The notes below the pieces were generated by a model. That model worked only from the letters and a program-made list of their open reading frames with translations, was not told the DNA's origin and ran no database searches. The translations under genes and the position numbers were made by a program. Below, piece by piece: positions 1 to 64,000 of a stretch of 64,000 nt of DNA. Positions within the stretch are counted from its first letter, which is position 1. The number at the start of each line of letters is the position of its first letter. This DNA is from Chthoniobacteraceae bacterium. GTDB lineage: Bacteria > Verrucomicrobiota > Verrucomicrobiia > Chthoniobacterales > Chthoniobacteraceae. The stretch is taken from assembly GCA_028293625.1 (NCBI GenBank), contig JAQGOL010000006.1, forward strand, positions 62,001 to 126,000, given 5' to 3'.

Positions 1-1468
1 CGGCCGGGGTCAATTTAAAGACGGTTCCGGCCGACGAATTACCACCCCCAGCTGTTGTCCCATAGAAATTGCCGTCGCTTCCGACTACGAGCCCTGCTTG
101 GGGAGACTCGCCATTGCCCTTGTCACTATCAAAAGAAACTAGGGTGGTGACGGCGCCCGCGGGCGTAACTTCAAAGACCGTCCCTCCCTTGTGTGCTCCG
201 GTTCCACCTTCTGTAGTAACACCGTAAAAGTTACCATTGCTTCCCTTTATCAGATCCCTGAAAGGAATGTTATCAAAGGAGCCAAGCGTGATGCACGCGC
301 TGTCCGAGGTTACCTTAAAAAACGTTTTGGCATCACCGAACCTGCCCTCGCCGGTCATCCCGTAAAAGGCTCCATCATTTCCCACAACCAACGAGGAATG
401 CTTCCCCACAAGAGCGTTGGCGCTGAAGGAATGAAGCGGTATAAATGCTCCGTCAGCCGTAATCTTAAACACCTTCCCAGGGTTAGGATTCGGACCCTGA
501 AACCCGTCAAGGGTGCCCTTGGCAGTGATCCCGTACAAGCTGCCGTCGCTTGCAATGAGTAACCCCGCAGGAGAATTGCTCTGATTATCGTAACCAAATG
601 AGGCCAGCGTAGTAAGCGCGCCAGCGGGAGTTAACTTGAATACGATTCCTGCACGCGAACCGGGGCCAGTGGCTGGTTCCTCGCCGCCGAAGGTGGTTGT
701 CCATAAAAATTGCCGTCGCTCCCAAGCGCCAGCGGTGTTTTGGGATCGCCGGCAGTTGTCGTGGTAAAGGAAACCACTCTGGTAAGGACGCCCGCAGGGG
801 TCACCTTAAAGACCGTCCCGGCGCCCTCGTTCCCACCTGCGGCGGCCGTCTCATAGAAGTTGCCGTCGTTTCCCTGAATCACTCCGGATGGATAGAGCCC
901 AGCAGCGTTATCCAGGGAGGCAAGCGTGGTGAGCGTTCCCGCAGGCGTCACCTTAAAAACCGTCCCGGCGTTAAGCGTGCCGCCAGAGGGGGTTGTACCG
1001 TAGAAATTGCCGTCGCTGCCCACTATCAATGCCGCCGAAGGATTGTGCCCATCGGCGTTTTCAAAAGAGACCAACAAGGTGAAAAGACCCGTGGGCGAAA
1101 TTTTAAACACTGTTCCGAAACCACTGGTTCCACCTTTGGAGGTAGTCCCATAGAAATTTCCGTCAACGCCCTCCACCAGCTCGCTCACCGGTAGCGCGCC
1201 ATTGGTGGAGTTAAAAGAGCAGGGTGACGACGTTTCCGTCAGGCGTCATTTTAAACACCGTTCCTATGTTTTTTAACCTGCCAAAAGCAGTCGTTCCATA
1301 AAAATTGCCGTCGCTTCCCTGGACCAGTTTGCCAAAGGCAAAGCTGCCGGAATTGTCCGAAGTGTCGGAATAAAACGTTTTATAAACCTGTGCGCAGGCA
1401 ACAGGCGCGGAGAAAACAAGTGTAGCCAGTGTCGCAATCGCGAAAAAGAAGGGACGGATAAATCTCAT
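1..1468 (-). pseudogene. GloVer (Gloeobacter/Verrucomicrobia) tandem-repeat exported protein, frameshifted and cut by the window edge
   Basis: The reading frame starts at the ATG at 1468-1466 with a clear signal peptide (MRFIRPFFF, then a hydrophobic core, then ACAQ) and is followed by about nine repeats of roughly 60 residues. Each has a GSDGNFYGTT-like block followed by GTVFKVTPAG. This is the Gloeo/Verruco repeat family, seen mainly in large secreted Verrucomicrobia proteins of unknown function. The frame breaks twice. Near 1213-1220 a T run has one base too many and gives an immediate stop. Near 700-703 one G is missing from a TATGGGACA-like stretch. Both shifts fall inside repeats, and the repeat pattern resumes perfectly in the new frame down to base 1, where the gene leaves the window. 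Either a recent pseudogene or homopolymer sequencing errors would explain this; without errors it would be one intact gene. No Shine-Dalgarno motif precedes the start. Confidence 0.8.
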
Positions 1469-1729
1469 GCAGGGAGGTATTTTAGCAGCTTGATTAATAA
1501 CAGTCGCCAGATGGCTTTTATCGCGAGATTTAGTTTGGGCAAGTCGCCTTTTCGGATTGCCAGCGTTTTGTCGACGTACCTGCGATCGTTGCCTCCCACA
1601 AAGTCGCTCAGAAAAAGGCTGCTGAAAAACCGATACGCAGCCCGGCGCGGCCAAACGCCGGGAAAATCCCGAAGCCAGATGGCGGCATGAGGCCGCCAGA
1701 CATACCGAATATGCGGGATTGGCCTTTGG
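1469..1729 (-). other. Intergenic gap between rho and the GloVer gene, with two GC hairpins
   Basis: No convincing gene is visible. Two perfect 7-bp GC-rich hairpins lie downstream of the rho stop: TGGCGGC/GCCGCCA at 1680-1698 with a 5-nt loop, and CCCGGCG/CGCCGGG at 1641-1662 with an 8-nt loop. Neither has a U-tract on the minus strand, so they are not standard intrinsic terminators. They could act as 3'-end stabilisers of rho mRNA or as pause sites. Confidence 0.4.
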
Positions 1730-3814
1730 CTATCCGGGAATCTCGCGGAGCATCTGCTCGTTGGTCGGGAACTTCTTCGCGAAGAAGAGGAGGCGCTCGA
1801 TCGCTTCCTCCGGTTTGTAACCGGCCAGGCCGCGGCGGATGACGTGGATTTTATGCAACGAGTCGGCGTTTAAGAGGAGTTCTTCGCGCCGGGTGCCGGA
1901 CTGGAAGATATCGACGGCCGGATAAACACGTTGCTCGCTGATCTTGCGATCGAGCACGAGCTCCATATTGCCGGTGCCTTTGAACTCCTGGAAGATCACG
2001 TCGTCCATGCGGCTGTTGGTTTCAATCAAGGCCGTGGCGATGATGGTCAGCGAACCGGCCTCCTCCGTATTGCGCGCGGCAGCAAAGAGCTTGCGGGGGA
2101 TCTCCAGGGCGCGGGAATCGATGCCGCCCGACATGGTGCGTCCGCCGGTGCTCGCGTTGTTGAAGGCGCGGCCGACGCGGGTGATCGAGTCGAGGAGGAT
2201 GAAGACATCCTTGCCCGATTCAACGAGCCGTTTGGCGCGTTCAATGGCGAGCTGGGCAATGCGCGTATGCGATTTGACATCCATGTCGTTTGAACTGGCC
2301 ATGATTTCCGCCGCCGGACAGCTGCGCTTGAAATCGGTGACTTCCTCGGGCCGTTCATCGACAAGGAGGATGATCAGCTTGATGTCGGGATGGTTTTTCA
2401 CCACCGAATCGGCGATGTGCTGAAGCAGGGTGGTTTTGCCGGTGCGAGGTGGTGCGACAATAAGGCCACGCTGGCCTTTTCCAATGGGCGCCATCAGATC
2501 GATGACGCGGGTCGTGTAACGTTCCGGCACCGTCTCAAGCTTGATCCACTCCAGCGGACTGATGACGGTTAATTCGTCAAAGGAAGGAAGCTGCCGCGAG
2601 TTCTCCGGATCGTCGCCGTTGACCTCCGTAAGCCGATGGAGTTGCGCTCCGCGGTTGCCTTTGCGGGTCTCGCCTTTGATCCATTGGCCATCGCGTAAAT
2701 TGTAACGGCGCACAATTTCCGGGGTGACGAAAATATCGCTTGGGTTCTGCGTGAAGCCGCGTTTGGGATCGCGGATAAAGCCGAATCCTTTGCCGGAAAT
2801 CTCCACGATTCCCTCGCCGAACCCGAGTTCTTCATCGCGCGGAACAGGCTCGGTACGAGCCGTTTCGACGCGGTCGCCACCACCGCCACCGCCGCCGCCG
2901 CCACCGCCGCCACGCTCATTGCGGTCGTGGCGATCATTGCGGTCATGCCGCTCATGGCGATCATTGCGTTCGTGACGCTCGTTGCGGTCATGCCGGTCTC
3001 CGCGATTGACACGTTCCGGGCGGGGCGCCGGCTGTTCCATGCGAGGCAAATGCATTTCGGCCGCTTCATGCGCGGTGACTGCGATGGGCGCCTGTTTGCC
3101 TTCCTGCTCAAGCTGCTTTGCCACATGCCGGGGCACATAGACCGGATACTGGCGGACTCCCGTTGGAACGGAAGGCTGCGCAGGTTGCTGGGCCGGTGCC
3201 GTTTGCACGGGAGCTGGCTGCTGCACGGGAACGGGCTGCTGCTGCACGGGAACTGGCTGCTGCTGCACGGGAGCTGGCTGCTGCTGCACAGGAGCTGGCT
3301 GCTGCTGCACAGGAACGGGTTGCTGCGCGGGTTCGTTTGCGACAGGAGCTTCTTTTCTAGGGGAAGGGCTCCATTCTTCAACGTGATGGGCCGTGTTGAG
3401 GCCCGGCGTTGAAATTGACGCGGCGTGGGAAATTGTGGGGGCGGGAGCGGCTTGAACAGGGCTCGGCGCGGGTTGCACCACGGCCTCGGGTTTTTTGCGG
3501 CGGATAACCTTGGGTTTGACCGCAGGCTCCATCGGCACCGACGCGGCAACCGGGAGCGGTTCGCTGGGGGTAGAGAGAGGCGGCTTTGAAGCGGCGCGTT
3601 TGGTCACAACCGCCTTGGGCGTGACGGTCTTTGCGCTGGATGCCTTGGAACTCACCGTGCCCGCTTTTGAAGCGGGCTCCTTGGGAGTCGGCAGCTTTGC
3701 AACGGCCACGCCGGCGGCTTTCGCGGGCTTGGCTACGGAACGTTTCGGGGTTTTTTTGTTCGGGGCGGTCTGCTCTTCGATTTCGAAGAGCGGCGGCTGG
3801 GCTGGCTCAGTCAT
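1730..3814 (-). CDS. rho: Transcription termination factor Rho with a long disordered N-terminal extension
   Basis: Hexameric RNA-dependent ATPase that ends transcription at Rho-dependent sites. The 694-residue product has the full Rho core in its second half. An OB-fold/cold-shock RNA-binding segment lies around residues 330-400 (GKGFGFIRDP). The Walker A motif PPRTGKTT is near residue 455, the Walker B region LIILLVDERPEE follows, then the Q-loop TGGRTMSGG and the R-loop GTGNMELVLDR. E. coli Rho is about 419 residues, so some 275 residues are extra. They form a low-complexity N-terminus: Lys/Ala/Pro-rich to about residue 165, PAPVQQQ heptapeptide repeats around 165-205, an Arg/Asp/His/Asn-rich run near 275-300 and then 12 consecutive glycines near 300-312. 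Such disordered insertions occur in Rho of several phyla and in one studied Bacteroides case promote phase separation. The gene is single and unlinked to prfA or rpmE here. Confidence 0.97.
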   Translation of the reverse strand: MTEPAQPPLFEIEEQTAPNKKTPKRSVAKPAKAAGVAVAKLPTPKEPASKAGTVSSKASSAKTVTPKAVVTKRAASKPPLSTPSEPLPVAASVPMEPAVKPKVIRRKKPEAVVQPAPSPVQAAPAPTISHAASISTPGLNTAHHVEEWSPSPRKEAPVANEPAQQPVPVQQQPAPVQQQPAPVQQQPVPVQQQPVPVQQPAPVQTAPAQQPAQPSVPTGVRQYPVYVPRHVAKQLEQEGKQAPIAVTAHEAAEMHLPRMEQPAPRPERVNRGDRHDRNERHERNDRHERHDRNDRHDRNERGGGGGGGGGGGGDRVETARTEPVPRDEELGFGEGIVEISGKGFGFIRDPKRGFTQNPSDIFVTPEIVRRYNLRDGQWIKGETRKGNRGAQLHRLTEVNGDDPENSRQLPSFDELTVISPLEWIKLETVPERYTTRVIDLMAPIGKGQRGLIVAPPRTGKTTLLQHIADSVVKNHPDIKLIILLVDERPEEVTDFKRSCPAAEIMASSNDMDVKSHTRIAQLAIERAKRLVESGKDVFILLDSITRVGRAFNNASTGGRTMSGGIDSRALEIPRKLFAAARNTEEAGSLTIIATALIETNSRMDDVIFQEFKGTGNMELVLDRKISEQRVYPAVDIFQSGTRREELLLNADSLHKIHVIRRGLAGYKPEEAIERLLFFAKKFPTNEQMLREIPG
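3205..3331. repeat. In-frame 21-bp tandem repeat inside rho
   Basis: A GCACGGG-type landmark recurs at 3205, 3223, 3244, 3265, 3286, 3307 and 3325. The spacings are 18, 21, 21, 21, 21 and 18 bases. On the coding (minus) strand this encodes PAPVQQQ/PVPVQQQ heptapeptides in the disordered N-terminus of Rho. All unit lengths are multiples of three, so copy-number change by slippage keeps the frame. Confidence 0.85.
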
Positions 3815-4505
3815 AATAAAATAGTTGGAGAATACGTCACAGCGGGCGCCTTTCGCCGGCTGCGGGATAAAAGAAAATCGGAGAAGGCCAAGCCGGCGTA
3901 AATCCTCTCGGACGCTGGCTGGAGCTTGTCTGCTTCAATCTGGGTCAGATCAAAGTCTTGGTAAAAAACGGATCAGGCGTGCGCTAAATCGCCGGGAGGC
4001 CCGCTGACTATCACTGTCTCGCGTGTTAGAGATTCTGTGTGCGCCAACAAAATCGTCGATGAAGGCCTTTCCAGCCTTCCTTTGAAGCCGCAAAATAGGC
4101 GGTAAACAAAATTTCGACTTTAAACTTACGGGATTACTAGCCTCGTTTCTGGTCGAGGCAGCCCTTTGAGAGTTCAACTTTGGATCACTTGCTGTGATCC
4201 GCCATAAATATGGACTTGAATGAAATCTAATGTGAGGACGCGCCAGCCTTCTGAGTGAACGAGGGAGCTTTGCCCGACCGGGCGAACCACCAGTGGCGCG
4301 AGACGATGGAAAAAATGCAGGAAGTTCAGCCAGGCGTCAACCTCGTTTTTTCTTATCTGCAAATGAACCGCGCTGAAACAGGGGCGCACACGCGGATTTG
4401 CCTCGGTTATTGCAGGCTTGCGGATCCCAGCCGTTGAAAGAGTTAATTCGGAAATTTGCCGGCATCCGCTCGCCGGCGCTTTTTTCCCAAGCCGCCTTTG
4501 TACGC
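3815..4505. other. Long intergenic gap upstream of rho, hairpin-rich, possible non-coding RNA
   Basis: No protein of recognisable family is encoded here. The gap contains a series of perfect short hairpins: GAAGGC/GCCTTC at 4061-4079, GCCTCG/CGAGGC at 4140-4159, GGATCAC/GTGATCC at 4182-4200 and a TTGCCC/GGGCGA stem with a 4-nt loop at 4270-4285. It ends with a plus-strand intrinsic terminator at 4458-4485. A 60-codon open frame from a GTG at 4255 to 4437 is present but has no ribosome-binding site or family signature. I looked for RNase P RNA, tmRNA, 6S and SRP signatures and did not recognise any. The rho promoter must also lie in this gap, but I see no clear consensus elements. Confidence 0.35.
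4458..4485 (+). terminator. Intrinsic terminator, plus strand
   Basis: Stem GCCGGC (4458-4463) pairs with GCCGGC (4472-4477) across an 8-nt loop and is followed by a six-T tract at 4480-4485. No plus-strand gene of recognised family precedes it within the gap, which is why it is of interest as the possible 3' end of a small RNA. Confidence 0.6.
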
Positions 4506-4546
4506 AAAAACTCTCTCACCCGTTGGGACGGATGAGAGAGTTTTTT
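4506..4546 (-). terminator. Strong bidirectional intrinsic terminator of the TPR gene
   Basis: AAAAACTCTCTCA (4506-4518) pairs with TGAGAGAGTTTTTT (4533-4546): an 8-bp stem flanked by an A run and a T run, so it can work in both directions. It sits 14 bases beyond the stop codon of the minus-strand TPR gene and most probably ends that transcript. Confidence 0.85.
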
Positions 4547-4559
4547 GAAGCGGGATGGC

Positions 4560-5972
4560 TCAGCCGCCGTAGGAGCTCTCAACGCGTTTGGCGACGTCGA
4601 GATAACCGTAATCGACCTCGTAAATCTGTTTCATGCACTCGAGGCTCTCGTCCTTTTTGCCCATCTTTTCATACACCTGGCCAAGTTTGTAGAGGATCTC
4701 CTTCTTGGTGGTGTCCATGGCGAGAATTTCGCTGGCGGCATCCTTGAGCTGTTTGACCGCCAGATCGAGCATTCCTTTTTCCGTGTAGCATTGGCCAAGC
4801 AGATTCATCGCCTTGAGCCGCGCCGCGGGATTCTGCCGTGCGCGCTGGAGTTCGGTAATGGCTTCGGTGAATTGTTTGGCTGCCACGAGGCGCTCGCCAA
4901 GCTCATAACGGAGCTGGAGATCGGTTGGGTTGCGCTCGACCCGCTTCCTGGCCTCGCTGATGAGCGATTCGGACTTCTGCAGAATCAGGTCATCGAGTTC
5001 CTGGCGGTATTGCGCCGCATCGGGATGTTGATCGCCTCCTTCTGCAAACCAGTTTTCCAGAGTCTTGATCCGGTCTTCAAGCTGCCGGAGCTGAAGATCG
5101 GAAAGCCTGCGTGCGACGGCAGGGTCGGTGCCGCTGGTCAGCTGATTGGTGTGGGAATAATAATAGATTGCTCCCTGAATGCTTTCGGCATCGAGTTCGA
5201 TCTCATAACGATCTTCCCAGAGGCGGGCCAGCCGGCGGGAAAGATCGGAGTTTTGCTGATCCTGCTCCCACTGCGCGTAAACCTCGGCGATCTGGGTATC
5301 GATCATCTCCGTGCTTTTTACCACGCGGCCTTTTTGCTCGAGCGCTTCGGCTTCGCCCTTGTTTTTGATCACGTCGCGATAGCTCTTCGCCGTGTCCCAG
5401 CCGCCGCTCTTCATGGTGGCGCGCGCGGAGGAATCCTTGCTCATCTTATTGGCGACAAGATCCGCTGGATTGATCTCCACGATGCGGGTGTAAATCTTGA
5501 CCGCTTTTTCCTGGTCGCCTGTCGAGGTGTAATACTCGCCAAGCTCATGCATGATCTTGGTATCCTTCGGGTTGCCTTCGACAATGGTCTCAAGCGCAAA
5601 AGCGGCAATCTCAGGATAACCGGCCGCTTTCGCCGCATCCTTAAGCATGTTGTTGACCGCGATATTGTAAGGATCGGTCTCCAGGCTTTTTTCGGCGAGC
5701 TCCATTGCCGCCAACGGATCTTTTTTGATCAGTGAAGAGCCTTTGAGCGTCGCAGCCGAAAGGCCCGACATGAATGCTTTCTTGCCTTTGGTATGCGTGA
5801 TCTCGGCCCGGCGCAGGATCTTGCGCGCTTCCAGAAAACCAGGCGCTTCCTTCAGCACGGTTTGCACCAATGAAATGGTGTAGCCAAAGTTTTTGACCTG
5901 GTAAGCGGCGAGGGATTTCTGCCAAAGGGCGCGGTTTTGTTCGGAGAGTTCTTTTTCAGTCTGAAGTGCCAT
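4560..5972 (-). CDS. Tetratricopeptide-repeat protein
   Basis: A 470-residue soluble protein with no signal peptide or membrane segment, built mostly of paired helices. TPR-like units are clearest near residues 15-53, 100-180 (HELGEYYTSTGDQEKAVKIYTRIVEINP) and 350-465 (two or three units including LLGQCYTEKGMLDLAVKQL). The middle part, residues 190-340, is rich in charged helices and may form a coiled coil. TPR proteins generally act as protein-binding scaffolds, and nothing here identifies the partner. The upstream 15 bases are pyrimidine-rich (CCCCCTTT before ATG) with no Shine-Dalgarno. The transcript ends at the strong terminator just downstream. Related proteins appear in Verrucomicrobia and Planctomycetes, but the role is unassigned. 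Confidence 0.88.
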   Translation of the reverse strand: MALQTEKELSEQNRALWQKSLAAYQVKNFGYTISLVQTVLKEAPGFLEARKILRRAEITHTKGKKAFMSGLSAATLKGSSLIKKDPLAAMELAEKSLETDPYNIAVNNMLKDAAKAAGYPEIAAFALETIVEGNPKDTKIMHELGEYYTSTGDQEKAVKIYTRIVEINPADLVANKMSKDSSARATMKSGGWDTAKSYRDVIKNKGEAEALEQKGRVVKSTEMIDTQIAEVYAQWEQDQQNSDLSRRLARLWEDRYEIELDAESIQGAIYYYSHTNQLTSGTDPAVARRLSDLQLRQLEDRIKTLENWFAEGGDQHPDAAQYRQELDDLILQKSESLISEARKRVERNPTDLQLRYELGERLVAAKQFTEAITELQRARQNPAARLKAMNLLGQCYTEKGMLDLAVKQLKDAASEILAMDTTKKEILYKLGQVYEKMGKKDESLECMKQIYEVDYGYLDVAKRVESSYGG

Positions 5973-6092
5973 AAAGGGGGAAAAGAGGGGAAAATTTGTT
6001 ACCTAACACAGAGGCTTTGGATTTGACAATGCCCGTGGGGAAAAAGCGGGCACTCCAAAGCAGAGCCCGCCAGGCAGGGTGGGGAACCGGAA

Positions 6093-6281
6093 CTACCGGC
6101 CCAGCTTATCGGTTTCATCCTTCTTGCGCTCTACTTTTTTACCGTAGAGATCCTGAAGAATTTGCGATTCCTTTTTCGCATTGGAAACAAAGTCGCTTGT
6201 CCCATGTTCAAAGAGCACGGTGAAGGCAAACGTCATCGCGAGAAAAAGCGCGAGCCAGAAGAGGGAGCGAATAAGACCCAT
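6093..6281 (-). CDS. Small single-pass membrane protein
   Basis: Sixty-two residues: one N-terminal membrane segment (about residues 4-24, LIRSLFWLALFLAMTFAFTV) followed by a charged tail rich in Lys, Glu and Asp. It is preceded by GGGGGG four bases before the ATG, one of the few Shine-Dalgarno-like sites in the window, which supports the gene being real. The family is not recognised. It lies between the TPR gene and the divergent hscB-like gene; the 120-base gap to the TPR gene contains a TGCCCG/CGGGCA hairpin near 6028-6050. Confidence 0.6.
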   Translation of the reverse strand: MGLIRSLFWLALFLAMTFAFTVLFEHGTSDFVSNAKKESQILQDLYGKKVERKKDETDKLGR

Positions 6282-6448
6282 AGTTCCCCCCGAGTACCGT
6301 AAAAGGGGGATGACCGCAATCGGCTTTTCCAGCGCGAGTGCAGATCGGCTCCTGAACTTGGCGGCGCAGGCGTTTCTGCCAATCCCAACAGGCGCCCGAT
6401 TGCGCTTGCCTGGGCTCCATTAAAAAGTCCATTGGGCGCTCGTTTTAT

Positions 6449-7015
6449 ATGACCGACTATTTTAGCATTCTTGATCAACCGCGCCGGCCTTGGTTGGAGG
6501 AGGCGCCGCTGAAAGAATCATTCCAACGCCTCGCGGCAATCCAGCATCCGGATAAGGCGGGCACCGGGGATGCCGCGCGATTCGCGGTGCTTAATTCCGC
6601 TTACTCAACTTTAAAAGAGCCCGCATTGCGATTGCGCCACCTGCTTGAGCTTGAATCGGAACCGCTTCCCTCAACGGCGCAGATCCCGCCCGCTTTGGCG
6701 CAGGTTTTTATGGAGCTGGCCGGCGCGCGCGGCAAACTCGACCGGTTTCTGGCAAAACAATCCGGGGCCTCCTCGCCATTGGGGAAGGCAATGGTGGCAA
6801 TTGAGAAAAATGCGTTGCAGGAATCGTGGGAGCTGATGGCACGCCGGATCCGCACGGCGAAGGAAAGCGCCACGGAGCGCCTCATGCAACTCGATGCCGA
6901 TTGGCACGGGCCAGAGCCGGTGCGCGAAACGCTTGTCGCTTTGCACCAGGAGTTTGCTTACCTGGCGCGCTGGGAGACGCAATTAAGGGAGGCGCTGCTC
7001 TCGCTCGCCCTCTGA
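6449..7015 (+). CDS. hscB: HscB-like J-domain co-chaperone
   Basis: A 188-residue protein with an N-terminal J-domain (about residues 1-65). It opens with [11 protein letters not shown] and carries the diagnostic HPD tripeptide (QHPDKAG, near residues 31-37) that stimulates Hsp70 ATPase. The C-terminal 100 residues are helical and resemble the HscB oligomerisation/IscU-binding domain. Overall length and layout match HscB (about 170-180 residues). The gene is directly followed by an Hsp70, as in hscBA. No iscS, iscU, iscA or fdx is next to it here, so a role in Fe-S cluster transfer is inferred from family resemblance only. A dedicated J-protein for a second Hsp70 is the alternative. Confidence 0.82.
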
Positions 7016-7067
7016 GGCTTTCTCGAATCCACTTTCCTCCATCGGCCCCAGAGACTTGACTCCCGGC

Positions 7068-8894
7068 ATGTCTCCCATTGTTGGTATTGATCTCGGCACC
7101 ACGAATTCTTTGATCGGCGTCATGGAAGCCGGTTTCCCGATCCTCCTGGCCGATTCGGCCGGCGAGCGGCTTACCCCTTCCGTTGTTCATTTCCCTGTTC
7201 AAGGCGGGCCAATCGTCGGCCGCACCGCCGCCCGGATGCGTGTTCTGGAACCCGAATCGACGATTTATTCGGTCAAACGCTTTATCGGTCGACGGGCAGG
7301 GGAGGAATCGGGCGATGTCGGTTACAAATTGAGCGGGCAGCCAGGCGCGCCGGTGCGTATCCGGGTGCGCGACGGGGAATTGGCTCCCGAGGAGATTTCC
7401 GCGCTGGTCCTGGCCAAACTGCGGGCGGATGCGGAACGGGCGCTGGAATGCGAAGTCACGCGCGCTGTGATCACCGTGCCGGCTTACTTTAACGATGCGC
7501 AGCGCAACGCCACGAAACTGGCGGGTGAACTCGCCGGCTTTACTGTGGAACGCATCGTCAATGAACCAACCGCGGCGGCGCTCGCTTATGGGCTCGATAA
7601 ACTGCGTGATAAGAGCCGGGTCGCCGTTTTTGATCTCGGCGGCGGCACGTTTGACATCTCCATTCTTGAGCTCAATCAAGGGCTTTTCCAGGTCCTTTCC
7701 ACCAACGGAAATACGCGCCTTGGGGGCGACGATATCGACACGGCCATTGCCAATTTTTTATCCGGGAAAATCGCGGTCGCTACTCTGTGCGAGACCAGTG
7801 GGACGCATCATCTGGCGGCGGAATTTTCCGAGGCATCGCCCGCGATCGCCGCGCGGTTGCGTGAAGCCGCCGTCGATGCCAAGCATCAGCTCTCCACCGC
7901 GGAATTTACAACGATTGAACTTCCGTTTCTCGCCGGTGATCGCAGTTTTTCCCATCGGTTCACGCGCGAGGAGCTCGAAAAGCTCGCACGGCCCGTGGTT
8001 GAACGCACCCGCGCCCATTGCCTCCGTGCGCTTTCGGATGCAAAATTGCGCCCGGACGAACTCGATGAAATTATCCTGGTTGGCGGCGTGACCCGGATGC
8101 CGTTGGTGCGCCGTTACGTGGCGGAAATTTTCGGCCGCGTCCCGAATATTTCTCAAAACCCCGATGAGGCCGTGGCGTTGGGCGCCACCATTCAGGCCGG
8201 GATTCTCTCCGGGGCGGTTCAGAACGTGATCCTGCTCGATATCACCCCGCTTTCCCTGGGCATCGAGACATTTGGCGGCTTGATGAACGTGATTATCCCG
8301 CGCAATTCGACGATCCCGATCAAGGCGGGCGAGATGTTTACCAACGCCTTGGCAGGACAGCGGGCAATGAAAATCAGCGTGCTCCAAGGCGAGCGCGAGA
8401 TGGCCAAGGACAACTGGAGGCTCGGCGAATTTGAGTTGGAATTTGAACCGGCACCCAAAAGCCAGGCGCGGGTCGGCGTGCAGTTTGAGATCGACGCCAA
8501 CGGGATTCTTCACGTGCTGGCGCGCGATACCAAAACCGGGATTGAGAAAAAAGTGGAGATGTCGAGTGCCGTAGATGTGAGCGATGAGGCGGTGGAAAAG
8601 ATGCTTGAGGACTCCCTTGAGCACGCTTTTGAAGACGTCAATGAGCGGATTTTCACCGAGGCGAAGTTAAAATCGTCTGAGATGCTGCCCGCGGTGCGCA
8701 ACGCGCTCAATCTTGTGGGCGCGCAGTTGGATGAGTCTGAACGCGCGCTGATTGTCGAGCGGGTGACCGAAGTGGAGCAAGCCGTAGCCGATGGCGCTGC
8801 CCAGCCGCTTAAACGCGCCAATGCCGCGCTGGATGAAGCGACCCAGCGGCTCGCGACCCTGCTCATTGAACGCGCAATGCAGACGAAAGGATAA
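7068..8894 (+). CDS. hscA: HscA-like Hsp70 chaperone
   Basis: A 608-residue Hsp70. The ATPase motifs are intact: [13 protein letters not shown] at the N-terminus, [14 protein letters not shown] near residue 190 and the adenosine-binding [12 protein letters not shown] near residue 340. The substrate-binding beta domain follows (about 380-500, [14 protein letters not shown]), then a helical lid to the C-terminus. Length matches HscA (about 616) more than DnaK (about 640), and the upstream gene is an HscB-like J-protein. I chose the ATG at 7068; a TTG at 7056 would add four residues (MTPG) and has no better ribosome site. The gene is likely co-transcribed with hscB, with a 52-base gap. Confidence 0.9.
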
Positions 8895-9031
8895 GGCCGG
8901 GCAAGAAAGAGGGGGATGGTAGCGGTTCAAATAAACGCGATAACGAGCCCCCAAAAGCTCTCAACAACCTTTCTTTAATCGAGTATTGCCATTGAGCGTA
9001 CTAATGCCGCTAATGCCGCAGCTTTTCTCTT

Positions 9032-10042
9032 ATGTCGCTTTCCGATCCTCTCCCCAAAGATGACGTTGCCGCTATTGATGAGCTGCGCCTGGTATATGGG
9101 CAGCTTAGCAATGAACTCAAAAAGATCATCGTCGGTCAGCAAAAGGTCATTGAGCAACTGAGCATCTGCCTTTTTGCCCGTGGCCATGCGCTCCTGATGG
9201 GTGTGCCCGGTTTGGCCAAGACGTTGCTGATCAGCCGCTTGGCTGAGACGATGTCACTCAGTTTCAGCCGGATCCAGTTCACGCCGGACCTGATGCCGAT
9301 GGATATCACCGGCACCGATATTTTGCAGGAACTGCCCGGGGGCAAACGCGCGTTCGAGTTCGCCAAGGGCCCGGTGTTTGCCAATATCGTGCTGGCCGAT
9401 GAAATCAATCGGGCGCCATCCAAAACGCAGGCCGCGATGTTGGAAGCGATGCAGGAACACCGGGTCACGGTCGCCGGCCGGACTTATCCGCTTGATTCGC
9501 CTTTCTTTGTATTGGCTACGCAAAACCCGATTGAACAGGAAGGAACCTATCCATTGCCTGAAGCGCAGCTGGATCGGTTTATGTTTATGATCGGGGTCGA
9601 TTATCCATCGCGGGATGAGGAGATCGCCATTGCCCGCAATACAACCGGCATGTCATTGCCAAAACTTGAGCATGTGCTTGATGGCGCCAAGGTGCTCGCT
9701 TTTCAGGATCTCGTGCGGCGCGTGCCGGTGCCGGATCATCTTTATGAATTTGCCGTCGATCTGACGCGGCGCACCCGCCCGGCCAGCAGCGAGTCGCCGG
9801 CGTGGATCAAACCGCTTGTGAGCTGGGGCGCCGGACCGCGCGCGGTCCAGTATCTGATCCTCGGGGCAAAAGCGCGCGCGGCACTCCATGGCAGTTATGT
9901 CGTGCGGCTCGAGGATATCATTGAAGTGGCGGATCCGGTGCTTCGGCATCGCGTCATGACAACCTTCACGGCCGAAAGCGAGGGCGTGACGAGCCGCGAC
10001 CTGACAAAACGTCTCGTGGACGAACTGAGCAAGGCGGCATAA
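9032..10042 (+). CDS. MoxR-family AAA+ ATPase, first gene of the 18-kb VWA cluster
   Basis: A 336-residue MoxR/RavA-type AAA+ protein (AAA_3 core plus lid). Walker A GVPGLAKT is near residues 57-64, Walker B VLADEINRAPSKTQ near 119-132, and sensor 1 LATQNPIEQEGTYPLPEAQLDRF follows. MoxR ATPases act as chaperones for maturation of VWA-domain proteins and envelope complexes, and are nearly always beside DUF58 and VWA genes, as here. The protein is cytoplasmic by sequence. It is the first gene of a co-directional series and lies 33 bases before the DUF58 gene. Upstream DNA at 9000-9019 holds a short direct repeat (TAATGCCGC twice). No clear promoter was identified. Confidence 0.95.
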   Translation: MSLSDPLPKDDVAAIDELRLVYGQLSNELKKIIVGQQKVIEQLSICLFARGHALLMGVPGLAKTLLISRLAETMSLSFSRIQFTPDLMPMDITGTDILQELPGGKRAFEFAKGPVFANIVLADEINRAPSKTQAAMLEAMQEHRVTVAGRTYPLDSPFFVLATQNPIEQEGTYPLPEAQLDRFMFMIGVDYPSRDEEIAIARNTTGMSLPKLEHVLDGAKVLAFQDLVRRVPVPDHLYEFAVDLTRRTRPASSESPAWIKPLVSWGAGPRAVQYLILGAKARAALHGSYVVRLEDIIEVADPVLRHRVMTTFTAESEGVTSRDLTKRLVDELSKAA

Positions 10043-10075
10043 CGGCATTCTTTCCCAAATAAGCCGGATTTAGCC

Positions 10076-10978
10076 ATGGCGGAGGATAAACGCTCTTTTC
10101 TTGATCCGGCGGTGCTCAGCCGTTTGATGGCGCTTCCGCTCCATGCCCGGCACGCGATGCTCGGCAGCGTTTCGGGCAAACATCGCAGCCCGGTACGCGG
10201 CTCATCGTTGGAGTTTGCGCAATACCGCAAATATGTGCCCGGCGATGATACGCGCCGCCTCGACTGGCGCACCTGGGGACGGAGCGATCGCTTTTATATT
10301 AAGGAATTCGAGGCCGATACGAATCTGCGGATCTGTCTTCTGATTGATACCAGCGGCTCGATGGGGTTCGGGCCTTCGGGCGCGACGCGGCTCGACTATG
10401 CACGCAAACTGGCGGGCACGCTTGGCTATCTTGCCGCCCAGCAGGGCGATGCGGTCGGGTTGTGGAGCCTTGCTCAGAGTCCGATTGAAATTCCGGCCCG
10501 GCGTGGCGGCGCGCATTTGGGATTGGTGCTCGATCAGATGTCGGGAATCAAGCCGCTGGGCGGAACAACTCTGCTGACGGCACTCCACGATGCCGCCGAA
10601 AAGATCCGGCAACGGGCGCTGGTGGTGATTCTCTCGGACTTTTTTGTTCCGCCCGCGGAGTTGAAATCGGCGATCCAGCATCTGCGGTTCCGAAAGCACG
10701 ACGTGGCGGCTTTTCATTTGCTTGATCAGAAGGAGCTCGATTTTGATTTCGATCGGCCCGCGCGCTTTATCGATATGGAAGGGGGCGAAGCGGTGCTCGC
10801 TGATCCGTCGCTGATTGCGCGCAATTACCGGGAAGCGGTGCGGCTTTATCTTGCGGAAATGGATGAGCTGGTGCGGACCACGGGCATGGATTATCACCGG
10901 GTCAAAATGGATGAGCGGTATGATGAGGTGCTCGTCCGGTTTCTCCTTGGACGGACACCCAAACGCGCTGCCCGATGA
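10076..10978 (+). CDS. DUF58 domain protein with VWA-like fold
   Basis: A 300-residue protein with the DUF58 signature YRKYVPGDDTRRLDWR at residues 50-65 and an intact metal-ion-dependent adhesion (MIDAS) motif DTSGSM at 91-96. There is no membrane segment. DUF58 proteins are standard partners of MoxR ATPases and are thought to be a cytosolic VWA component of the complex. The stop codon overlaps the start of the next gene (ATGA at 10975-10978), which suggests translational coupling. Confidence 0.95.
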   Translation: MAEDKRSFLDPAVLSRLMALPLHARHAMLGSVSGKHRSPVRGSSLEFAQYRKYVPGDDTRRLDWRTWGRSDRFYIKEFEADTNLRICLLIDTSGSMGFGPSGATRLDYARKLAGTLGYLAAQQGDAVGLWSLAQSPIEIPARRGGAHLGLVLDQMSGIKPLGGTTLLTALHDAAEKIRQRALVVILSDFFVPPAELKSAIQHLRFRKHDVAAFHLLDQKELDFDFDRPARFIDMEGGEAVLADPSLIARNYREAVRLYLAEMDELVRTTGMDYHRVKMDERYDEVLVRFLLGRTPKRAAR

Positions 10979-13002
10979 CGTTCCTTCAACCCGCACTGCT
11001 TGTTGCCTTGCCGCTGGCGGCGTTGCCGGTTGTCATCCATCTCATCCACCTTTACCGCCGGCGCCAGGTGAAGTGGGCGGCCATGATGTTCCTGCTCGCG
11101 GCGCAGCGGATGAACAAAGGGCTCTCGCGCCTGCGGCAAGTACTCATTCTCGCTCTCCGGGTGCTGGCCGTGGCGGCGATTTTATTTGTGATCACGCGGC
11201 CGCTGGCGGGCGGTTGGCTGGGGTTGACGGGCGGTGTGCCCGATACCGTCATGGTTTTGCTTGATCGCTCGGTGAGCATGGAACAGCAGAACATGGCCAC
11301 CGGAGTCAGCAAGCGCGCGGCTGGATTGCGCAACCTTTCCAAGGCGATCAATGACGCGGTCGGGACCCGCTCACGCCTTGTGCTGATCGACAGCGCGGTC
11401 GGCAAGCCGCAATCGGTGGAAAAGGCGGATGCCCTGAGCGATCTGCCGCAAACCGAGCCGACGGAGACAGCGGCGGACATTCCGGCGCTTTTGCAGGCCG
11501 GGCTCGATTATATCAGCACGAACAAAACCGGCCGCACCGATGTTTGGCTGCTAAGCGATCTTCAGCAAAGCGATTGGGACGCTTCGAGCGGGCGCTGGGA
11601 AACTTTGCGCGCTGCGTTTCGCACGATGCAGGGAGTGCGTTTCCACCTGCTCTGTTACCCGCAAACCGCCCAGGATGATCTTGCCGTGAGCGTTGAACGG
11701 GTGGCCAGACGGGAGACCAGCGACAAGGCGGAATTGCTTCTTGATTTACGCATCTCGCGGCATGTCGATCATCCGCAGCCGATGGAGGTGCCCGTGCGTT
11801 TTGTCGTCAACGGGACCGCCACGACCGCAAAACTTGCACTGAAGGAAAACCAGCTCGGATTGCAAGGTTACTCCATCCCGATCGACAAGGCGCTTAAGCG
11901 CGGGTGGGGCCGGGTTGAACTCCCCGCCGATGTTTGTGCCGGGAATAACATTTTCCATTTTGTTTTCGATGAGCCACCGCCCATGCGCTCGGTGATCGTC
12001 TCGGATGACGAGACTGAATCGGGCCCGCTGAGCGCCGCACTTTCCGCTTCCGCCGATTCTTCGCGAAAATATGTGGCGACCGTGCTCGGCTCAAAACACG
12101 CCGCTGAAATTCCGTGGGAGGAAACGGCGCTCCTTGTCTGGCAGGCGCCGATCCCGAAGCCCGACGATGTGCTGGCGCGTCAATTGCGAAACCTGGCCGG
12201 GGCGGGCAGAACGATCCTGTTTTTACCGCCGGAATCCCCGGACGACTCAGAAATTTTCGGTCTTCGCTGGGAAAGCTGGGAGGGAGGCGCAGAAAAACCT
12301 CAAACGGTGGAATGGTGGCGCAATGACGCGGATCTCCTTGCCAACACCCGCGATGGAACAGCGCTGCCGCTGGGAAGCCTGGAAGTGTCGCGCCGTTGCC
12401 GGATTGCCGGGGAAGGAGTGCCGTTTGCCCGAATGGCTGGCCAGGGCGCGCTGCTGATGCGTTCAGTGCAGGGTGGCAGCGTCTATTTTTTAGGCACGCT
12501 GCCCGGGACATCAAGCCTAGCAAGAGACGGCGTTGTGATGTTTGCGCTTCTGCACCGGGGTTTAAATGAAGGCGCGCGCACCCTTGGCAAGGCGCGGCAA
12601 CGAATCACGGCCGCCGCGGCGCTCGGCAAGGATCCTTCGCGGTGGCGCCCGGCCGATGCCCAGGCCGGATCGGTTATTTCAGAAAACCTTCCGTTGCGCG
12701 CGGGCGTCCTGATGGCAGGCGATGAGATTACCGCGTTGAACCGGCCGGCGGGCGAGGATCAACCGGAGACATTGACGACGCCCGCCCTGAACGAATTGTT
12801 TGCCGGGTTGGATTTCCGGGTGCTGACCGACAACCTGGAGGACGGCCGCAGTCTGACCAACGAGATCTGGCGCACCTTCCTGCTTGCAATGGCGGCGGCC
12901 CTGCTCGGCGAGGCGTTGCTTTGCATGCCCGGCCGTCCGGAACGGAAGATCACCAAAAATGTGGCATCGGGCTTTTCTGAACCGGCATCGAAAGCGGCAT
13001 GA
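10975..13002 (+). CDS. BatA-like membrane protein with VWA domain
   Basis: A 675-residue protein. It starts with the BatA N-terminal signature: two membrane helices (about residues 5-24 and 54-74) flanking a short basic loop IHLYRRRQVKWAAMMFL. A VWA domain follows with a complete MIDAS DRSVS at residues 97-101. A large, probably periplasmic central region runs to about 630, and a final membrane helix lies near 640-655 (FLLAMAAALLGEALL). Bacteroides BatA is about 330 residues, so this belongs to the longer planctomycete/verrucomicrobial type. ATGA overlaps join it to the genes on both sides. It probably forms an inner-membrane complex with the next VWA protein. Confidence 0.92.
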   Translation: MTFLQPALLVALPLAALPVVIHLIHLYRRRQVKWAAMMFLLAAQRMNKGLSRLRQVLILALRVLAVAAILFVITRPLAGGWLGLTGGVPDTVMVLLDRSVSMEQQNMATGVSKRAAGLRNLSKAINDAVGTRSRLVLIDSAVGKPQSVEKADALSDLPQTEPTETAADIPALLQAGLDYISTNKTGRTDVWLLSDLQQSDWDASSGRWETLRAAFRTMQGVRFHLLCYPQTAQDDLAVSVERVARRETSDKAELLLDLRISRHVDHPQPMEVPVRFVVNGTATTAKLALKENQLGLQGYSIPIDKALKRGWGRVELPADVCAGNNIFHFVFDEPPPMRSVIVSDDETESGPLSAALSASADSSRKYVATVLGSKHAAEIPWEETALLVWQAPIPKPDDVLARQLRNLAGAGRTILFLPPESPDDSEIFGLRWESWEGGAEKPQTVEWWRNDADLLANTRDGTALPLGSLEVSRRCRIAGEGVPFARMAGQGALLMRSVQGGSVYFLGTLPGTSSLARDGVVMFALLHRGLNEGARTLGKARQRITAAAALGKDPSRWRPADAQAGSVISENLPLRAGVLMAGDEITALNRPAGEDQPETLTTPALNELFAGLDFRVLTDNLEDGRSLTNEIWRTFLLAMAAALLGEALLCMPGRPERKITKNVASGFSEPASKAA

Positions 13003-15191
13003 CAACCCTTGTATTTACTCATACGCCGGCCTCGATTGCGCTCGGCGTGGCGTTCGTCGCGGTGATTGCGGGGCTCGCGCTGATGGCCTGGCGCCGCAGC
13101 GGTTACCGGCGATCGACAGGACTTTTGGAAGCGTTGCGGGTGCTGATAGCGCTGGCGATCGCAGTGACGTTTAATCAGCCCGAGTGGCGGGAGGTTTTTA
13201 AACCGGAAAACAAACCGACACTGGTGGTTCTTTCCGACGTATCGCATTCGATGGAAACGAATGACGTAATCGATCCGGGCCAGCCGGGCGCGGAATTCAA
13301 GTCCCGCGCCGAACTGGCCAAACCGCTGACTGAAACCGCCGCGTGGCGCCAGATTGCGGAGCGGATGGAAGTGGTGGTGGAGCCGTTTTCATCGACCCAG
13401 CAACCGGCCGAGGAAGGAAGCGATCTCAATGCGGCGCTTTCACAGGCGGCCGAGAAACATCCGCGGCTGAGTGCCGTGGTGCTTTTAAGCGACGGAGATT
13501 GGAATAGCGGCGAGCCGCCTGTGCAGGCCGCCACCCGTTTGCGGATGCGTGGGGTGCCGGTTTTTGCCGTGCCGCTTGGCTCTGAAACGCGGCTGCCCGA
13601 TGTTGCGCTTTCAAGCTTCGATGTGCCGACTTTTGCCATTGCCGGCAAACCGTTGCGCGTGCCGTTTACTGTTGAAAGCTCGCTGCCCCGCGATGAAAGC
13701 GTCGTGGTTGAAATGAAATCCTCCACCGGGGAAGTGATCACGAAATCCGTGGTGATCCCGGCGATGGGCCGTTTACAGGACGTGATTACCTGGAAGCCGG
13801 AAAAACCGGGTGAGATGAAAGTCACGCTTTCCGTGCCGCAAACCGGCGGGGAACGTTTTTTGGAGAACAATTCAATTGAGGCGCCGCTCTCCATTCGCAA
13901 AGAACAGTTGCGAGTCCTGGTGATCGAATCATATCCGCGCTGGGAATATCGTTATTTGCGCAACGCCCTGGAGCGCGATCCGGGGGTGGCAGTGAGCTGT
14001 CTTTTGCTTCAACCCGACCTGGGCAAACCGGGCGCCGGAAAAGGATATCTGGCGGCGATGCCAAAGGAGGATGAGCTGGCAAAGTATGACGTCGTTTTTC
14101 TTGGCGATGTCGGCACGGATAAAGGCCAGCTCACCGTCGAGCAATGCGTTGCGTTGCAGAAGTTGGTGCGGGATCAGGCCGCCGGGCTTGTTTTTATGCC
14201 CGGGTTGCGCGGGTTTGAGAGTTCGCTCCAAGGGACCGCTCTCGCGGATTTAATCCCGGTGGTCTGGGATGATGCGCAACCGCGCGGCTGGGGCACTTCG
14301 GCTCCCGGAAAGTTCGCCCTTACCGAGGCGGGCACTCGCAGTCTTTTGACCAAGCTCGATGACACGGATGAAGCAAGCGCGCGAGTCTGGCAAACCTTGC
14401 CCGGATTCCAATGGTATGCGCCCGCGGTGCGCGCCAAGGCCGGCACGGAAATTCTTGCCACGCACGGCACCGAGACCAACCGGTTCGGCCGGGTGCCGCT
14501 GATTGTCACGAAGACTTATGGCTCAGGCAAAATCCTGTTTATGGGAACTGACGGCGCCTGGCGCTGGCGCCGGGGAGTCGAGGACAAATATCATTACCGG
14601 TTTTGGGGTCAGGTGGTGCGCTGGATGGCTTATCAGCGCAACATGTCCCAAGGCGAAAAAATGCGGCTTTTCTATTCACCCGATCGGCCAAGCGCCGGGG
14701 CGGTGCTGACTCTTAACGCCAACGTCACAAGCCTGACGGGCGAACCGCTCCATGACGGCGTGGTGATTGCGCAAATCACGGCGCCATCGGGCAAGACCGC
14801 CAGTGTGCGGCTGCCGGCCGCTGGAGAGGACGCCTGGGGGCTTTTTACCGGGGTATTCACGCCGGTTGAACCGGGTGAGCATCATGTGCGGCTCACTTGC
14901 GCCGATGCCGGCTCCTCGCTGGATGCCGTGGTTTCCGTGCAGGGGACAAGCCGGGAAAAACGTGGGCAGCCCGCCAAATTCGACGTGCTTCGGGAAATTG
15001 CCCAGCTTACCCGGGGCCGCATGATGGAAAGCGCGGATCCGGCAGCAGTCATCGCCGCCATTGCATCGCTGCCCCCCCAGGATTTGCAGGAACGCCGGGT
15101 GCAGATTTGGGCGCACCCGCTCTGGGCCGGGTTAATGGTTGTGCTGCTTGGCGTATTTTGGGTGGGTAGAAAAGCCGCGGGGTCGTTCTAA
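12999..15191 (+). CDS. Membrane VWA protein with glutamine-amidotransferase-like region
   Basis: A 730-residue protein with two N-terminal membrane helices (about 10-30 and 42-58), a VWA domain with MIDAS DVSHS at residues 80-84, and a long extracytoplasmic part. A class I glutamine-amidotransferase-like segment (VLVIESYPRWEYRYLRNAL, near residues 304-322) occurs in related proteins and is usually without the catalytic triad. A C-terminal membrane helix lies near 703-722 (WAGLMVVLLGVFWVG). It is paired with the BatA-like protein in gene order and architecture: both are anchored at each end with a large periplasmic loop. ATGA overlap at 12999. A 119-base gap follows. Confidence 0.9.
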   Translation: MTTLVFTHTPASIALGVAFVAVIAGLALMAWRRSGYRRSTGLLEALRVLIALAIAVTFNQPEWREVFKPENKPTLVVLSDVSHSMETNDVIDPGQPGAEFKSRAELAKPLTETAAWRQIAERMEVVVEPFSSTQQPAEEGSDLNAALSQAAEKHPRLSAVVLLSDGDWNSGEPPVQAATRLRMRGVPVFAVPLGSETRLPDVALSSFDVPTFAIAGKPLRVPFTVESSLPRDESVVVEMKSSTGEVITKSVVIPAMGRLQDVITWKPEKPGEMKVTLSVPQTGGERFLENNSIEAPLSIRKEQLRVLVIESYPRWEYRYLRNALERDPGVAVSCLLLQPDLGKPGAGKGYLAAMPKEDELAKYDVVFLGDVGTDKGQLTVEQCVALQKLVRDQAAGLVFMPGLRGFESSLQGTALADLIPVVWDDAQPRGWGTSAPGKFALTEAGTRSLLTKLDDTDEASARVWQTLPGFQWYAPAVRAKAGTEILATHGTETNRFGRVPLIVTKTYGSGKILFMGTDGAWRWRRGVEDKYHYRFWGQVVRWMAYQRNMSQGEKMRLFYSPDRPSAGAVLTLNANVTSLTGEPLHDGVVIAQITAPSGKTASVRLPAAGEDAWGLFTGVFTPVEPGEHHVRLTCADAGSSLDAVVSVQGTSREKRGQPAKFDVLREIAQLTRGRMMESADPAAVIAAIASLPPQDLQERRVQIWAHPLWAGLMVVLLGVFWVGRKAAGSF

Positions 15192-15310
15192 ATGCGTTGT
15201 TAAATCGCTGATAATCGTCTTTAGTTTTTCCGCTTCGCCCTCTGAGCTCCATTCCCGTCTCTGGAATTGGAAATGGTTTCCTGCTTGAAAATAAGAAAAA
15301 CCGCCGTGCT

Positions 15311-18300
15311 ATGAATACGACTCTGCCACAGGTATTGGAAACAAAGCTCGCCGACTTCCGTCGCCGCGTCTGGGTGGTCAAACTGGCGGAGGGCCTTCTG
15401 GCAGCGTTGTTTGGCATCGCGCTTTCCTACCTGCTGGTGTTTGCGCTCGATCGTTTTTTTGAAACGCCCGGCTGGCTGCGTCTGGCTCTCCTTGTGGCGG
15501 GAGCTACCACGCTCGGGCTTGGGCTTCCTTTGAAATGGCATCGCTGGGTATGGCGGCAACGGCGGCTCGAAGACGCTGCCCGTTTATTGCGCCGCACATT
15601 CCCGCGTCTGGGCGATCAGTTGCTTGGGATTGTGGAGCTGGCCCGCATGGATCATGGCGCCGCTGGCCGCAGCGAACGGCTCGTTGAGGCGGCCATGGCC
15701 CAGGCGGCCGATGCCGTGAAAGACAAGGATTTCACCCACGCCGTGCCGGATGCGCGGCATCATCAATGGGCATGGGCGGCGGGCGGTGTTCTGGCACTCG
15801 CGGCCCTGGCATTTGCTGTGGTTGATGAAGCGGCGCTCAATGCGCTGGCCCGCTGGATTACCCCATGGCGCGATGTGGAACGTTTTACTTTTGCCAAGGT
15901 CGAGCCGCTTCCTTCGCGGTTGGTGGTGCCTTACGCGGAACCTTTTAATCTGCCTGTGCGTCTGAGCGAGGATACGCGGCGCTCGCCCGATGAAACCACG
16001 GGCCGGATCGGGACTCAGCCGCCGGTTTTTGCCAGGCTTGAGACCGGAAAATACCCGCTGGTTTTTCCACCGCAAAAAGAAGACGCCGTGCTTGCGGTCT
16101 CCTTGGGCGATGTGCGCAAGTCGATCCTGCTCCAGCCGCGTCCCCGGCCTGAACTGGCGGCGCTGGCGGTCCGTTTGCGGTTGCCCGCTTATTTGGGTTA
16201 CCAATCCGAACAACGCATTGATGTGCATGGCGGCGCGGTGAGTTTGCTCAAAGGAGCGGAGGCGTCGTTCCAGGCCAAAGCGAGCCGTGAACTGGCCACC
16301 GCGCAACTCGATGGCCGGGAGCAGAAGGTCGAGGGCGAAACCATCATGACCGATTACCTGGCCGTGACCGCTGATGCGGATCGTAAATTTACCTGGAAAG
16401 ATCAGGATGGGCTCACGCCGCGCGATCCGCTGCTGCTTAAAGTGCGGGCGGTCGAAGACGACGCGCCAAAGATTGTGGCACGCCGCGAATCGCAGGAACA
16501 GGTGGTGCTCGACTCCGAGGTGGTGACTTTTGACCTCAATGCCCGCGATGATTTCGGCATCAGGCGTGTTGGCCTGGAATGGACCGGGTCATTGATGCAG
16601 AAAGATGGAAAAACTCCCATCACCGGCGAGAAAGTGGCTTCCGGCGGCGAGCCCGAGAAAAAGGAATTGGAAGCGCGGGCGACATTCTGCGCGAAGCGCG
16701 AGGGAGTGGCGCCGCAAACTTTGGAGGTGCGCGCATGGACTGAAGATTATCTGCCGGGCAGGGCGCATGCGCGGTCGGCGTCTTTTGTCCTGCATGTGCT
16801 CGATAAGACCGACCATGCGCTCTGGATTACCGAACAGTTTGGCAAGTGGCTGGAGGTCGCCAAGGAAAGCTACGAGCGCGAACAACAGCTTCACCAAACT
16901 AACAAAGATCTGCGCGCACTGACCGCGGCCGATCTTGAGCGTCCTGAAAATCGCCGCCGCGTTTCAAATCAGGCGGCGGCGGAGAACGCCAATGCGGCGC
17001 GGGTTGAGCATCTGACTCAATCGGGGAGAAACCTGGTGGAGCAGGCGACAAAGAACGACGAGTTCGACGCTAAACGGCTGGAATCGTGGGCGACAATGCT
17101 TAAGTCGCTCAAAGAGATTGCCTCCACGCGGATGCCAAGCGTTTCAGATCTGCTTAAACAAACCGCAAACGCGCCCGGTGGCAAACCAGGCGCTCCCACC
17201 CAGGGCGGCGCGCAGCAGCCACCGCCGCCCGGCAATCAGGTTGCCAAGGCGTCTGAAAACAAAAGCGCTCCGAGTGTGAGCCAGGGGGCACCGCTTCCAA
17301 GCGCGCCGTCCCCGGCCGCGCCAACCGATCCGGACGCCGCTCCCAAACCTGCGGCTCCGAGCATCGCCGACCGGGAAGCCGGTTTTATGAAAACCCCGGA
17401 GGCCGCGCCAGCGGATCCGAACGCGGCGCCAAAACCACCCGGCGGCGGCAAACTCAAACTGCCGGTCACCACTTTGGCGGCGGCGCCGAGCAAGAAAGGG
17501 GAGGACGCCTCCAAGCCGCCGGAAACCCCGGCTCAGGAGAAGCTCGAAACGGCAATTGTGGAGCAAAAAGATCTTCTGGCGGAGTTCGCGAAGGTCTCGG
17601 ATCAACTGGGCGAGATCCTTGCCAGTCTGGAAACGAGCACGTTTGTGAAGCGCTTTAAAGCGGCTTCACGGCAGCAGATGAGCATCGCTTCCAATATCAA
17701 CCAAAAGACCCTCGACGCGTTCGGCATCGAGCGCGAGCCGCTCAAGGAAGCCGCGCCAATTGCCCAGAATGCCAAGGATCAGAGCGAGGTGGTTCGCGTG
17801 ATTCAGAGCGATCTGGACGCCTATTTTCAACGCAAACAGGATAGCCGCTTAAAAACGATCCTCGAACAGATGAAAAAAACCGAGATCGTCCGGGCCCTGG
17901 CGCGCGGTGGCGAAAAGGTCTCCATCAATCTCAGCGGCCAATCGCTGATGGGCTCGGAGTTTTGGGCCGATACGATGGATCGTTGGTCGGAGGAGCTGGT
18001 GGCGGCGAGCAATTGCAAATCGTGCTCAAGCTGCAGCGGTGACAGTCTCCCGCCGGAAATCGTGCTCAAAGTCATGCAGGCGTTGCGCGACGAGATGAAA
18101 CTGCGCGATGAGACCCGCGAGACCGAGAATTCCCGGAGCGCGCTTGCACAGGAAAAATTCACGGCTGACGCGAAGCTGCTTGGAGAAAAGCAGGCGGCGA
18201 TTGGCACTCATACTGACAGCGCCATTTCTGACATTCTCGCGCTGCCCGAAGGGGCCTCCAAGTTCGGCAAAGAACTCAAATTGCTGGAGACCGTCGTCAC

Positions 18301-18640
18301 GGTCATGGAGGAAACCACCAAAGTTCTTCTCACTCCGGAGACCGGGGCGCAGGCGATCGCGGCGGAAACCGAAGCGATTGAACTCCTGCTTCAAGCCAAA
18401 CGCATGAGTCCCAATGGCGGCGGCGGCGGTGGTTCGAATCCCGGTGGCGGGGGCCGCGCGGCGACAGCTTCTTCGGCCGCGCTATCAGACCTGGGCCCGG
18501 GCGGCAACGCGGAGAGCGTGGTGAACAGCCGCCTTGTCGGGCAGGCGACAGGCCGGGCCGGCAAGGAGTTTCCCGAAGAATTCAAGCCCGGGCTCGACGC
18601 TTACTTCAATCTTCTTGAAGGGCAATCTGCAGGGAAATGA
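15311..18640 (+). CDS. Large DUF4175-like membrane protein
   Basis: A 1109-residue protein. It has two adjacent membrane helices (about 25-46 and 55-75) and a third near 150-172 that frame a short loop, resembling the DUF4175 family. A beta-rich extracytoplasmic region follows (about 200-520), then a long helical region. Residues about 620-743 are a Pro/Ala/Gly-rich linker. The C-terminal third is again helical and contains a cysteine motif CKSCSSC near residues 902-908 and a Gly-rich stretch near 1037-1055. The position after MoxR, DUF58 and the two VWA proteins is conserved in Planctomycetes and Verrucomicrobia. No enzymatic motif is visible; an envelope scaffold is the likely role. The stop overlaps the next start (ATGA at 18637). 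Confidence 0.85.
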   Translation: MNTTLPQVLETKLADFRRRVWVVKLAEGLLAALFGIALSYLLVFALDRFFETPGWLRLALLVAGATTLGLGLPLKWHRWVWRQRRLEDAARLLRRTFPRLGDQLLGIVELARMDHGAAGRSERLVEAAMAQAADAVKDKDFTHAVPDARHHQWAWAAGGVLALAALAFAVVDEAALNALARWITPWRDVERFTFAKVEPLPSRLVVPYAEPFNLPVRLSEDTRRSPDETTGRIGTQPPVFARLETGKYPLVFPPQKEDAVLAVSLGDVRKSILLQPRPRPELAALAVRLRLPAYLGYQSEQRIDVHGGAVSLLKGAEASFQAKASRELATAQLDGREQKVEGETIMTDYLAVTADADRKFTWKDQDGLTPRDPLLLKVRAVEDDAPKIVARRESQEQVVLDSEVVTFDLNARDDFGIRRVGLEWTGSLMQKDGKTPITGEKVASGGEPEKKELEARATFCAKREGVAPQTLEVRAWTEDYLPGRAHARSASFVLHVLDKTDHALWITEQFGKWLEVAKESYEREQQLHQTNKDLRALTAADLERPENRRRVSNQAAAENANAARVEHLTQSGRNLVEQATKNDEFDAKRLESWATMLKSLKEIASTRMPSVSDLLKQTANAPGGKPGAPTQGGAQQPPPPGNQVAKASENKSAPSVSQGAPLPSAPSPAAPTDPDAAPKPAAPSIADREAGFMKTPEAAPADPNAAPKPPGGGKLKLPVTTLAAAPSKKGEDASKPPETPAQEKLETAIVEQKDLLAEFAKVSDQLGEILASLETSTFVKRFKAASRQQMSIASNINQKTLDAFGIEREPLKEAAPIAQNAKDQSEVVRVIQSDLDAYFQRKQDSRLKTILEQMKKTEIVRALARGGEKVSINLSGQSLMGSEFWADTMDRWSEELVAASNCKSCSSCSGDSLPPEIVLKVMQALRDEMKLRDETRETENSRSALAQEKFTADAKLLGEKQAAIGTHTDSAISDILALPEGASKFGKELKLLETVVTVMEETTKVLLTPETGAQAIAAETEAIELLLQAKRMSPNGGGGGGSNPGGGGRAATASSAALSDLGPGGNAESVVNSRLVGQATGRAGKEFPEEFKPGLDAYFNLLEGQSAGK

Positions 18641-20631
18641 GATTTTTTCACATCCAAGCCGCGATCGTGTTGCTCCTTGTCGCAGCGACAGCCGCGGAGC
18701 CTGTTGTTGCCGTTGAGAAAAAAGAAACGGCAAAACCGAGAATGACGTTTGGCGCCGAGGGCGAAGCGAAATTTGCCGAGTTTCTCAAAAAACTTCGGGA
18801 GGCCAAACAAAAGATCTGGGTTGCGGGCGTGAAGACAGAAGTCGAGACGATGGCAAAGGCCACCGGACTTGACGGGGAGGCTGTAAAGGCATTGGAAGCA
18901 GCCGGGCAGAAGGTGATTGAATCGTGCATGGATGGCTGGGTCGAAAAAATCGACGGCCTTTTTCGACGGGAAACCAATCAGGATCCTGAACAGGTTCTGG
19001 AGATGCTCGACCAGCTTTTGCCGATGGTCGACAATTACGCCACGCAGGATTTTGTGGCTGATTTCGTCGCGCCTTTGAACCGCCCGTCATGGCGTGAGGC
19101 CGTGCAGGTGACACTTAACACTGATCAGAACGAGGTATGGGCAAAGGTGCAGGATGAGCGTCAGAAATCGTTCGAGAAGGAAGTCGGCGAATTTCTCAAG
19201 CCGCAGATTGAAAGCACACGGGAAGCGAAAAAAACGGAGATTCTGGCCAGGATCGCGAGTCTGAAGCTCGTTGTGGAACTGTCCAAGGAGGCGCTAGATA
19301 AGCTCGAAGCGCTCGCCAAAACCATGGCGGATGACGCTGCGGAAACCTGGCGCAAACGCACCGAAAAAATCCTTCAGTCAATGGGCGCGGATCAGCGGCG
19401 GCAGATTTTAAAAGCCGGGCGCTTTTACTTTGGCACGAATGAAGAGGATCTTGCCGGGCAGAAAAACGCCTGGAAGGAGGCAGTTGCCAAAATTATTTCC
19501 CCCGAGGAACTCAAGCTCTGGCAAACCGGCGAGGAAGAACAGACGTTGCGCCGAACCCGTATCCTGGGAGCAATGACGGTGGCGCTTCTGGATGAGAAGC
19601 TGGCTTTGAATGCGGCGCAAAGGGAGCGGCTTCAACCCATTCTGGAGCGGGCGGTGCAAAACCAGCCGGCTATGTTCCCTCAGACAGGAAGTGAGGTTTA
19701 TTTCAACTTTTCAGTCCCAATGTTTTTCGCCGCGGCGGCCAGCGCAAGCCCTGAGGAGATAAAACCGCTTCTCGATGAACGCCAATGGGTTCATTGGCAG
19801 GAAGGGGCCGAGGTGCGGCGCGCCGTGGTAAGAAGAGCCAAACCGGTGGAAAAACCAAAACAGCCGAGCCGTCCCGTGGAGCTGGAGGATGCTGAAAATG
19901 CGATCTCGGAATTTCTTCATGCACGAACCGCCACTCAAAGAAAACTGCTGCTGGCGGGCGTGTTAACCCAGGTTGAAGACGCGGCGCGCGTGACCGGATT
20001 GACGCCGGATGCAGTTAGCCGTCTGCAGACTGCGGCGCGAGGCGCTGTCGAAGAAGTGCTGGAGACGTGGCGAATGAGTATTGATCAAACCATTCATTCA
20101 CAGCTCGTCGAAGTGACGGGCCAAAATGTGGTCCAGCGGCTGGCCGCAATCCCCGATTACTCGTTTCAAAACGGAAATCGCGGCGAGGTGCCTCGCAAAG
20201 CGATGTGGGTCAATGCGATCAAGCGTGAACTCAGCGATGCGCAGCAAACGGCCTGGCAGAAAGAGATCGGTGAGCGGATGCGTTTTAAAGAGAAGGCGAT
20301 CTGCTCGATTATTCTGACGGAGTTCGACCGTAAAAATCAGTTGAGCCCTCAACAGTGGGAGAAGCTCGAACCGATGGTTGGCGCCTTGGTGAAGGATTAC
20401 AGCGAGGACATTGCGGGAATGTTTTCCTCCTCGGATTCGACTCCCTGGTATCTGCAAAGTTACATGATGTTCATTCCGTTCGCGGGCATTCCCGAGGCCG
20501 ACCTCAAAGCCATTCTCGGCAAGGAACAATGGGATCGTTGGGCGCAGAGCAATGATTTCTCCAATAGCACAAACTATTTTCAGAACGTGCAGCAAAATCA
20601 TAAGCAGCGAGTGAAGGCCTTGGAGAAATGA
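18637..20631 (+). CDS. Secreted helical repeat protein, paralogue 1
   Basis: A 664-residue protein with an N-terminal signal peptide (hydrophobic core IQAAIVLLLVAATAA), otherwise almost wholly helical and charged. Three internal modules can be aligned by eye around W-x-x-A-(V/I)-x(3)-(L/I)-x(3)-(Q/E)-x(3)-W: SWREAVQVTLNTDQNEVW near 150, NAWKEAVAKIISPEELKLW near 280 and MWVNAIKRELSDAQQTAW near 525. Modules 1 and 3 also share an upstream helix (AGVKTEVETMAKATGLDGEAV; AGVLTQVEDAARVTGLTPDAV). The same architecture is found in the next gene. No family is recognised. ATGA overlap with the DUF4175-like gene and the shared operon argue for a role in the same envelope complex. Confidence 0.85.
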   Translation: MRFFHIQAAIVLLLVAATAAEPVVAVEKKETAKPRMTFGAEGEAKFAEFLKKLREAKQKIWVAGVKTEVETMAKATGLDGEAVKALEAAGQKVIESCMDGWVEKIDGLFRRETNQDPEQVLEMLDQLLPMVDNYATQDFVADFVAPLNRPSWREAVQVTLNTDQNEVWAKVQDERQKSFEKEVGEFLKPQIESTREAKKTEILARIASLKLVVELSKEALDKLEALAKTMADDAAETWRKRTEKILQSMGADQRRQILKAGRFYFGTNEEDLAGQKNAWKEAVAKIISPEELKLWQTGEEEQTLRRTRILGAMTVALLDEKLALNAAQRERLQPILERAVQNQPAMFPQTGSEVYFNFSVPMFFAAAASASPEEIKPLLDERQWVHWQEGAEVRRAVVRRAKPVEKPKQPSRPVELEDAENAISEFLHARTATQRKLLLAGVLTQVEDAARVTGLTPDAVSRLQTAARGAVEEVLETWRMSIDQTIHSQLVEVTGQNVVQRLAAIPDYSFQNGNRGEVPRKAMWVNAIKRELSDAQQTAWQKEIGERMRFKEKAICSIILTEFDRKNQLSPQQWEKLEPMVGALVKDYSEDIAGMFSSSDSTPWYLQSYMMFIPFAGIPEADLKAILGKEQWDRWAQSNDFSNSTNYFQNVQQNHKQRVKALEK

Positions 20632-20701
20632 ACCGCGTGGCCTGGCTTTCCTGCATTTCCGAACCGGGCCTCCTTTTTCATCAAGGGCAATCCGCGGGCC
20701 G

Positions 20702-22663
20702 ATGAAATTTCCCCGTTGTCCGGTCATCATTTTCTTTTTGGCCGCGTTGGTCGCGGTGCGCGTTGTGGCGGCATCCGACGGAAAAAAGAAGGAGCCGCCA
20801 CCGAAGGCAATCTATGAGCCCGCCGCGGAGGCAAAGCTCGCGGAGTGCCTCAAAGAATTGGGGGATGCCAGGTGCCGACTTTGGGTGGCAAGCATGCGGG
20901 TTGAAGCCGCGGCAATTGCGAAAATTACGGGGCTTGATTCTGTTGGAATAAAGAAGCTGGAGGCGGAAGCGCCGCGGGTAGCCGACCTGTGCCTGGGAGA
21001 TTGGATTAACAAGGTCGAAACAATATATCGTGAGGAGGACTCTCGCGATCCCGACGCAATAATGGAATGGTTTGAGCGCCTTTTGACGATGGCGCCTGTT
21101 TATGCCGGTCAAATCACCGTCAAGAATTACGCCGGCCCGTTGTCCCATCCGGCATGGGCTGAGGCCGTGCAGCATGTTTTGACCCCGGAACAACACGTGG
21201 CCTGGATCAAGGGGCACGCCACGCGCCAGCAAGCTTTCCGGGATGAAATCGCGGTGCATCTCAAGCCGCTTGTCGAATCGGCACGGGAAAAACAGCGATC
21301 GGTGCTTTTTGACGGAATCACAAATTTGAATCTCTATGGGAAGCTATCCAAGGAGACCGGGGAAAAGCTTGAAAGCCTTGCCAAGGCAGTGGCCGGCGAG
21401 GTCGCTGAGACCTCGCGTGAAAACGTGGAGGCCCGGCTTTTGGCCTTGGAGCCGGATCGGCGCGCAGAAGTGCTTAAAAACCGGAATTTTTACTTTGGCA
21501 CCGACGACGCCCCCGATTGGCGGAAGACCTGGAAGGAAGGTGTTTCCAAGAGTCTTTCCTCCGAAGAATTGAGCTGCTGGGAGAAGGCGCAACAGGCACA
21601 TACCGAGCGGCGGACCCATGTGCTCGGTGCACTGGCTGTTTTACTTCTGGACGAAAAACTGGCCTTGAATGGCAGCCAGCGCCAGCAGCTTGAGCCGCTT
21701 CTTGAGAAGGTGCTCCCCGACCAGGCATGGATGTATCCGGACTATTTCACCCAATTCTCGCTGAGTTTCTCCCGGCAATCCATTTACGAAGCTGGCACGC
21801 ACGTGCCGGAAGCGGATCTCAAAGGGATTCTTGATGAACTTCAATGGAGGCGCTGGCAGGAACTCGACGCGAGTACCAAACGTCCCGCCACGTCCTTGCA
21901 GACGCGGCAGCCAAAGGGCGATGCAGCAGTCGATACTGAAAACGCGATTTCGAATTTTTTGCAAGCGAGGGCAGTGCGTGTCAAAAAGCAGTTATTTGCC
22001 AACACCGCATTTCAAGCGGAGAACGTGGCGCGTGTGGCTGGAGTCGAGCCAGGTCTGTTTTGCCGCCTGCAAAGCGCCGCACGCGGCGCCGGGGAGGAAA
22101 TATTGGCGGATTGGAGAGAGAAGGCCGATCTGGAGGCGCATGCTCAACTTGAAGGGGCTGACGAATTGGAGGTGCCGAAACGGCTGGCCGATTTGGAAGT
22201 CGATTTTCCCGCCAACTTGCAGATCAACCAGAAAGCGGTTTGGCTGAAAACGCTGGAGACCGAACTTAACGAAAGTCAACGGGCGCTCCTGCGGCAGGCA
22301 GAAGATGAACGCGGGCGCTATCGGCGGAAGACCATTTGCTCCATCATCCTGGCGGAGTTTGATCGCAAAACCGTGCTAAATGGCGAGCAATGGGAGAAGA
22401 TCGAGCTGCTGGTTTTTGCCGCGCTCGAAGAGTACGGCCCGGACTTGGCCCTCATGTATCCTTCCGAGTCCACACCCTGGTATTTGCAAGGATATCTGAT
22501 GTTACTTCCATTGGCGTCCATCCCTGAAAACGATTTCAAATCGATTCTCGCCAAGGATCAATGGGACAGCTGGGCGCTTAGTAATCAATTCGCCTATAAC
22601 ACCCGAAATTTTCAGAGTCTGAAAACCCGTCATCAGCAAAGAATGAAAGAGGCGAAGCAATGA
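20702..22663 (+). CDS. Secreted helical repeat protein, paralogue 2
   Basis: A 653-residue paralogue of the preceding gene with a signal peptide (core VIIFFLAALVAVRVVAA) and the same three-module plan: WAEAVQHVLTPEQHVAW, WKEGVSKSLSSEELSCW and VWLKTLETELNESQRALL. Both paralogues close with a near-identical block (CSIIL-x-EFDRK, then STPWYLQ-x-Y, then a KDQWDSWA/KEQWDRWA ending). The two genes plainly arose by tandem duplication, and each was itself built by internal repetition. The 70-base gap before the start carries no ribosome site or terminator. The function is unknown; the stop overlaps the next start (ATGA at 22660). Confidence 0.85.
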   Translation: MKFPRCPVIIFFLAALVAVRVVAASDGKKKEPPPKAIYEPAAEAKLAECLKELGDARCRLWVASMRVEAAAIAKITGLDSVGIKKLEAEAPRVADLCLGDWINKVETIYREEDSRDPDAIMEWFERLLTMAPVYAGQITVKNYAGPLSHPAWAEAVQHVLTPEQHVAWIKGHATRQQAFRDEIAVHLKPLVESAREKQRSVLFDGITNLNLYGKLSKETGEKLESLAKAVAGEVAETSRENVEARLLALEPDRRAEVLKNRNFYFGTDDAPDWRKTWKEGVSKSLSSEELSCWEKAQQAHTERRTHVLGALAVLLLDEKLALNGSQRQQLEPLLEKVLPDQAWMYPDYFTQFSLSFSRQSIYEAGTHVPEADLKGILDELQWRRWQELDASTKRPATSLQTRQPKGDAAVDTENAISNFLQARAVRVKKQLFANTAFQAENVARVAGVEPGLFCRLQSAARGAGEEILADWREKADLEAHAQLEGADELEVPKRLADLEVDFPANLQINQKAVWLKTLETELNESQRALLRQAEDERGRYRRKTICSIILAEFDRKTVLNGEQWEKIELLVFAALEEYGPDLALMYPSESTPWYLQGYLMLLPLASIPENDFKSILAKDQWDSWALSNQFAYNTRNFQSLKTRHQQRMKEAKQ

Positions 22664-23718
22664 ATCAATTTTCCTGTTCCCCCCGGTCCCCCCGGTTTCG
22701 GTGGCTGATTTTTTTCGTGTTATTGGCTGGTTTTTGGCGCCCTCAACCGGCTTACGCCCAGGATCCCAGCCTGCGCTTTGGCGGGCAGATCCCGCCGGAG
22801 GTTGACCGGATTTATGAACGGGGCCTGACGTGGCTGGCGGCGGCACAATCCCCGGAAGGCAACTGGAAGGGAAGCAATGAAGGATGCGGCGTTGACGGCA
22901 TTTGCCTGATGGCATTTCTGGCCAGCGGCGAAGACCCCAATTTCGGCCGTTATGCTTCGACGATCCGGCGCGCGGTTCGCGCGATTATTTCGAAGCAGGA
23001 TGAAAAGACCGGTTATCTGCCCGACAGCATGTATCACCATGGTTTCGGGATGCTCGCCTTGGCGGAAGCATACGGGGTTGTGGATGAGTCGCTGCTTTGG
23101 GAAGGAGGAAAAGCCGTGCGCGGTATTGCGCAAACCCTTGATCTGGCGATCCGATGTGCCGCCACCGCGCAAAAGAAAAACCGCTGGGGTGGCTGGCGTT
23201 ATTCTCCCGATGCCGTGGACGCGGATACCTCTGTGACCGGCGCGGTGCTGATGGGCTTGCTTGCCTCGCGCAACGCGGGAATGGAAATTTCGGATGAAAT
23301 GGTCAACTCGGCGATGGAATATATGCGCCGGAGCACGGGCAAGGATGGTTCGGTGGCTTACTCGGGCGGGTTTGGTGGGATGGGCGGCTCGATGAACTTG
23401 ACCGCTGTATCGGCTTTGGTCGGGGCGGTGTCCAAATCGAAGGAGACCGAGCAATACAAGGCAAGCCTCAAGCGTTTGATGGACAATCTTGAGAGCCGCG
23501 AGAATGGCAGTTACGCGGAGTATTTCCGCTATTACATGGCGCAGGCGCTTTTCCAGGGAGACTACGAGGCCTGGCAGAAGTGGAATGGTGCAAGAGTCCG
23601 GGAACTGCATGAGCTGCAGCGTGATGACGGAGGTTTTACCGGCGGCGCTTACGGCACCGGCATGTCGCTTTTGGCACTGGCATTGAACTATCGCTTTCTC
23701 CCGATCTACGAACGATGA
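22660..23718 (+). CDS. Exported prenyltransferase/squalene-oxidase-repeat protein (alpha/alpha-barrel)
   Basis: A 352-residue protein with a signal peptide ending near AYAQ (residue about 32). It then has the terpene-cyclase-like toroid repeats common in Planctomycetes and Verrucomicrobia secreted proteins: GLTWLAAAQSPEGNWKG, MYHHGFGMLALAEAYG, WGGWRYSPDAVDADTSVTGAVLMGL and LHELQRDDGGFTGGAYGTGMSLLAL. The QW-like glycine-rich turns are clear, but the DXDD acid motif of real squalene cyclases is not visible, so a binding rather than cyclase role is likely. It overlaps both neighbours by ATGA and belongs to the same operon. Confidence 0.9.
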   Translation: MNQFSCSPRSPRFRWLIFFVLLAGFWRPQPAYAQDPSLRFGGQIPPEVDRIYERGLTWLAAAQSPEGNWKGSNEGCGVDGICLMAFLASGEDPNFGRYASTIRRAVRAIISKQDEKTGYLPDSMYHHGFGMLALAEAYGVVDESLLWEGGKAVRGIAQTLDLAIRCAATAQKKNRWGGWRYSPDAVDADTSVTGAVLMGLLASRNAGMEISDEMVNSAMEYMRRSTGKDGSVAYSGGFGGMGGSMNLTAVSALVGAVSKSKETEQYKASLKRLMDNLESRENGSYAEYFRYYMAQALFQGDYEAWQKWNGARVRELHELQRDDGGFTGGAYGTGMSLLALALNYRFLPIYER

Positions 23719-26700
23719 AACGGCCTCTGATCCTTTTTATAAGCCTGCTTTTCCTGGCGGCGGTGCATGCCGATGATCCAAAGCCGGCCACCTCGATTCA
23801 CGGGAAACTTCAGTGGAGGAATACCGAAACGAGTTCAGGGGAGCTCCTGGAAGCGTCCGCAACCGATGCGACCTGGAAATCGCCGCTTTTTCAGGACCCG
23901 CTTTTGCTCTCCTGGGACGCCCTGCGACGCATTGATCAGCCACTGCCGCCGGCCACTATCCCCGAGCCTTTCAGTGTTGTGTTGCGTGATGGCAGTTTTC
24001 TTCACGGCGATCTTGTTTCCATCAGCGAAAACGCCATTGCCCTCCATAGCGCGCGCCATGGCGATTGCGTGTTGAAACGCAGCGAGGTTCTTAGCATCCG
24101 GAGAATCCGCGGCGGCAACCTGATAGCCGCCGGGCCCGCGGGCGATGTCGGATGGGACCTTTTGGCAAATCGGAAAAACATCGCTGACAAGTCCAAAGGG
24201 GCCGCAAGTCCTGTAGTGTCTCCAGCGATTCCCTCTCTGACGACGGGTGTCGGCGGTGCGCTTCTGATTCCTTACTGGAACCGCGCCGCTTTTCTAAACC
24301 TGGCTCTGCCCGAGCTTGTGGATATCGAGTTTCGACTGCATTCATCCGCGCGGCCCGATTTCCAGATTTCTTTTGTAGGCGTTGCCACGCAACGGTTGCG
24401 CATTGCAACCTGGGACGACGAGTTGGTGCTCGCGGCTGCTGATCAATTCAAATTGATCCGGAAAATGGGCGAGGAGGAACGCGAGGTCGCTTTGCGCATT
24501 TGCTGGGATCGAAAGGCGCGCAAATGCGCGCTTTTTACATCGGCGGGAGAACCTCTGACCGAATGGGAAGTGCCTGAAGACCCGGCGAGCATCGAATCCG
24601 GATTGGTCCTGGTTAATAAGGGACGCGATCTTTCGCTTGAGTTGCTGCGGATCCGGATTTGGGACGGAAAACCGCCGGCGAAGGTCAATTTAAAAGAGCC
24701 GCGCATTGAACTGGCCGATGGCCGGGTTCTGGAAGGCCGCGTCGTTGATGGAACGGCGGAGTCGATCAACCTGATGGCGCCGGATACCGCAGCAAGCTTT
24801 CCACTTGGCGAAATTGAAGCGCTGATTTTCTCCACTGACGCGCCCAAGGTCAGCGGGCCGGTCACCACTTTTTCCTTTTCGGATGCAACGCTGCTTCGGG
24901 GGACGATTGCCTCGTTCAAAGAGGGGCGGTTTGCATTAAAAACCGCTTTCAGCGAGGAGCCGCTTCTTAGTCAGATCGGGGGACTGCGGCAATTGCTTCT
25001 CCCCGCCGCCGAGATTCCAGCGGAAAATGTTCCGGGAGCCACTGTCGCGCTGGAAAAAGGCCCGGAGAAAAAATCTTCCGGGGAAGCTGGGTTTGCGAAG
25101 CTCGACAAGCTGGTGGTCGATCAGGCCACTTTGCACGGCACGCTCGCCGGCGAGGGAGACGCCTCGCCGCGTTGGTGGCCCGTGGGTGGGATGCGGGCCG
25201 CCACTCCGGTCAAAGGTTCAAACAGCGTCATTACCCGGGCGATGCCGGCCGGCGTAGAGGTGCAGAGCGCGCCGGCCCTTTTTTATACAAGCAGCGGCGA
25301 TGTGCTTTCCGGCACGTTGCGGCTGCTCGACCGCAACGGGGTGGAGTTTGAATCGGGCATGATTGAAGTGAAAAAATTGGCGGCTGATTCCCTGGATGCC
25401 GTGCAGTTCCAGGCGAGTGCCGCATCGCAGCCGCAAGGCTTTGGCGATCCATCTTGGCGGGTCATCAAAGGGAACGAAACAACCGTGCGCCGCACCAATG
25501 AGAAGCTCAACATGGAAGTCGATACCTCCATTGGCAGCTCGTCGGTCATGCAAAGCAGCGAAATCAGGTTTTCACTCGCTTACAGCAATATGTCGACCAT
25601 TCGGCTCCGAATGTTTTGCGCCGGCATGGACGCTTCCAAGTCGACCAACCTGATCCTTTCCCACTGGGGCAGCCGGGTTTATTACGGATTGGAGCTCGCT
25701 GATAATCAGATGAATTCCCAGCAACAGGTCAACGTCTCCTCGAGCGTGCCTGTTGCCGTACGATTGGTTATTAATGAAAAGCAGGTGGAGCTTTTCTTAA
25801 ACGACATCCAAATCCAGAGTTATCCCATCGATTCCGCCAAACGCGCCGGCGCGGGGCTCATCATTGAACCCGCCAGCATCTGGGGCAACTCGGTCAATCC
25901 CGTTGAACTCTCCGATTTCTCGGCGGCAACGCTTCCCGGCCATACCTGGCTGCCCGACGTTACCGCTGAAACCAGAATCCAGGCGCTGACCGTGCCGCGC
26001 TTTCGCAAGGACGATCTGCCCCGGCACGTTTTGCTGGCCAGCAATGGCGACGCACTCCGTGGCGAAGTGGAGGCAGCCACCACCACCCATTTTGGTTTCC
26101 GCTCCGGTTTGGAGAATCTGCGGATTCCACGCGACCGTGTGAAGGCGGCCATCTGGTTGAAAAAACCGGCGGATGAGAGCGCGCCGGCTGCAGAGAAAAG
26201 CCCGCTGTTCAAACATCTTGATGATCCACTCGATGGCGCCCGCGCGGGAATTGAGATCGCGGTGAATTTGCAATACGCGATCAGCATGCTCCAAAGCCAG
26301 GTTTCCGATCTGGTATTCAAGCTGCCGGAGAAGCCCGATAAAAAACAGGTTGCATTTCAATTGGGCGGCCAGACGATCGGAAGCGCGCTGGAGCAGATCT
26401 GCAAGCTTTACGGACTGCATTACCGCATTGATGAAAAAGGGGTGATCGTTCTTGAGCCGGGACTCCAAGCCGCGAAAAATCTTGTGCAAAAAACCTATTG
26501 GCTCAAGGCAGCCACATTCGCGGCAGCCGGGCCGGTAGAGGCGATTTTGGAAAGCAAAGGGGTCCCGTTCCCAACGGGGACAAAGGCTATCTGGCAGCCG
26601 GCGACCTTGCAGCTCGCGGTGGAGAATACCGCGGCCAATCAGACGAAGTTGGCTGCCGTGCTGGAATCGGACTTTGGCGGCATCCTTGGCTCGCCCACCC

Positions 26701-27422
26701 ATTGGCTGCTGATGACCAACGGCGCACGACTCGGGTTGACCGTGGATAAATTCGAGGCTGATTCGATCACCGGGCATCACCCTGTTTACGGCCGCTGCAC
26801 GGTGCCGATGTCGCAGGTTTACGTGATCCGCTCTTCAATGCCGGAACCGACCGCCAGCATGCGCGTGCTTCGCGATTGGCATCTTGTCCTGGCGCCGGAA
26901 CCGGTGCTGCCCGATACCGGCGGCCAGAGTTCTCCTACCCTCGGCAAAGAGGCCAAGTCTTTCAAACTGCCGCTCCTTGCCGGAGGAGACTTCGATCTGG
27001 CTCGGGAAAAGGGAAAAGTCATCGTGCTCGACTTCTGGGCCACATGGTGCGGGCCGTGCATCAAAGCGCTTCCCGGCCTGATCGAGGCGATGGCGGCATT
27101 TCCCGAGGACCGTGTGAAGCTCATTGGAGTAAACCAGAGCGAACCCGGCGATCAGGTAAAACGCTTTTTGGAAACGCGCGGCTGGAAGCTGACAGTCGCC
27201 ATGGATGCCGGCCAGAACGTCGCGAAACAATATGGGGTTGATGGCATTCCGCATACGGTCATCATTGGACCCGATGGGAAAGTGGCCTGGGTCAAAACCG
27301 GCTACAGCGCCGATGGCGGCACCGAGGCGGCCGATGCGGTCAAACAATTGCTGGCAGCGCCGGCTCCCCCGGAGCCTGCGCCGAAAGAGGCCGGCAAAGA
27401 GCCCGCACCGAGTCCGCAGTAA
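23715..27422 (+). CDS. Giant exported multi-domain protein ending in a TlpA-type thioredoxin domain
   Basis: A 1235-residue protein with a signal peptide (ILFISLLFLAAVHA). It contains six scattered small beta-barrel-like repeats of the form L-x-(D/N)-G-x-x-L-x-G-x-(L/V): LRDGSFLHGDLV, LADGRVLEGRVV, FSDATLLRGTIA, TSSGDVLSGTLR, ASNGDALRGEVE and MTNGARLGLTVD. A jelly-roll-like segment lies near residues 575-740. A secretin/TonB short N-terminal (STN)-like domain lies near 870-915 (VAFQLGGQTIGSALEQICKL). A C-terminal thioredoxin fold near 1075-1215 has the active site WCGPC at about 1110-1114 and the cis-proline region GIPHTVI. The thioredoxin part resembles TlpA/ResA periplasmic reductases. It is the last gene of the cluster, with an ATGA overlap upstream. 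The tail after 1215 is Pro/Ala/Glu-rich. Confidence 0.88.
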   Translation: MKRPLILFISLLFLAAVHADDPKPATSIHGKLQWRNTETSSGELLEASATDATWKSPLFQDPLLLSWDALRRIDQPLPPATIPEPFSVVLRDGSFLHGDLVSISENAIALHSARHGDCVLKRSEVLSIRRIRGGNLIAAGPAGDVGWDLLANRKNIADKSKGAASPVVSPAIPSLTTGVGGALLIPYWNRAAFLNLALPELVDIEFRLHSSARPDFQISFVGVATQRLRIATWDDELVLAAADQFKLIRKMGEEEREVALRICWDRKARKCALFTSAGEPLTEWEVPEDPASIESGLVLVNKGRDLSLELLRIRIWDGKPPAKVNLKEPRIELADGRVLEGRVVDGTAESINLMAPDTAASFPLGEIEALIFSTDAPKVSGPVTTFSFSDATLLRGTIASFKEGRFALKTAFSEEPLLSQIGGLRQLLLPAAEIPAENVPGATVALEKGPEKKSSGEAGFAKLDKLVVDQATLHGTLAGEGDASPRWWPVGGMRAATPVKGSNSVITRAMPAGVEVQSAPALFYTSSGDVLSGTLRLLDRNGVEFESGMIEVKKLAADSLDAVQFQASAASQPQGFGDPSWRVIKGNETTVRRTNEKLNMEVDTSIGSSSVMQSSEIRFSLAYSNMSTIRLRMFCAGMDASKSTNLILSHWGSRVYYGLELADNQMNSQQQVNVSSSVPVAVRLVINEKQVELFLNDIQIQSYPIDSAKRAGAGLIIEPASIWGNSVNPVELSDFSAATLPGHTWLPDVTAETRIQALTVPRFRKDDLPRHVLLASNGDALRGEVEAATTTHFGFRSGLENLRIPRDRVKAAIWLKKPADESAPAAEKSPLFKHLDDPLDGARAGIEIAVNLQYAISMLQSQVSDLVFKLPEKPDKKQVAFQLGGQTIGSALEQICKLYGLHYRIDEKGVIVLEPGLQAAKNLVQKTYWLKAATFAAAGPVEAILESKGVPFPTGTKAIWQPATLQLAVENTAANQTKLAAVLESDFGGILGSPTHWLLMTNGARLGLTVDKFEADSITGHHPVYGRCTVPMSQVYVIRSSMPEPTASMRVLRDWHLVLAPEPVLPDTGGQSSPTLGKEAKSFKLPLLAGGDFDLAREKGKVIVLDFWATWCGPCIKALPGLIEAMAAFPEDRVKLIGVNQSEPGDQVKRFLETRGWKLTVAMDAGQNVAKQYGVDGIPHTVIIGPDGKVAWVKTGYSADGGTEAADAVKQLLAAPAPPEPAPKEAGKEPAPSPQ

Positions 27423-27480
27423 ACCGCGCGGCGAGCTTCAAATGCTTGTCAGGAACGAAGTGCTATGACAGAAGACGGCT

Positions 27481-28740
27481 GTGAACAGATTCCCCCAGAT
27501 TTCGTTGTCGTTGTTTGTCCCGTTGTACATGGCCGGCACCGCCCTGGCCCAGCAGGCCGTGCCTACCGGTGAATTCACCAAAATCCAGCTCACCAATCAG
27601 TTCTGGGCGGAGGGCGCCAGCTACGGCGACTTCAATCACGACGGCAAAATGGATGTCGTATATGGCCCGTCCTGGTGGGAAGGGCCCGATTTTACCAAAC
27701 GCCACGCATACGCCGACGATTCGAAAGTTTCGAAAATCAAGAATGCCGACGGCACGGAATCGACTTTCCCGGGATTCAAAGGCGCGCTCAGCAACGAGAA
27801 CGATTACTCGCGCAATTTCCTCGCGTACACTTACGACATCAATGGCGATGGCTGGAGCGACATTCTCATTCTTGGGTTCCCTGGCGAAACCTCCGATTGG
27901 TTTGAAAATCCGCAGGGCAAGGACGGACCTTGGGTAAAACACGTCGCGCTCGATGTCACCGACGGGGAATCCCCGGCGTTTCTCGACGTGAACGGCGACG
28001 GAAAGCCCGAGATTGTTTGCATGTCGCGCGGCTTCATCGGTTACGCGGAGTTTGATCCGAAAAAAGCGGCCGAGAAATGGACATGGCATAACATCTCCAC
28101 CAAGGGCGGCTGGCAACGGTTCACGCACGGATTTGGAGTAGGCGACATCAATGGCGACGGGCGGATGGATATGATCGAGCAGAACGGCTGGTGGGAACAA
28201 CCCGCGTCGTTGGCCGGCGATCCGGTCTGGGCCAAGCACGAGGCGCTTTTTGGAAACGGCGGCGCGCAGATGTTTGCTTACGATGTGAATGGCGACGGCA
28301 AAAACGACGTGATCACGAGCATTGAAGCGCACGGTTACGGATTGGCGTGGTTTGAACAAACCAATGACGGCGGCGCGGTCGGCTGGACCAAGCACCTCAT
28401 CGTTGGAGATAAACCCGAGCAGAATCCGCAGGGGATCAAATTCTCCCAGATGCACGGCATTGATCTCGTCGATATGGATGGCGACGGGCTCAAGGATATC
28501 GTGACCGGCAAACGTTTCTGGGCTCACGGGCCAACCGGCGATAAGGAGCCCGAAGCGGCTCCAGTGCTTTATTGGTTCCAACTCCAGCGCGCAGGCGGGC
28601 AGGCGAGCTTTGTGGGCCACCTCATTGATGACGCTTCGGGCGTCGGCACCCAGGTGCAGGCCGGCGATCTCAACGGAGACAAAAAACCCGATGTCGTGGT
28701 TGGCAACAAGCGCGGCGCTTTCGTCTTTTTGCGCAAATAA
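27481..28740 (+). CDS. Exported FG-GAP/VCBS beta-propeller protein
   Basis: A 419-residue protein with a signal peptide (core LSLFVPLYMAGTALAQ) starting from GTG at 27481; an ATG at 27465 is out of frame. Seven calcium-binding D-x-N-x-D-G-type loops are visible: DFNHDGKMD, DINGDGWSD, DVNGDGKPE, DINGDGRMD, DVNGDGKND, DMDGDGLKD and DLNGDKKPD. They are evenly spaced as expected for a seven-bladed propeller. Such proteins are common exported binding modules in Planctomycetes and Verrucomicrobia. It is co-directional with the preceding cluster but separated from it by 58 bases, so membership is uncertain. Confidence 0.9.
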   Translation: MNRFPQISLSLFVPLYMAGTALAQQAVPTGEFTKIQLTNQFWAEGASYGDFNHDGKMDVVYGPSWWEGPDFTKRHAYADDSKVSKIKNADGTESTFPGFKGALSNENDYSRNFLAYTYDINGDGWSDILILGFPGETSDWFENPQGKDGPWVKHVALDVTDGESPAFLDVNGDGKPEIVCMSRGFIGYAEFDPKKAAEKWTWHNISTKGGWQRFTHGFGVGDINGDGRMDMIEQNGWWEQPASLAGDPVWAKHEALFGNGGAQMFAYDVNGDGKNDVITSIEAHGYGLAWFEQTNDGGAVGWTKHLIVGDKPEQNPQGIKFSQMHGIDLVDMDGDGLKDIVTGKRFWAHGPTGDKEPEAAPVLYWFQLQRAGGQASFVGHLIDDASGVGTQVQAGDLNGDKKPDVVVGNKRGAFVFLRK

Positions 28741-28876
28741 GGCCGCTTTGCCGGGGAGATGGCCGGGATCTGCGGGAGAGCCGTTTTGCGGACGTTCCTT
28801 CTGAGGCTCCGAACGGCGAAATGTGACCGGGAGATTGCCTGACACCCCGGCACTCCATTGTCCCCCGACTAAAACG

Positions 28877-28904
28877 TTGCCTGAGAAAGCAAACCCCATA
28901 CACT
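28877..28904 (+). promoter_or_regulatory. Candidate sigma-70-type promoter of hppA
   Basis: TTGCCT at 28877-28882 and TACACT at 28899-28904, separated by 16 bases, about 30 bases before the hppA start codon. It matches 4/6 at each element. Assignment is by eye. Confidence 0.4.
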
Positions 28905-28935
28905 CCCGCACCTTCTAAAAAACGGACAGATACTT

Positions 28936-31074
28936 ATGCCCCACCCAATTGTAGCGACCTTTCTTGAATCCACCGGTGTTCCTCTCGCTATTGTTTGCGC
29001 GATTATCGCTCTTTGTTTCGCCTTCTACCTGATCCAATCGATCATCGCGGCACCCGCCGGGAATGAGAAGATGAAAGAGATCGCCGCCGCAATTGAGGAA
29101 GGCGCCAAAGCGTATCTCAACCGGCAGATTGCTTCCATCAGCCGGATCGCGGTGGTGATCTTTTTCGTGGTCGGTTTTGCCCGGGATTGGCCGACGGCGA
29201 TTGGCTTCCTGCTTGGAGCGGTTTGCTCGCTCGCAGCCGGTTTTATTGGAATGCGAATCGCGGTCATGGCGAATGTCCGCACGGCCCAGGGCGCGACAGT
29301 AAGCCGCCACAAAGCGATGCAGGCTGCTTTTAATGGCGGTGCGGTAACCGGCCTTCTGGTAGTCGGACTGGCGCTTTTGGTGATCGCTGTTTTTTACGTG
29401 CTGATGGGTTGGATTTCATCCGATAGACAGATCAGCAGCCTGGTGGGCGTGGCGTTGGGCGCTTCTTTAATCAGCGTCTTTGCACGGTTGGGCGGCGGCA
29501 TTTACACCAAGGCGGCCGATGTCGGCGCCGATCTGGTGGGCAAAATTGAGAGCAACCTCGATGAAGATGATCCCCGCAACCCGGCCACCATCGCCGACAA
29601 CGTGGGCGATAATGTCGGCGATTGCGCCGGTATGGCGGCCGATGTTTTTGAGACGTATGCCGTTAGCCTCATCGGGGCGATTCTTGTCGCGGCGCTTGCT
29701 TTAAAAGGAATCCACGCGGCGATTGTTTATCCGTTTGTGCTTGGAGCCATCTCCATCCTCGCGTCGATTGCCGGGGTTTATTACGTCAATATTTCACAAA
29801 CCCGCCCCGGGACCGCGCTCATGGCGGGCGTCGGCGTAAGCAGCCTGATCTCGGCGGTGCTCTTTTATCCGGCCACCGTGATGCTTTTCCCCAATGCGAT
29901 CCCGATGGGCAACCGCATGGTGACTTCAGGCGACCTTTATCTTTCCTCCCTCATCGGCCTCGTCATGACGGGGGTCGTCGTGGTGATCACCAACTATTAT
30001 ACTTCAACGGCTTATGCGCCGGTTCGCAAGATCGCCAAGGCGTCCGAAACCGGCCACGCCACCAACATCATCGCCGGCCTCGCCCTTGGGCAGCACGCGA
30101 CCGCCTTGCCGGTGCTCTTCATCGGCGCCGCGATCTGGGGGAGCTTCCATTTTGCCGGTCTCTACGGGGTGGCCGTTGCCGTGATGGCGATGCTTTCGAT
30201 GGCTGGAATTATCATCTCGCTTGATGCGTTTGGGCCGATCACAGACAACGCGGGCGGCATCGCTGTCATGAGCGGGTTGCCAAAAGAAGTGCGTGTCATC
30301 ACCGACGATCTCGATGCGGTCGGCAACACGATGAAGGCGGTGACCAAAGGTTACGCGGTTGCTTCCGCCGGATTGGCCGCGTTGGTGCTCTTTGGCTCGT
30401 ATGCCGCCGAACTGAGCGATCATCTTTTCAGGACCTGGCACGCTTTGCCCGCGAATGTGCATGCTGATGCCGCCGCCATCGCCGACAAGATGCATGAAAT
30501 CGAGGCGTCGCTGACGTTCTCCCTGAGCGATCCGCATGTCATCATCGGACTGTTTATCGGCGGATTGCTTCCGTTCATGTTCGCCGCTTTCAGCATGGAT
30601 GCGGTCGGCAAGGCGGCCGGTGCCGTCGTCAATGAAGTGCGCCGCCAGCTCAAGGCAAAACCCGGGATTCTGCGCGGGGAAGACAAGCCCGATTACGGCG
30701 TTTGCGTCGACATCGTGACCAAGGCCGCGCTTCGCGAAATGATTCTGCCCGCGCTATTGCCGGTGCTGGTGGTGGTGCTCGTGGCGTGTTTGCCGGGGCT
30801 TGGAAAAGTGGTGCTCGGCGGGGTGCTTGTCGGCACGATTGTCACCGGCCTTTTTGTCGCCATCTCAATGACTTCGAGCGGAGGCGCCTGGGATAACGCC
30901 AAAAAATATATCGAGGAAGGCAACCACGGTGGCAAAGGCTCGCCTTCGCATCAGGCGGCCGTGACCGGCGACACCGTTGGCGATCCTTACAAGGACACTT
31001 CCGGACCTGCGATCAATCCGATGATCAAGGTCGTTAACATCGTTGCGATCCTCATTATCCCGATCTTCTTTTAA
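28936..31074 (+). CDS. hppA: K+-independent H+-translocating membrane pyrophosphatase
   Basis: A 712-residue polytopic membrane protein that couples PPi hydrolysis to proton export. The signature [19 protein letters not shown] is complete near residues 218-236, preceded by the catalytic-loop residues [12 protein letters not shown]-terminal acidic and Lys residues ([15 protein letters not shown]) are present. The segment GNTMKAVT near residues 462-469 has Lys and Thr at the two positions that separate K+-independent proton pumps (K, T) from K+-dependent enzymes (A, G). This indicates a K+-independent H+-PPase. A 195-base upstream gap holds a candidate promoter. Confidence 0.97.
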
Positions 31075-31127
31075 AAAGCAGCGGGCCGCAGAAACGGGGA
31101 CCCCCCCGAACCCCCCAAACATGAATT

Positions 31128-32345
31128 ATGAAGGCCCTTTTTCTTACCAATGAGTTTCCGCCCACCATCTACGGTGGCGCCGGAGTCCACGTCGATTACC
31201 TCAGCCGGGAGCTTTCCAAGCTGATAGAAATCGAGGCGCGCTGTTACGGTGAAGCCCACCGGGAGATACGCGTTGATTTTCCCTCTTTAAAAGCGACCGG
31301 ATTCGGGCTCGATACCTCGGAATATACCGCGCCCAAGCAGCTTCATTCCATCTTTGGCGCCGTCCAGCGTTGCGTCGATTGGAACTCAACGAATATCGAC
31401 GCCGATATCGTTCATCTCCATACCTGGTACACACATTTCGGCGGGATCCTGGCCAAGCTCAATTATGGCATCCCGATGGTGCTGACGGTCCATTCGCTTG
31501 AACCGTTGCGTCCGTGGAAACGCGAGCAACTTGGCGGCGGCTACGATTTTTCCTGCTGGGTTGAGAAAACCGCCATTGAGATGGCCGACGCCGTGATTGC
31601 AGTTTCAAGCGAGACGAAGGCGGACGTTTTGCGGCTCTTTAACGTGGATGAAAAGAAGGTGCACGTCATCTACAACGGGATCGACCTGGCGGAATATCAG
31701 CCGGTCAAGACCACCGAGGCGCTGCGCAAATACGGGATCGATCCGAACGTGCCATTTGTTCTTTTTGTCGGCCGGATCACGCGGCAAAAGGGGATTGTCC
31801 ATTTGGTGAATGCAATCAAGTCGATGGATCCCGGCTTCCAGATCGTGCTTTGCGCCGGCGCTCCCGATACACCCGAGATCGCGCGTGAAATGAAAGCCGC
31901 CGTCGATGAAGCACGCGCGCATCGGGGTGAAATCATCTGGATTGAGGAGATGGTCAATAAAGCGACCGTCTATGAGCTTTACTCGCACGCGGCGGTATTT
32001 TGCTGCCCGTCCATTTACGAGCCGTTTGGCATTATCAATTTGGAGGCGATGGCGTGCGAAACCGCGGTGGTGGCAAGCGCGGTTGGAGGAATCAAGGAAG
32101 TCGTCGTGCATGGGGAGACTGGTTACCTCGTGCCGATCGAGCAGATGACCGAGAGTCCATTTGAGCCGATGAATCCCGAGCAGTTCTCCAAAGACCTGGC
32201 CGCCCGGATCAATGAGCTGATGGCTGATCCGGCGTTGCGGGAAAAAATGGGGAAAGCGGGCCGGCGCCGCGCGGTGGAGAAGTTCTCCTGGGAATCGATC
32301 GCGCAACAGACCCACGCCCTTTACAAGTCACTGCTCAAACAGTGA
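31128..32345 (+). CDS. Glycogen synthase, actinobacterial (GT4) type
   Basis: A 405-residue GT-B glycosyltransferase. The N-terminus FLTNEFPPTIYGGAGVHV matches the Corynebacterium-type glycogen synthase (GT4), not the classical GT5 GlgA (about 475 residues, KTGGLADV). The donor-binding region YEPFGIINLEAMACETAVVAS near residues 297-317 has the retaining-GT E-x7-E motif. Family members use ADP-glucose or make maltose-1-phosphate (GlgM); which applies here cannot be told. C-rich runs (ACCCCCCC and ACCCCCC) lie just before the start and no Shine-Dalgarno is present. It sits 53 bases after hppA, so the two may be co-transcribed. Confidence 0.85.
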   Translation: MKALFLTNEFPPTIYGGAGVHVDYLSRELSKLIEIEARCYGEAHREIRVDFPSLKATGFGLDTSEYTAPKQLHSIFGAVQRCVDWNSTNIDADIVHLHTWYTHFGGILAKLNYGIPMVLTVHSLEPLRPWKREQLGGGYDFSCWVEKTAIEMADAVIAVSSETKADVLRLFNVDEKKVHVIYNGIDLAEYQPVKTTEALRKYGIDPNVPFVLFVGRITRQKGIVHLVNAIKSMDPGFQIVLCAGAPDTPEIAREMKAAVDEARAHRGEIIWIEEMVNKATVYELYSHAAVFCCPSIYEPFGIINLEAMACETAVVASAVGGIKEVVVHGETGYLVPIEQMTESPFEPMNPEQFSKDLAARINELMADPALREKMGKAGRRRAVEKFSWESIAQQTHALYKSLLKQ

Positions 32346-32466
32346 AAGCGGGTTGGTAAAACTGGCGGCTATCGGGCAGGTGGCGTTTCCTGTGCTTGTC
32401 AGGGAGGCGCTGGCAGGTAGGTTCTTACCCCGCGCCCAAGCCTGGGTGCCTTGAAAGCCCATCTCC

Positions 32467-33681
32467 ATGTTCCTTGATCATATTAGAATCCACGCAAAAG
32501 CCGGTGACGGCGGACGTGGCTGCGTCAGTTTCCGCCGCGAATCGTTCGTTCCACGTGGAGGCCCCGATGGCGGTGATGGCGGCCGCGGCGGCCACGTCAT
32601 CTTTCGCGCCGATACGCACGTCGATAGCCTGACTCCCTTTTTCTACGAGCCGATTGTCAAAGCCCGCAATGGCGAACACGGAATGGGCCGGCAATGCTCC
32701 GGTAAATCCGCACAGGACAAAATCGTGCCTGTGCCGGTTGGAACCATTATTTACCGGGTGCCGACCGCGCCGAAGCTGGAAGGCCTTGAGGCGTCGGTCG
32801 CATATGGGACGGACTCGACATTTGTCGATCTCTCGCAATCTCCTCAGGACGCGGAGGTTCCTTTTGAAGTGCGCCGCGGCGCGTCGATTGATCCCTCAGA
32901 ATTGGAGATCGTCGCCGATCTGACGCAGGTCGGGCAGGAGTTCATCCTTTGCAAAGGCGGCAAGGGCGGCATTGGGAACGTGCATTTTAAGAGTTCACGG
33001 AATCGGGTCCCAACGCAGTACACCGAGGGGGTGGAAGGGGAGGAAGGCGATTTTTACCTCGAGCTGCGCAAGATTGCCGACGCGGGTTTGGTTGGTTATC
33101 CCAACGCCGGTAAATCGACGTTGCTTGGAAAAATCTCGGCGGCGCATCCGAAGGTGGCCGCATATCCTTTTACCACGCTGACCCCGCATATCGGCGTGGT
33201 GGAGCTGAACGGCGCCGATCGCGTAACCGTGGCCGATATTCCCGGCCTGATTGAAGGCGCCCACGCCAATGTCGGCCTGGGCCACGATTTTTTACGCCAT
33301 ATCGTGCGCTGCAAATTGCTGCTTTTTGTCCTCGATATGGCTGGCAGCGAAGGGCGCGAGCCGATTGAGGATTTGCAGAAATTGCGCAAGGAACTCGACC
33401 TTCACGATCCGAAACTGAGCGAACGGCCGTGGATTATCGTGGCCAATAAGATGGACATGCCTGAAGCGGCCGAGAAACTTGAGCATTTCAAAGGCCGTTA
33501 TAAGAAGGTCGAGATCATCCCGATCAGCGCCGAGGAAGGCGAGGGGATCGAGGCGCTCAAAAAACGGATCGGCGAACTGGTGAGCGAACTGACTCCTCTG
33601 CAGCCGGAACCGGTGATCGAAGAGCCGGCGCTCCCGGAAGAAGCCGGGCATCCCGAAGAGGAAGCCGGACCTCTCGAATAG
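32467..33681 (+). CDS. obgE: Obg family GTPase
   Basis: A 404-residue ribosome-associated GTPase. The N-terminal glycine-rich Obg fold is typical (DHIRIHAKAGDGGRGCVSFRRE, then GGPDGGDGGRGG). G-domain motifs are intact: G1 GYPNAGKST (about 208-216), G3 DIPGLIEGAH, G4 NKMD and G5 ISAEEG. The C-terminal tail is short, acidic and Pro-rich, without a clear OCT domain. ObgE acts in 50S maturation and stringent-response control. The usual rplU-rpmA neighbours are absent here. Preceded by a 121-base gap with no recognised signal. Confidence 0.97.
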   Translation: MFLDHIRIHAKAGDGGRGCVSFRRESFVPRGGPDGGDGGRGGHVIFRADTHVDSLTPFFYEPIVKARNGEHGMGRQCSGKSAQDKIVPVPVGTIIYRVPTAPKLEGLEASVAYGTDSTFVDLSQSPQDAEVPFEVRRGASIDPSELEIVADLTQVGQEFILCKGGKGGIGNVHFKSSRNRVPTQYTEGVEGEEGDFYLELRKIADAGLVGYPNAGKSTLLGKISAAHPKVAAYPFTTLTPHIGVVELNGADRVTVADIPGLIEGAHANVGLGHDFLRHIVRCKLLLFVLDMAGSEGREPIEDLQKLRKELDLHDPKLSERPWIIVANKMDMPEAAEKLEHFKGRYKKVEIIPISAEEGEGIEALKKRIGELVSELTPLQPEPVIEEPALPEEAGHPEEEAGPLE

Positions 33682-33750
33682 CGCGCCGCTTACTTTTGAC
33701 GAGACACAGCTTGGCGCATCGGCACGCGGCTCCTATCTTTTCCGCCTCTC

Positions 33751-35292
33751 ATGAAAAGCGCTGTTCTCGGTTTGAAGAAAAAAGGCATCTGCTACCTGGC
33801 AGGAGCGGGTCCGGGGGATCTCGGACTTGTGACTTTAAAAGTAAAAGAAGTGGTCGGAAAAGCGGAGGTGCTCGTCTTCGATTACCTCTGCAACCCGGAG
33901 ATTCTCAAATGGGCACCTCCGGGCACCGAGATCATTTATGCCGGGAAAAAAGCCGGGCAGCACACTCTTAAACAGGAGGAGATCGATACGTTGCTGGTTG
34001 AGAAAACCGCGGCGGGCAAATTTGTCGTACGTTTAAAAGGCGGCGATCCCTTTTTATTCGGACGCGGTGGCGAGGAGGCGATGGCGCTTGCCGCGGCCGG
34101 TCTTAAATTTGAGATCATTCCGGGAGTTACTTCCGCGCTTGCCGCGCCGGCTTACGCGGGCATTCCGGTTACGCATCGGGAGCACACTTCGCAGCTGACG
34201 ATTTTTACCGGGCACGAAGATCCCACCAAGCCGGAGAGTTCGTTGGATTACGAGCGGCTCGCAACCCAGCCCGGCACCAAGGTGATGCTGATGGGCGTGG
34301 AACGGATTGCGCGGATCACCGAGCAACTCCTTGCAAAAGGCGCCTCGCCGGAAATGCCGGTGGCGCTCGTGCGCTGGGGAACCACCGGCAAGCAGAAAAC
34401 GTTGCGGGGTACGCTGGCCGATATCGCCGCCAAGGTGGCCGAAACCGGATTCGCCGCGCCGGCCGTGGCGGTATTCGGCGATGTGGTGACGTTGCGCGAT
34501 TCGCTCAATTGGTTTGAAACGCGGCCGCTTTTTGGCAAACGGGTCGTCGTGACCCGGACCCGAAAGCAGGCAAGCGGGTTGAGCAACGAGCTGCGTGAAC
34601 TCGGCGCCGACGTGCTTGAAGTGCCAACCATCCGGATTGAGCCGCCGCTTAATCTCATGGAATTTGGCCAGCTCGTGCAGGATTCCCATTCCTACGACTG
34701 GGTTGTTTTTACCAGTCCGAACGGGGTCGATGCGTTCTTCGAGATGTTTTTCAAACTCTACAGCGATTTGCGCGAGATCGGCGGCGCACGGATCGCGGCG
34801 ATCGGGCCAGCCACGGCAGCGCGCATCCGGGAGCTCCATCTCAAAGTCGATTTGCAGCCAAAAGAATACGTCGCCGAGGGCGTGATCAAAGCGTTTCAGG
34901 AAGATAGTTCCGTTGAAAACCTGCGCTTTCTCGTCGTGCATCCCGAGCAGGCCCGCGATGTGTTAACGGCGGGACTCAGCAAGCTTGGCGCCATCGTCGA
35001 TGAGGCGATTGCGTATCGCACGGTGCCGGAAACCGAAGACTCCAGCGGGGCTCGGGCGCGCCTTGCGAATGAAGGGGCCGATCTGATCACCTTCACGAGC
35101 TCGTCCACGGTGGAGAACTTTCTCGCCTTGAAATTGCCATTGCCGGCCGGATTAAAAACGGCGTCAATTGGCCCGGTGACTTCCAAGACGATGCGTGAGC
35201 ACGGGTTGAAGGTCGACATCGAGGCGAAGGAATTCGATATTCCCGGATTGCTCAAGGCCATTGCCGAGCATTACCACGGCCCCGGGGCATAG
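33751..35292 (+). CDS. Fused uroporphyrinogen-III C-methyltransferase / uroporphyrinogen-III synthase
   Basis: A 513-residue bifunctional protein. Residues about 10-250 are the SAM-dependent methyltransferase CobA/SUMT (GAGPGDLGLVTLK, then VRLKGGDPFLFGRGGEEA, then PVTHR). Residues about 262-505 are HemD-like uroporphyrinogen-III synthase (VVVTRTRKQASGLS, then DWVVFTSPNGVDAFFE, then ITFTSSSTVENF). CobA-HemD fusions link the closure of the tetrapyrrole ring to precorrin-2 formation and occur in several phyla. No other heme or siroheme gene is in the window. I keep the ATG at 33751; KKKGICYL is the typical family beginning just inside. It follows obgE by 69 bases. Confidence 0.95.
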   Translation: MKSAVLGLKKKGICYLAGAGPGDLGLVTLKVKEVVGKAEVLVFDYLCNPEILKWAPPGTEIIYAGKKAGQHTLKQEEIDTLLVEKTAAGKFVVRLKGGDPFLFGRGGEEAMALAAAGLKFEIIPGVTSALAAPAYAGIPVTHREHTSQLTIFTGHEDPTKPESSLDYERLATQPGTKVMLMGVERIARITEQLLAKGASPEMPVALVRWGTTGKQKTLRGTLADIAAKVAETGFAAPAVAVFGDVVTLRDSLNWFETRPLFGKRVVVTRTRKQASGLSNELRELGADVLEVPTIRIEPPLNLMEFGQLVQDSHSYDWVVFTSPNGVDAFFEMFFKLYSDLREIGGARIAAIGPATAARIRELHLKVDLQPKEYVAEGVIKAFQEDSSVENLRFLVVHPEQARDVLTAGLSKLGAIVDEAIAYRTVPETEDSSGARARLANEGADLITFTSSSTVENFLALKLPLPAGLKTASIGPVTSKTMREHGLKVDIEAKEFDIPGLLKAIAEHYHGPGA

Positions 35293-35363
35293 TTTTCAAG
35301 AGGCGCAACGAAGAATTGCCGCAAATTCCGTGTGATTGGCAAGCAACTCGCTTATAGCGAATA

Positions 35364-36200
35364 ATGCCCCAGCCCGACGACGATTTGGAAATGGATTTCG
35401 ATGCGCAGTTGCGCGGATTGTTTCAAGAAGCGGAGCACGATATGGAGACCCGCGCCGCGGCTGCGCGCCACGTGGAGCCGACCCGCAAACAACGCGCCAT
35501 TGTGGAGATAAGCGTGCCGATGCCGGAGCCCGTGGCGGAACCTCACGCTGGGGTTCCTCTCTCGCAGATGCTTCGTCCCATCGTGCTTGGATTGGAAGCG
35601 CTGGTGCGTGCCAGCGGCGATCATGCGCTGGTGTTGGGCAAGCTCGATAGAAGGCTCAAGGATGCGGCGGAAGCCGAGCAGGAGTTGCCGAAGATTATGG
35701 CCGAGATGCGCGGCACATTGGATGCGAAGGGGGGCGTGAACCAGCAGATGTTTGATGCGCTTTATACCGAACTGCGCGGCTACAAGGACGGGTTTCTTCT
35801 CGAGTCGGTGCATCGGCCGATCATTCGCGACATTATTTCGCTCTACGACGAGCAGGTGGAGATCCATCGGCAGATGAGCGCGACGCTCGCCGAGCATGCC
35901 GCCCAGAGCGATCTCCCTTTTTTCGCCCGTTTGCAGACGCTCGAAACCAACCTGGCGCATAATATCGCTTTTGTGATCGAAGTCCTCGCCCGGCTTGATG
36001 TGGTGCCGGTCGCCCCGGGGACCGGCAAACTCGACAAGCGCACCCAGCGCACTGTGGCGCTGGAGTTTGTGGAGAGCCCCGAAGAGGATTCCGTGGTCGC
36101 CCGAAGCGTGAAATGCGGCTTTCTTTGGAAGGAACGTCTCCTGCGTCCCGAAGAGGTCGTGACAAAGAAATGGAAAGAGGGCTTGCTCAGCGGTGCATAG
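35364..36200 (+). CDS. GrpE-like nucleotide exchange factor
   Basis: A 278-residue protein: a variable N-terminus (1-80), a long helical region with probable coiled coil (about 80-190), and a small beta domain at the C-terminus. The ending VKCGFLWKERLLRPEEVVTKKW matches the GrpE head that contacts Hsp70 (canonical G-Y-x(6)-R-x-L-R-P-A-x-V). It is longer and much more divergent than housekeeping GrpE (about 190-200 residues). It is followed after 103 bases by a second, lidless Hsp70, which supports a dedicated exchange factor role. The start ATG at 35364 has no Shine-Dalgarno. Confidence 0.72.
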   Translation: MPQPDDDLEMDFDAQLRGLFQEAEHDMETRAAAARHVEPTRKQRAIVEISVPMPEPVAEPHAGVPLSQMLRPIVLGLEALVRASGDHALVLGKLDRRLKDAAEAEQELPKIMAEMRGTLDAKGGVNQQMFDALYTELRGYKDGFLLESVHRPIIRDIISLYDEQVEIHRQMSATLAEHAAQSDLPFFARLQTLETNLAHNIAFVIEVLARLDVVPVAPGTGKLDKRTQRTVALEFVESPEEDSVVARSVKCGFLWKERLLRPEEVVTKKWKEGLLSGA

Positions 36201-36303
36201 CCAGCGACCCCTACTTCACGTTTGCTTCGGTAGACATGAAATCGGAAATGCGCATAAGTAAGCCCCCCCGCTTTTTCCCTCTTCGACTGAGTTCTGTCCT
36301 TCC

Positions 36304-37887
36304 ATGACTTCCTCCGAAAAATTCAAGACCCCTCGCAAGGTTGTCGGCATTGATCTTGGCACCACTTTCAGTGCCATTGCCCATATCGACGCCTATGGCA
36401 AACCGCAGATGATTCCCAATGCCGAGAGTGAGCGGATCACCCCTTCGGTGATTCTGTTCGATGGCCAGAATGCCATCGTCGGCACCATGGCCAAACAAAA
36501 CTCGGTGGCGGAGCCCGAGAAGATTGTCGATTTTGTGAAGCGCGAAATGGGCAAGAGCAAGGCCCAGTTCCATCGCGAGTTTAATGGGAAGATTTATTCA
36601 GCCGAAGAACTCTCGGCATTGATCATCAGGAAACTCAAAAACGATGCGGAAAAGTATTTGGGTGAAGCGGTGACCGATGTGGTGATCACGGTTCCGGCGT
36701 ATTTTAACGATGCCGAACGCACGGCGACGCTTCATGCCGGACAATTGGCCGGGCTCAATGTTTTGCAGGTGATCAACGAGCCGACCGCGGCGGCGCTCGC
36801 TTACGGACTCGACAAGCTCGATTGCAATCAGACCGTCTTTGTCTTCGATCTTGGCGGCGGCACGTTCGACGTCACGATCATGCGGATCGAGAACGACCAT
36901 ATCCGCATGCTTGCAAGCAATGGCGATCATCGGCTTGGCGGTAAGGATTGGGACGATGTGATCGTCAACTGGGTGGCCGAGGAGTTCGACGCGCAGCACG
37001 GGGAAAATCCGCTGCTCGATCTTCAAAGTTATCAGGATCTTTATAACCGGGCGCTCATGGCCAAGACCCAGCTCTCCAGCCGTTCCCGCACAACGGTGGT
37101 TCAGAGTTTTAACGGCAGAAGCGTCAAACTCGATATCACCAACGTCGAGTTTGAAAAGCGTTGCCGGCATCTGCTCGAAAAATGCAAGACCATCTGCGAG
37201 ATCGTCATGCAGGAAGCCGGCCTCACCTGGCCGCAAATCGATCGCATCCTGCTCACCGGCGGCATGACCCGGATGCCGAGCGTGCGTGAAATGATCACGC
37301 AGCTAACCGATGTGCCCGCGGCGGATCACGTCAGTCCTGATGAAGCGGTGGCGCTGGGTGCTGCCATTCAGGGGATCCTGGGGCTTTTGTCCGAGGAAGA
37401 CAAAGCGGGCAAACGGGTGCTGCCGAGCGAGGTGCGCGATCAGTTTTCAACCGATAACGGTTCATTGATTAAAGTCACCAATATCACCACGCACACCCTG
37501 GGCGTCGTGCTCTGGGATGACGCCAAGGTCGAGGAATACGTTTTCCCGATGATTTTGAAGATGACCGCGATGCCTGCCGAGATGAAGAACTCGTTCGGCA
37601 CGGCCAAGGCGAACATGAAAAATGCCATCGTGCGCGTGGTGGAGGGGGAAAGCACCGTGCCTTCCGAATGCACGCCCCTCGGTATTTGTGACATTGAATT
37701 GCCGCCCTTTTTGCCGAAGGGCTCGCCGGTGGAGCTTACTTACAGCTATAATGAAAATCAGCTTCTGGAAGTGATCGTCGACGCTTACGGCCGGCAGAAT
37801 CGCGTGCAGATTGCGCGCAACACCGGGCTCTCGGAAGGCGAGATTGAAATGGCGACCGCCGATTTGCAGCTTATCACCGTCATGTGA
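36304..37887 (+). CDS. DnaK-like Hsp70 lacking the C-terminal lid
   Basis: A 527-residue Hsp70. The ATPase domain is complete ([42 protein letters not shown]) and the beta substrate-binding domain is recognisable (about 400-510, TTHTLGVVLWDD), but the protein ends there. The helical lid of about 100 residues and the acidic tail seen in DnaK are missing. The linker and pocket are divergent, so its clients may be narrow. This is the second Hsp70 of the window; it is distinct from the HscA-like protein at 7068-8894 and shares no close neighbour pattern. It lies between a GrpE-like gene and an FGE-fold gene, with no J-protein here. Confidence 0.93.
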   Translation: MTSSEKFKTPRKVVGIDLGTTFSAIAHIDAYGKPQMIPNAESERITPSVILFDGQNAIVGTMAKQNSVAEPEKIVDFVKREMGKSKAQFHREFNGKIYSAEELSALIIRKLKNDAEKYLGEAVTDVVITVPAYFNDAERTATLHAGQLAGLNVLQVINEPTAAALAYGLDKLDCNQTVFVFDLGGGTFDVTIMRIENDHIRMLASNGDHRLGGKDWDDVIVNWVAEEFDAQHGENPLLDLQSYQDLYNRALMAKTQLSSRSRTTVVQSFNGRSVKLDITNVEFEKRCRHLLEKCKTICEIVMQEAGLTWPQIDRILLTGGMTRMPSVREMITQLTDVPAADHVSPDEAVALGAAIQGILGLLSEEDKAGKRVLPSEVRDQFSTDNGSLIKVTNITTHTLGVVLWDDAKVEEYVFPMILKMTAMPAEMKNSFGTAKANMKNAIVRVVEGESTVPSECTPLGICDIELPPFLPKGSPVELTYSYNENQLLEVIVDAYGRQNRVQIARNTGLSEGEIEMATADLQLITVM

Positions 37888-37969
37888 TTTTCAGCGTCTC
37901 TTCGGCAAACGCCTGAAAAGACGACTCCTGAACCGGCGAGGCTGTCCGGTTATCTTACCCATTTTTTTC

Positions 37970-39613
37970 GTGGCACTGCCCAATCCGCTTCCAGACAACC
38001 CGCTTCGCTGGGATGGCTGGAAAAATTATAACTCGGACAATTTTTATACGCGTCTCTGTCTTTCGGAGGAGGACCACGCCACGACGCAGGCGATTGAGGA
38101 TAACTGCCGGCAATTGCTCGTCTGGTGGCAAAAGAAGCTCCCTCTAAAAAACCAGCCGAGCAATCCACTCTCGCAATTACTGCGGGGCGGCTTGGATGAA
38201 GCGCCGGTCTTTTTGGTGGAAGCGCGCACCGAGTTGCTTAATCCGGAGTCGCGTGCCCGGATCGATGCGGAGCTTCACGTCCGGGCCGTCGACAAGGGGG
38301 TGGACGATTTCAAGAGGTTCCTGGAGTACGCGCTGGTCGACAAGACCCTGAGCGCGGAATCCGAGGCGCATTTGTTAAATGCCGGCAAAGGGCTCGGCCT
38401 TTCGGTCGAGGTGATGCAGGAGGTAGTGCTTTCGGAACTCAAACGGCTTGGAGCCGTCCGCCTCGAGCGTGTGGTTCCCATCCCCGTGGTTGAACCTCCG
38501 GCGGCCGTCGCGGCGCCGATCGCACCGTCCGTTGTGGCAATGGACAAGTTTGCCGAATTTCGCCGGATGTTATCATACTCAAGGCTCGGGCTGGATGGGG
38601 ATGATATGACTGACGATCAGCGCGATGCCCTTTGCAATATCGGGGAAAGCCTCGGATTGAGCGGTGGCGAGGCGGAGGATCTCATTGATGAATATCTCGA
38701 CCAGGCGTCGGGATTGCCTCCGCTCCCTTCGACCGCGGCCGTTGCACGGACGCCTGTTGCCAAAGCGCCGGTTGCCAAGCCTGCTCCCGTTTTATCCAAA
38801 GCGATGGCGGCTCCCGCGCCGCCGCCCCGCCTCCCGGCGATCACTCCACTCATGCGGAGCGCCGAGCGGCAGCAGCATCCCAATTTCGTTAATTCGATCG
38901 GCCTTGAAATGCTCCTGGTCACGTCGGGCAGTTTCCTGATGGGGAGCAATGCCACCGACGGCGCCGCCAATGCTCAACCGGTTACTCCGGTGACGATCAG
39001 TTGCCTGTTCATGGGACGGTTTCCGATCACCAACGCCCAATATGAGGAGTTTGATCCGTCACACCGCTCATTGCGGGCGCCCTGGGCCGACGGCCAGCAT
39101 CCGGTGGTTTATGTTAACAGTCTTCAGGCCGAAAAATTCTGCGAGTGGCTCAGCCGTCACGAGGGGCGCAAATACCGGCTTCCCACGGAGGCCGAGTGGG
39201 AATATGCCGCGCGTGGATTGCAAAATCGCGTTTATCCCTGGGGCGACCGTCTTGATGCGGGCTTCTATGCAAACTTTGCCGATCGGCGCACAACGTTTGC
39301 GTGGCGCAATCCGGACATCGACGATGGTTTTGCGCAAAGCGCGCCGATTGGAAGTTATCCGCGCGGCGTGAGCGCCTTTGGAATTGAAGAATTGTCGGGC
39401 AACGTTTTTGAATGGTGCCTCGATTTTTTTGAGCCTTACAAAGGGAAGGAACGGCTCAATCCGCGCGGACCGATCCAGGGAGTAAAGCGCAATTGCCGCG
39501 GCGGCAGTTGGAAGTCGCGCGCCGGCAGCCTTTGCGGATGGGCCCGGCATTTTAATCTGCCGGAATACACCTCCAACGACGTCGGGTTCCGGGTGGTGTG
39601 CGAGTGCGGGTAA
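37970..39613 (+). CDS. FGE-sulfatase (SUMF1)-fold protein with two helical modules
   Basis: A 547-residue protein, with GTG at 37970 chosen as start (MALPNPLPDNPLRWDGW); an upstream frame that reaches back into the Hsp70 gene looks untranslated. Two related helical segments lie near residues 110-160 (DDFKRFLEYALVDKTLS) and 190-245 (DKFAEFRRMLSYSRLGLD), followed by an Ala/Pro linker. The formylglycine-generating-enzyme fold covers about 305-547 (GSFLMGSNATDG, RLPTEAEWEYAARG, LSGNVFEWCLDFF, CRGGSW, DVGFRVV). Of the two catalytic cysteines of real FGEs, only one potential equivalent (SLCGWAR) is visible, so this is probably a non-enzymatic domain. It is downstream of GrpE-like and Hsp70 genes. 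Confidence 0.85.
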   Translation: MALPNPLPDNPLRWDGWKNYNSDNFYTRLCLSEEDHATTQAIEDNCRQLLVWWQKKLPLKNQPSNPLSQLLRGGLDEAPVFLVEARTELLNPESRARIDAELHVRAVDKGVDDFKRFLEYALVDKTLSAESEAHLLNAGKGLGLSVEVMQEVVLSELKRLGAVRLERVVPIPVVEPPAAVAAPIAPSVVAMDKFAEFRRMLSYSRLGLDGDDMTDDQRDALCNIGESLGLSGGEAEDLIDEYLDQASGLPPLPSTAAVARTPVAKAPVAKPAPVLSKAMAAPAPPPRLPAITPLMRSAERQQHPNFVNSIGLEMLLVTSGSFLMGSNATDGAANAQPVTPVTISCLFMGRFPITNAQYEEFDPSHRSLRAPWADGQHPVVYVNSLQAEKFCEWLSRHEGRKYRLPTEAEWEYAARGLQNRVYPWGDRLDAGFYANFADRRTTFAWRNPDIDDGFAQSAPIGSYPRGVSAFGIEELSGNVFEWCLDFFEPYKGKERLNPRGPIQGVKRNCRGGSWKSRAGSLCGWARHFNLPEYTSNDVGFRVVCECG

Positions 39614-39643
39614 TTCAATCCCGCAGAGGCGGCGCGGCTCTGG

Positions 39644-39895
39644 TTCCAGTGCGCGTGGAAGAGGTTCCCGGGTGCAAGGAAGAGGTTCCGTGGTGTTAAT
39701 GACCAATTCCAAGCCGCGTGCTTAAAGTTCCGCGCGGTTCCTGAGTAATTCTGTCCCGTGGGCGGGAGATTCCGAAGTGCGCGGGAGCGATTCCGCACTG
39801 CAAGCAGCAGATTCCACCCTGCGAGCGGCTTATTCCAGACCGCGCGCAATGAATTCCGGAACGTCACGAACGATTTCCTTGCCGCTATCGAAAGC
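39644..39895. repeat. Degenerate tandem array, twelve units of exactly 21 bp
   Basis: The tetranucleotide TTC(C/T) recurs at 39644, 39665, 39686, 39707, 39728, 39749, 39770, 39791, 39812, 39833, 39854 and 39875: every spacing is exactly 21 bases. Read on the plus strand each unit is a heptapeptide F-(R/Q)-x-(A/V)-x-x-(R), for example FRSARER, FRTASSR, FHPASGL and FQTARNE, with one in-frame stop in the fifth unit. The frame is the same as that of the upstream FGE-fold gene, beyond its TAA. On the minus strand the array is open throughout. It is not a CRISPR: there are no conserved repeat and spacer classes. Confidence 0.85.
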
Positions 39896-39958
39896 TGCGA
39901 AGCAGCCCGAAAGGGAAACCGATGCTTTAACACTTTTCTCGAAATGAGATATCGGTAC

Positions 39959-39999
39959 AAAAAACAGCCAGCCTTTTGTGGAGGCTGGCTGCCAAAAAA
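39959..39999 (-). terminator. Intrinsic terminator of rpsU
   Basis: CAGCCAGCCT (39965-39974) pairs with AGGCTGGCTG (39982-39991), a perfect 10-bp stem with a 7-nt loop. On the minus strand it is followed by six U residues (complement of 39959-39964). A further A run at 39994-39999 makes it symmetric. It lies 17 bases beyond the rpsU stop. Confidence 0.9.
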
Positions 40000-40015
40000 T
40001 TCGCCGTGAGGTTTT

Positions 40016-40216
40016 TTAGGCGGGTGTGTTAAAGCGGAATTTCGCTTTGGCGCGCTTGGCGTTGGATTTGGCTTTCCGCTTCGACTTTTGGGTCGGAGTT
40101 TCGAAGGCGCGCAGGCGGCGGACCTCTTCCATGATTCCTTCGGTTTCGAGTTTACTCTTGAGGCGTTTAAGGGCGCGATCAATCGGCTCCCCTTTACGAA
40201 CAATGACTTCAGGCAT
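40016..40216 (-). CDS. rpsU: 30S ribosomal protein bS21
   Basis: A 66-residue basic protein. The N-terminus MPEVIVRKGEPIDRALKRLK, the central EEVRRLRAFETPTQK and the Lys/Arg-rich tail are diagnostic of bS21, a small-subunit protein near the anti-Shine-Dalgarno end of 16S rRNA. It is transcribed alone, from a candidate TTGACG-17-TAGCCT promoter to a strong terminator. Given that almost no gene here has a Shine-Dalgarno, the presence of bS21, which in Bacteroidota helps to shield the anti-SD, is notable. Confidence 0.96.
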   Translation of the reverse strand: MPEVIVRKGEPIDRALKRLKSKLETEGIMEEVRRLRAFETPTQKSKRKAKSNAKRAKAKFRFNTPA

Positions 40217-40276
40217 TTGTGTTCCCTTAATTTCTGGTTGGCGTTTTTTTAAAAATTGGTCTTGCAGCGGGTGGCA

Positions 40277-40305
40277 AGGCTAGGAGGGGATTGGCACCTC
40301 GTCAA
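40277..40305 (-). promoter_or_regulatory. Candidate promoter of rpsU
   Basis: On the minus strand TTGACG (40305-40300) and TAGCCT (40282-40277) are separated by 17 bases; the expected start leaves a leader of about 55 bases. A similar TTGACG-17-TAGCTT pair faces the other way at 40371-40399. Confidence 0.5.
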
Positions 40306-40370
40306 TGTCCGGTTCCATGAAATTTCACTCTCCATTCCATCCGTTATTTTCAGGAGCGCGAGCGGGAAAG

Positions 40371-40399
40371 TTGACGCTTCGCGGCGGCCTGCATAGCTT
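40371..40399 (+). promoter_or_regulatory. Candidate promoter of the Minf_1886 gene
   Basis: TTGACG (40371-40376) and TAGCTT (40394-40399) with a 17-base spacer, about 120 bases before the start codon at 40518. The same form as the divergent rpsU candidate supports both. Confidence 0.42.
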
Positions 40400-40517
40400 C
40401 ATCTCGCCCAAATCGTCAGCGTGATTATCCATTCCTTTGGAATTTTCGATTTTAATTCCCCTAGGCAATGGCGCGTTCCCCGTTATTTTGCCGGCTCCTA
40501 CCAGGATTCCCCCCACT

Positions 40518-40952
40518 ATGCAGAAACTCGATTTCACCGAAGCCCTCGATCGAATTGTTTCCAAAGACACCCGGTACGCCCGGGATGCATACCATTTTTT
40601 GCGGGAGGCGCTTGATTTCACCATCAAGCACCGGAAAAAGAACAAAGACCATTCCGCCCACGTTTCCGGGCAGCAACTCCTGGAAGGGATCCGTCTGTTC
40701 GCGCTAAGGGAGTTTGGCCCGATGGTGCCGACCGTTTTTGCTTACTGGAATATCGTAAGCTGCGAGGACTTCGGGCAGATGGTCTTTAATTTGATCAGCG
40801 TGCAGGTTTTCGGGAAGACCGAGACCGATTCCCTTGAGGATTTCAAGGGCGCCTATTCCTTTAACGAAGCTTTTGTCGCGCCGTTTCTGCCTGAAAAAGT
40901 CTCGGAGTTCCACCGCCTCCCGCTTGATGAGCCGGCCCGGGAGCTGAGCTAA
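40518..40952 (+). CDS. Minf_1886 family protein
   Basis: A 144-residue soluble protein with the pattern of the Minf_1886 family (named after Methylacidiphilum infernorum): MQKLDFTEALDRIVSKD, then YHFLREALDFTIKHR, then HVSGQQLLEGIRLFALREFGPM, then VFNLISVQVFGKTETDS. The family is widespread in Verrucomicrobia, Planctomycetes and other phyla, and its function is unknown. I chose the ATG at 40518 since the family begins here; an upstream GTG/ATG-type extension would add 27 non-conserved residues. The ATG is preceded by CCCCCCACT and no Shine-Dalgarno. Divergent from rpsU across a 300-base region with two facing promoter candidates. Confidence 0.85.
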   Translation: MQKLDFTEALDRIVSKDTRYARDAYHFLREALDFTIKHRKKNKDHSAHVSGQQLLEGIRLFALREFGPMVPTVFAYWNIVSCEDFGQMVFNLISVQVFGKTETDSLEDFKGAYSFNEAFVAPFLPEKVSEFHRLPLDEPARELS

Positions 40953-41019
40953 ATAAAGCGTTTGGGAGGATGCGCGCGGGAGCGCCTTGGAGGAGTGTTA
41001 GAAAAGAAAGAAGTGACCT

Positions 41020-43593
41020 ATGTTGAATTTGACCGCCGCAAGAACCGTTGAGCCGACTGATGCATTGCAATGCCCCGCCGCCAGCGCCCAGACCTGGACA
41101 CTGCCCAATGGGCTGGTGGTGATTGTAAAGGAAGATCACAGCGCGCCGGTGGCGAGCGTCCAGGCCTGGGTGCAAACCGGTTCGATCCATGAGGATCGGC
41201 TCCTGGGGGCCGGGCTTTCCCACATCCTTGAGCATATGCTCTTTAAAGGGACTGAAAGCCGCTCAACGAGCGCTTTTGCGCAAACCATCCAGGATGCCGG
41301 CGGCTATATCAACGCCTACACTTCGTTTGATCGCACGGTTTACTGGATCGATATCCCTTCCAAAGGGGTCGACATCGCACTCGATCTGCTCGCCGATGCC
41401 GTCCAGCATTCCACTCTTCCCGCCGAGGAATATGTGAAGGAACAGGAAGTCATCCGGCGCGAGTTTGCCATGGGCGATGACGATCCGGATCGGGTGGCAA
41501 GCAAGCATCTTTTCGCCGCCGCATATCGTCAGCATCCTTACCGGCATCCGGTTATCGGGCATTTCGACATCTTCAACACCCTCACCCGGGACGATGTCAT
41601 GGCGTATTATAAAGAGCGATACGTGCCGAATAACATGTTCTTTGTCGTGGTCGGCGACGTCGATGCCGAAGCGGTGCGCGTCCAGCTGGAGGCGCATTTT
41701 GAGAAAAGCCCTCGCCGGCCGCTTCCCTCGGTTTTTATTCCCACTGAGCCCGCTCAACTCGGAAAACACGAAGAGCACATTGAATTTGAAACCGAGCTGA
41801 CGCGTTTGCATATGGTCTGGCACGTGCCTGAACTGACGCATCCCGACGTGCCCGCGCTCGATTTGCTGGCGTCCATTCTCGGCTCCGGCCGCAGCGCCCG
41901 GCTCTATCGCGGTTTGCGTGAAACGCTCGGCCTCGTGCATTCCATTGATGCGTGGTGCTATGCGCCGGCGCACCCCGGTTTGTTTGGGGTTGACGCGATG
42001 CTTGATCCCGAAAAGCGGCTCCAGACTGAGTCCGAAATCGAGCGGATGATTGAGATGCTGCGCAATGAAGAGCCCTCGATTGCCGAGTTGGAAAAGGCCA
42101 AGAAATCGTCGCTCAGTCATCAGTTCCATCAACTCACCACGATGCGTGGCCGCGCCTCGGATCTCGGCTCAAACTGGTTGCTGACGCGGAACCTTGATTT
42201 TTCCCGGACTTACCTTGAAGCGATTCAACGGGTGACTCCCGCCGATGTGCGCCGCGTGGCGCAGACTTACCTGGTCGATTCCAATCGCACCATCACTTCG
42301 CTTAATCCGCTTGGAACACTGGCGGCGGCAGCGTCCGACCTTGTCGTGTCGGATGCCGGTGAGATCCAGAAATTTGAACTTTCAAACGGGCTTCGGTTGT
42401 TGGTTCGGGAGGACGCGCGCCTGCCGCTGGTCTCGGTGGTGGCGACGTTTAAGGCGGGGCTGCTCGCAGAGACGCCTGAAAACAACGGAATCACGCGGCT
42501 GCTGGCCAAGACATTGCTGAAAGGGACGGCCAGCCGTACGGCCGATCAGATCGCCGATGAGATTGAAGCGGTGGGCGGTAGTATTTCAAGCGATGGCGGC
42601 AATAACAGCCTGAGCTTCGCGGTGCGGGTCATGCAGCCCGATCTCGCCCTCGGTATCGCGCTTCTTGGCGATGTGCTTCAAAACGCGACGATTCCCGAGA
42701 AAGCCATTGTGCGTGAAAAAGAGGCTCAGCTTGCCGGGATCAAGGCGCAGGACGAAGAACTGACGACCGTGGCGCGCCATCTTTTAAACGCCCATCTGCT
42801 TGCCGGACATCCGTATTCGCTCCGCGGTTCCGGGACGCCGGACTCGGTAAACGCTCTCACCCGCGAGGATCTTGTCGCTTATAAAGAACGCCATCTGGTC
42901 GGGCGCAACGGTGTCATCGCCGTGTTTGGAAACGTGAACGCGCTTGAAGTCAAAGCGCTCGTGGAACGCGAACTGGGCCAATGCCCGGCTGGCGAACCCG
43001 CATTGATTCAGCCCCCTCAGCCGGCGCCATTGGCAAAGGCGCTCGAAGTCTCGGAGATTAAAAACAAGGCGCAGGCCATCCTCATGGTTGGCTTTCAAGG
43101 CACCGATTTATTCAGCCCCGATCGGGCCGCGCTCGAGTTGATCGATGAGGCCTCAAGTGATCTCGGTTCGCGTTTTTTCATCCGGATCCGGGAAGAACTC
43201 GGCCTGGCGTACTTTGTCGGCAGCAGCCATTCCGTTGGACTGGCTCGCGGCCCATTTGTTTTTTATCTCGGAACCGACCCGCTCAAGCTGACCGCGGTCA
43301 AAGCCGAATTGCTGGATGAAATCCGGAAGCTCGCGGAAGACGGCCTTACCGAGCAGGAACTCGCGCGTGCCAAAGAAAAGTTGCTTGGCCAGCAGGATAT
43401 CCGCAATCAAAGCAACGATACATTTGCCTTCACCGTGGCGCTGGATGAACTCTACGGCCTTGGTTTTGATCACTACAAAGGGATGCGCCGCAGGGTGGAA
43501 GCCGTGACACTGGAAGAAGTCAGGCAGGTAACCCGACGCTACTTTATCGAGCAGCCCGCGGTGATCTCAATTGTGCATCCGCCCGCCGTTTAG
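41020..43593 (+). CDS. M16 family (insulinase/pitrilysin) zinc metallopeptidase, fused two-half form
   Basis: An 857-residue protein made of two M16 halves. The N-terminal half has the inverted zinc motif HILEH at residues about 68-72 and the distal glutamate in YVKEQEVIRREF near 139-150. The C-terminal half, starting near 450 (FELSNGLRLLVRED), has NNGITRLLAK at the equivalent place and therefore no zinc site, as in mitochondrial-processing-peptidase alpha or PqqF-like arrangements. There is no clear signal peptide. GAAAGAAG lies about 5-12 bases before the ATG and may be a weak ribosome site. It is convergent with the DUF4159 gene, with only a 5-base gap. Confidence 0.94.
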   Translation: MLNLTAARTVEPTDALQCPAASAQTWTLPNGLVVIVKEDHSAPVASVQAWVQTGSIHEDRLLGAGLSHILEHMLFKGTESRSTSAFAQTIQDAGGYINAYTSFDRTVYWIDIPSKGVDIALDLLADAVQHSTLPAEEYVKEQEVIRREFAMGDDDPDRVASKHLFAAAYRQHPYRHPVIGHFDIFNTLTRDDVMAYYKERYVPNNMFFVVVGDVDAEAVRVQLEAHFEKSPRRPLPSVFIPTEPAQLGKHEEHIEFETELTRLHMVWHVPELTHPDVPALDLLASILGSGRSARLYRGLRETLGLVHSIDAWCYAPAHPGLFGVDAMLDPEKRLQTESEIERMIEMLRNEEPSIAELEKAKKSSLSHQFHQLTTMRGRASDLGSNWLLTRNLDFSRTYLEAIQRVTPADVRRVAQTYLVDSNRTITSLNPLGTLAAAASDLVVSDAGEIQKFELSNGLRLLVREDARLPLVSVVATFKAGLLAETPENNGITRLLAKTLLKGTASRTADQIADEIEAVGGSISSDGGNNSLSFAVRVMQPDLALGIALLGDVLQNATIPEKAIVREKEAQLAGIKAQDEELTTVARHLLNAHLLAGHPYSLRGSGTPDSVNALTREDLVAYKERHLVGRNGVIAVFGNVNALEVKALVERELGQCPAGEPALIQPPQPAPLAKALEVSEIKNKAQAILMVGFQGTDLFSPDRAALELIDEASSDLGSRFFIRIREELGLAYFVGSSHSVGLARGPFVFYLGTDPLKLTAVKAELLDEIRKLAEDGLTEQELARAKEKLLGQQDIRNQSNDTFAFTVALDELYGLGFDHYKGMRRRVEAVTLEEVRQVTRRYFIEQPAVISIVHPPAV

Positions 43594-43598
43594 CCGGC

Positions 43599-45077
43599 TT
43601 AATGAGTGACCGCGTAGTAGAGGATGTTTAGCCCAAGCGAAGTAGCATCCTTCGGTTCATAGCCGAGCGCATACGGCGCAACCGCGCGTTCCCAGCCAGC
43701 GCTGCAATCGTATGGGGAGTAGATGACCGAAAGGCTCCCATTAAGTTCGATCCCCTGAAGCACGGGCGCCATTTCACTCTGGTTTCCATTTTTCGCCGCC
43801 AATGCAGGGCGCGCCCGGACTGCCTCAATCAGCTTGGGTTGATGGAAAATCTCGTGCGTTGGCGGAAGTTGCACCAGCGGCTTGCCGGGAAGGACCTGCG
43901 CGATTTCCTGCCGAAACGCGGCGTCAAAGGAAGCGCGTCCTTCGCCGGCTTCCACGAAGAGCACACCGCCGTTGCTTAAAAACTTGCGGAGATTCGCCCG
44001 TTCAGGCGCGCTAAGTGAAAAGTCGGTCGTGCCGGTGAGAAACAGGAACGGCATTTCAAACATGGCCGCATCGGTAAGCGCCACGTCGCGCAGATCAAAG
44101 GAGACCTGGGTGCCGGTCGCTTTATTCAACTCGTTGAGCAGCATCGGAAATGCGGTGGAGCGCGTCTTCCAAGGCCCTGAGTGGATTACCTGGCCGACGC
44201 GGAATTTTCCCGCGTTCTTCTTATCGGCATCGGCAAGTTGCACACTCCTGCCTACACTGCGGCCCGCGTCGCGCATCGCAGTGCAGTAGGAAACGATATT
44301 GGCGCCGAGTTTTCGCGAGTCCGTATCGGTATAACCCCAGCTATCGTGCGCGTTCGCTTCCCAGCCTAATGAAAAGTCCCAGCGCGAGATGAGAATTGCT
44401 GTCCGGTTATCAAGATCGGCTCCTTCAAGATACGGATACGGATCAACAACGACACCATCCTTCACCATCCGATCGCGATAGGTTACTTTGTCGATGTTAT
44501 AGAAAGAATGAAATACCGGGTGATCCATCCGAAGCCGGTAAACGCTGCGTTCGGGCAGGATCGCCCTGGCAGCCACCAGCGCGGATTGATAGGCATCCGG
44601 GTTGCCTACCAATGAATTGAAAACCACGGTTCCACCGTTGATCAAATATTCACGCAGGCGCTTTACCTCGGCTTCGGAAAGGGTGAACGGCTTGTAGCCC
44701 GAGCGATAGAGCATCGGGTTTTTGAGCGGATCAATGTCGATCTCCTCAAATGATTTAATGTTCGAGGTAAAGTGGACATTCATCTCACCGCTTACCCATT
44801 CCAAAAGCCCTTTGAGATCATTTGGCGTGCGTGTCCAATCCTCCGTGTCGCTGCTTCGGATCTTGGTAAGAAGCGTAGGCGGCTGCGGTGGATTCTTTTT
44901 CTCCTGGCGTTTCATCGGAACCACCGGATACGGAAACGGCGCCATTCCTTCCGAAGAGGAAACCTGGGCGGGCGGCGGCTTTGGGAGAACCAAGGGCGGT
45001 GGTTCAGGCGGTTTGGGGCCGGCGATGGCAATTGACCCGGAGAAACCAAGCATGAGCGCGTTGCGAAAGATATTCAT
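43599..45077 (-). CDS. Exported protein with two DUF4159 domains
   Basis: A 492-residue protein with an N-terminal signal-like segment (ALMLGFSGSIAIAG), a Pro-rich stretch to about residue 65, and two DUF4159-like halves. Each half contains a variant of LREYLINGGTVVF / LRKFLSNGGVLFVEAG followed by HPVFHSFYNI / HEIFHQPKLI, and each ends with the DUF4159 closing motif (GWEANAHDSWGYTDTDSRKLGANIVSYC; GWERAVAPYALGYEPKDATSLGLNILYY). DUF4159 genes usually sit with MoxR/DUF58/BatA genes, but this one is 16 kb away from that cluster. The upstream 19 bases are pyrimidine-rich. Confidence 0.9.
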   Translation of the reverse strand: MNIFRNALMLGFSGSIAIAGPKPPEPPPLVLPKPPPAQVSSSEGMAPFPYPVVPMKRQEKKNPPQPPTLLTKIRSSDTEDWTRTPNDLKGLLEWVSGEMNVHFTSNIKSFEEIDIDPLKNPMLYRSGYKPFTLSEAEVKRLREYLINGGTVVFNSLVGNPDAYQSALVAARAILPERSVYRLRMDHPVFHSFYNIDKVTYRDRMVKDGVVVDPYPYLEGADLDNRTAILISRWDFSLGWEANAHDSWGYTDTDSRKLGANIVSYCTAMRDAGRSVGRSVQLADADKKNAGKFRVGQVIHSGPWKTRSTAFPMLLNELNKATGTQVSFDLRDVALTDAAMFEMPFLFLTGTTDFSLSAPERANLRKFLSNGGVLFVEAGEGRASFDAAFRQEIAQVLPGKPLVQLPPTHEIFHQPKLIEAVRARPALAAKNGNQSEMAPVLQGIELNGSLSVIYSPYDCSAGWERAVAPYALGYEPKDATSLGLNILYYAVTH

Positions 45078-45220
45078 GGGAGAAGAGCTTTGGGAAAGCC
45101 GGATTACGATAGGCGATCCTACAGCGATGCCCAGTGTGATCGAGTCCGAACCCGATGCATGAATTCGCAGGAATGATCCAAGAAAACCCGCGGATGCCGG
45201 TTCATTCCTCGTACTCTTTT

Positions 45221-46426
45221 ATGCACAAATCCTCCCGACAAATTCTCTCCGCGTTGTTGCTCCCCCTGACGGCTTTTATTGCCGGCCGGGAAGCATCGGC
45301 AGCTCCGTTACTTCAAGCAAACGATCGCGTTGTGATTTACGGGGATAGTATTACCGAACAACGCCTTTACTCGCGCTATCTCCAGCAATATATCGACTGC
45401 CGTTATCCGGAGCTCAACGTGAAGTTCTATAATGCCGGCTGGGGCGGCGATACTGCTCCCGGCGCGCTTAACCGTCTTGAGCGCGATGTGCTGGTTCAGA
45501 ACCCCACGGTTGTCACGCTTTTCTTTGGGATGAACGATGGCACCTATAAACCGCTTACCGAGGAAATCGCGGCGCGCTATCGCACCGGGATGGATGGGTT
45601 GCTTGCCAAGCTAAAGGAGAAGGGGATCCGTGTATTGGTCTTTACTCCGGGCTGTGTCGACTATGACAAGCAGGCCAAGCTGCGCACTGCCGACTACAAC
45701 GCCACGCTCTCGGCGCTTGGCGATATTGGAAAGGAGCTCGCCGCAAAATATGGCTTCGCATTCCACGATGTCATCCATCCAATGCTCGAGTTCCAGACCG
45801 CGCAAAAGGCGGGCGATCCGGCATTTTCAATGATCCCTGATTCCGTGCATCCCAACCCCGCGGGACACCTGGTAATGGCGCATTTGATGCTCGAAGGCCT
45901 CGGCGCGGAGCCGATGCCGGCGCTCGGGAAAATTGATCTGGCAACCGGCGCGGGCGAGGGCCTTAAACTGGCCGGCAAATCCGAAGAGGTGATTACTCTG
46001 GAAGCCACGTCGCCTAAAAATCTCCCGTTCTGGTCGGATCCAAACTCCGCGAATGTGATGCGGGCCTCGGGTTTCGAGGCATTCGCCGGAACCGGCCTGA
46101 CAGTGCGGGGCCTGACAACCGGCCGTTATCGTGTTGCCATCGACGGAGCGCCGGCGGGGGATTACGGCGCCGACCAGCTTGAAAGCGGAGTTTCGATCCC
46201 GGGTTCTTTTTCCAAGACGGCCAAACGGCTGCACGACCTGATTGAAGCCAAGGAAAACAACTACTTCAGCGCCTGGCGCGGAGTGCGTTTGCCGCTGAAT
46301 GATACTCCGGGATCGGGTGTAATCGTGGAAAAGCTGATGGCGGCCGACGATGCCTTCGACACGCTCATCCATGAGGTCAGCAAACCGGGCGCGAAGACAA
46401 CAATCACGTTGACCGCGCTTAAATAA
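45221..46426 (+). CDS. Exported SGNH/GDSL-family hydrolase
   Basis: A 401-residue protein starting at the ATG at 45221, which gives a proper signal peptide (MHKSSRQILSALLLPLTAF, cleavage near ASA). SGNH blocks are clear: block I GDSIT with the nucleophilic Ser, block II NAGWGGDTA, block III GMNDG and block V DSVHPN with the catalytic Asp and His. Members are carbohydrate esterases, lipases or acyl hydrolases. A C-terminal 150-residue part is beta-rich and unassigned. An upstream in-frame start at 45155 would add 22 residues with no function. Divergent from the DUF4159 gene. Confidence 0.9.
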   Translation: MHKSSRQILSALLLPLTAFIAGREASAAPLLQANDRVVIYGDSITEQRLYSRYLQQYIDCRYPELNVKFYNAGWGGDTAPGALNRLERDVLVQNPTVVTLFFGMNDGTYKPLTEEIAARYRTGMDGLLAKLKEKGIRVLVFTPGCVDYDKQAKLRTADYNATLSALGDIGKELAAKYGFAFHDVIHPMLEFQTAQKAGDPAFSMIPDSVHPNPAGHLVMAHLMLEGLGAEPMPALGKIDLATGAGEGLKLAGKSEEVITLEATSPKNLPFWSDPNSANVMRASGFEAFAGTGLTVRGLTTGRYRVAIDGAPAGDYGADQLESGVSIPGSFSKTAKRLHDLIEAKENNYFSAWRGVRLPLNDTPGSGVIVEKLMAADDAFDTLIHEVSKPGAKTTITLTALK

Positions 46427-46454
46427 AGCGGCCTAGTCGACGGCTGAAAAGCTC

Positions 46455-46682
46455 ATGACGACTCCTCAATCAAACGATCCGCTTCATGGTGTCACCCTCG
46501 AAACGATGGTGACTGCCTTGATGGAGCATTTCGGCTGGATCGAGCTGGGCCAGATTATTGAGATCCGCTGCTTTAACGTTAATCCAAGCGTCAAATCGAG
46601 CCTGCAGTTTTTGAGAAAAACACCGTGGGCGCGCAAGAAAGTGGAAATGCTCTACTTGTCGATCCTCAAACCTTTGGAATAG
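46455..46682 (+). CDS. VF530-family (DUF2132) small DNA-binding-like protein
   Basis: Seventy-five residues matching the VF530 pattern almost end to end: [19 protein letters not shown], then [14 protein letters not shown], then [21 protein letters not shown] structural genomics family named after a Vibrio fischeri protein, thought to be DNA-binding but without a proved function. It starts 28 bases after the SGNH hydrolase and is probably co-transcribed with it. Confidence 0.93.
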
Positions 46683-46683
46683 G

Positions 46684-46732
46684 GCGCATTCGTGCCGGGG
46701 AGATGCCCCCGGCTTTAGCTGGCGCAATGCGC
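46684..46732. terminator. Nested palindrome between convergent genes, likely bidirectional terminator
   Basis: GCGCATT (46684-46690) pairs with AATGCGC (46726-46732). Inside, GCCGGGG (46694-46700) pairs with CCCCGGC (46707-46713) around a 6-nt loop, followed by TTTAG. Both stems are perfect 7-mers. It fills the 56-base gap between the VF530 gene and the minus-strand transglutaminase-like gene. The U tract is short. Confidence 0.55.
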
Positions 46733-46738
46733 TGAAGG

Positions 46739-48901
46739 TCAGATGGCGTTCTTCGTAGCTTTGACGTTGCGCTTGGTGATTTCCCGTTCGAGCCGGCTGG
46801 CCTTGGCGGTTTCTCCCGCTTCGCGCAAGCATTGGATCACGACTTCCGCCGCGCTGTTCTGGCTTTTGACATCAAAGTAATCGCCGGTTTTGGTTTCCAC
46901 ATGATGCTGGTAGACAGAATCGATGTCGCGCGCCGCCGCGCCCCGGAGTTCTTCGGATGCACCGCTCATATACCCCCAGTAATCGCGTGCGATGCTTTTG
47001 AACTTGGCCGCTTCGCGTCCGTGACTGGAAAGCGCTTCCCGATAGATCCGGCGCAGGCTGGCATAATCGCCGTCTTTTAAAAACAGATCGGCCTGGCGTT
47101 TGTATGCGGTCCGGATCTCCTCGCTGGAAGTCAGGCCTTTCATCTTACTCAAATCGCGAATATCGCCGCGCAATTCTTTTTTGGCAGTGATCGGACTCAA
47201 TCCGGCGAGAATAAATTCGTCTTCCGCTTTTCGTCCAATGGCCAGCATGTCGCTGTCATCGCGGAATTCCCGCTTAAGGGCATCGAGAAACGAGCGCCAT
47301 GCCTCCGCGGGGGGTGCTGGCGTTTTGGCGCGCCAGAAGGCGACCTTGCGTTCCCATAATTCAGGTTCATGAGGGCTGATTTTAAGGGCAAACTCAAGCG
47401 CTTGCGCCGCGTTGCCGGCCTGGCCGAGCGCAAGTTGCAGATTGCCTATCCATACAAGGCGCTGCGCCTTGAGCGATGTCATGCGGCTTGGCGCATGTGG
47501 ATCGCTTAATCGGGTGAAATTCTGCTCGCTGATCCGCTCTCCGTTGCGAGGATCGCTGACACTGCCCGCCGGATAACCTCCAAAGCGGCCGCTGAATGCC
47601 CAGCGATCCTTTTCCGCAAGCCACGCCATCCAGGCATGCCCGCCGCGTGGCCCATCGCCGCTCACACTCACGGCTGGAATGCCAACACTGCGCGCCGTGT
47701 TTGAGCCGAAATACGCGCGATCCCCGCAGATACCGCCTTTTTCGAGAATCTCGGAGAAGACATAATAGTTGTAAGGTTTTTTCATCTTACCGGTGACGGC
47801 TTTTTCCATGTCATACGGCACCATGTCGTAAGCGCGTCCCCAATCGCCTTGTCTGAGTTTGCGTGAGAGCTCTGCAACCGCCCATTCCATCTCACTTTTT
47901 GGAACCGGAACGCCGACCACCCAGGCAAGTTGCCATGCATCCATGGCGGTCAGTTTCGTGGCGAGTTTTCCGGCCTTATCCTTTTCCTTATACCAGCGGT
48001 AACGATCGGCCGCGGTGACCATCTCGTTCACGTAACGGTCGTGCACTTCCATCGGCTTCTCAAATACGAGCGAACACGCAATAGCCAGTTCCCGATATTT
48101 CCCGAGCGCTTCGGGATCTTCTTTGGCAAGGGTCGCCCAAGCCGTCAAAACGCGTCCCATATTGTCCTTCGGAGTCACGGCGCGCAGCAGCGATTCCATC
48201 GCTTCGGGCGATTCGTTCAACCAGATGGCCAGCTGGCGAACCTCTTCATTTTCCGCGATGAGTTTTCGGGCGGGATCCGGAGTAAGCGCTCCAAGGGTTT
48301 GCTGGAGCAGGGCGCGCATAAAAACCGGGTTGCCGGTATGGCGATCAAACCTTTGCACACTTTCAAAGTCCGGAGTTTTTCCAAGCTCAGCTGCAAGCGA
48401 ACGCTCAAGTAAGTCGAGGTATTCGCGCAGCTTATTTTCCGAGAGCGCGAGGCGAAGCATTTTGGCCGCTCGGGCGGCTTCCTGGGTGGAACTTCCCGCA
48501 ACCTGGTCAAGAATCAGGAGCGGCTTAAACGGGTCGGGGGCGGCAGGCTCCGATTTGGGCGGGGCCGGCGGCATGATGCTTGCAATCACCGGGGCCGGCG
48601 TGGCGGCGGCCGGCTTGGGCGCCGGCGTGGCTGCCTTGATTGCAATCACCGGCGCAGGCTCCGGAGTTGGAACCGCCGCGACAATCACCGGCTTGGGCAC
48701 CGGGCGATCTGTTTGATTCCACCAGACGCCTCCGCCAATTCCCAGTGTCAGAAGCAGCGAAACAACCGCGGTCGCAGCGCCACCTTTTTTGGCAACCGGT
48801 AATGGCCGGCGAACTCCGGGTCGCGGCACAGCCGGACGCGGTGCTCGTGCTACTGGACGCTTGGGGGCTCCGGGGCGATTGGGCGGAGGCAGGTCGGGCA
48901 T
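46739..48901 (-). CDS. Membrane-anchored transglutaminase-like protein
   Basis: A 720-residue protein, start at the ATG at 48901 (a GTG at 48916 would add five residues). It has a Pro/Arg-rich cytoplasmic N-terminus, one membrane helix near residues 42-60 (ATAVVSLLLTLGIGGGVWW), a Pro/Ala-rich linker and a large helical extracytoplasmic part. Near residues 385-425, GGICGDRAYFGSNTARSVG and GGHAWMAW give the Cys and His of a papain/transglutaminase-like core; the third residue (Asp) cannot be placed with confidence. The rest looks like TPR or alpha-solenoid repeats. No recognised family. Convergent with VF530. Confidence 0.75.
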   Translation of the reverse strand: MPDLPPPNRPGAPKRPVARAPRPAVPRPGVRRPLPVAKKGGAATAVVSLLLTLGIGGGVWWNQTDRPVPKPVIVAAVPTPEPAPVIAIKAATPAPKPAAATPAPVIASIMPPAPPKSEPAAPDPFKPLLILDQVAGSSTQEAARAAKMLRLALSENKLREYLDLLERSLAAELGKTPDFESVQRFDRHTGNPVFMRALLQQTLGALTPDPARKLIAENEEVRQLAIWLNESPEAMESLLRAVTPKDNMGRVLTAWATLAKEDPEALGKYRELAIACSLVFEKPMEVHDRYVNEMVTAADRYRWYKEKDKAGKLATKLTAMDAWQLAWVVGVPVPKSEMEWAVAELSRKLRQGDWGRAYDMVPYDMEKAVTGKMKKPYNYYVFSEILEKGGICGDRAYFGSNTARSVGIPAVSVSGDGPRGGHAWMAWLAEKDRWAFSGRFGGYPAGSVSDPRNGERISEQNFTRLSDPHAPSRMTSLKAQRLVWIGNLQLALGQAGNAAQALEFALKISPHEPELWERKVAFWRAKTPAPPAEAWRSFLDALKREFRDDSDMLAIGRKAEDEFILAGLSPITAKKELRGDIRDLSKMKGLTSSEEIRTAYKRQADLFLKDGDYASLRRIYREALSSHGREAAKFKSIARDYWGYMSGASEELRGAAARDIDSVYQHHVETKTGDYFDVKSQNSAAEVVIQCLREAGETAKASRLEREITKRNVKATKNAI

Positions 48902-49288
48902 GCGAACAAACTGCACTTATTTATCAGTGCTTAAAGCTCAAAAAAACCACTTCGGTTATCGATGGGTAAATCCGGGCGGCGATTTAAACGCGCTTTCCAA
49001 CGTGGCATGCCAAACGTGGCTCTGGTAGATGCGTTCTTTAAGATGCCGAAAGCGATATTCGCCGGGGCGGCTGCCCGGGTGTGAAAGAATTCAACATAAT
49101 ATGCTTGCGTATTAAATCCGAGTGGACGATACAGAGGGCGTTCTGGGGGGAACAGCAGCCCTTCGGCAGCCAGTCGGCTCCGAGGGGCTGCATTTTTTTT
49201 GCCCTTCTCTTCCGCTTCCTGAAGAGCGTTTGCCATCACACCCGCTTTCAGGTAAAAAGCGCTTGTGAACTCCCTCCCGATTTCAATG
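48902..49288. other. Structured intergenic region with an intrinsic terminator
   Basis: On the plus strand ATCCGGGCGGC (about 48970-48980) pairs with the complementary GGCTGCCCGGGT (49069-49080), enclosing CGCTTTC (48991-48997) and GAAAGCG (49049-49055), which also pair. A strong terminator follows at 49155-49200. This could be a small RNA or a leader with an attenuator for the gene at 49289. The alternative is a 101-codon minus-strand gene from an ATG at 49236 to 48931, directly upstream of the transglutaminase-like gene; its translation is not obviously of any family. Confidence 0.4.
49155..49200 (+). terminator. Very strong intrinsic terminator, plus strand
   Basis: A 12-bp stem: GCAGCCCTTCGG (49155-49166) with CCGAGGGGCTGC (49180-49191), with a single T-G wobble. 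A small AGCC/GGCT hairpin sits in the loop, and eight T residues follow at 49193-49200. There is no A run on the other side, so it works only for plus-strand transcription. Confidence 0.85.
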
Positions 49289-49969
49289 AACGGAGCCTCG
49301 CCTCGTTCGCCCATCTGCCGCGCATTGCTTGGGGTGCTGATGCTGATCTCCACGGTTCACGCGGCCGATGATTTGCCAAAAAAAGGTTCGGACGATGCGC
49401 TTGAGACGGAACCGCAACTTTTGATTAACAATGTTCCCGAGGGGCGGACGGCTCTGCCTGACCCGGAATCCGCGCTCCCGGTTGACACCGATCTCGTCCG
49501 CCTGAGTGCGCAGGTTGAACGCGCCAAAAAAAACGCGGCTTTGGGTGAGCGTCTTTTCAAGGCGGGTGTGCTGGCCAAATTGGAAGCGGAAAAGCGTTCG
49601 ATGCAGGTTCCTCGTTTAATCAAAGCATTGGAGACCGCCCGGCTGCGGATCGCGAAGGAAGAAGCCGAGCGTGAGCGCAGTAAATTTCAAGCCGGCGATT
49701 CCACAAAGGAAGCGCTCGAAAAAGCCGAAGCCGCCCTTGCCAGCGCAACCGCCAGCGCCGCGGAGGCGGAGGTCGGTTGGCAGAACTCATTGGTTGAGGC
49801 CGCGCAGCTCGATGTGGCACGGCAACGCAAACTTGTTGCATTCGGCTTCGGCACGGTTTCGGCAGTCAGACGCGCCGAGCAGCACCTGGCGACGCTCAAA
49901 GGCGAACCGGTGCCGGAGGAAGCGCGCCGGCCTGCGGTTCCGGTTTCGAAGCGGCGCCGGGGTCTGTAA
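49289..49969 (+). CDS. Exported coiled-coil protein, TolC-like helical region
   Basis: A 226-residue protein with a signal peptide (LLGVLMLISTVHAAD), an acidic stretch to about residue 65, and then a long charged helix pair (about 70-200) containing heptads rich in Ala, Glu, Lys and Leu (ALEKAEAALASATASAAEAEVGW). It ends in a Pro/Arg-rich tail. The pattern resembles helical hairpins of outer-membrane efflux or adaptor proteins but is far too short for TolC; no beta-barrel part is present. A GTG at 49265 could add eight residues. Family not recognised. Confidence 0.65.
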   Translation, partial: NGASPRSPICRALLGVLMLISTVHAADDLPKKGSDDALETEPQLLINNVPEGRTALPDPESALPVDTDLVRLSAQVERAKKNAALGERLFKAGVLAKLEAEKRSMQVPRLIKALETARLRIAKEEAERERSKFQAGDSTKEALEKAEAALASATASAAEAEVGWQNSLVEAAQLDVARQRKLVAFGFGTVSAVRRAEQHLATLKGEPVPEEARRPAVPVSKRRRGL

Positions 49970-50012
49970 GCTTGCGTTTATCTCTCTAAAACGGTGACAA
50001 TGTGGCCCCCTT

Positions 50013-51686
50013 ATGTTCTCCCGTCGTTCCTTCCTCACGCGCTCAGGTCTCGCTGCCGCCGCCGCCACCGTGGGTGGCGCTCCGCATATCGCCCGCTCTT
50101 CTGAAGCGCTACTCTCCACTCCGGGCCAAAAGCCAAAGCGCATCATTCATATCGTCAGCGACGGCATGAGTACGGGCACCCTGACATGCGCGGATATTTT
50201 CTCCCAGCTCACCCGCAAAAAGCCGCTCACATGGACGCAGCTCTACCGCAATCCATTGGCGCGGATGGCGTTCATGAACACACGTTCGCTTAATTCGATG
50301 GTGACCGACAGTTCCGCGGCATCGAGTGCGTGGGGCAGCGGTTCGCGAGTCGTTAATGGCGCGCTAAACATTCTCCCGGACGGCCAGCTTCTTACTCCAC
50401 TCTACGCACTCTTTGCCGGCGCCGGTTGGAAAACAGGTCTGGTCACCACCGCTGAGATTACCCACGCCACGCCGGCTGGCTTCGCGACAGCGCTTAAATC
50501 GCGCGGGGATTCCGATGGCATCGCCGTGCAATATTTTAATCGAAAAATCGATGTGCTGCTCGGCGGTGGCAGTCCGTTTTTTGATCCCAAGCGCCGTAAA
50601 GACAAACGCGATCTGCGGGCAGAGTTCGCGGCTGCCGGTTATTCCGTGGTCTCGGATCGTGCGGCTCTTTTGAGCGCGCCAACCGACACGCGTTTGCTTG
50701 GTACATTCGCTGAGGGACATCTTCCTTACACGATCGACCGTGATGCCAAATCACAGGCCAAGGTCCCTTCGCTTTCAAGAATGGCCCGCGTGGCGCTTGC
50801 CATCCTGGAGCAAAGCGAGAAATTCATCCTTCAGATTGAAGGCGCGCGCATTGATCACGCCGCCCATAACTCCGATGCCGCGGCGGCGCTTCACGACCAG
50901 ATCGCGTTGGATGAAGCCATCGATGTATGCCTGGCTTTCCAGGCAAAAAATCCGGAAACGCTCATCGTTATTACTACCGATCACGCGAATTCGAACCTGG
51001 GCCTCACCGGCATGGGCGGCGGATACCGGACAAGTTCGCAGCGTTTTTCAACCCTTTCTGAAATCAAAATGTCGTTTCCCGAGATTTTGAAACGCCTCGA
51101 AAGTGCCGGCGAAAAAATCAAGGTTCCGACGTTTGTGGCCGATGCGGAGGACAAACTTGATGTGCCTGATCCGATGGCGAAGGTCGATCCCGACGGGAAA
51201 GCCGAGGGCGAAAAAGTAACCGAGAAGAAGGCTGAAGACGACAAAACGAAATTCACCGCCGCGGTCCAGACTTCGAGTGCGTTTCGAGTGGAACCGAAGA
51301 CGATCATCGACATTGTCGCTGATACCACGGGCTACCGGATGTCGGAACGGCGTGCCGCCATGTTCGCGAAGGTGCTGGCGGGCGAAGCGACCCAGCTTTT
51401 TGATCAAATGAATCCGCCCATCACCCAATTGGGCCAGATCCTGGCCAACCACAACGGGATCGGTTGGAACGGCAATACGCACAACGCCGATTACGTCTCC
51501 CTTATTGCCATCGGACCCGGGAGCGAGCATTTCACCGGCCTCATTGAAAACACGGATATCTTCCACCATTACACGGCGCTGGCCGGCATCGATTTCAAAA
51601 ACGCAACCGGCAGCCTGATCGCGGGCGGGCATGGCCCCGAAGCCGATGAATCTGAGCGGCCCGGCCACTACGCCGCGATGGCGTAG
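50013..51686 (+). CDS. Tat-exported alkaline phosphatase, PhoA type
   Basis: A 557-residue protein with a twin-arginine signal SRRSFLTRSGLAAAAA at the N-terminus. PhoA-like metal and nucleophile residues are all seen: HIVSDGMS with metal ligand Asp50, TDSSAAS with the Ser nucleophile at about residue 100, EGARIDHAAHNSD, TTDHANSN and HNADYV. Hydrolyses phosphomonoesters in the periplasm. An insertion near residues 370-410 is Lys/Glu/Asp-rich (DGKAEGEKVTEKKAEDD) and probably a surface loop. CCCCCTT sits directly before the ATG; no Shine-Dalgarno. No pho box could be identified. Convergent with the oxidoreductase gene. Confidence 0.95.
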   Translation: MFSRRSFLTRSGLAAAAATVGGAPHIARSSEALLSTPGQKPKRIIHIVSDGMSTGTLTCADIFSQLTRKKPLTWTQLYRNPLARMAFMNTRSLNSMVTDSSAASSAWGSGSRVVNGALNILPDGQLLTPLYALFAGAGWKTGLVTTAEITHATPAGFATALKSRGDSDGIAVQYFNRKIDVLLGGGSPFFDPKRRKDKRDLRAEFAAAGYSVVSDRAALLSAPTDTRLLGTFAEGHLPYTIDRDAKSQAKVPSLSRMARVALAILEQSEKFILQIEGARIDHAAHNSDAAAALHDQIALDEAIDVCLAFQAKNPETLIVITTDHANSNLGLTGMGGGYRTSSQRFSTLSEIKMSFPEILKRLESAGEKIKVPTFVADAEDKLDVPDPMAKVDPDGKAEGEKVTEKKAEDDKTKFTAAVQTSSAFRVEPKTIIDIVADTTGYRMSERRAAMFAKVLAGEATQLFDQMNPPITQLGQILANHNGIGWNGNTHNADYVSLIAIGPGSEHFTGLIENTDIFHHYTALAGIDFKNATGSLIAGGHGPEADESERPGHYAAMA

Positions 51687-51694
51687 CCTCGGAA

Positions 51695-51730
51695 TCGGCC
51701 TGGCAGTGCCGAAAAAGCACGCGCTGCCGA
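51695..51730. terminator. Hairpin between convergent genes
   Basis: ATCGGC at the left and GCCGAT at the right (about 51695-51731), with inner GTGC/GCAC, form a compact hairpin with a CGAAAAA loop. It fills the 57-base gap between the phosphatase and oxidoreductase ends. No U tract is present. Confidence 0.35.
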
Positions 51731-51743
51731 TCGGGGAGAATAG

Positions 51744-52796
51744 CTAAACGTCCACTCTCGCTGCCCTGCCGCTCCTGGCTGATTCGTAAATCGCCAGGAC
51801 AAGCGCAACGGCACGGCGCGCTTCGGCGCCTGGGATCATTGGAGGGCGGCCTTCGATCAGTGCGGTCGCCAGATCGTCGACCAGACGGCGGTGGCCTTCG
51901 TTGCTAATGGCCTTGGGGTCGGAGGTGCCGCCTTTGATTCCCGGCCCTGCGGCGGGGCGGAGCACTTCTTCATCCCCGGGCAATGGTTCGGCGAAATCCC
52001 AGCGGATTATCTGGTCGTTAAGGAGCACGGCCGTCCCTTTGTCGCCGATGATCTCAATCCGTAGATCCGAGCCGGGGTAGCAGGAAGTCGCCGCCTCGAT
52101 GACTCCGAGTGAACCGTTTGGAAATTTAAGCGCCGCGGCGACCGTGTCCTCGGCTTCCATTCCATCGTGGGCGATCGTGTTATAAAAAGCGCTCACTTCG
52201 CTGGGCAACCCGACCAGCCATTGCAGCAGGTCGACGGCATGGACTCCCTGATTCATGAGCGCTCCGCCGCCATCAAGTTTCCACGTCCCTTTCCAGCTCG
52301 AGGAATCGTAATAACTCTGGGCTCGCCACCATTTCACATAAGCGCTGCAGAGGCTCAGGCGGCCGAAGCGGCCGGAATCGATCGCTTTTTTCAGAAGGTT
52401 GGCGCCCCGGGAAAGCCGCTGTTGGAAAACACCTGCAAGCACGCCACCGCCATTTTGAGCCGCAGCCAGAATCCGGTCAACCGCTTCAAGGCTCACCTCC
52501 AACGGCTTTTCACAGAGCACGGCTTTTCCCGCGGCGAGCAAAGGCTCGGCTGCCTCGGCATGCGCGCCGCTCGGAGTAGTCACGCAAACCGCGTGAATGG
52601 AAGGATCGGCGATCAGATCGTCGATGCTCGCGGCGGCGCGGCACCCGTGTTTAAGGGCGAATTCCTGGCATTTCCCGGTCCCGCGCGAATAAACGGCGCG
52701 AAGTTCCGCGTTTGACGAATGCCTGATCGCTTCGGCGTGCACGTCGGCGATCATGCCGGTGCCGACGATGGCGAATCCAATGGGGGAGGCAGGCAC
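51744..52796 (-). CDS. Gfo/Idh/MocA family NAD(P)-dependent oxidoreductase
   Basis: A 350-residue protein with a Rossmann start IVGTGMIADVHAEAI (residues 10-24), the cofactor/substrate motif CEKPLEV at about 95-101, and the family His in NQGVHAVDLLQWL near residues 182-194. Substrates are usually sugars or inositols; which applies cannot be told. It begins 12 bases after the stop of citrate synthase on the same strand, so it is probably read through from that gene, although a metabolic link is not apparent. Confidence 0.93.
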   Translation of the reverse strand: MPASPIGFAIVGTGMIADVHAEAIRHSSNAELRAVYSRGTGKCQEFALKHGCRAAASIDDLIADPSIHAVCVTTPSGAHAEAAEPLLAAGKAVLCEKPLEVSLEAVDRILAAAQNGGGVLAGVFQQRLSRGANLLKKAIDSGRFGRLSLCSAYVKWWRAQSYYDSSSWKGTWKLDGGGALMNQGVHAVDLLQWLVGLPSEVSAFYNTIAHDGMEAEDTVAAALKFPNGSLGVIEAATSCYPGSDLRIEIIGDKGTAVLLNDQIIRWDFAEPLPGDEEVLRPAAGPGIKGGTSDPKAISNEGHRRLVDDLATALIEGRPPMIPGAEARRAVALVLAIYESARSGRAARVDV

Positions 52797-52808
52797 GACC
52801 GAGGTCGG

Positions 52809-53933
52809 TTAGCGCTCTTTGATCGGCAGGGCGACCTTGCCGACTTCAGGTCCGACGTATTCGCTCAGAGGCCGGAAGAGCCGGTTGTCGGCGAGCTGTT
52901 CAAGCACATGGGCAGTCCACCCGCTCATGCGCGAGATGGCAAAAATCGGCGTAAAGAGGTCGGTCGGAATGCCGAGCGAATAATAAACGGTGGCGGAATA
53001 GAAATCGACGTTCGCATTGAGACCTTTGCGCTCCTTCATGATCTGCGCGATGCGCTCCGACATCTGGATCCATTTGGCGTCGCCGAGCTGTTCTGCCAAC
53101 TTGATCGCCATCGCTTTCAGATGCGGGGCCCGCGGATCGAGCACCTTGTAGACACGATGCCCGATGCCCATGATCTTCTTTTTCTGCGCCAAGGCATCCT
53201 CGATCCAATTGTCGACATTAGCGAGTGATCCGATTTCCTGAAGCATATGGATGACGCCTTCATTGGCGCCACCGTGCAGCGGTCCTTTGAGCGCGCCGAT
53301 CGCCGCGCTGATGGCCGAAAACATGTCGGAAAGCGTCGACGCCACAACCCGCGCAGTGAAGGTCGATGCGTTAAAGCCGTGCTCGGCATGAAGAACATAC
53401 GCCACGTCAAGGGTCTGAACGGCTTCGGCCAAAGGTTCCTCACCATTGAGCAGCCAGAGGAAATGAGCCGCCTCGCTGAGGTCTTTGCGGATTGGCGGCA
53501 ATTCGAGCCCAAGCCTGGAGCGATGGAAATAAGCGGCGACGATCCCGATCTGGGCGACCAGCTTGATGGCGATCGCCTGATTCTCGTTCATGTCGAGGTC
53601 ATGCCGGACCGTCGGATAACAGCCAAGCATGCTGACGGCCGTGCGCATGATATCGATCGGAGCCGCGGTTTTCGGCGCTGAACGGATAAAGTTGATTACA
53701 CCATCGGGCAGCTCGCGTTCGGCCCGCAGCGCCGTTGTCAGCTTTTCAAGTTCACGCTGGGTGGGCAGCCGGCCATGCCAAAGCAAATGGACAACTTCCT
53801 CGTAGCTGACCTTGCCTGCCAGTTCGTTGATGTCGTATCCGCAGTAGATAAGTTGGCCAACATCCCCGCGAACGTCTCCGATGCGGGTTTCAGCAGCGAT
53901 GATGCCTTCGAGGCCTCTTGAAATAACGGGCAT
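52809..53933 (-). CDS. gltA: Citrate synthase (short type II-like / methylcitrate synthase group)
   Basis: A 374-residue enzyme that condenses oxaloacetate and acetyl-CoA. Catalytic regions: LHGGANEG (first His), GIGHRVYKVLDPRAP (second His) and VDFYSATVYY (Asp). I chose the ATG at 53933 (MPVISRGLEGIIAAETRIGDV), where the family begins; a start at 54050 would add 39 residues that look untranslated. The length fits dimeric citrate or 2-methylcitrate synthases. It is 169 bases downstream of sucD in the same direction, so the TCA genes form a loose cluster. Confidence 0.95.
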   Translation of the reverse strand: MPVISRGLEGIIAAETRIGDVRGDVGQLIYCGYDINELAGKVSYEEVVHLLWHGRLPTQRELEKLTTALRAERELPDGVINFIRSAPKTAAPIDIMRTAVSMLGCYPTVRHDLDMNENQAIAIKLVAQIGIVAAYFHRSRLGLELPPIRKDLSEAAHFLWLLNGEEPLAEAVQTLDVAYVLHAEHGFNASTFTARVVASTLSDMFSAISAAIGALKGPLHGGANEGVIHMLQEIGSLANVDNWIEDALAQKKKIMGIGHRVYKVLDPRAPHLKAMAIKLAEQLGDAKWIQMSERIAQIMKERKGLNANVDFYSATVYYSLGIPTDLFTPIFAISRMSGWTAHVLEQLADNRLFRPLSEYVGPEVGKVALPIKER

Positions 53934-54044
53934 AATTAAGGGTGATGAAATTGTGGGGTTCAACTGGTCGGTCTGGCGGACGCGACTACGCGGTCGGCCA
54001 TGTGAAATAGGGCGATCTTGCAGACTCATCGCCGCGCAATCTTC

Positions 54045-54067
54045 CTTCAAGCGTTAAAGGCTTGAAG
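54045..54067 (-). other. Hairpin between sucD and gltA
   Basis: CTTCAAGC and GCTTGAAG, a perfect 8-bp stem with a 7-nt loop, lie in the 169-base gap after sucD. No U tract follows on the minus strand. It may be a processing site or a weak terminator separating sucCD from gltA. Confidence 0.4.
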
Positions 54068-54102
54068 CGGGAATTTAAGCGCGAAAGCCGCGTGATCCAG
54101 CG

Positions 54103-55011
54103 CTATGCTTTGCCCCAATGGCGGAGGAGCGTGTCGGCCATCACGGAGGGGGTCTCAGCGACTGCGATGCCAGCCGCTTTAAACGCGGCGATCTTGTCGG
54201 CCGCGGTCCCTTTTCCACCGGAAACGATCGCCCCGGCGTGGCCCATGCGGCGTCCGGGAGGAGCCGTTGCGCCGGCGATAAATCCTGCGATCGGTTTTTT
54301 GCAATGAACCGCGGCCCACTCGGCGGCGAGTTCCTCGGCATCTCCGCCGATTTCACCAATCATGATGATCGCCTCGGTCTCGGGATCGTCGTTGAACATT
54401 TTCAGCACATCAAGATGCGAGGTGCCGTTGACAGGATCGCCGCCGATCCCGACACATGTCGATTGGCCAAACCCGCGCGAGGTAAGCTGCCAGACGGCTT
54501 CATACGTCAATGTGCCGCTGCGGGAGACGACCCCGACATTCCCTTTTTTATGAATATAACCGGGGGCGATTCCGATCCGGCAACCGCCGTGGGATTGCGC
54601 TCCTTCACCGGGGGTGACAATGCCGGGGCAATTGGGTCCGATCAGCCGCGTTTTTGAGCCGCGCATCGCATGTTTGACGCGCACCATGTCGTTGACGGGG
54701 ATCCCCTCGGTGATGGCGACCACCAGGTCCATTCCGGCGTCGATGCTTTCCAAAATGGCATCAGCGGCAAAAGGCGGCGGTACGAAGATCACTGAGACGG
54801 TCGCGCCGGACTGCTTGGCGGCATTGGCCACCGTGTCGTAGATAGGCACCTTGTGTGTGCCGTGCTCAAAGGATTGACCGCCCTTGCCGGGGGTCACGCC
54901 GGCGACAAGTTGCGTGCCGTAATCAAGCGATAGCCGGGCGTGACGGGAACCGAAGTCGCCGGTGATGCCCTGAACAAGGATGCGGGTTTCTGGAGTAACG
55001 AGAATGGCCAT
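54103..55011 (-). CDS. sucD: Succinyl-CoA synthetase alpha subunit
   Basis: A 302-residue protein with the CoA-binding start [22 protein letters not shown] and the phosphohistidine region [18 protein letters not shown]. It catalyses succinyl-CoA to succinate with GTP or ATP production. Full length compared with the family (about 290). It lies 50 bases after sucC on the same strand and pairs with it in one operon. Confidence 0.97.
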
Positions 55012-55061
55012 TTTAAAAAGGCAGAACGGAAAAAGTTAAAAGGTGCCCGGTGGGCATTGGG

Positions 55062-56249
55062 TTAGGCTGCCTTGACGGCGGCAACGACTTTATGGGCGGC
55101 ATCGGCCAGATCGCTGCCGGTGATGATCGTGAGGCCGCTTTCGGCAAGGGTCTGTTTTCCGGCGGCGACATTGTTGCCTTCCAGACGCACCACGAGCGGA
55201 ATTCCCAAATGGGTTTCACGCGCCGCTGCCACGATGCCATTGGCAATCACATTACAATCCATGATGCCGCCGAAAATGTTCACCAGAATGCCGTGCACGT
55301 TCGGATCGCTCAGGATGATTTTGAACGCCGCGGATACTTGTTCCTTGCTCGCGCCGCCGCCGACATCAAGAAAGTTGGCCGGTTTGCCACCGCAATACTG
55401 GATGATATCCATGGTGGCCATGGCAAGACCTGCGCCGTTGACCAGGCAGGCGATATTTCCATCGAGCCCGATGTAGTTGAGGTTGAACTCGCTGGCGGCT
55501 ACTTCCCTTGGATCTTCCTCGCTCTTATCGCGCATGGCGACAATTTCCGGCTGCCGGAAAAGGGCGTTGTCGTCGAAGTTGAACTTGGCGTCGAGCGCGA
55601 GAAGCTGGCCATCGGGAGTGACAACCAGCGGGTTGACTTCAATCTGCGAGCAATCGCGCGCCATAAACAGCTTGTAGAGCGCGGTGAAAAGCTTGCCGGC
55701 CTGGCTCGCTTGTTTGCCTTTGAGCCCGAGCGCATCGGCCAACTTGCGTGTCTGGAACGGCTGAAGCCCAAGGAACGGGTTCACAAATTCGCGCATGATT
55801 TTTTCCGGCGCGTGCTCGGCGACGGCTTCAATGTCCATGCCGCCCTCGGTACTCGCGATCACCACCGGCTGGCTGGTTGCCCGATCGAGCAGGATCGCAA
55901 AGTAGAGTTCGCGGGAAATGTCGACCGCTTCGGCCACGAGCACTTTACTGACCACTTTGCCCTCCGGTCCGGTCTGATGCGTGACCAGGGTTTGACCGAG
56001 CATTTTGCCGGCGATCTCACCGGCTTCCTCAGGGTTCTTGCACATGTGCACGCCGCCCTTGAATCCGTTGGTGAAAGTCCCTTTTCCCCGGCCTCCCGCA
56101 TGAATCTGCGCTTTGACTACAATCGGCTTGTCTCCGAGACTGCGCGCGACTTCGATCGCTTCGTCCGCGGTGGCGGCGACACGGCCTTGTGAAGTGGCAA
56201 CGCCAAATTTCTCAAACAGCTCTCGGGCTTGGTATTCGTGGATATTCAT
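55062..56249 (-). CDS. sucC: Succinyl-CoA synthetase beta subunit
   Basis: A 395-residue ATP-grasp subunit: N-terminus [17 protein letters not shown], the lysine/grasp region [16 protein letters not shown], and the C-terminal CoA-ligase region with [16 protein letters not shown]. It is full length (E. coli 388). Directly followed by sucD. A T-rich stretch (GTTTTTTTT) lies five bases before the start; no Shine-Dalgarno. Confidence 0.97.
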
Positions 56250-56291
56250 TCAAAAAAAACGCAGGGAAAATAGGATGCGGCGCGCGGGGTT

Positions 56292-56816
56292 TTATGAACC
56301 GCTGCCGACGTACTGGGCCGAGTAAGTCTCAAACTTGGCCGTGGTTCCGACCTGGGGGGTGCTTTCCACATCGTACACATTGTTGCCAACCACCTGCTGG
56401 CTCTGGGTATCCCAGATCATGACCGATTTTTTAGCCTTGGGCGACGTCTTCTCGTTTTTCTCGGTATCGACCGCGATGTAACGCACCCTTTTCTTTTTCA
56501 GGGTCACCTTTTTCTCCTGGGAAAGTCTGCCGTAAAAAACCTGGGCCCGCTGTTCAGCTACTCGGCGCTGCCGTTCAGTCGCCTGATGTTTGGCGATTAC
56601 GTAAACGGTCGCCGCAACCACCGCCCCCACCGCCACCCCCGTCGCCAGCGATTCCGCCGAGCTCAATCCAGCCGCCTGCGCGATCCGGCTCGCGGCAAAA
56701 CCACCCGCCGCGCCGAACACTCCCGCGTTTTCTCCAGGAGTCAGATTTTCACAACCTGCCACCGCCAGGGCGATAGCGGTGCACAATGCAGAATATTTGA
56801 GGGTACCAGCATTCAT
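56292..56816 (-). CDS. Lipoprotein with glycine-zipper segments
   Basis: A 174-residue protein with a lipobox near residues 18-22 (AVAGC), then a Gly/Ala-rich segment (GVFGAAGGFAASRIAQAAG, ATGVAVGAVVAATVYVIA) that resembles glycine-zipper membrane-insertion repeats, followed by a charged, probably periplasmic beta-rich C-terminus (KKSVMIWDTQSQQVVGN). No enzyme motif. It lies between the ketosynthase gene (69-base gap) and sucC (42-base gap), all on the minus strand. Confidence 0.75.
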   Translation of the reverse strand: MNAGTLKYSALCTAIALAVAGCENLTPGENAGVFGAAGGFAASRIAQAAGLSSAESLATGVAVGAVVAATVYVIAKHQATERQRRVAEQRAQVFYGRLSQEKKVTLKKKRVRYIAVDTEKNEKTSPKAKKSVMIWDTQSQQVVGNNVYDVESTPQVGTTAKFETYSAQYVGSGS

Positions 56817-56885
56817 AGAGCCGCTTTTGTAAAGAGCGCTTATGCCCGAGGCAAGGGTGTTTCCTTTTTCCTTCGGTGCACAGCG

Positions 56886-58145
56886 TCAGCCGGTGACCTT
56901 GCCTAGTACGATGACGGCATTGATTCCCCCAAACCCGAACGCATTGTTCATCGCGTAGCGCACCGGCGTGGAACGCCCGACGTTTGGCACCACGTCGATA
57001 TCACAGGCCGGATCGGGCGTGGTGTGGAAAAGGGTGGGCGGAATGTAGCCTTCATCCAGAGCCAAAGCGCAGATCACGCTTTCAATGGCCCCGGTTGCCC
57101 CAAGCGGATGCGCCGTAAACGCCTTGGTGCCGCTCACCGCGGGTGAATGCGTCCCGAAAACGGTTTTAATACAGGCCGACTCGTTGGCATCGTTCATCTG
57201 CGTGCCGCTGGCATGCGCGTTGATATAGTCGATCTGATCCGGCTCCACCCCCGCATCGGCAAGCGCGTCGCGCATGCAGGCCACCACACTCTCGCCGCCG
57301 GGAAGGGGAGTCGTCATGTGCCATGCTTCATTATTGAGCGCGTAACCAAGCACCTCAGCATAAATGTGCGCTCCACGCCGGATCGCATGTTCGTATTCCT
57401 CGACAACCAGGCTGGCGGCGCCTTCCCCCATGACAAAGCCGTCGCGATCCAGGTCAAACGGACGGCACGCCCGCACCGGATCGCCCTCCCAGCGGCTCAT
57501 TGTCTTGATAAAATCAAACGCCCCAAAAGTAAGCGGACTTAATGGCGCCTCGGCTCCGCCCGCGATCATCACATCGGCCATTCCATCGCGGATATAACGC
57601 ATTGCCTCGCCCACCGAAATCACACCGCTGGCGCACGAGTTCGAGTTGGTCGTGCCGACCCCGCGAAACCCGCATTCAATGGCAATATTCGCATGCGCGC
57701 TTCCGCCGAAGACCTGCAGGGCAAGTGTCGGATGCACGCCGCGCCATCCTTGGTGAAGAAAATTCTGGTGCTCGTTCTCCGCGTTGGCAATCCCTCCGAG
57801 CGCGGTGCCGAAACTGACGCCGACCCGGGATTGCGGATTATCCTGGGAAAAAGGAAGCCGGGCGTCTTCAACGGCCAGGAGTGCCGATGCGACCGAAAGC
57901 TGCGCATAACGGTCGAGCCGTTTTAACCGGTGAGGCGCGAAAAAACGGCTCGCATCCCAATCCCGGATCTCGCCGCCGCAATGCGCCCGGAGTCCGCTCG
58001 TGTCAAATCCGCTGATGTGCGAAATCCCGCCCTGGCCTGCCACGATATTTTTCCAGAAGGTTTCCTTGCCTGTGCCGCAGCAGGTAATGGGTGCCACTCC
58101 GGTGATGACTACACGGCGGCGGGGAGAAGAGGTAAAGGGTGGCAT
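56886..58145 (-). CDS. Beta-ketoacyl-ACP synthase, FabF type
   Basis: A 419-residue thiolase-fold condensing enzyme. The catalytic triad is intact: Cys in NSNSCASGV (about residue 171), His in YINAHASGT and His in FTAHPLGATGA. I use the ATG at 58145 because a more upstream start would overlap the SRPBCC gene. Its partners here are an SRPBCC cyclase-like protein, a RibD-C reductase and a flippase, not fabD/fabG/acpP, so it may serve a dedicated lipid or polyketide and not bulk fatty-acid synthesis. Confidence 0.93.
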   Translation of the reverse strand: MPPFTSSPRRRVVITGVAPITCCGTGKETFWKNIVAGQGGISHISGFDTSGLRAHCGGEIRDWDASRFFAPHRLKRLDRYAQLSVASALLAVEDARLPFSQDNPQSRVGVSFGTALGGIANAENEHQNFLHQGWRGVHPTLALQVFGGSAHANIAIECGFRGVGTTNSNSCASGVISVGEAMRYIRDGMADVMIAGGAEAPLSPLTFGAFDFIKTMSRWEGDPVRACRPFDLDRDGFVMGEGAASLVVEEYEHAIRRGAHIYAEVLGYALNNEAWHMTTPLPGGESVVACMRDALADAGVEPDQIDYINAHASGTQMNDANESACIKTVFGTHSPAVSGTKAFTAHPLGATGAIESVICALALDEGYIPPTLFHTTPDPACDIDVVPNVGRSTPVRYAMNNAFGFGGINAVIVLGKVTG

Positions 58146-58158
58146 GACGGATCGCGGC

Positions 58159-58623
58159 TTAGCTTTCGGCGTTGGAAGGTTGCATGGCGGTGCCTTCAAT
58201 CAACCCTTTGAATGTTCGGAGTGTTTTCATTGCGATATTTTCAATGAAAAATCCACCGATGATCGGTTCCACCAGCCATCCAAGGGCCGGAACGCGGAAT
58301 TTCATGTCGTGGATGATTTCCACTCGGGTTCCCTCGGGCGTTGCAGTGAGTGTCCACACCACCTTCATCCCTTTTGTCCAGGCACGGAGATGTTCAAAAC
58401 GAAGTTCCAGCGCCGCGCGATCCGCTTCGTAGGCCGAGACCCAGGAAATTGGGATCCCGTCGCGGGTTGCGGCCATCCGCACAATCTCGCGGCCGCCCTC
58501 TTTTCCCAAGGTTCTTACGTAACGATAATGCGGCAGCAATTCAGGCCAGCGTGACAGATCGCTCACGGCATCAAAAATTGCCTCCCTTGAAGCGCGAATG
58601 AGAATGGACGTTCCGGTGTGCAT
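58159..58623 (-). CDS. SRPBCC (START-like) family protein
   Basis: A 154-residue helix-grip protein with the typical start SILIRASREAIFDAVSDLSRWPELLPHYRYV and C-terminal long helix (ENIAMKTLRTFKGLIEG). Members include polyketide aromatase/cyclases, coenzyme Q-binding proteins and lipid carriers. It lies 13 bases before the ketosynthase start and 10 bases after the reductase stop, so one transcript is very likely. The link with a ketosynthase favours an aromatase/cyclase or lipid-carrier role, by inference. Confidence 0.85.
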   Translation of the reverse strand: MHTGTSILIRASREAIFDAVSDLSRWPELLPHYRYVRTLGKEGGREIVRMAATRDGIPISWVSAYEADRAALELRFEHLRAWTKGMKVVWTLTATPEGTRVEIIHDMKFRVPALGWLVEPIIGGFFIENIAMKTLRTFKGLIEGTAMQPSNAES

Positions 58624-58633
58624 TAAAAAATGG

Positions 58634-59332
58634 TTACCGCAAAATCCGGTATTGAAGAAAACATTCCCCGTCGATGACCTCCATCTTGCGCAACGTGAGC
58701 CGGGTCGATTCGGGAAGGAATTCCGCGGCGATCCCGGTCAGGGTGGCGGCTTGTTCGCCTCCGAAGATTCGCGGACAGAATGTGACGTGCAATTCATCCA
58801 CCAGATCTGCCACGAGCAGCGACTTGAATAAAACGGGGCCTCCTTCGCATACCAGCCGCCTTACTCCATGATCGCGCCGCAGCCGGGTCATCATCGCTGA
58901 AAGATCGACCGTCGGGGTTTCATCCAGATAAAGGGTTGCCTTGCCGGCGAGCAGCTCCCTTGCCGGCTTTGGCATCCGTTGCGTGGAGAAGATGAGAATC
59001 GGGGCGGCTCCTCCTTGGAAGACCTTTAAGTCCGGATCGAGCTTGCCTGAATTCGTAATGATCACCCGCAATGGGTACTCGCTCTGGTTCCGCGCGATCC
59101 GCTCCGCCCGCAGCGCCTCGTCGGGCAATCCCATCGCCATGTTGTCGGCTTTCACCGTGCCCGCCCCGACTAAAATGGCATCGCCCGTGGCGCGGATTTC
59201 CAGCAGGCGATGTTTGTCTGTTTTGGAGGAAAAATCGGCCGGGGTGCGATTGCGCGTGGAGACGCGGGCGTCCCAGGTCAGGGCAAAATTGGCCGTGACA
59301 AACGGACGTGGCGGTTTGCGTGCGGCGCTCAC
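58634..59332 (-). CDS. RibD C-terminal-domain (dihydrofolate-reductase-like) reductase
   Basis: A 232-residue protein from a GTG at 59332 (overlapping the upstream stop as GTGA). It shows the RibD-C pattern: RPFVTANFALTWDARV, DAILVGAGTVKADN, the nucleotide-binding stretch VRRLVCEGGPVLFKSL and DELHVTFCPRIFGG. No deaminase domain is attached, so it is a stand-alone NADPH reductase, either of riboflavin biosynthesis or of another pathway. The neighbours are not riboflavin genes. An apparent longer frame upstream overlaps the flippase gene and was not accepted. Confidence 0.85.
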   Translation of the reverse strand: MSAARKPPRPFVTANFALTWDARVSTRNRTPADFSSKTDKHRLLEIRATGDAILVGAGTVKADNMAMGLPDEALRAERIARNQSEYPLRVIITNSGKLDPDLKVFQGGAAPILIFSTQRMPKPARELLAGKATLYLDETPTVDLSAMMTRLRRDHGVRRLVCEGGPVLFKSLLVADLVDELHVTFCPRIFGGEQAATLTGIAAEFLPESTRLTLRKMEVIDGECFLQYRILR

Positions 59333-60450
59333 CGATGCGGACGTTTTTCCTTGGCCAATTCCATGGCGATTTCGTCTTCGGCCACGCTGTGCTCCAATGC
59401 AGCCACCTCCTTGTTCATCTCGTGAAGGCGTGCATGCTCCGAGGGGCGGTAAAAAATATAGAGCAGCCCGCCAATGAGGCCCCAGAACAGGGTGAGCATG
59501 TATCCGGTCATTGAGATCACCACCGCCACCGCGGGAGCCACTCCGGAGAGGTTTCCCAGAAAGATCTGGAAAAGCCCCTCGCGCGCACCGAGCCCGCCAA
59601 AGCTGATCGGCATGGCCAGGATCGTGTTGATGATCGGCATCATCGCGTAAAACTCGCCAAAACTCGGGATGCGGTTGCCGGTAGCGGCAAACGCCTTGGC
59701 CGCGCAATAAAACGTCCCGAAATATCCAAGATGCGCGAGAATGGAGAGCCCGAACGAGCCAAGCGCCGCGCGCCATGCACGACCGTACGCGTTGTAAGCG
59801 AAGGCCAGTTCCGCCAGCTTGTCGCGGCCCGGCATCCGGGCTGGTAGTTTGTGGACCAGCCCGCATCCGGTAATGACGAAGCTGCCGGCAATTCCAAAGA
59901 AGCTCGCGCCCAGAATGGCGAGGCCGGTCCAGACGTATTTGGTCGTTTGCTCATTGGACGTCAGCCATTCCCAACGCAACGCAATGAGCACTCCGGCGAG
60001 CACGATCAGGGAAAAGAGCCCGATGATTCGATCCACCAACACACTCAAAAGGGCCTGTGAACGCTGGCCCGGGGTCTCTTTTAATAAATAAAACGTTTTT
60101 ACCACGTCCCCGCCGGTCCCGCCTGGAACAAAGAAGTTAAAAAACACCCCGGTCATCATCAGCATGAACACGCGGCCCCACGCCAAATGGATTCCCTGCA
60201 CCTTGAGCAAAATCTGCCACCGAATTCCTGCGATGATTTCCACCAGGCCGTAAACAATCAGCCCCGCGTAGAGCCATCCGGAATCGGCGTTGCGCAAGGC
60301 CGCAAGCATGTCGTGCCGCTTGTTAGGATCTCGAAAAACGAGCCAGAGAATACCAATAGTAATGCCAACCTGGAGTGCGGTGAGAGCGGCCTTCTTCAAA
60401 AACGAGGGGGGAGTAAACTGTGGGTGGGAAAAAAATTGCGGGGCGCTCAA
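59329..60450 (-). CDS. Polytopic membrane protein of the lysylphosphatidylglycerol synthase TM / UPF0104 flippase family
   Basis: A 373-residue protein with about eight membrane segments. The family block FFNFFVPGGTGGDVVKTFYLL near residues 103-123 and ISFGGLGAREGLFQIFLG near 283-300 are the conserved glycine-rich parts of the LPG_synthase_TM family. Members move or assemble lipids, often in hopanoid, glycolipid or phospholipid pathways. The start is TTG at 60450, which has no ribosome site. It overlaps the next gene by 4 bases (GTGA), and the minus-strand group flippase-reductase-SRPBCC-ketosynthase may be one operon. Confidence 0.88.
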   Translation of the reverse strand: MSAPQFFSHPQFTPPSFLKKAALTALQVGITIGILWLVFRDPNKRHDMLAALRNADSGWLYAGLIVYGLVEIIAGIRWQILLKVQGIHLAWGRVFMLMMTGVFFNFFVPGGTGGDVVKTFYLLKETPGQRSQALLSVLVDRIIGLFSLIVLAGVLIALRWEWLTSNEQTTKYVWTGLAILGASFFGIAGSFVITGCGLVHKLPARMPGRDKLAELAFAYNAYGRAWRAALGSFGLSILAHLGYFGTFYCAAKAFAATGNRIPSFGEFYAMMPIINTILAMPISFGGLGAREGLFQIFLGNLSGVAPAVAVVISMTGYMLTLFWGLIGGLLYIFYRPSEHARLHEMNKEVAALEHSVAEDEIAMELAKEKRPHR

Positions 60451-60612
60451 CTGAAGGAATTCGCCGGATCCCGCAACCCAATAATTCCGGCGCCGGAAGC
60501 AAATGGATGCCGATCAACAGGTTCGGATTGAGGAATAGAGGGAATTGGCAACGGCTTCTTTGCAAGGAACTCCGCTTTGCCACAGGGAAGGGCGGCCATC
60601 GCGCGACTCAAG

Positions 60613-61239
60613 TCAGGCGTCTTGGTCCGGGGCGTCATTTTTTTCCTTAAGAACATTGGAAACGGTCTTTGAGCACTTCCAGATATCGCGATTCCTGGAG
60701 CGAACAAATGCGACATAAGTAATGGCCCAGACCGCTTTATCCACCAGATGCTCGTTGATGAATGAAGAGGTTTCACCCGACTCGATCACACTCAGCGCAT
60801 TGGGATCCGCATGCGTGCTCCGCGCCTCCTGCCATGCATCCCATACCTCCCGCTTCGGATCGTCCGGACCGTGCCTGTAAATATGGATTTCCGGAACGGG
60901 TTCCCATATCGCCAGCGAGCCGATGTTTTTCACGGCAAGCGAAAGGGCGTGCAGATTTTTTTCCGGTGTAGCCGCAATAACGGCTACTTCAAGCGCCAGC
61001 TCGGCCCGGGAGAAAAAAGTGCGGCCACGAAAAAAACGGTAATACGAAAAGACGGCCCCCAGCGTGACAAAGATTACATTCACGCAGCTGTTGAGCGCGG
61101 CCAGAGCGTCCTTATTGGTGGCGAGCGCGGAAGGAGTAAGAATCTTGTGCTTAAGCACATTGGCAATCGCAAGGACACAGATGGCGACCAGCAGTACCGG
61201 AATCAGGGTCTCCCGGTTTCTTGTAATCCACGCCCTCAT
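60613..61239 (-). CDS. Membrane protein with two N-terminal helices
   Basis: A 208-residue protein starting at the ATG at 61239 (MRAWITRNRETL), which overlaps the stop of the previous small gene as ATGA. Two membrane helices lie near residues 11-29 (LIPVLLVAICVLAIANVL) and 48-66 (NSCVNVIFVTLGAVFSYY). The remaining 140 residues look like a soluble sandwich domain (EIHIYRHGPDDPKREVWDAW). No family is recognised. An upstream start at 61302 would add 21 residues and overlap the small gene; rejected. Confidence 0.7.
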   Translation of the reverse strand: MRAWITRNRETLIPVLLVAICVLAIANVLKHKILTPSALATNKDALAALNSCVNVIFVTLGAVFSYYRFFRGRTFFSRAELALEVAVIAATPEKNLHALSLAVKNIGSLAIWEPVPEIHIYRHGPDDPKREVWDAWQEARSTHADPNALSVIESGETSSFINEHLVDKAVWAITYVAFVRSRNRDIWKCSKTVSNVLKEKNDAPDQDA

Positions 61240-61334
61240 TTGCCCCAGAAATAGATCGCGATCAGAGCAATCATTATGATGACGAGCAAGACGACCGGCC
61301 ACGGATTAGCCGGCGGCGTTTCTTTTAGCAGCAT
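61236..61334 (-). CDS. Very small membrane protein (32 residues)
   Basis: MLLKETPPANPW followed by a single membrane helix and a basic YFWGK end. The stop TGA overlaps the ATG of the next gene by four bases, a typical coupling signal that supports it as real in spite of its size. A longer in-frame reading from 61538 has an Arg/Ser/Pro-rich front with no sign of translation. Function unknown. Confidence 0.5.
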   Translation of the reverse strand: MLLKETPPANPWPVVLLVIIMIALIAIYFWGK

Positions 61335-61634
61335 AGTGTAGGTGGCCGCCTTAAGGGTTGAGCGGGTGGACGGCTGCAGAGGGAACGACCTTCGGCGGCG
61401 CCGTGGATGTTCAAGTTCCAGTAAGGTGCCGCTTCCTGAACTTCCGCGATCAGAAAGGTATGCCGGATGGCGCCGGTAAGGCTGCGTAATGATGCCGAAA
61501 TCAGGCGGGCGGGCGGATGGAGGATCTCCTGATGTCAATCAAACGGACCGGGGGTAACTTGTTTGAGACGATAGTTGTATTGAATGAGCCCGGCGACGTA
61601 GAAGTTGACCGATTACTTCTGACATTCTCCCTCC
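61335..61634. other. Intergenic region before the isomerase operon
   Basis: About 300 bases between divergent genes. It must hold promoters for both sides, but I see no good consensus pair, no terminator and no operator palindrome. Nothing else was found. Confidence 0.3.
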
Positions 61635-62678
61635 ATGAGCGCACCCCAATCTTATCGTTTCTCGTTTGGCCCCTGGAATATCAGCGAAGGCGCGGACCCT
61701 TTTGGTCCCGAAGTTCGCCCTGCTTTTGCGCATGAAGACAAATATGCGCTTTACCGGCCGCTTGGATTTGAGGGGGTCCAATTCCATGATGATGATGTGG
61801 TGCCCGGAATGGATGACCTGACCGCGGAACAGATTCTTCGCAAGGCGGGCGAGGTCAAAACAATGCTCTCCAATCAAGGACTTACGCCGGAGTTTGTGGC
61901 GCCACGGCTTTGGTTTTCGGAGAAGACGGTGGATGGCGCTTATACTTCAAACAGCGCCTCGGATCGCGCTTATGCCTGGGAGCGGACTCAGAAGTGCATC
62001 GACATTGCGCGGGCCATCGACTGCAAGGCGATCGTGCTGTGGCTGAGCCGGGAAGGGACCTATATTCGCGAGGCCAAGGATGCGAAAGTAGCTTACGAGC
62101 GGCTTCTTGAGACCGTGAACCGGATGCTCGATTATGACTCGAATATCGAGATCTGGATTGAACCGAAGCCTAACGAACCAACCGATCAGGCGTATGTGCC
62201 GACGATCGGACACGCGATTGCGTTGGCGTTTGCGTCAAAGGATCATCGCCGGGTCAAGGGTTTGATTGAAAGCGCGCATGCGCTGCTGGCGGGACTTGAT
62301 CCAAGCGACGAGATGGCTTTTGCACTCGCGCACGACAAGCTCGGCAGTGTGCATCTGAATGATCAGAACGGACTCAAATACGATCAGGATAAGAACTTCG
62401 GCGGCGCGAATCTGCGCGTTGGATTTAATCAGGTGCGCGTGCTGGAGGAAGCCGGTTATGGGAGTCGTGGGGAGTTCATTGGGCTCGATGTAAAAGCGAT
62501 CCGCACTCAGCGTGGCTGTCCGGTCACGGATCATCTCAAAGCGAGCCGCGAAATTTTCCTGCATCTCGTGGATAAGGTGCGCGCCCTTGACCGCCCGCTG
62601 ATCGAGCAGTTCCGCGACGCACGTGACTACGAAGCGCTTGAGCTATACATCGTCCGGCATCTGCTTGGCGTGAAGTAG
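61635..62678 (+). CDS. Xylose-isomerase-fold sugar isomerase
   Basis: A 347-residue TIM-barrel protein aligned by eye with Streptomyces-type xylose isomerase. The base-type His51 (QFHDDD), metal/substrate residues E176 and K178 (EPKPNEP), E212 and H215 (GLIESAHALLAG), and KYDQD near residue 247 correspond to His54, E181, K183, E217, H220 and D255/D257. The position equal to metal ligand D245 is His here (SVHLND against HIDLNG). It is 40 residues shorter than the family. The linked genes (aldolase, LarA-like) suggest a sugar or sugar-acid pathway other than xylose. No Shine-Dalgarno; CTCCCTCC precedes the ATG. Confidence 0.82.
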   Translation: MSAPQSYRFSFGPWNISEGADPFGPEVRPAFAHEDKYALYRPLGFEGVQFHDDDVVPGMDDLTAEQILRKAGEVKTMLSNQGLTPEFVAPRLWFSEKTVDGAYTSNSASDRAYAWERTQKCIDIARAIDCKAIVLWLSREGTYIREAKDAKVAYERLLETVNRMLDYDSNIEIWIEPKPNEPTDQAYVPTIGHAIALAFASKDHRRVKGLIESAHALLAGLDPSDEMAFALAHDKLGSVHLNDQNGLKYDQDKNFGGANLRVGFNQVRVLEEAGYGSRGEFIGLDVKAIRTQRGCPVTDHLKASREIFLHLVDKVRALDRPLIEQFRDARDYEALELYIVRHLLGVK

Positions 62679-62694
62679 CCCTCCATTTCTTAAT

Positions 62695-63543
62695 ATGAAA
62701 CATTTCCGACTTAATCGTCTCTTTAATGCCCGGTCGGGCCGCTGTTTTGATGTCGCAGTCGACCACGGTTTTTTTAATCAACCCGGTTTTCTGCAATCGA
62801 TCGAGTCGATGCCGCGCGTGATCAACACGCTTGTGGATGCCGCCCCGGATGCGATCCAGTTGACTGTCGGCCAGGCCCGGCACTTGCAGGGAATCCGAGG
62901 CAAATTAAAGCCGGCGCTGGTTTTGCGCACCGATGTGGCGAATGTCTATGGGAAGGAACTTCCATCATCGCGCTTTAGCATCATGATTGAAGAAGCGATG
63001 CTGCAAGCTGTGCGGCTTGATGCGGCGTGTGTTTGCGTCAATCTGTTTCAGATTCCAGGTGCGCCGGAAGTTCACGAGCAATGCGTGGAGAATATCGTGA
63101 AGCTCAAGGTGCAGTCCGATCATTACTCGATGCCAATGATGGTCGAGCCGCTGGTCTTCCGGCCTAACTCCGAAGCAGGCGGTTACATGGTGGATGGAGA
63201 CGAAGTAAAAATCATGCACCTGGTGCGGCAGGCAGTGGAGTTGGGAGCCGACATTATCAAGGCGGATCCGACCGATAACGTGAGCCTATACAATCAGGTG
63301 ATTGAGACGGCGGGCGGCGTGCCTGTGCTGGTTCGCGGCGGCGGCCGGGTGAGCGATCGTGAAATTCTGGAGCGGACCGTGGGACTGCTCGATCAGGGTG
63401 CAAGCGGCATCGTTTACGGACGCAACATTATCCAGCATCCGAGCCCTGCCGGCATTACCCGCGCCTTGATGGCTGTGGTGCATGATGGAGCTACCGTCGA
63501 GCAGGCACTCGCTTTGTTGCAATCGGTGCAAGCCGGTAAATAA
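62695..63543 (+). CDS. Class I aldolase, DhnA/LsrF-like
   Basis: A 282-residue TIM-barrel protein with the start FDVAVDHGFF (Asp23-His24) and the Schiff-base lysine region GADIIKADPTDN near residue 188. The glycine-rich phosphate site VLVRGGGRVSD comes later. The family includes archaeal-type fructose-bisphosphate aldolase and LsrF, which cleave or transfer phosphorylated sugars. It starts 16 bases after the isomerase and is followed 5 bases later by the LarA-like gene, so these three form one operon. Confidence 0.88.
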   Translation: MKHFRLNRLFNARSGRCFDVAVDHGFFNQPGFLQSIESMPRVINTLVDAAPDAIQLTVGQARHLQGIRGKLKPALVLRTDVANVYGKELPSSRFSIMIEEAMLQAVRLDAACVCVNLFQIPGAPEVHEQCVENIVKLKVQSDHYSMPMMVEPLVFRPNSEAGGYMVDGDEVKIMHLVRQAVELGADIIKADPTDNVSLYNQVIETAGGVPVLVRGGGRVSDREILERTVGLLDQGASGIVYGRNIIQHPSPAGITRALMAVVHDGATVEQALALLQSVQAGK

Positions 63544-63548
63544 CTGCC

Positions 63549-64000
63549 ATGAAGGTTTCCCTCGCTTATGGACGCGGTATGCTCGATGTGGAGCTGCCTG
63601 ACAAGCAGACTACGTTGATTGAACCGTCCCATCTTGCGGGGATGCCGGATGAGCGGGTGGCGTTGTGCGCGGCCCTTGACGCGCCAATCGGTGCGGTTGC
63701 ATTGGCTTCGCAAGTAACCCCGGAGACCCGGATTACGATTGTTCATACCGATATTACCCGGCCTACTCCAAATGAACGGCTCATCCCTTGGTTGCTGGCT
63801 TATCTGGAAGCGGCCGGGGCGAGCCGGGAAAATATCACGCTTTTAAATGGGCTTGGCACGCATCGGCCTAACACGCGGGAGGAGCTTGAGCAGATGCTAA
63901 CTCCGGAGGTGGTGGCGAACTATCGGTGTTTGAATCACGAGCCGGAGAACGACGAGGCGCATGAGTCGTTTGGCGTGACCCGTACCGGCGCGCCGGTGCT
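63549..64000 (+). CDS. LarA-family nickel-dependent racemase, N-terminal part (runs off the window)
   Basis: About 150 residues are present, starting MKVSLAYGRGMLDVELP. The LarA N-terminal blocks are seen: IVHTDITRPTPNERL near 65-78, with the Asp and Arg that bind substrate, and LNGLGTHRPNTREELEQML near 101-119. The nickel-pincer lysine and histidine lie in the part not covered. LarA enzymes racemise lactate or other alpha-hydroxy acids, and several relatives act on malate or sugar acids. The operon context with a sugar isomerase and an aldolase favours a sugar-acid epimerisation role, by inference. Confidence 0.85.
   Translation, partial: MKVSLAYGRGMLDVELPDKQTTLIEPSHLAGMPDERVALCAALDAPIGAVALASQVTPETRITIVHTDITRPTPNERLIPWLLAYLEAAGASRENITLLNGLGTHRPNTREELEQMLTPEVVANYRCLNHEPENDEAHESFGVTRTGAPV

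Follow-up and report, generated by a model that had tools for sequence, protein, structure and literature searches.

A tandem array between an FGE gene and an S21 gene

The window analysed here is the whole stretch of 64,000 nucleotides (64 kb) from the genome of a Chthoniobacteraceae bacterium. Between a gene with an FGE-sulfatase domain and a convergent gene for ribosomal protein S21, it carries twelve tandem units of 21 bp, which we term a type A array. The features of this locus are:

37811..39613, plus strand: gene with an FGE-sulfatase domain (Pfam PF03781, E 5.5e-41), the upstream neighbour, outside the array
39614..39643, plus strand: left margin of the extra DNA, the 30 bp that follow the FGE stop; opens with TTC, 9 bp off the register
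39644..39895, plus strand: type A array, 12 units x 21 bp, with T1 T2 C3 C4, G10 and Y11 conserved and A17 and A21 weaker
39896..39955, plus strand: right margin of the extra DNA; four relatives have a far shorter gap
39963..39993, minus strand: terminator-like hairpin behind the S21 gene (three such sites in the region, with 2.0 expected from shuffles)
40016..40216, minus strand: gene for ribosomal protein S21, the convergent neighbour, outside the array (Pfam PF01165, E 1.4e-17)

The preliminary description of this DNA reported twelve TTC landmarks at steps of exactly 21 bp, and this is what we find: all 12 units begin with TTC, from 39644 to 39875, without a slip. TTCC is present in 11 of them (the unit at 39749 has TTCT), and G stands at unit position 10 in all 12. 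The span first proposed, 39614-39895, is right for 39644-39895 but not for its start, as the TTC found there precedes the first unit by 30 bp (21 + 9) and is out of register. At the other end, 39896-39916 may be a weak extra unit that has decayed (G10, C11, and A21 are present).

Neighbouring units are only about half identical. The self-match of the array at lag 21 is 0.524 (0.256 expected, z 9.3) and lag 42 also stands out (z 7.9), while the remaining lags between 10 and 49 stay at or below z 1.4. Periodicity arising by chance, which the preliminary description had proposed to simulate, fell well short of this when the 64-kb window was simulated 60 times with an order-3 Markov model: the longest simulated run of TTC was 3 (12 observed), and the best simulated segment score was 12.7 at lag 21 and 21.1 at any lag from 10 to 60, against 42.5 for the array. 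A CRISPR array was considered and rejected, as the 21-bp units have no separate repeat and spacer and each is about half identical to the next. The 64-kb window has no Rfam match at the gathering thresholds. Elsewhere in the window (3204-3331), a near-identical 21-bp repeat lies within a minus-strand open frame of 734 codons; unlike the array described here, it is probably coding.

To compare orthologous loci, we searched 13 genomes with the FGE protein, which matched in 10 of them at 15 places, and examined eight of these places (our own and those of seven relatives). S21 adjoins the FGE gene in four relatives, as a convergent pair like that in the window; the three loci without S21 (L245, L246, and L247) were excluded from the comparison of gaps. 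The stop-to-stop gap between FGE and S21 is 402 bp here but 65, 81, 93, and 152 bp in G001, G005, G007, and G004, and none of these four gaps contains an array (no lag above z 2.2). In G001, which belongs to the same genus, a comparable hairpin lies almost directly 3' of the FGE stop. Because the gap is far shorter and lacks an array in the four relatives, the array in the window is extra DNA. Since the four orthologous loci lack it, it is not a decayed C-terminal extension of the FGE gene, as had earlier been suggested. Nor does it look like a mobile element with inverted ends: of six inverted repeats found in the regions of four arrays, none frames an array.

A dispersed family with conserved columns

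The preliminary description also raised the possibility of a dispersed family, and the genome does contain three related arrays (in the window and on contigs C8 and C32) as well as arrays of the same period that are unrelated in sequence. A profile built from the C8 and C32 arrays only, with the TTCC columns excluded, gives the units in the window 5.15 bits per unit. Other phases and the reverse strand were negative, none of 2000 joint column permutations reached the score of the window, and eight other arrays scored at most 1.5 bits. Because this profile recognizes the array without its TTCC columns, we assign it to the dispersed family. By blastn, the C8 and C32 stretches match each other solely inside the arrays, and the array in the window matches neither at E 1e-4. 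A genome-wide search of the kind that had been proposed, with a model of all three type A arrays, gave no fourth array better than E 0.04; there are weaker single matches.

Across the type A arrays, G10 is present in 41 of 42 units, and the columns are heterogeneous (chi2 149 with 20 df, or 72.9 with 16 df without the TTCC columns). By comparison, 500 simulations of uniform decay, using all 21 columns, gave chi2 of at most 40.6. Columns 1-4 and 10-11 are conserved in a unit that otherwise mostly drifts.

In 147 genomes, the type A model matched at E 0.01 in 17, including our own. We inspected one locus in each of eight of the 16 matching relatives (L089-L095 and L100; the relatives outside this inspection are G043, G047, G052, G074, G078, G106, G113, and G134), and none of the eight loci is clearly a member of type A. 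Seven of them are under open frames of at least 174 codons (60 bases of each were viewed). In G025, which is in the same family, L089:1459-1752 contains about fourteen near-identical 21-bp units (TTCGTCGAACACAGCCCGGAG) that differ from type A, with a frame open across them. A pattern of five TTCC copies with three mismatches matched 55 of 57 genomes, but we consider it unspecific because its backward control matched in most genomes too. Two exact patterns had no match in viral contigs, and the C8 array, used as a query against 72,556 plasmid records, found no similar DNA.

Coding and RNA readings of type A

Beyond the TAA of the FGE gene, a plus-frame heptad does continue in the phase of that gene, the fifth unit does contain a stop (it ends in TAA), and one frame of the minus strand is open across the whole array, all as first described. 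The plus frame of type A reads F-R/Q-x-A/V-S/R-D/E-x, and the minus W-N frame has no stops in two type A arrays and one stop in the third. These frames would fit a remnant of a coding heptad repeat (a coiled coil with F-x-x-A/V) or of a protein with W-N heptads encoded on the antisense strand. We consider such a remnant very improbable because there are stops in six of 43 plus-frame units (window, C8, and C32), always at the seventh codon, and because the substitutions show no clear bias by codon phase. Mismatches to the type A majority number 92, 104, and 117 at the three phases (p 0.22, 42 units); for the type B arrays described below, p is 0.34-0.91 in five of six pairs and 0.03 in the closest pair. 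Also, the units begin with TTC in 37 cases and TTT in one (42 units), although seven genes of this genome have 80 TTC and 120 TTT codons for phenylalanine. As TTT is the commoner codon in those genes, the conserved TTC is not explained by codon use. Together with the absence of the array from the four orthologous loci, these results speak against the past selection at the protein level that had been suggested. The array in the window is non-coding intergenic DNA.

Scarcely more probable is an array that acts at the level of RNA, for example in a transcript whose repeated GGA sites titrate a CsrA-like protein. The minus strand does offer GGAA every 21 nt. However, there is no excess of structure (folding z −0.49 for the plus strand and +0.94 for the minus strand; another z, of −2.81, includes the S21 terminator hairpin), and we found no sigma-70-like promoter within 39400-40300.

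Other arrays with a period near 21 bp

We scanned an 864-kb sample of the genome for windows of any period with z of at least 7. These were sorted by the length of the covering open frame (under 320 codons or longer) and not by annotation, long arrays yield several windows, and the C32 and C8 stretches had been chosen for bearing type A arrays (the C32 array is inside the 864-kb sample and the C8 array outside it). The 13 windows under short frames comprise seven of period 21, one of 42, one of 20, two of 15, one of 12, and one of 24; three of the 26 further windows, in longer frames, have period 21. Outside greedily chosen open frames (82,868 bases), the top seven lags are 21, 105, 12, 63, 42, 15, and 84 (z 4.1 to 2.5), of which five are multiples of 21.

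Among 15 stretches chosen for their arrays (types A, B, C, D, and others), the highest lag is 20, 21, or 42 in 14, which have further peaks at multiples of about 20-21, and 15 in the remaining one. Lags of an odd number of helical turns (10, 11, 31, and 32) never exceed z 1.5 in the 15 stretches, except for 2.2 at lag 11 in L138. The spacing thus has the form expected of helical phasing, that is, whole double turns and no odd-turn spacing. Unit sequences are unrelated between the array types.

At seven of the 12 array loci scanned, one or more neighbours match a Pfam family, so those arrays sit between genes. The matches include FGE, S21, MacB/FtsX, QueF, AcrB, VWA, ketoacyl synthase, IlvD, M48 peptidase, FMN oxidoreductase, and NnrS.

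Three stretches have features of their own. The intergenic array at L131:12050-12310 has A-tracts (CAAAAAA) in 21-bp phase. At L111:2400-2660, AT-rich and GC-rich blocks alternate about every 20 bp (lags 20, 40, 61, and 81), with anticorrelation at lags 11 and 31. An array with a period of 15 bp (L142:17434-17666) lies near the type A array of C32.

Spacing and sequence in type B arrays

Type B is a segment that bears a 21-bp array and is present at four dispersed loci (L073, L075, L076, and L077). Three of the copies have their left flank in common. An intact gene of 245 amino acids without a Pfam match comes after the array in L076 (L076:5827-6561); the genome has one further fragment of this gene, kept in L075.

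The type B copies diverge by up to 30% in their bases without indels: all six pairwise comparisons of the arrays, with 10-30% divergence, have 0 indels in 259-271 sites. For the left flanks, comparisons over 127-129 sites gave 3, 3, and 0 indels, with divergences of 23%, 22%, and 6%; these flanks have diverged further than the arrays. The chance of finding no indels in the arrays is 0.04, 0.005, or 3e-5 if the ratio of indels to substitutions is assumed to be 0.03, 0.05, or 0.1, given about 105 substitutions as estimated from pairwise distances. Drift is also uneven within the unit when its 21 positions are numbered from TTCC: at positions 19-21 and 1-9, 104 of 144 columns are invariant, as compared to 59 of 115 at the other nine positions (p 7e-4; the block was placed after inspection, and one of 1000 position permutations equals it at its best placement).

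Period in the genomes of relatives

The same scan in relatives gave few such arrays under short frames. A same-family genome, scanned over 305 kb, has no period of 20-21 among its 10 short-frame windows (there are two in longer frames); in 396 kb of two same-genus genomes, none of nine has it (five in longer frames); and in 400 kb of a same-order genome, one of four does (one in longer frames). Contigs of G003, G002 (C71 and C66), G018 (C37), G052, and G147 were picked from earlier hits, and L198, L184, and L180 carry such hits. As none of the nine short-frame windows in the same-genus genomes has this period, any function of the arrays would be lineage-specific.

Arrays in Sporosarcina limicola

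A search of 84,980 species with a two-unit pattern gave a single matching stretch, in Sporosarcina limicola. It is an intergenic array of about 17 units (TTCMRYTGTGYAAGCGACYRA) that fits the type A model, which was built without it and gives it 38 bits. We do not claim common descent with type A, because the search pattern selected the likeness. We considered a type A family that crosses phyla and do not claim it: about 21 bits per unit are fixed by the pattern, and we estimate that a chance match among the tandem arrays of 84,980 genomes is plausible. The type A model has no match at E 1e-4 in 300 relatives of S. limicola, and an S. limicola array, as a query against plasmids, has none either.

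S. limicola nonetheless has many arrays of its own. A 385-kb sample, in which some stretches were chosen for their hits (L237-L240 extend up to places of model hits), has 37 periodic windows: 12 of period 41, 11 of period 21, six of period 40, one of period 42, and seven others. They represent 29 places, and at 25 of these a window has a period in the range 19-21 or 40-42. The periods of 20, 40, and 41 do not derive from codons. The cores fall into at least four unrelated families, RATYRGTCGCTT, GTTTATCACCG, ATATCCRTCACTT, and GCCATNACAGTT (L150:6724-7060 and L221-L240). In family I (RATYRGTCGCTT), all 117 distances below 130 bp between successive cores are 20, 21, 41, 42, 61, or 82 bp. When a shorter core is used, 115 of the 117 keep to these values and the other two are 22 and 86 bp. 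There are 302 exact matches to three family I cores in S. limicola and none in 300 relatives. The arrays resemble those described above in lying outside long open frames, in their two-turn spacing, and in the presence of several unrelated cores per genome, but they are more numerous and less decayed.

Satellite DNA or binding sites

The array in the window is extra DNA relative to four relatives, belongs to a sequence family with three loci, and is one of several arrays with a period of 20-21 bp. We consider two main explanations. The arrays could be functionless or selfish satellite DNA, in which slippage or unequal exchange amplified 21-bp units that spread to new intergenic sites and then decayed. 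Amplification would have set the unit length, and homogenization would have produced the conserved columns. Lineage-specific arrays are well explained in this way, and it is consistent with arrays that occupy the gaps between genes and differ in unit sequence, as well as with one type (B) being part of a repeated segment with common flanks. It fits less well with a pattern of columns that is unlike uniform decay, with type B copies that diverged without indels, and with a length of 20-21 bp that several unrelated motifs share. The other explanation, towards which we lean tentatively, is that the arrays are protein-binding sites on one face of the DNA, with a core once per two helical turns. 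As judged from the sequences, such putative binding is the best remaining explanation of a conserved core combined with a fixed spacing. It too faces difficulties: the cores differ between arrays, which one sequence-specific protein leaves unexplained, and the spacing is not exact everywhere, because two arrays of this genome (type C and L136) mix 20 and 21 bp and the spacing of family IV in S. limicola is mostly 19, 42, or 21. Satellite DNA is a close rival that we take to be possible and nearly as likely.

If the arrays are binding sites, then each unit would be a putative site for a DNA-binding protein that recognizes a short core per two helical turns. Protomers would all occupy one face of the helix and cooperate in binding along the array, so that the sequence of the spacer would be free to drift while its length would be constrained. 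As the arrays carry different cores, this would require a set of related proteins, or a single protein that responds to shape and phase more than to sequence. Candidate roles of a bound array are chromosome folding, partition, silencing, or the spread of an element; our first guess is chromosome folding or marking.

Short dispersed arrays in bacteria are usually dismissed, in our view, as minisatellites. Here, sequences that are unrelated share one period, which is also seen in a distant bacterium and is retained while the bases drift. If the spacing is selected, then there would be an undescribed cooperative DNA-binding activity to seek, and S. limicola, which is in a culture collection, offers many natural target arrays. 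A bolder proposal, which we think unlikely though worth stating, is that some bacteria (among them this one and the unrelated S. limicola) have genome-wide, fast-evolving intergenic arrays that conserve a spacing of about two turns and not a sequence. These would be a counterpart of phased satellites, read by a putative protein that coats DNA cooperatively and folds or marks the chromosome.

Comparison with known systems

The iterons bound by plasmid Rep proteins are direct repeats of about 17-22 bp that present one face of the DNA and have a conserved core and freer positions. Our arrays are similar in being direct repeats of similar length with a conserved core and freer positions, but they are many, they are chromosomal, and they have different cores. 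Also, none of the 11 scanned neighbours with a Pfam match (of 20; nine had no match) belongs to a replication family. We rejected a Rep iteron array for the window because the adjacent genes are FGE and S21 and not a replication initiator.

Among the matches listed by our literature searches, which used narrow combinations of terms, there was no published account of such arrays in this kind of organism, and we do not claim that none is in print. A Methylacidiphilum genome paper counts short tandem repeats, and the passages concerned do not give their periods (PMC4210602).

The closest described elements that we met, going by passages of one paper, are BrickBuilt and MITE-PgRS (464) of Porphyromonas gingivalis (PMC4596501). 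According to those passages, BrickBuilt comprises arrays of 23-nt units at 19 intergenic places, together with a leader and a tail in which terminal inverted repeats lie, and MITE-PgRS has 41-nt repeats. The likeness is that these are dispersed, intergenic, non-identical short tandem units, with more than one type of element per genome. The three type A loci, like BrickBuilt, are a tandem intergenic array in several dispersed copies. The differences from BrickBuilt as described there are that no inverted repeats frame the four arrays we tested, that the unit is 20-21 bp and not 23 nt, and that flanks comparable to its leader and tail are not shared among the type A copies, whereas type B copies do share flanks.
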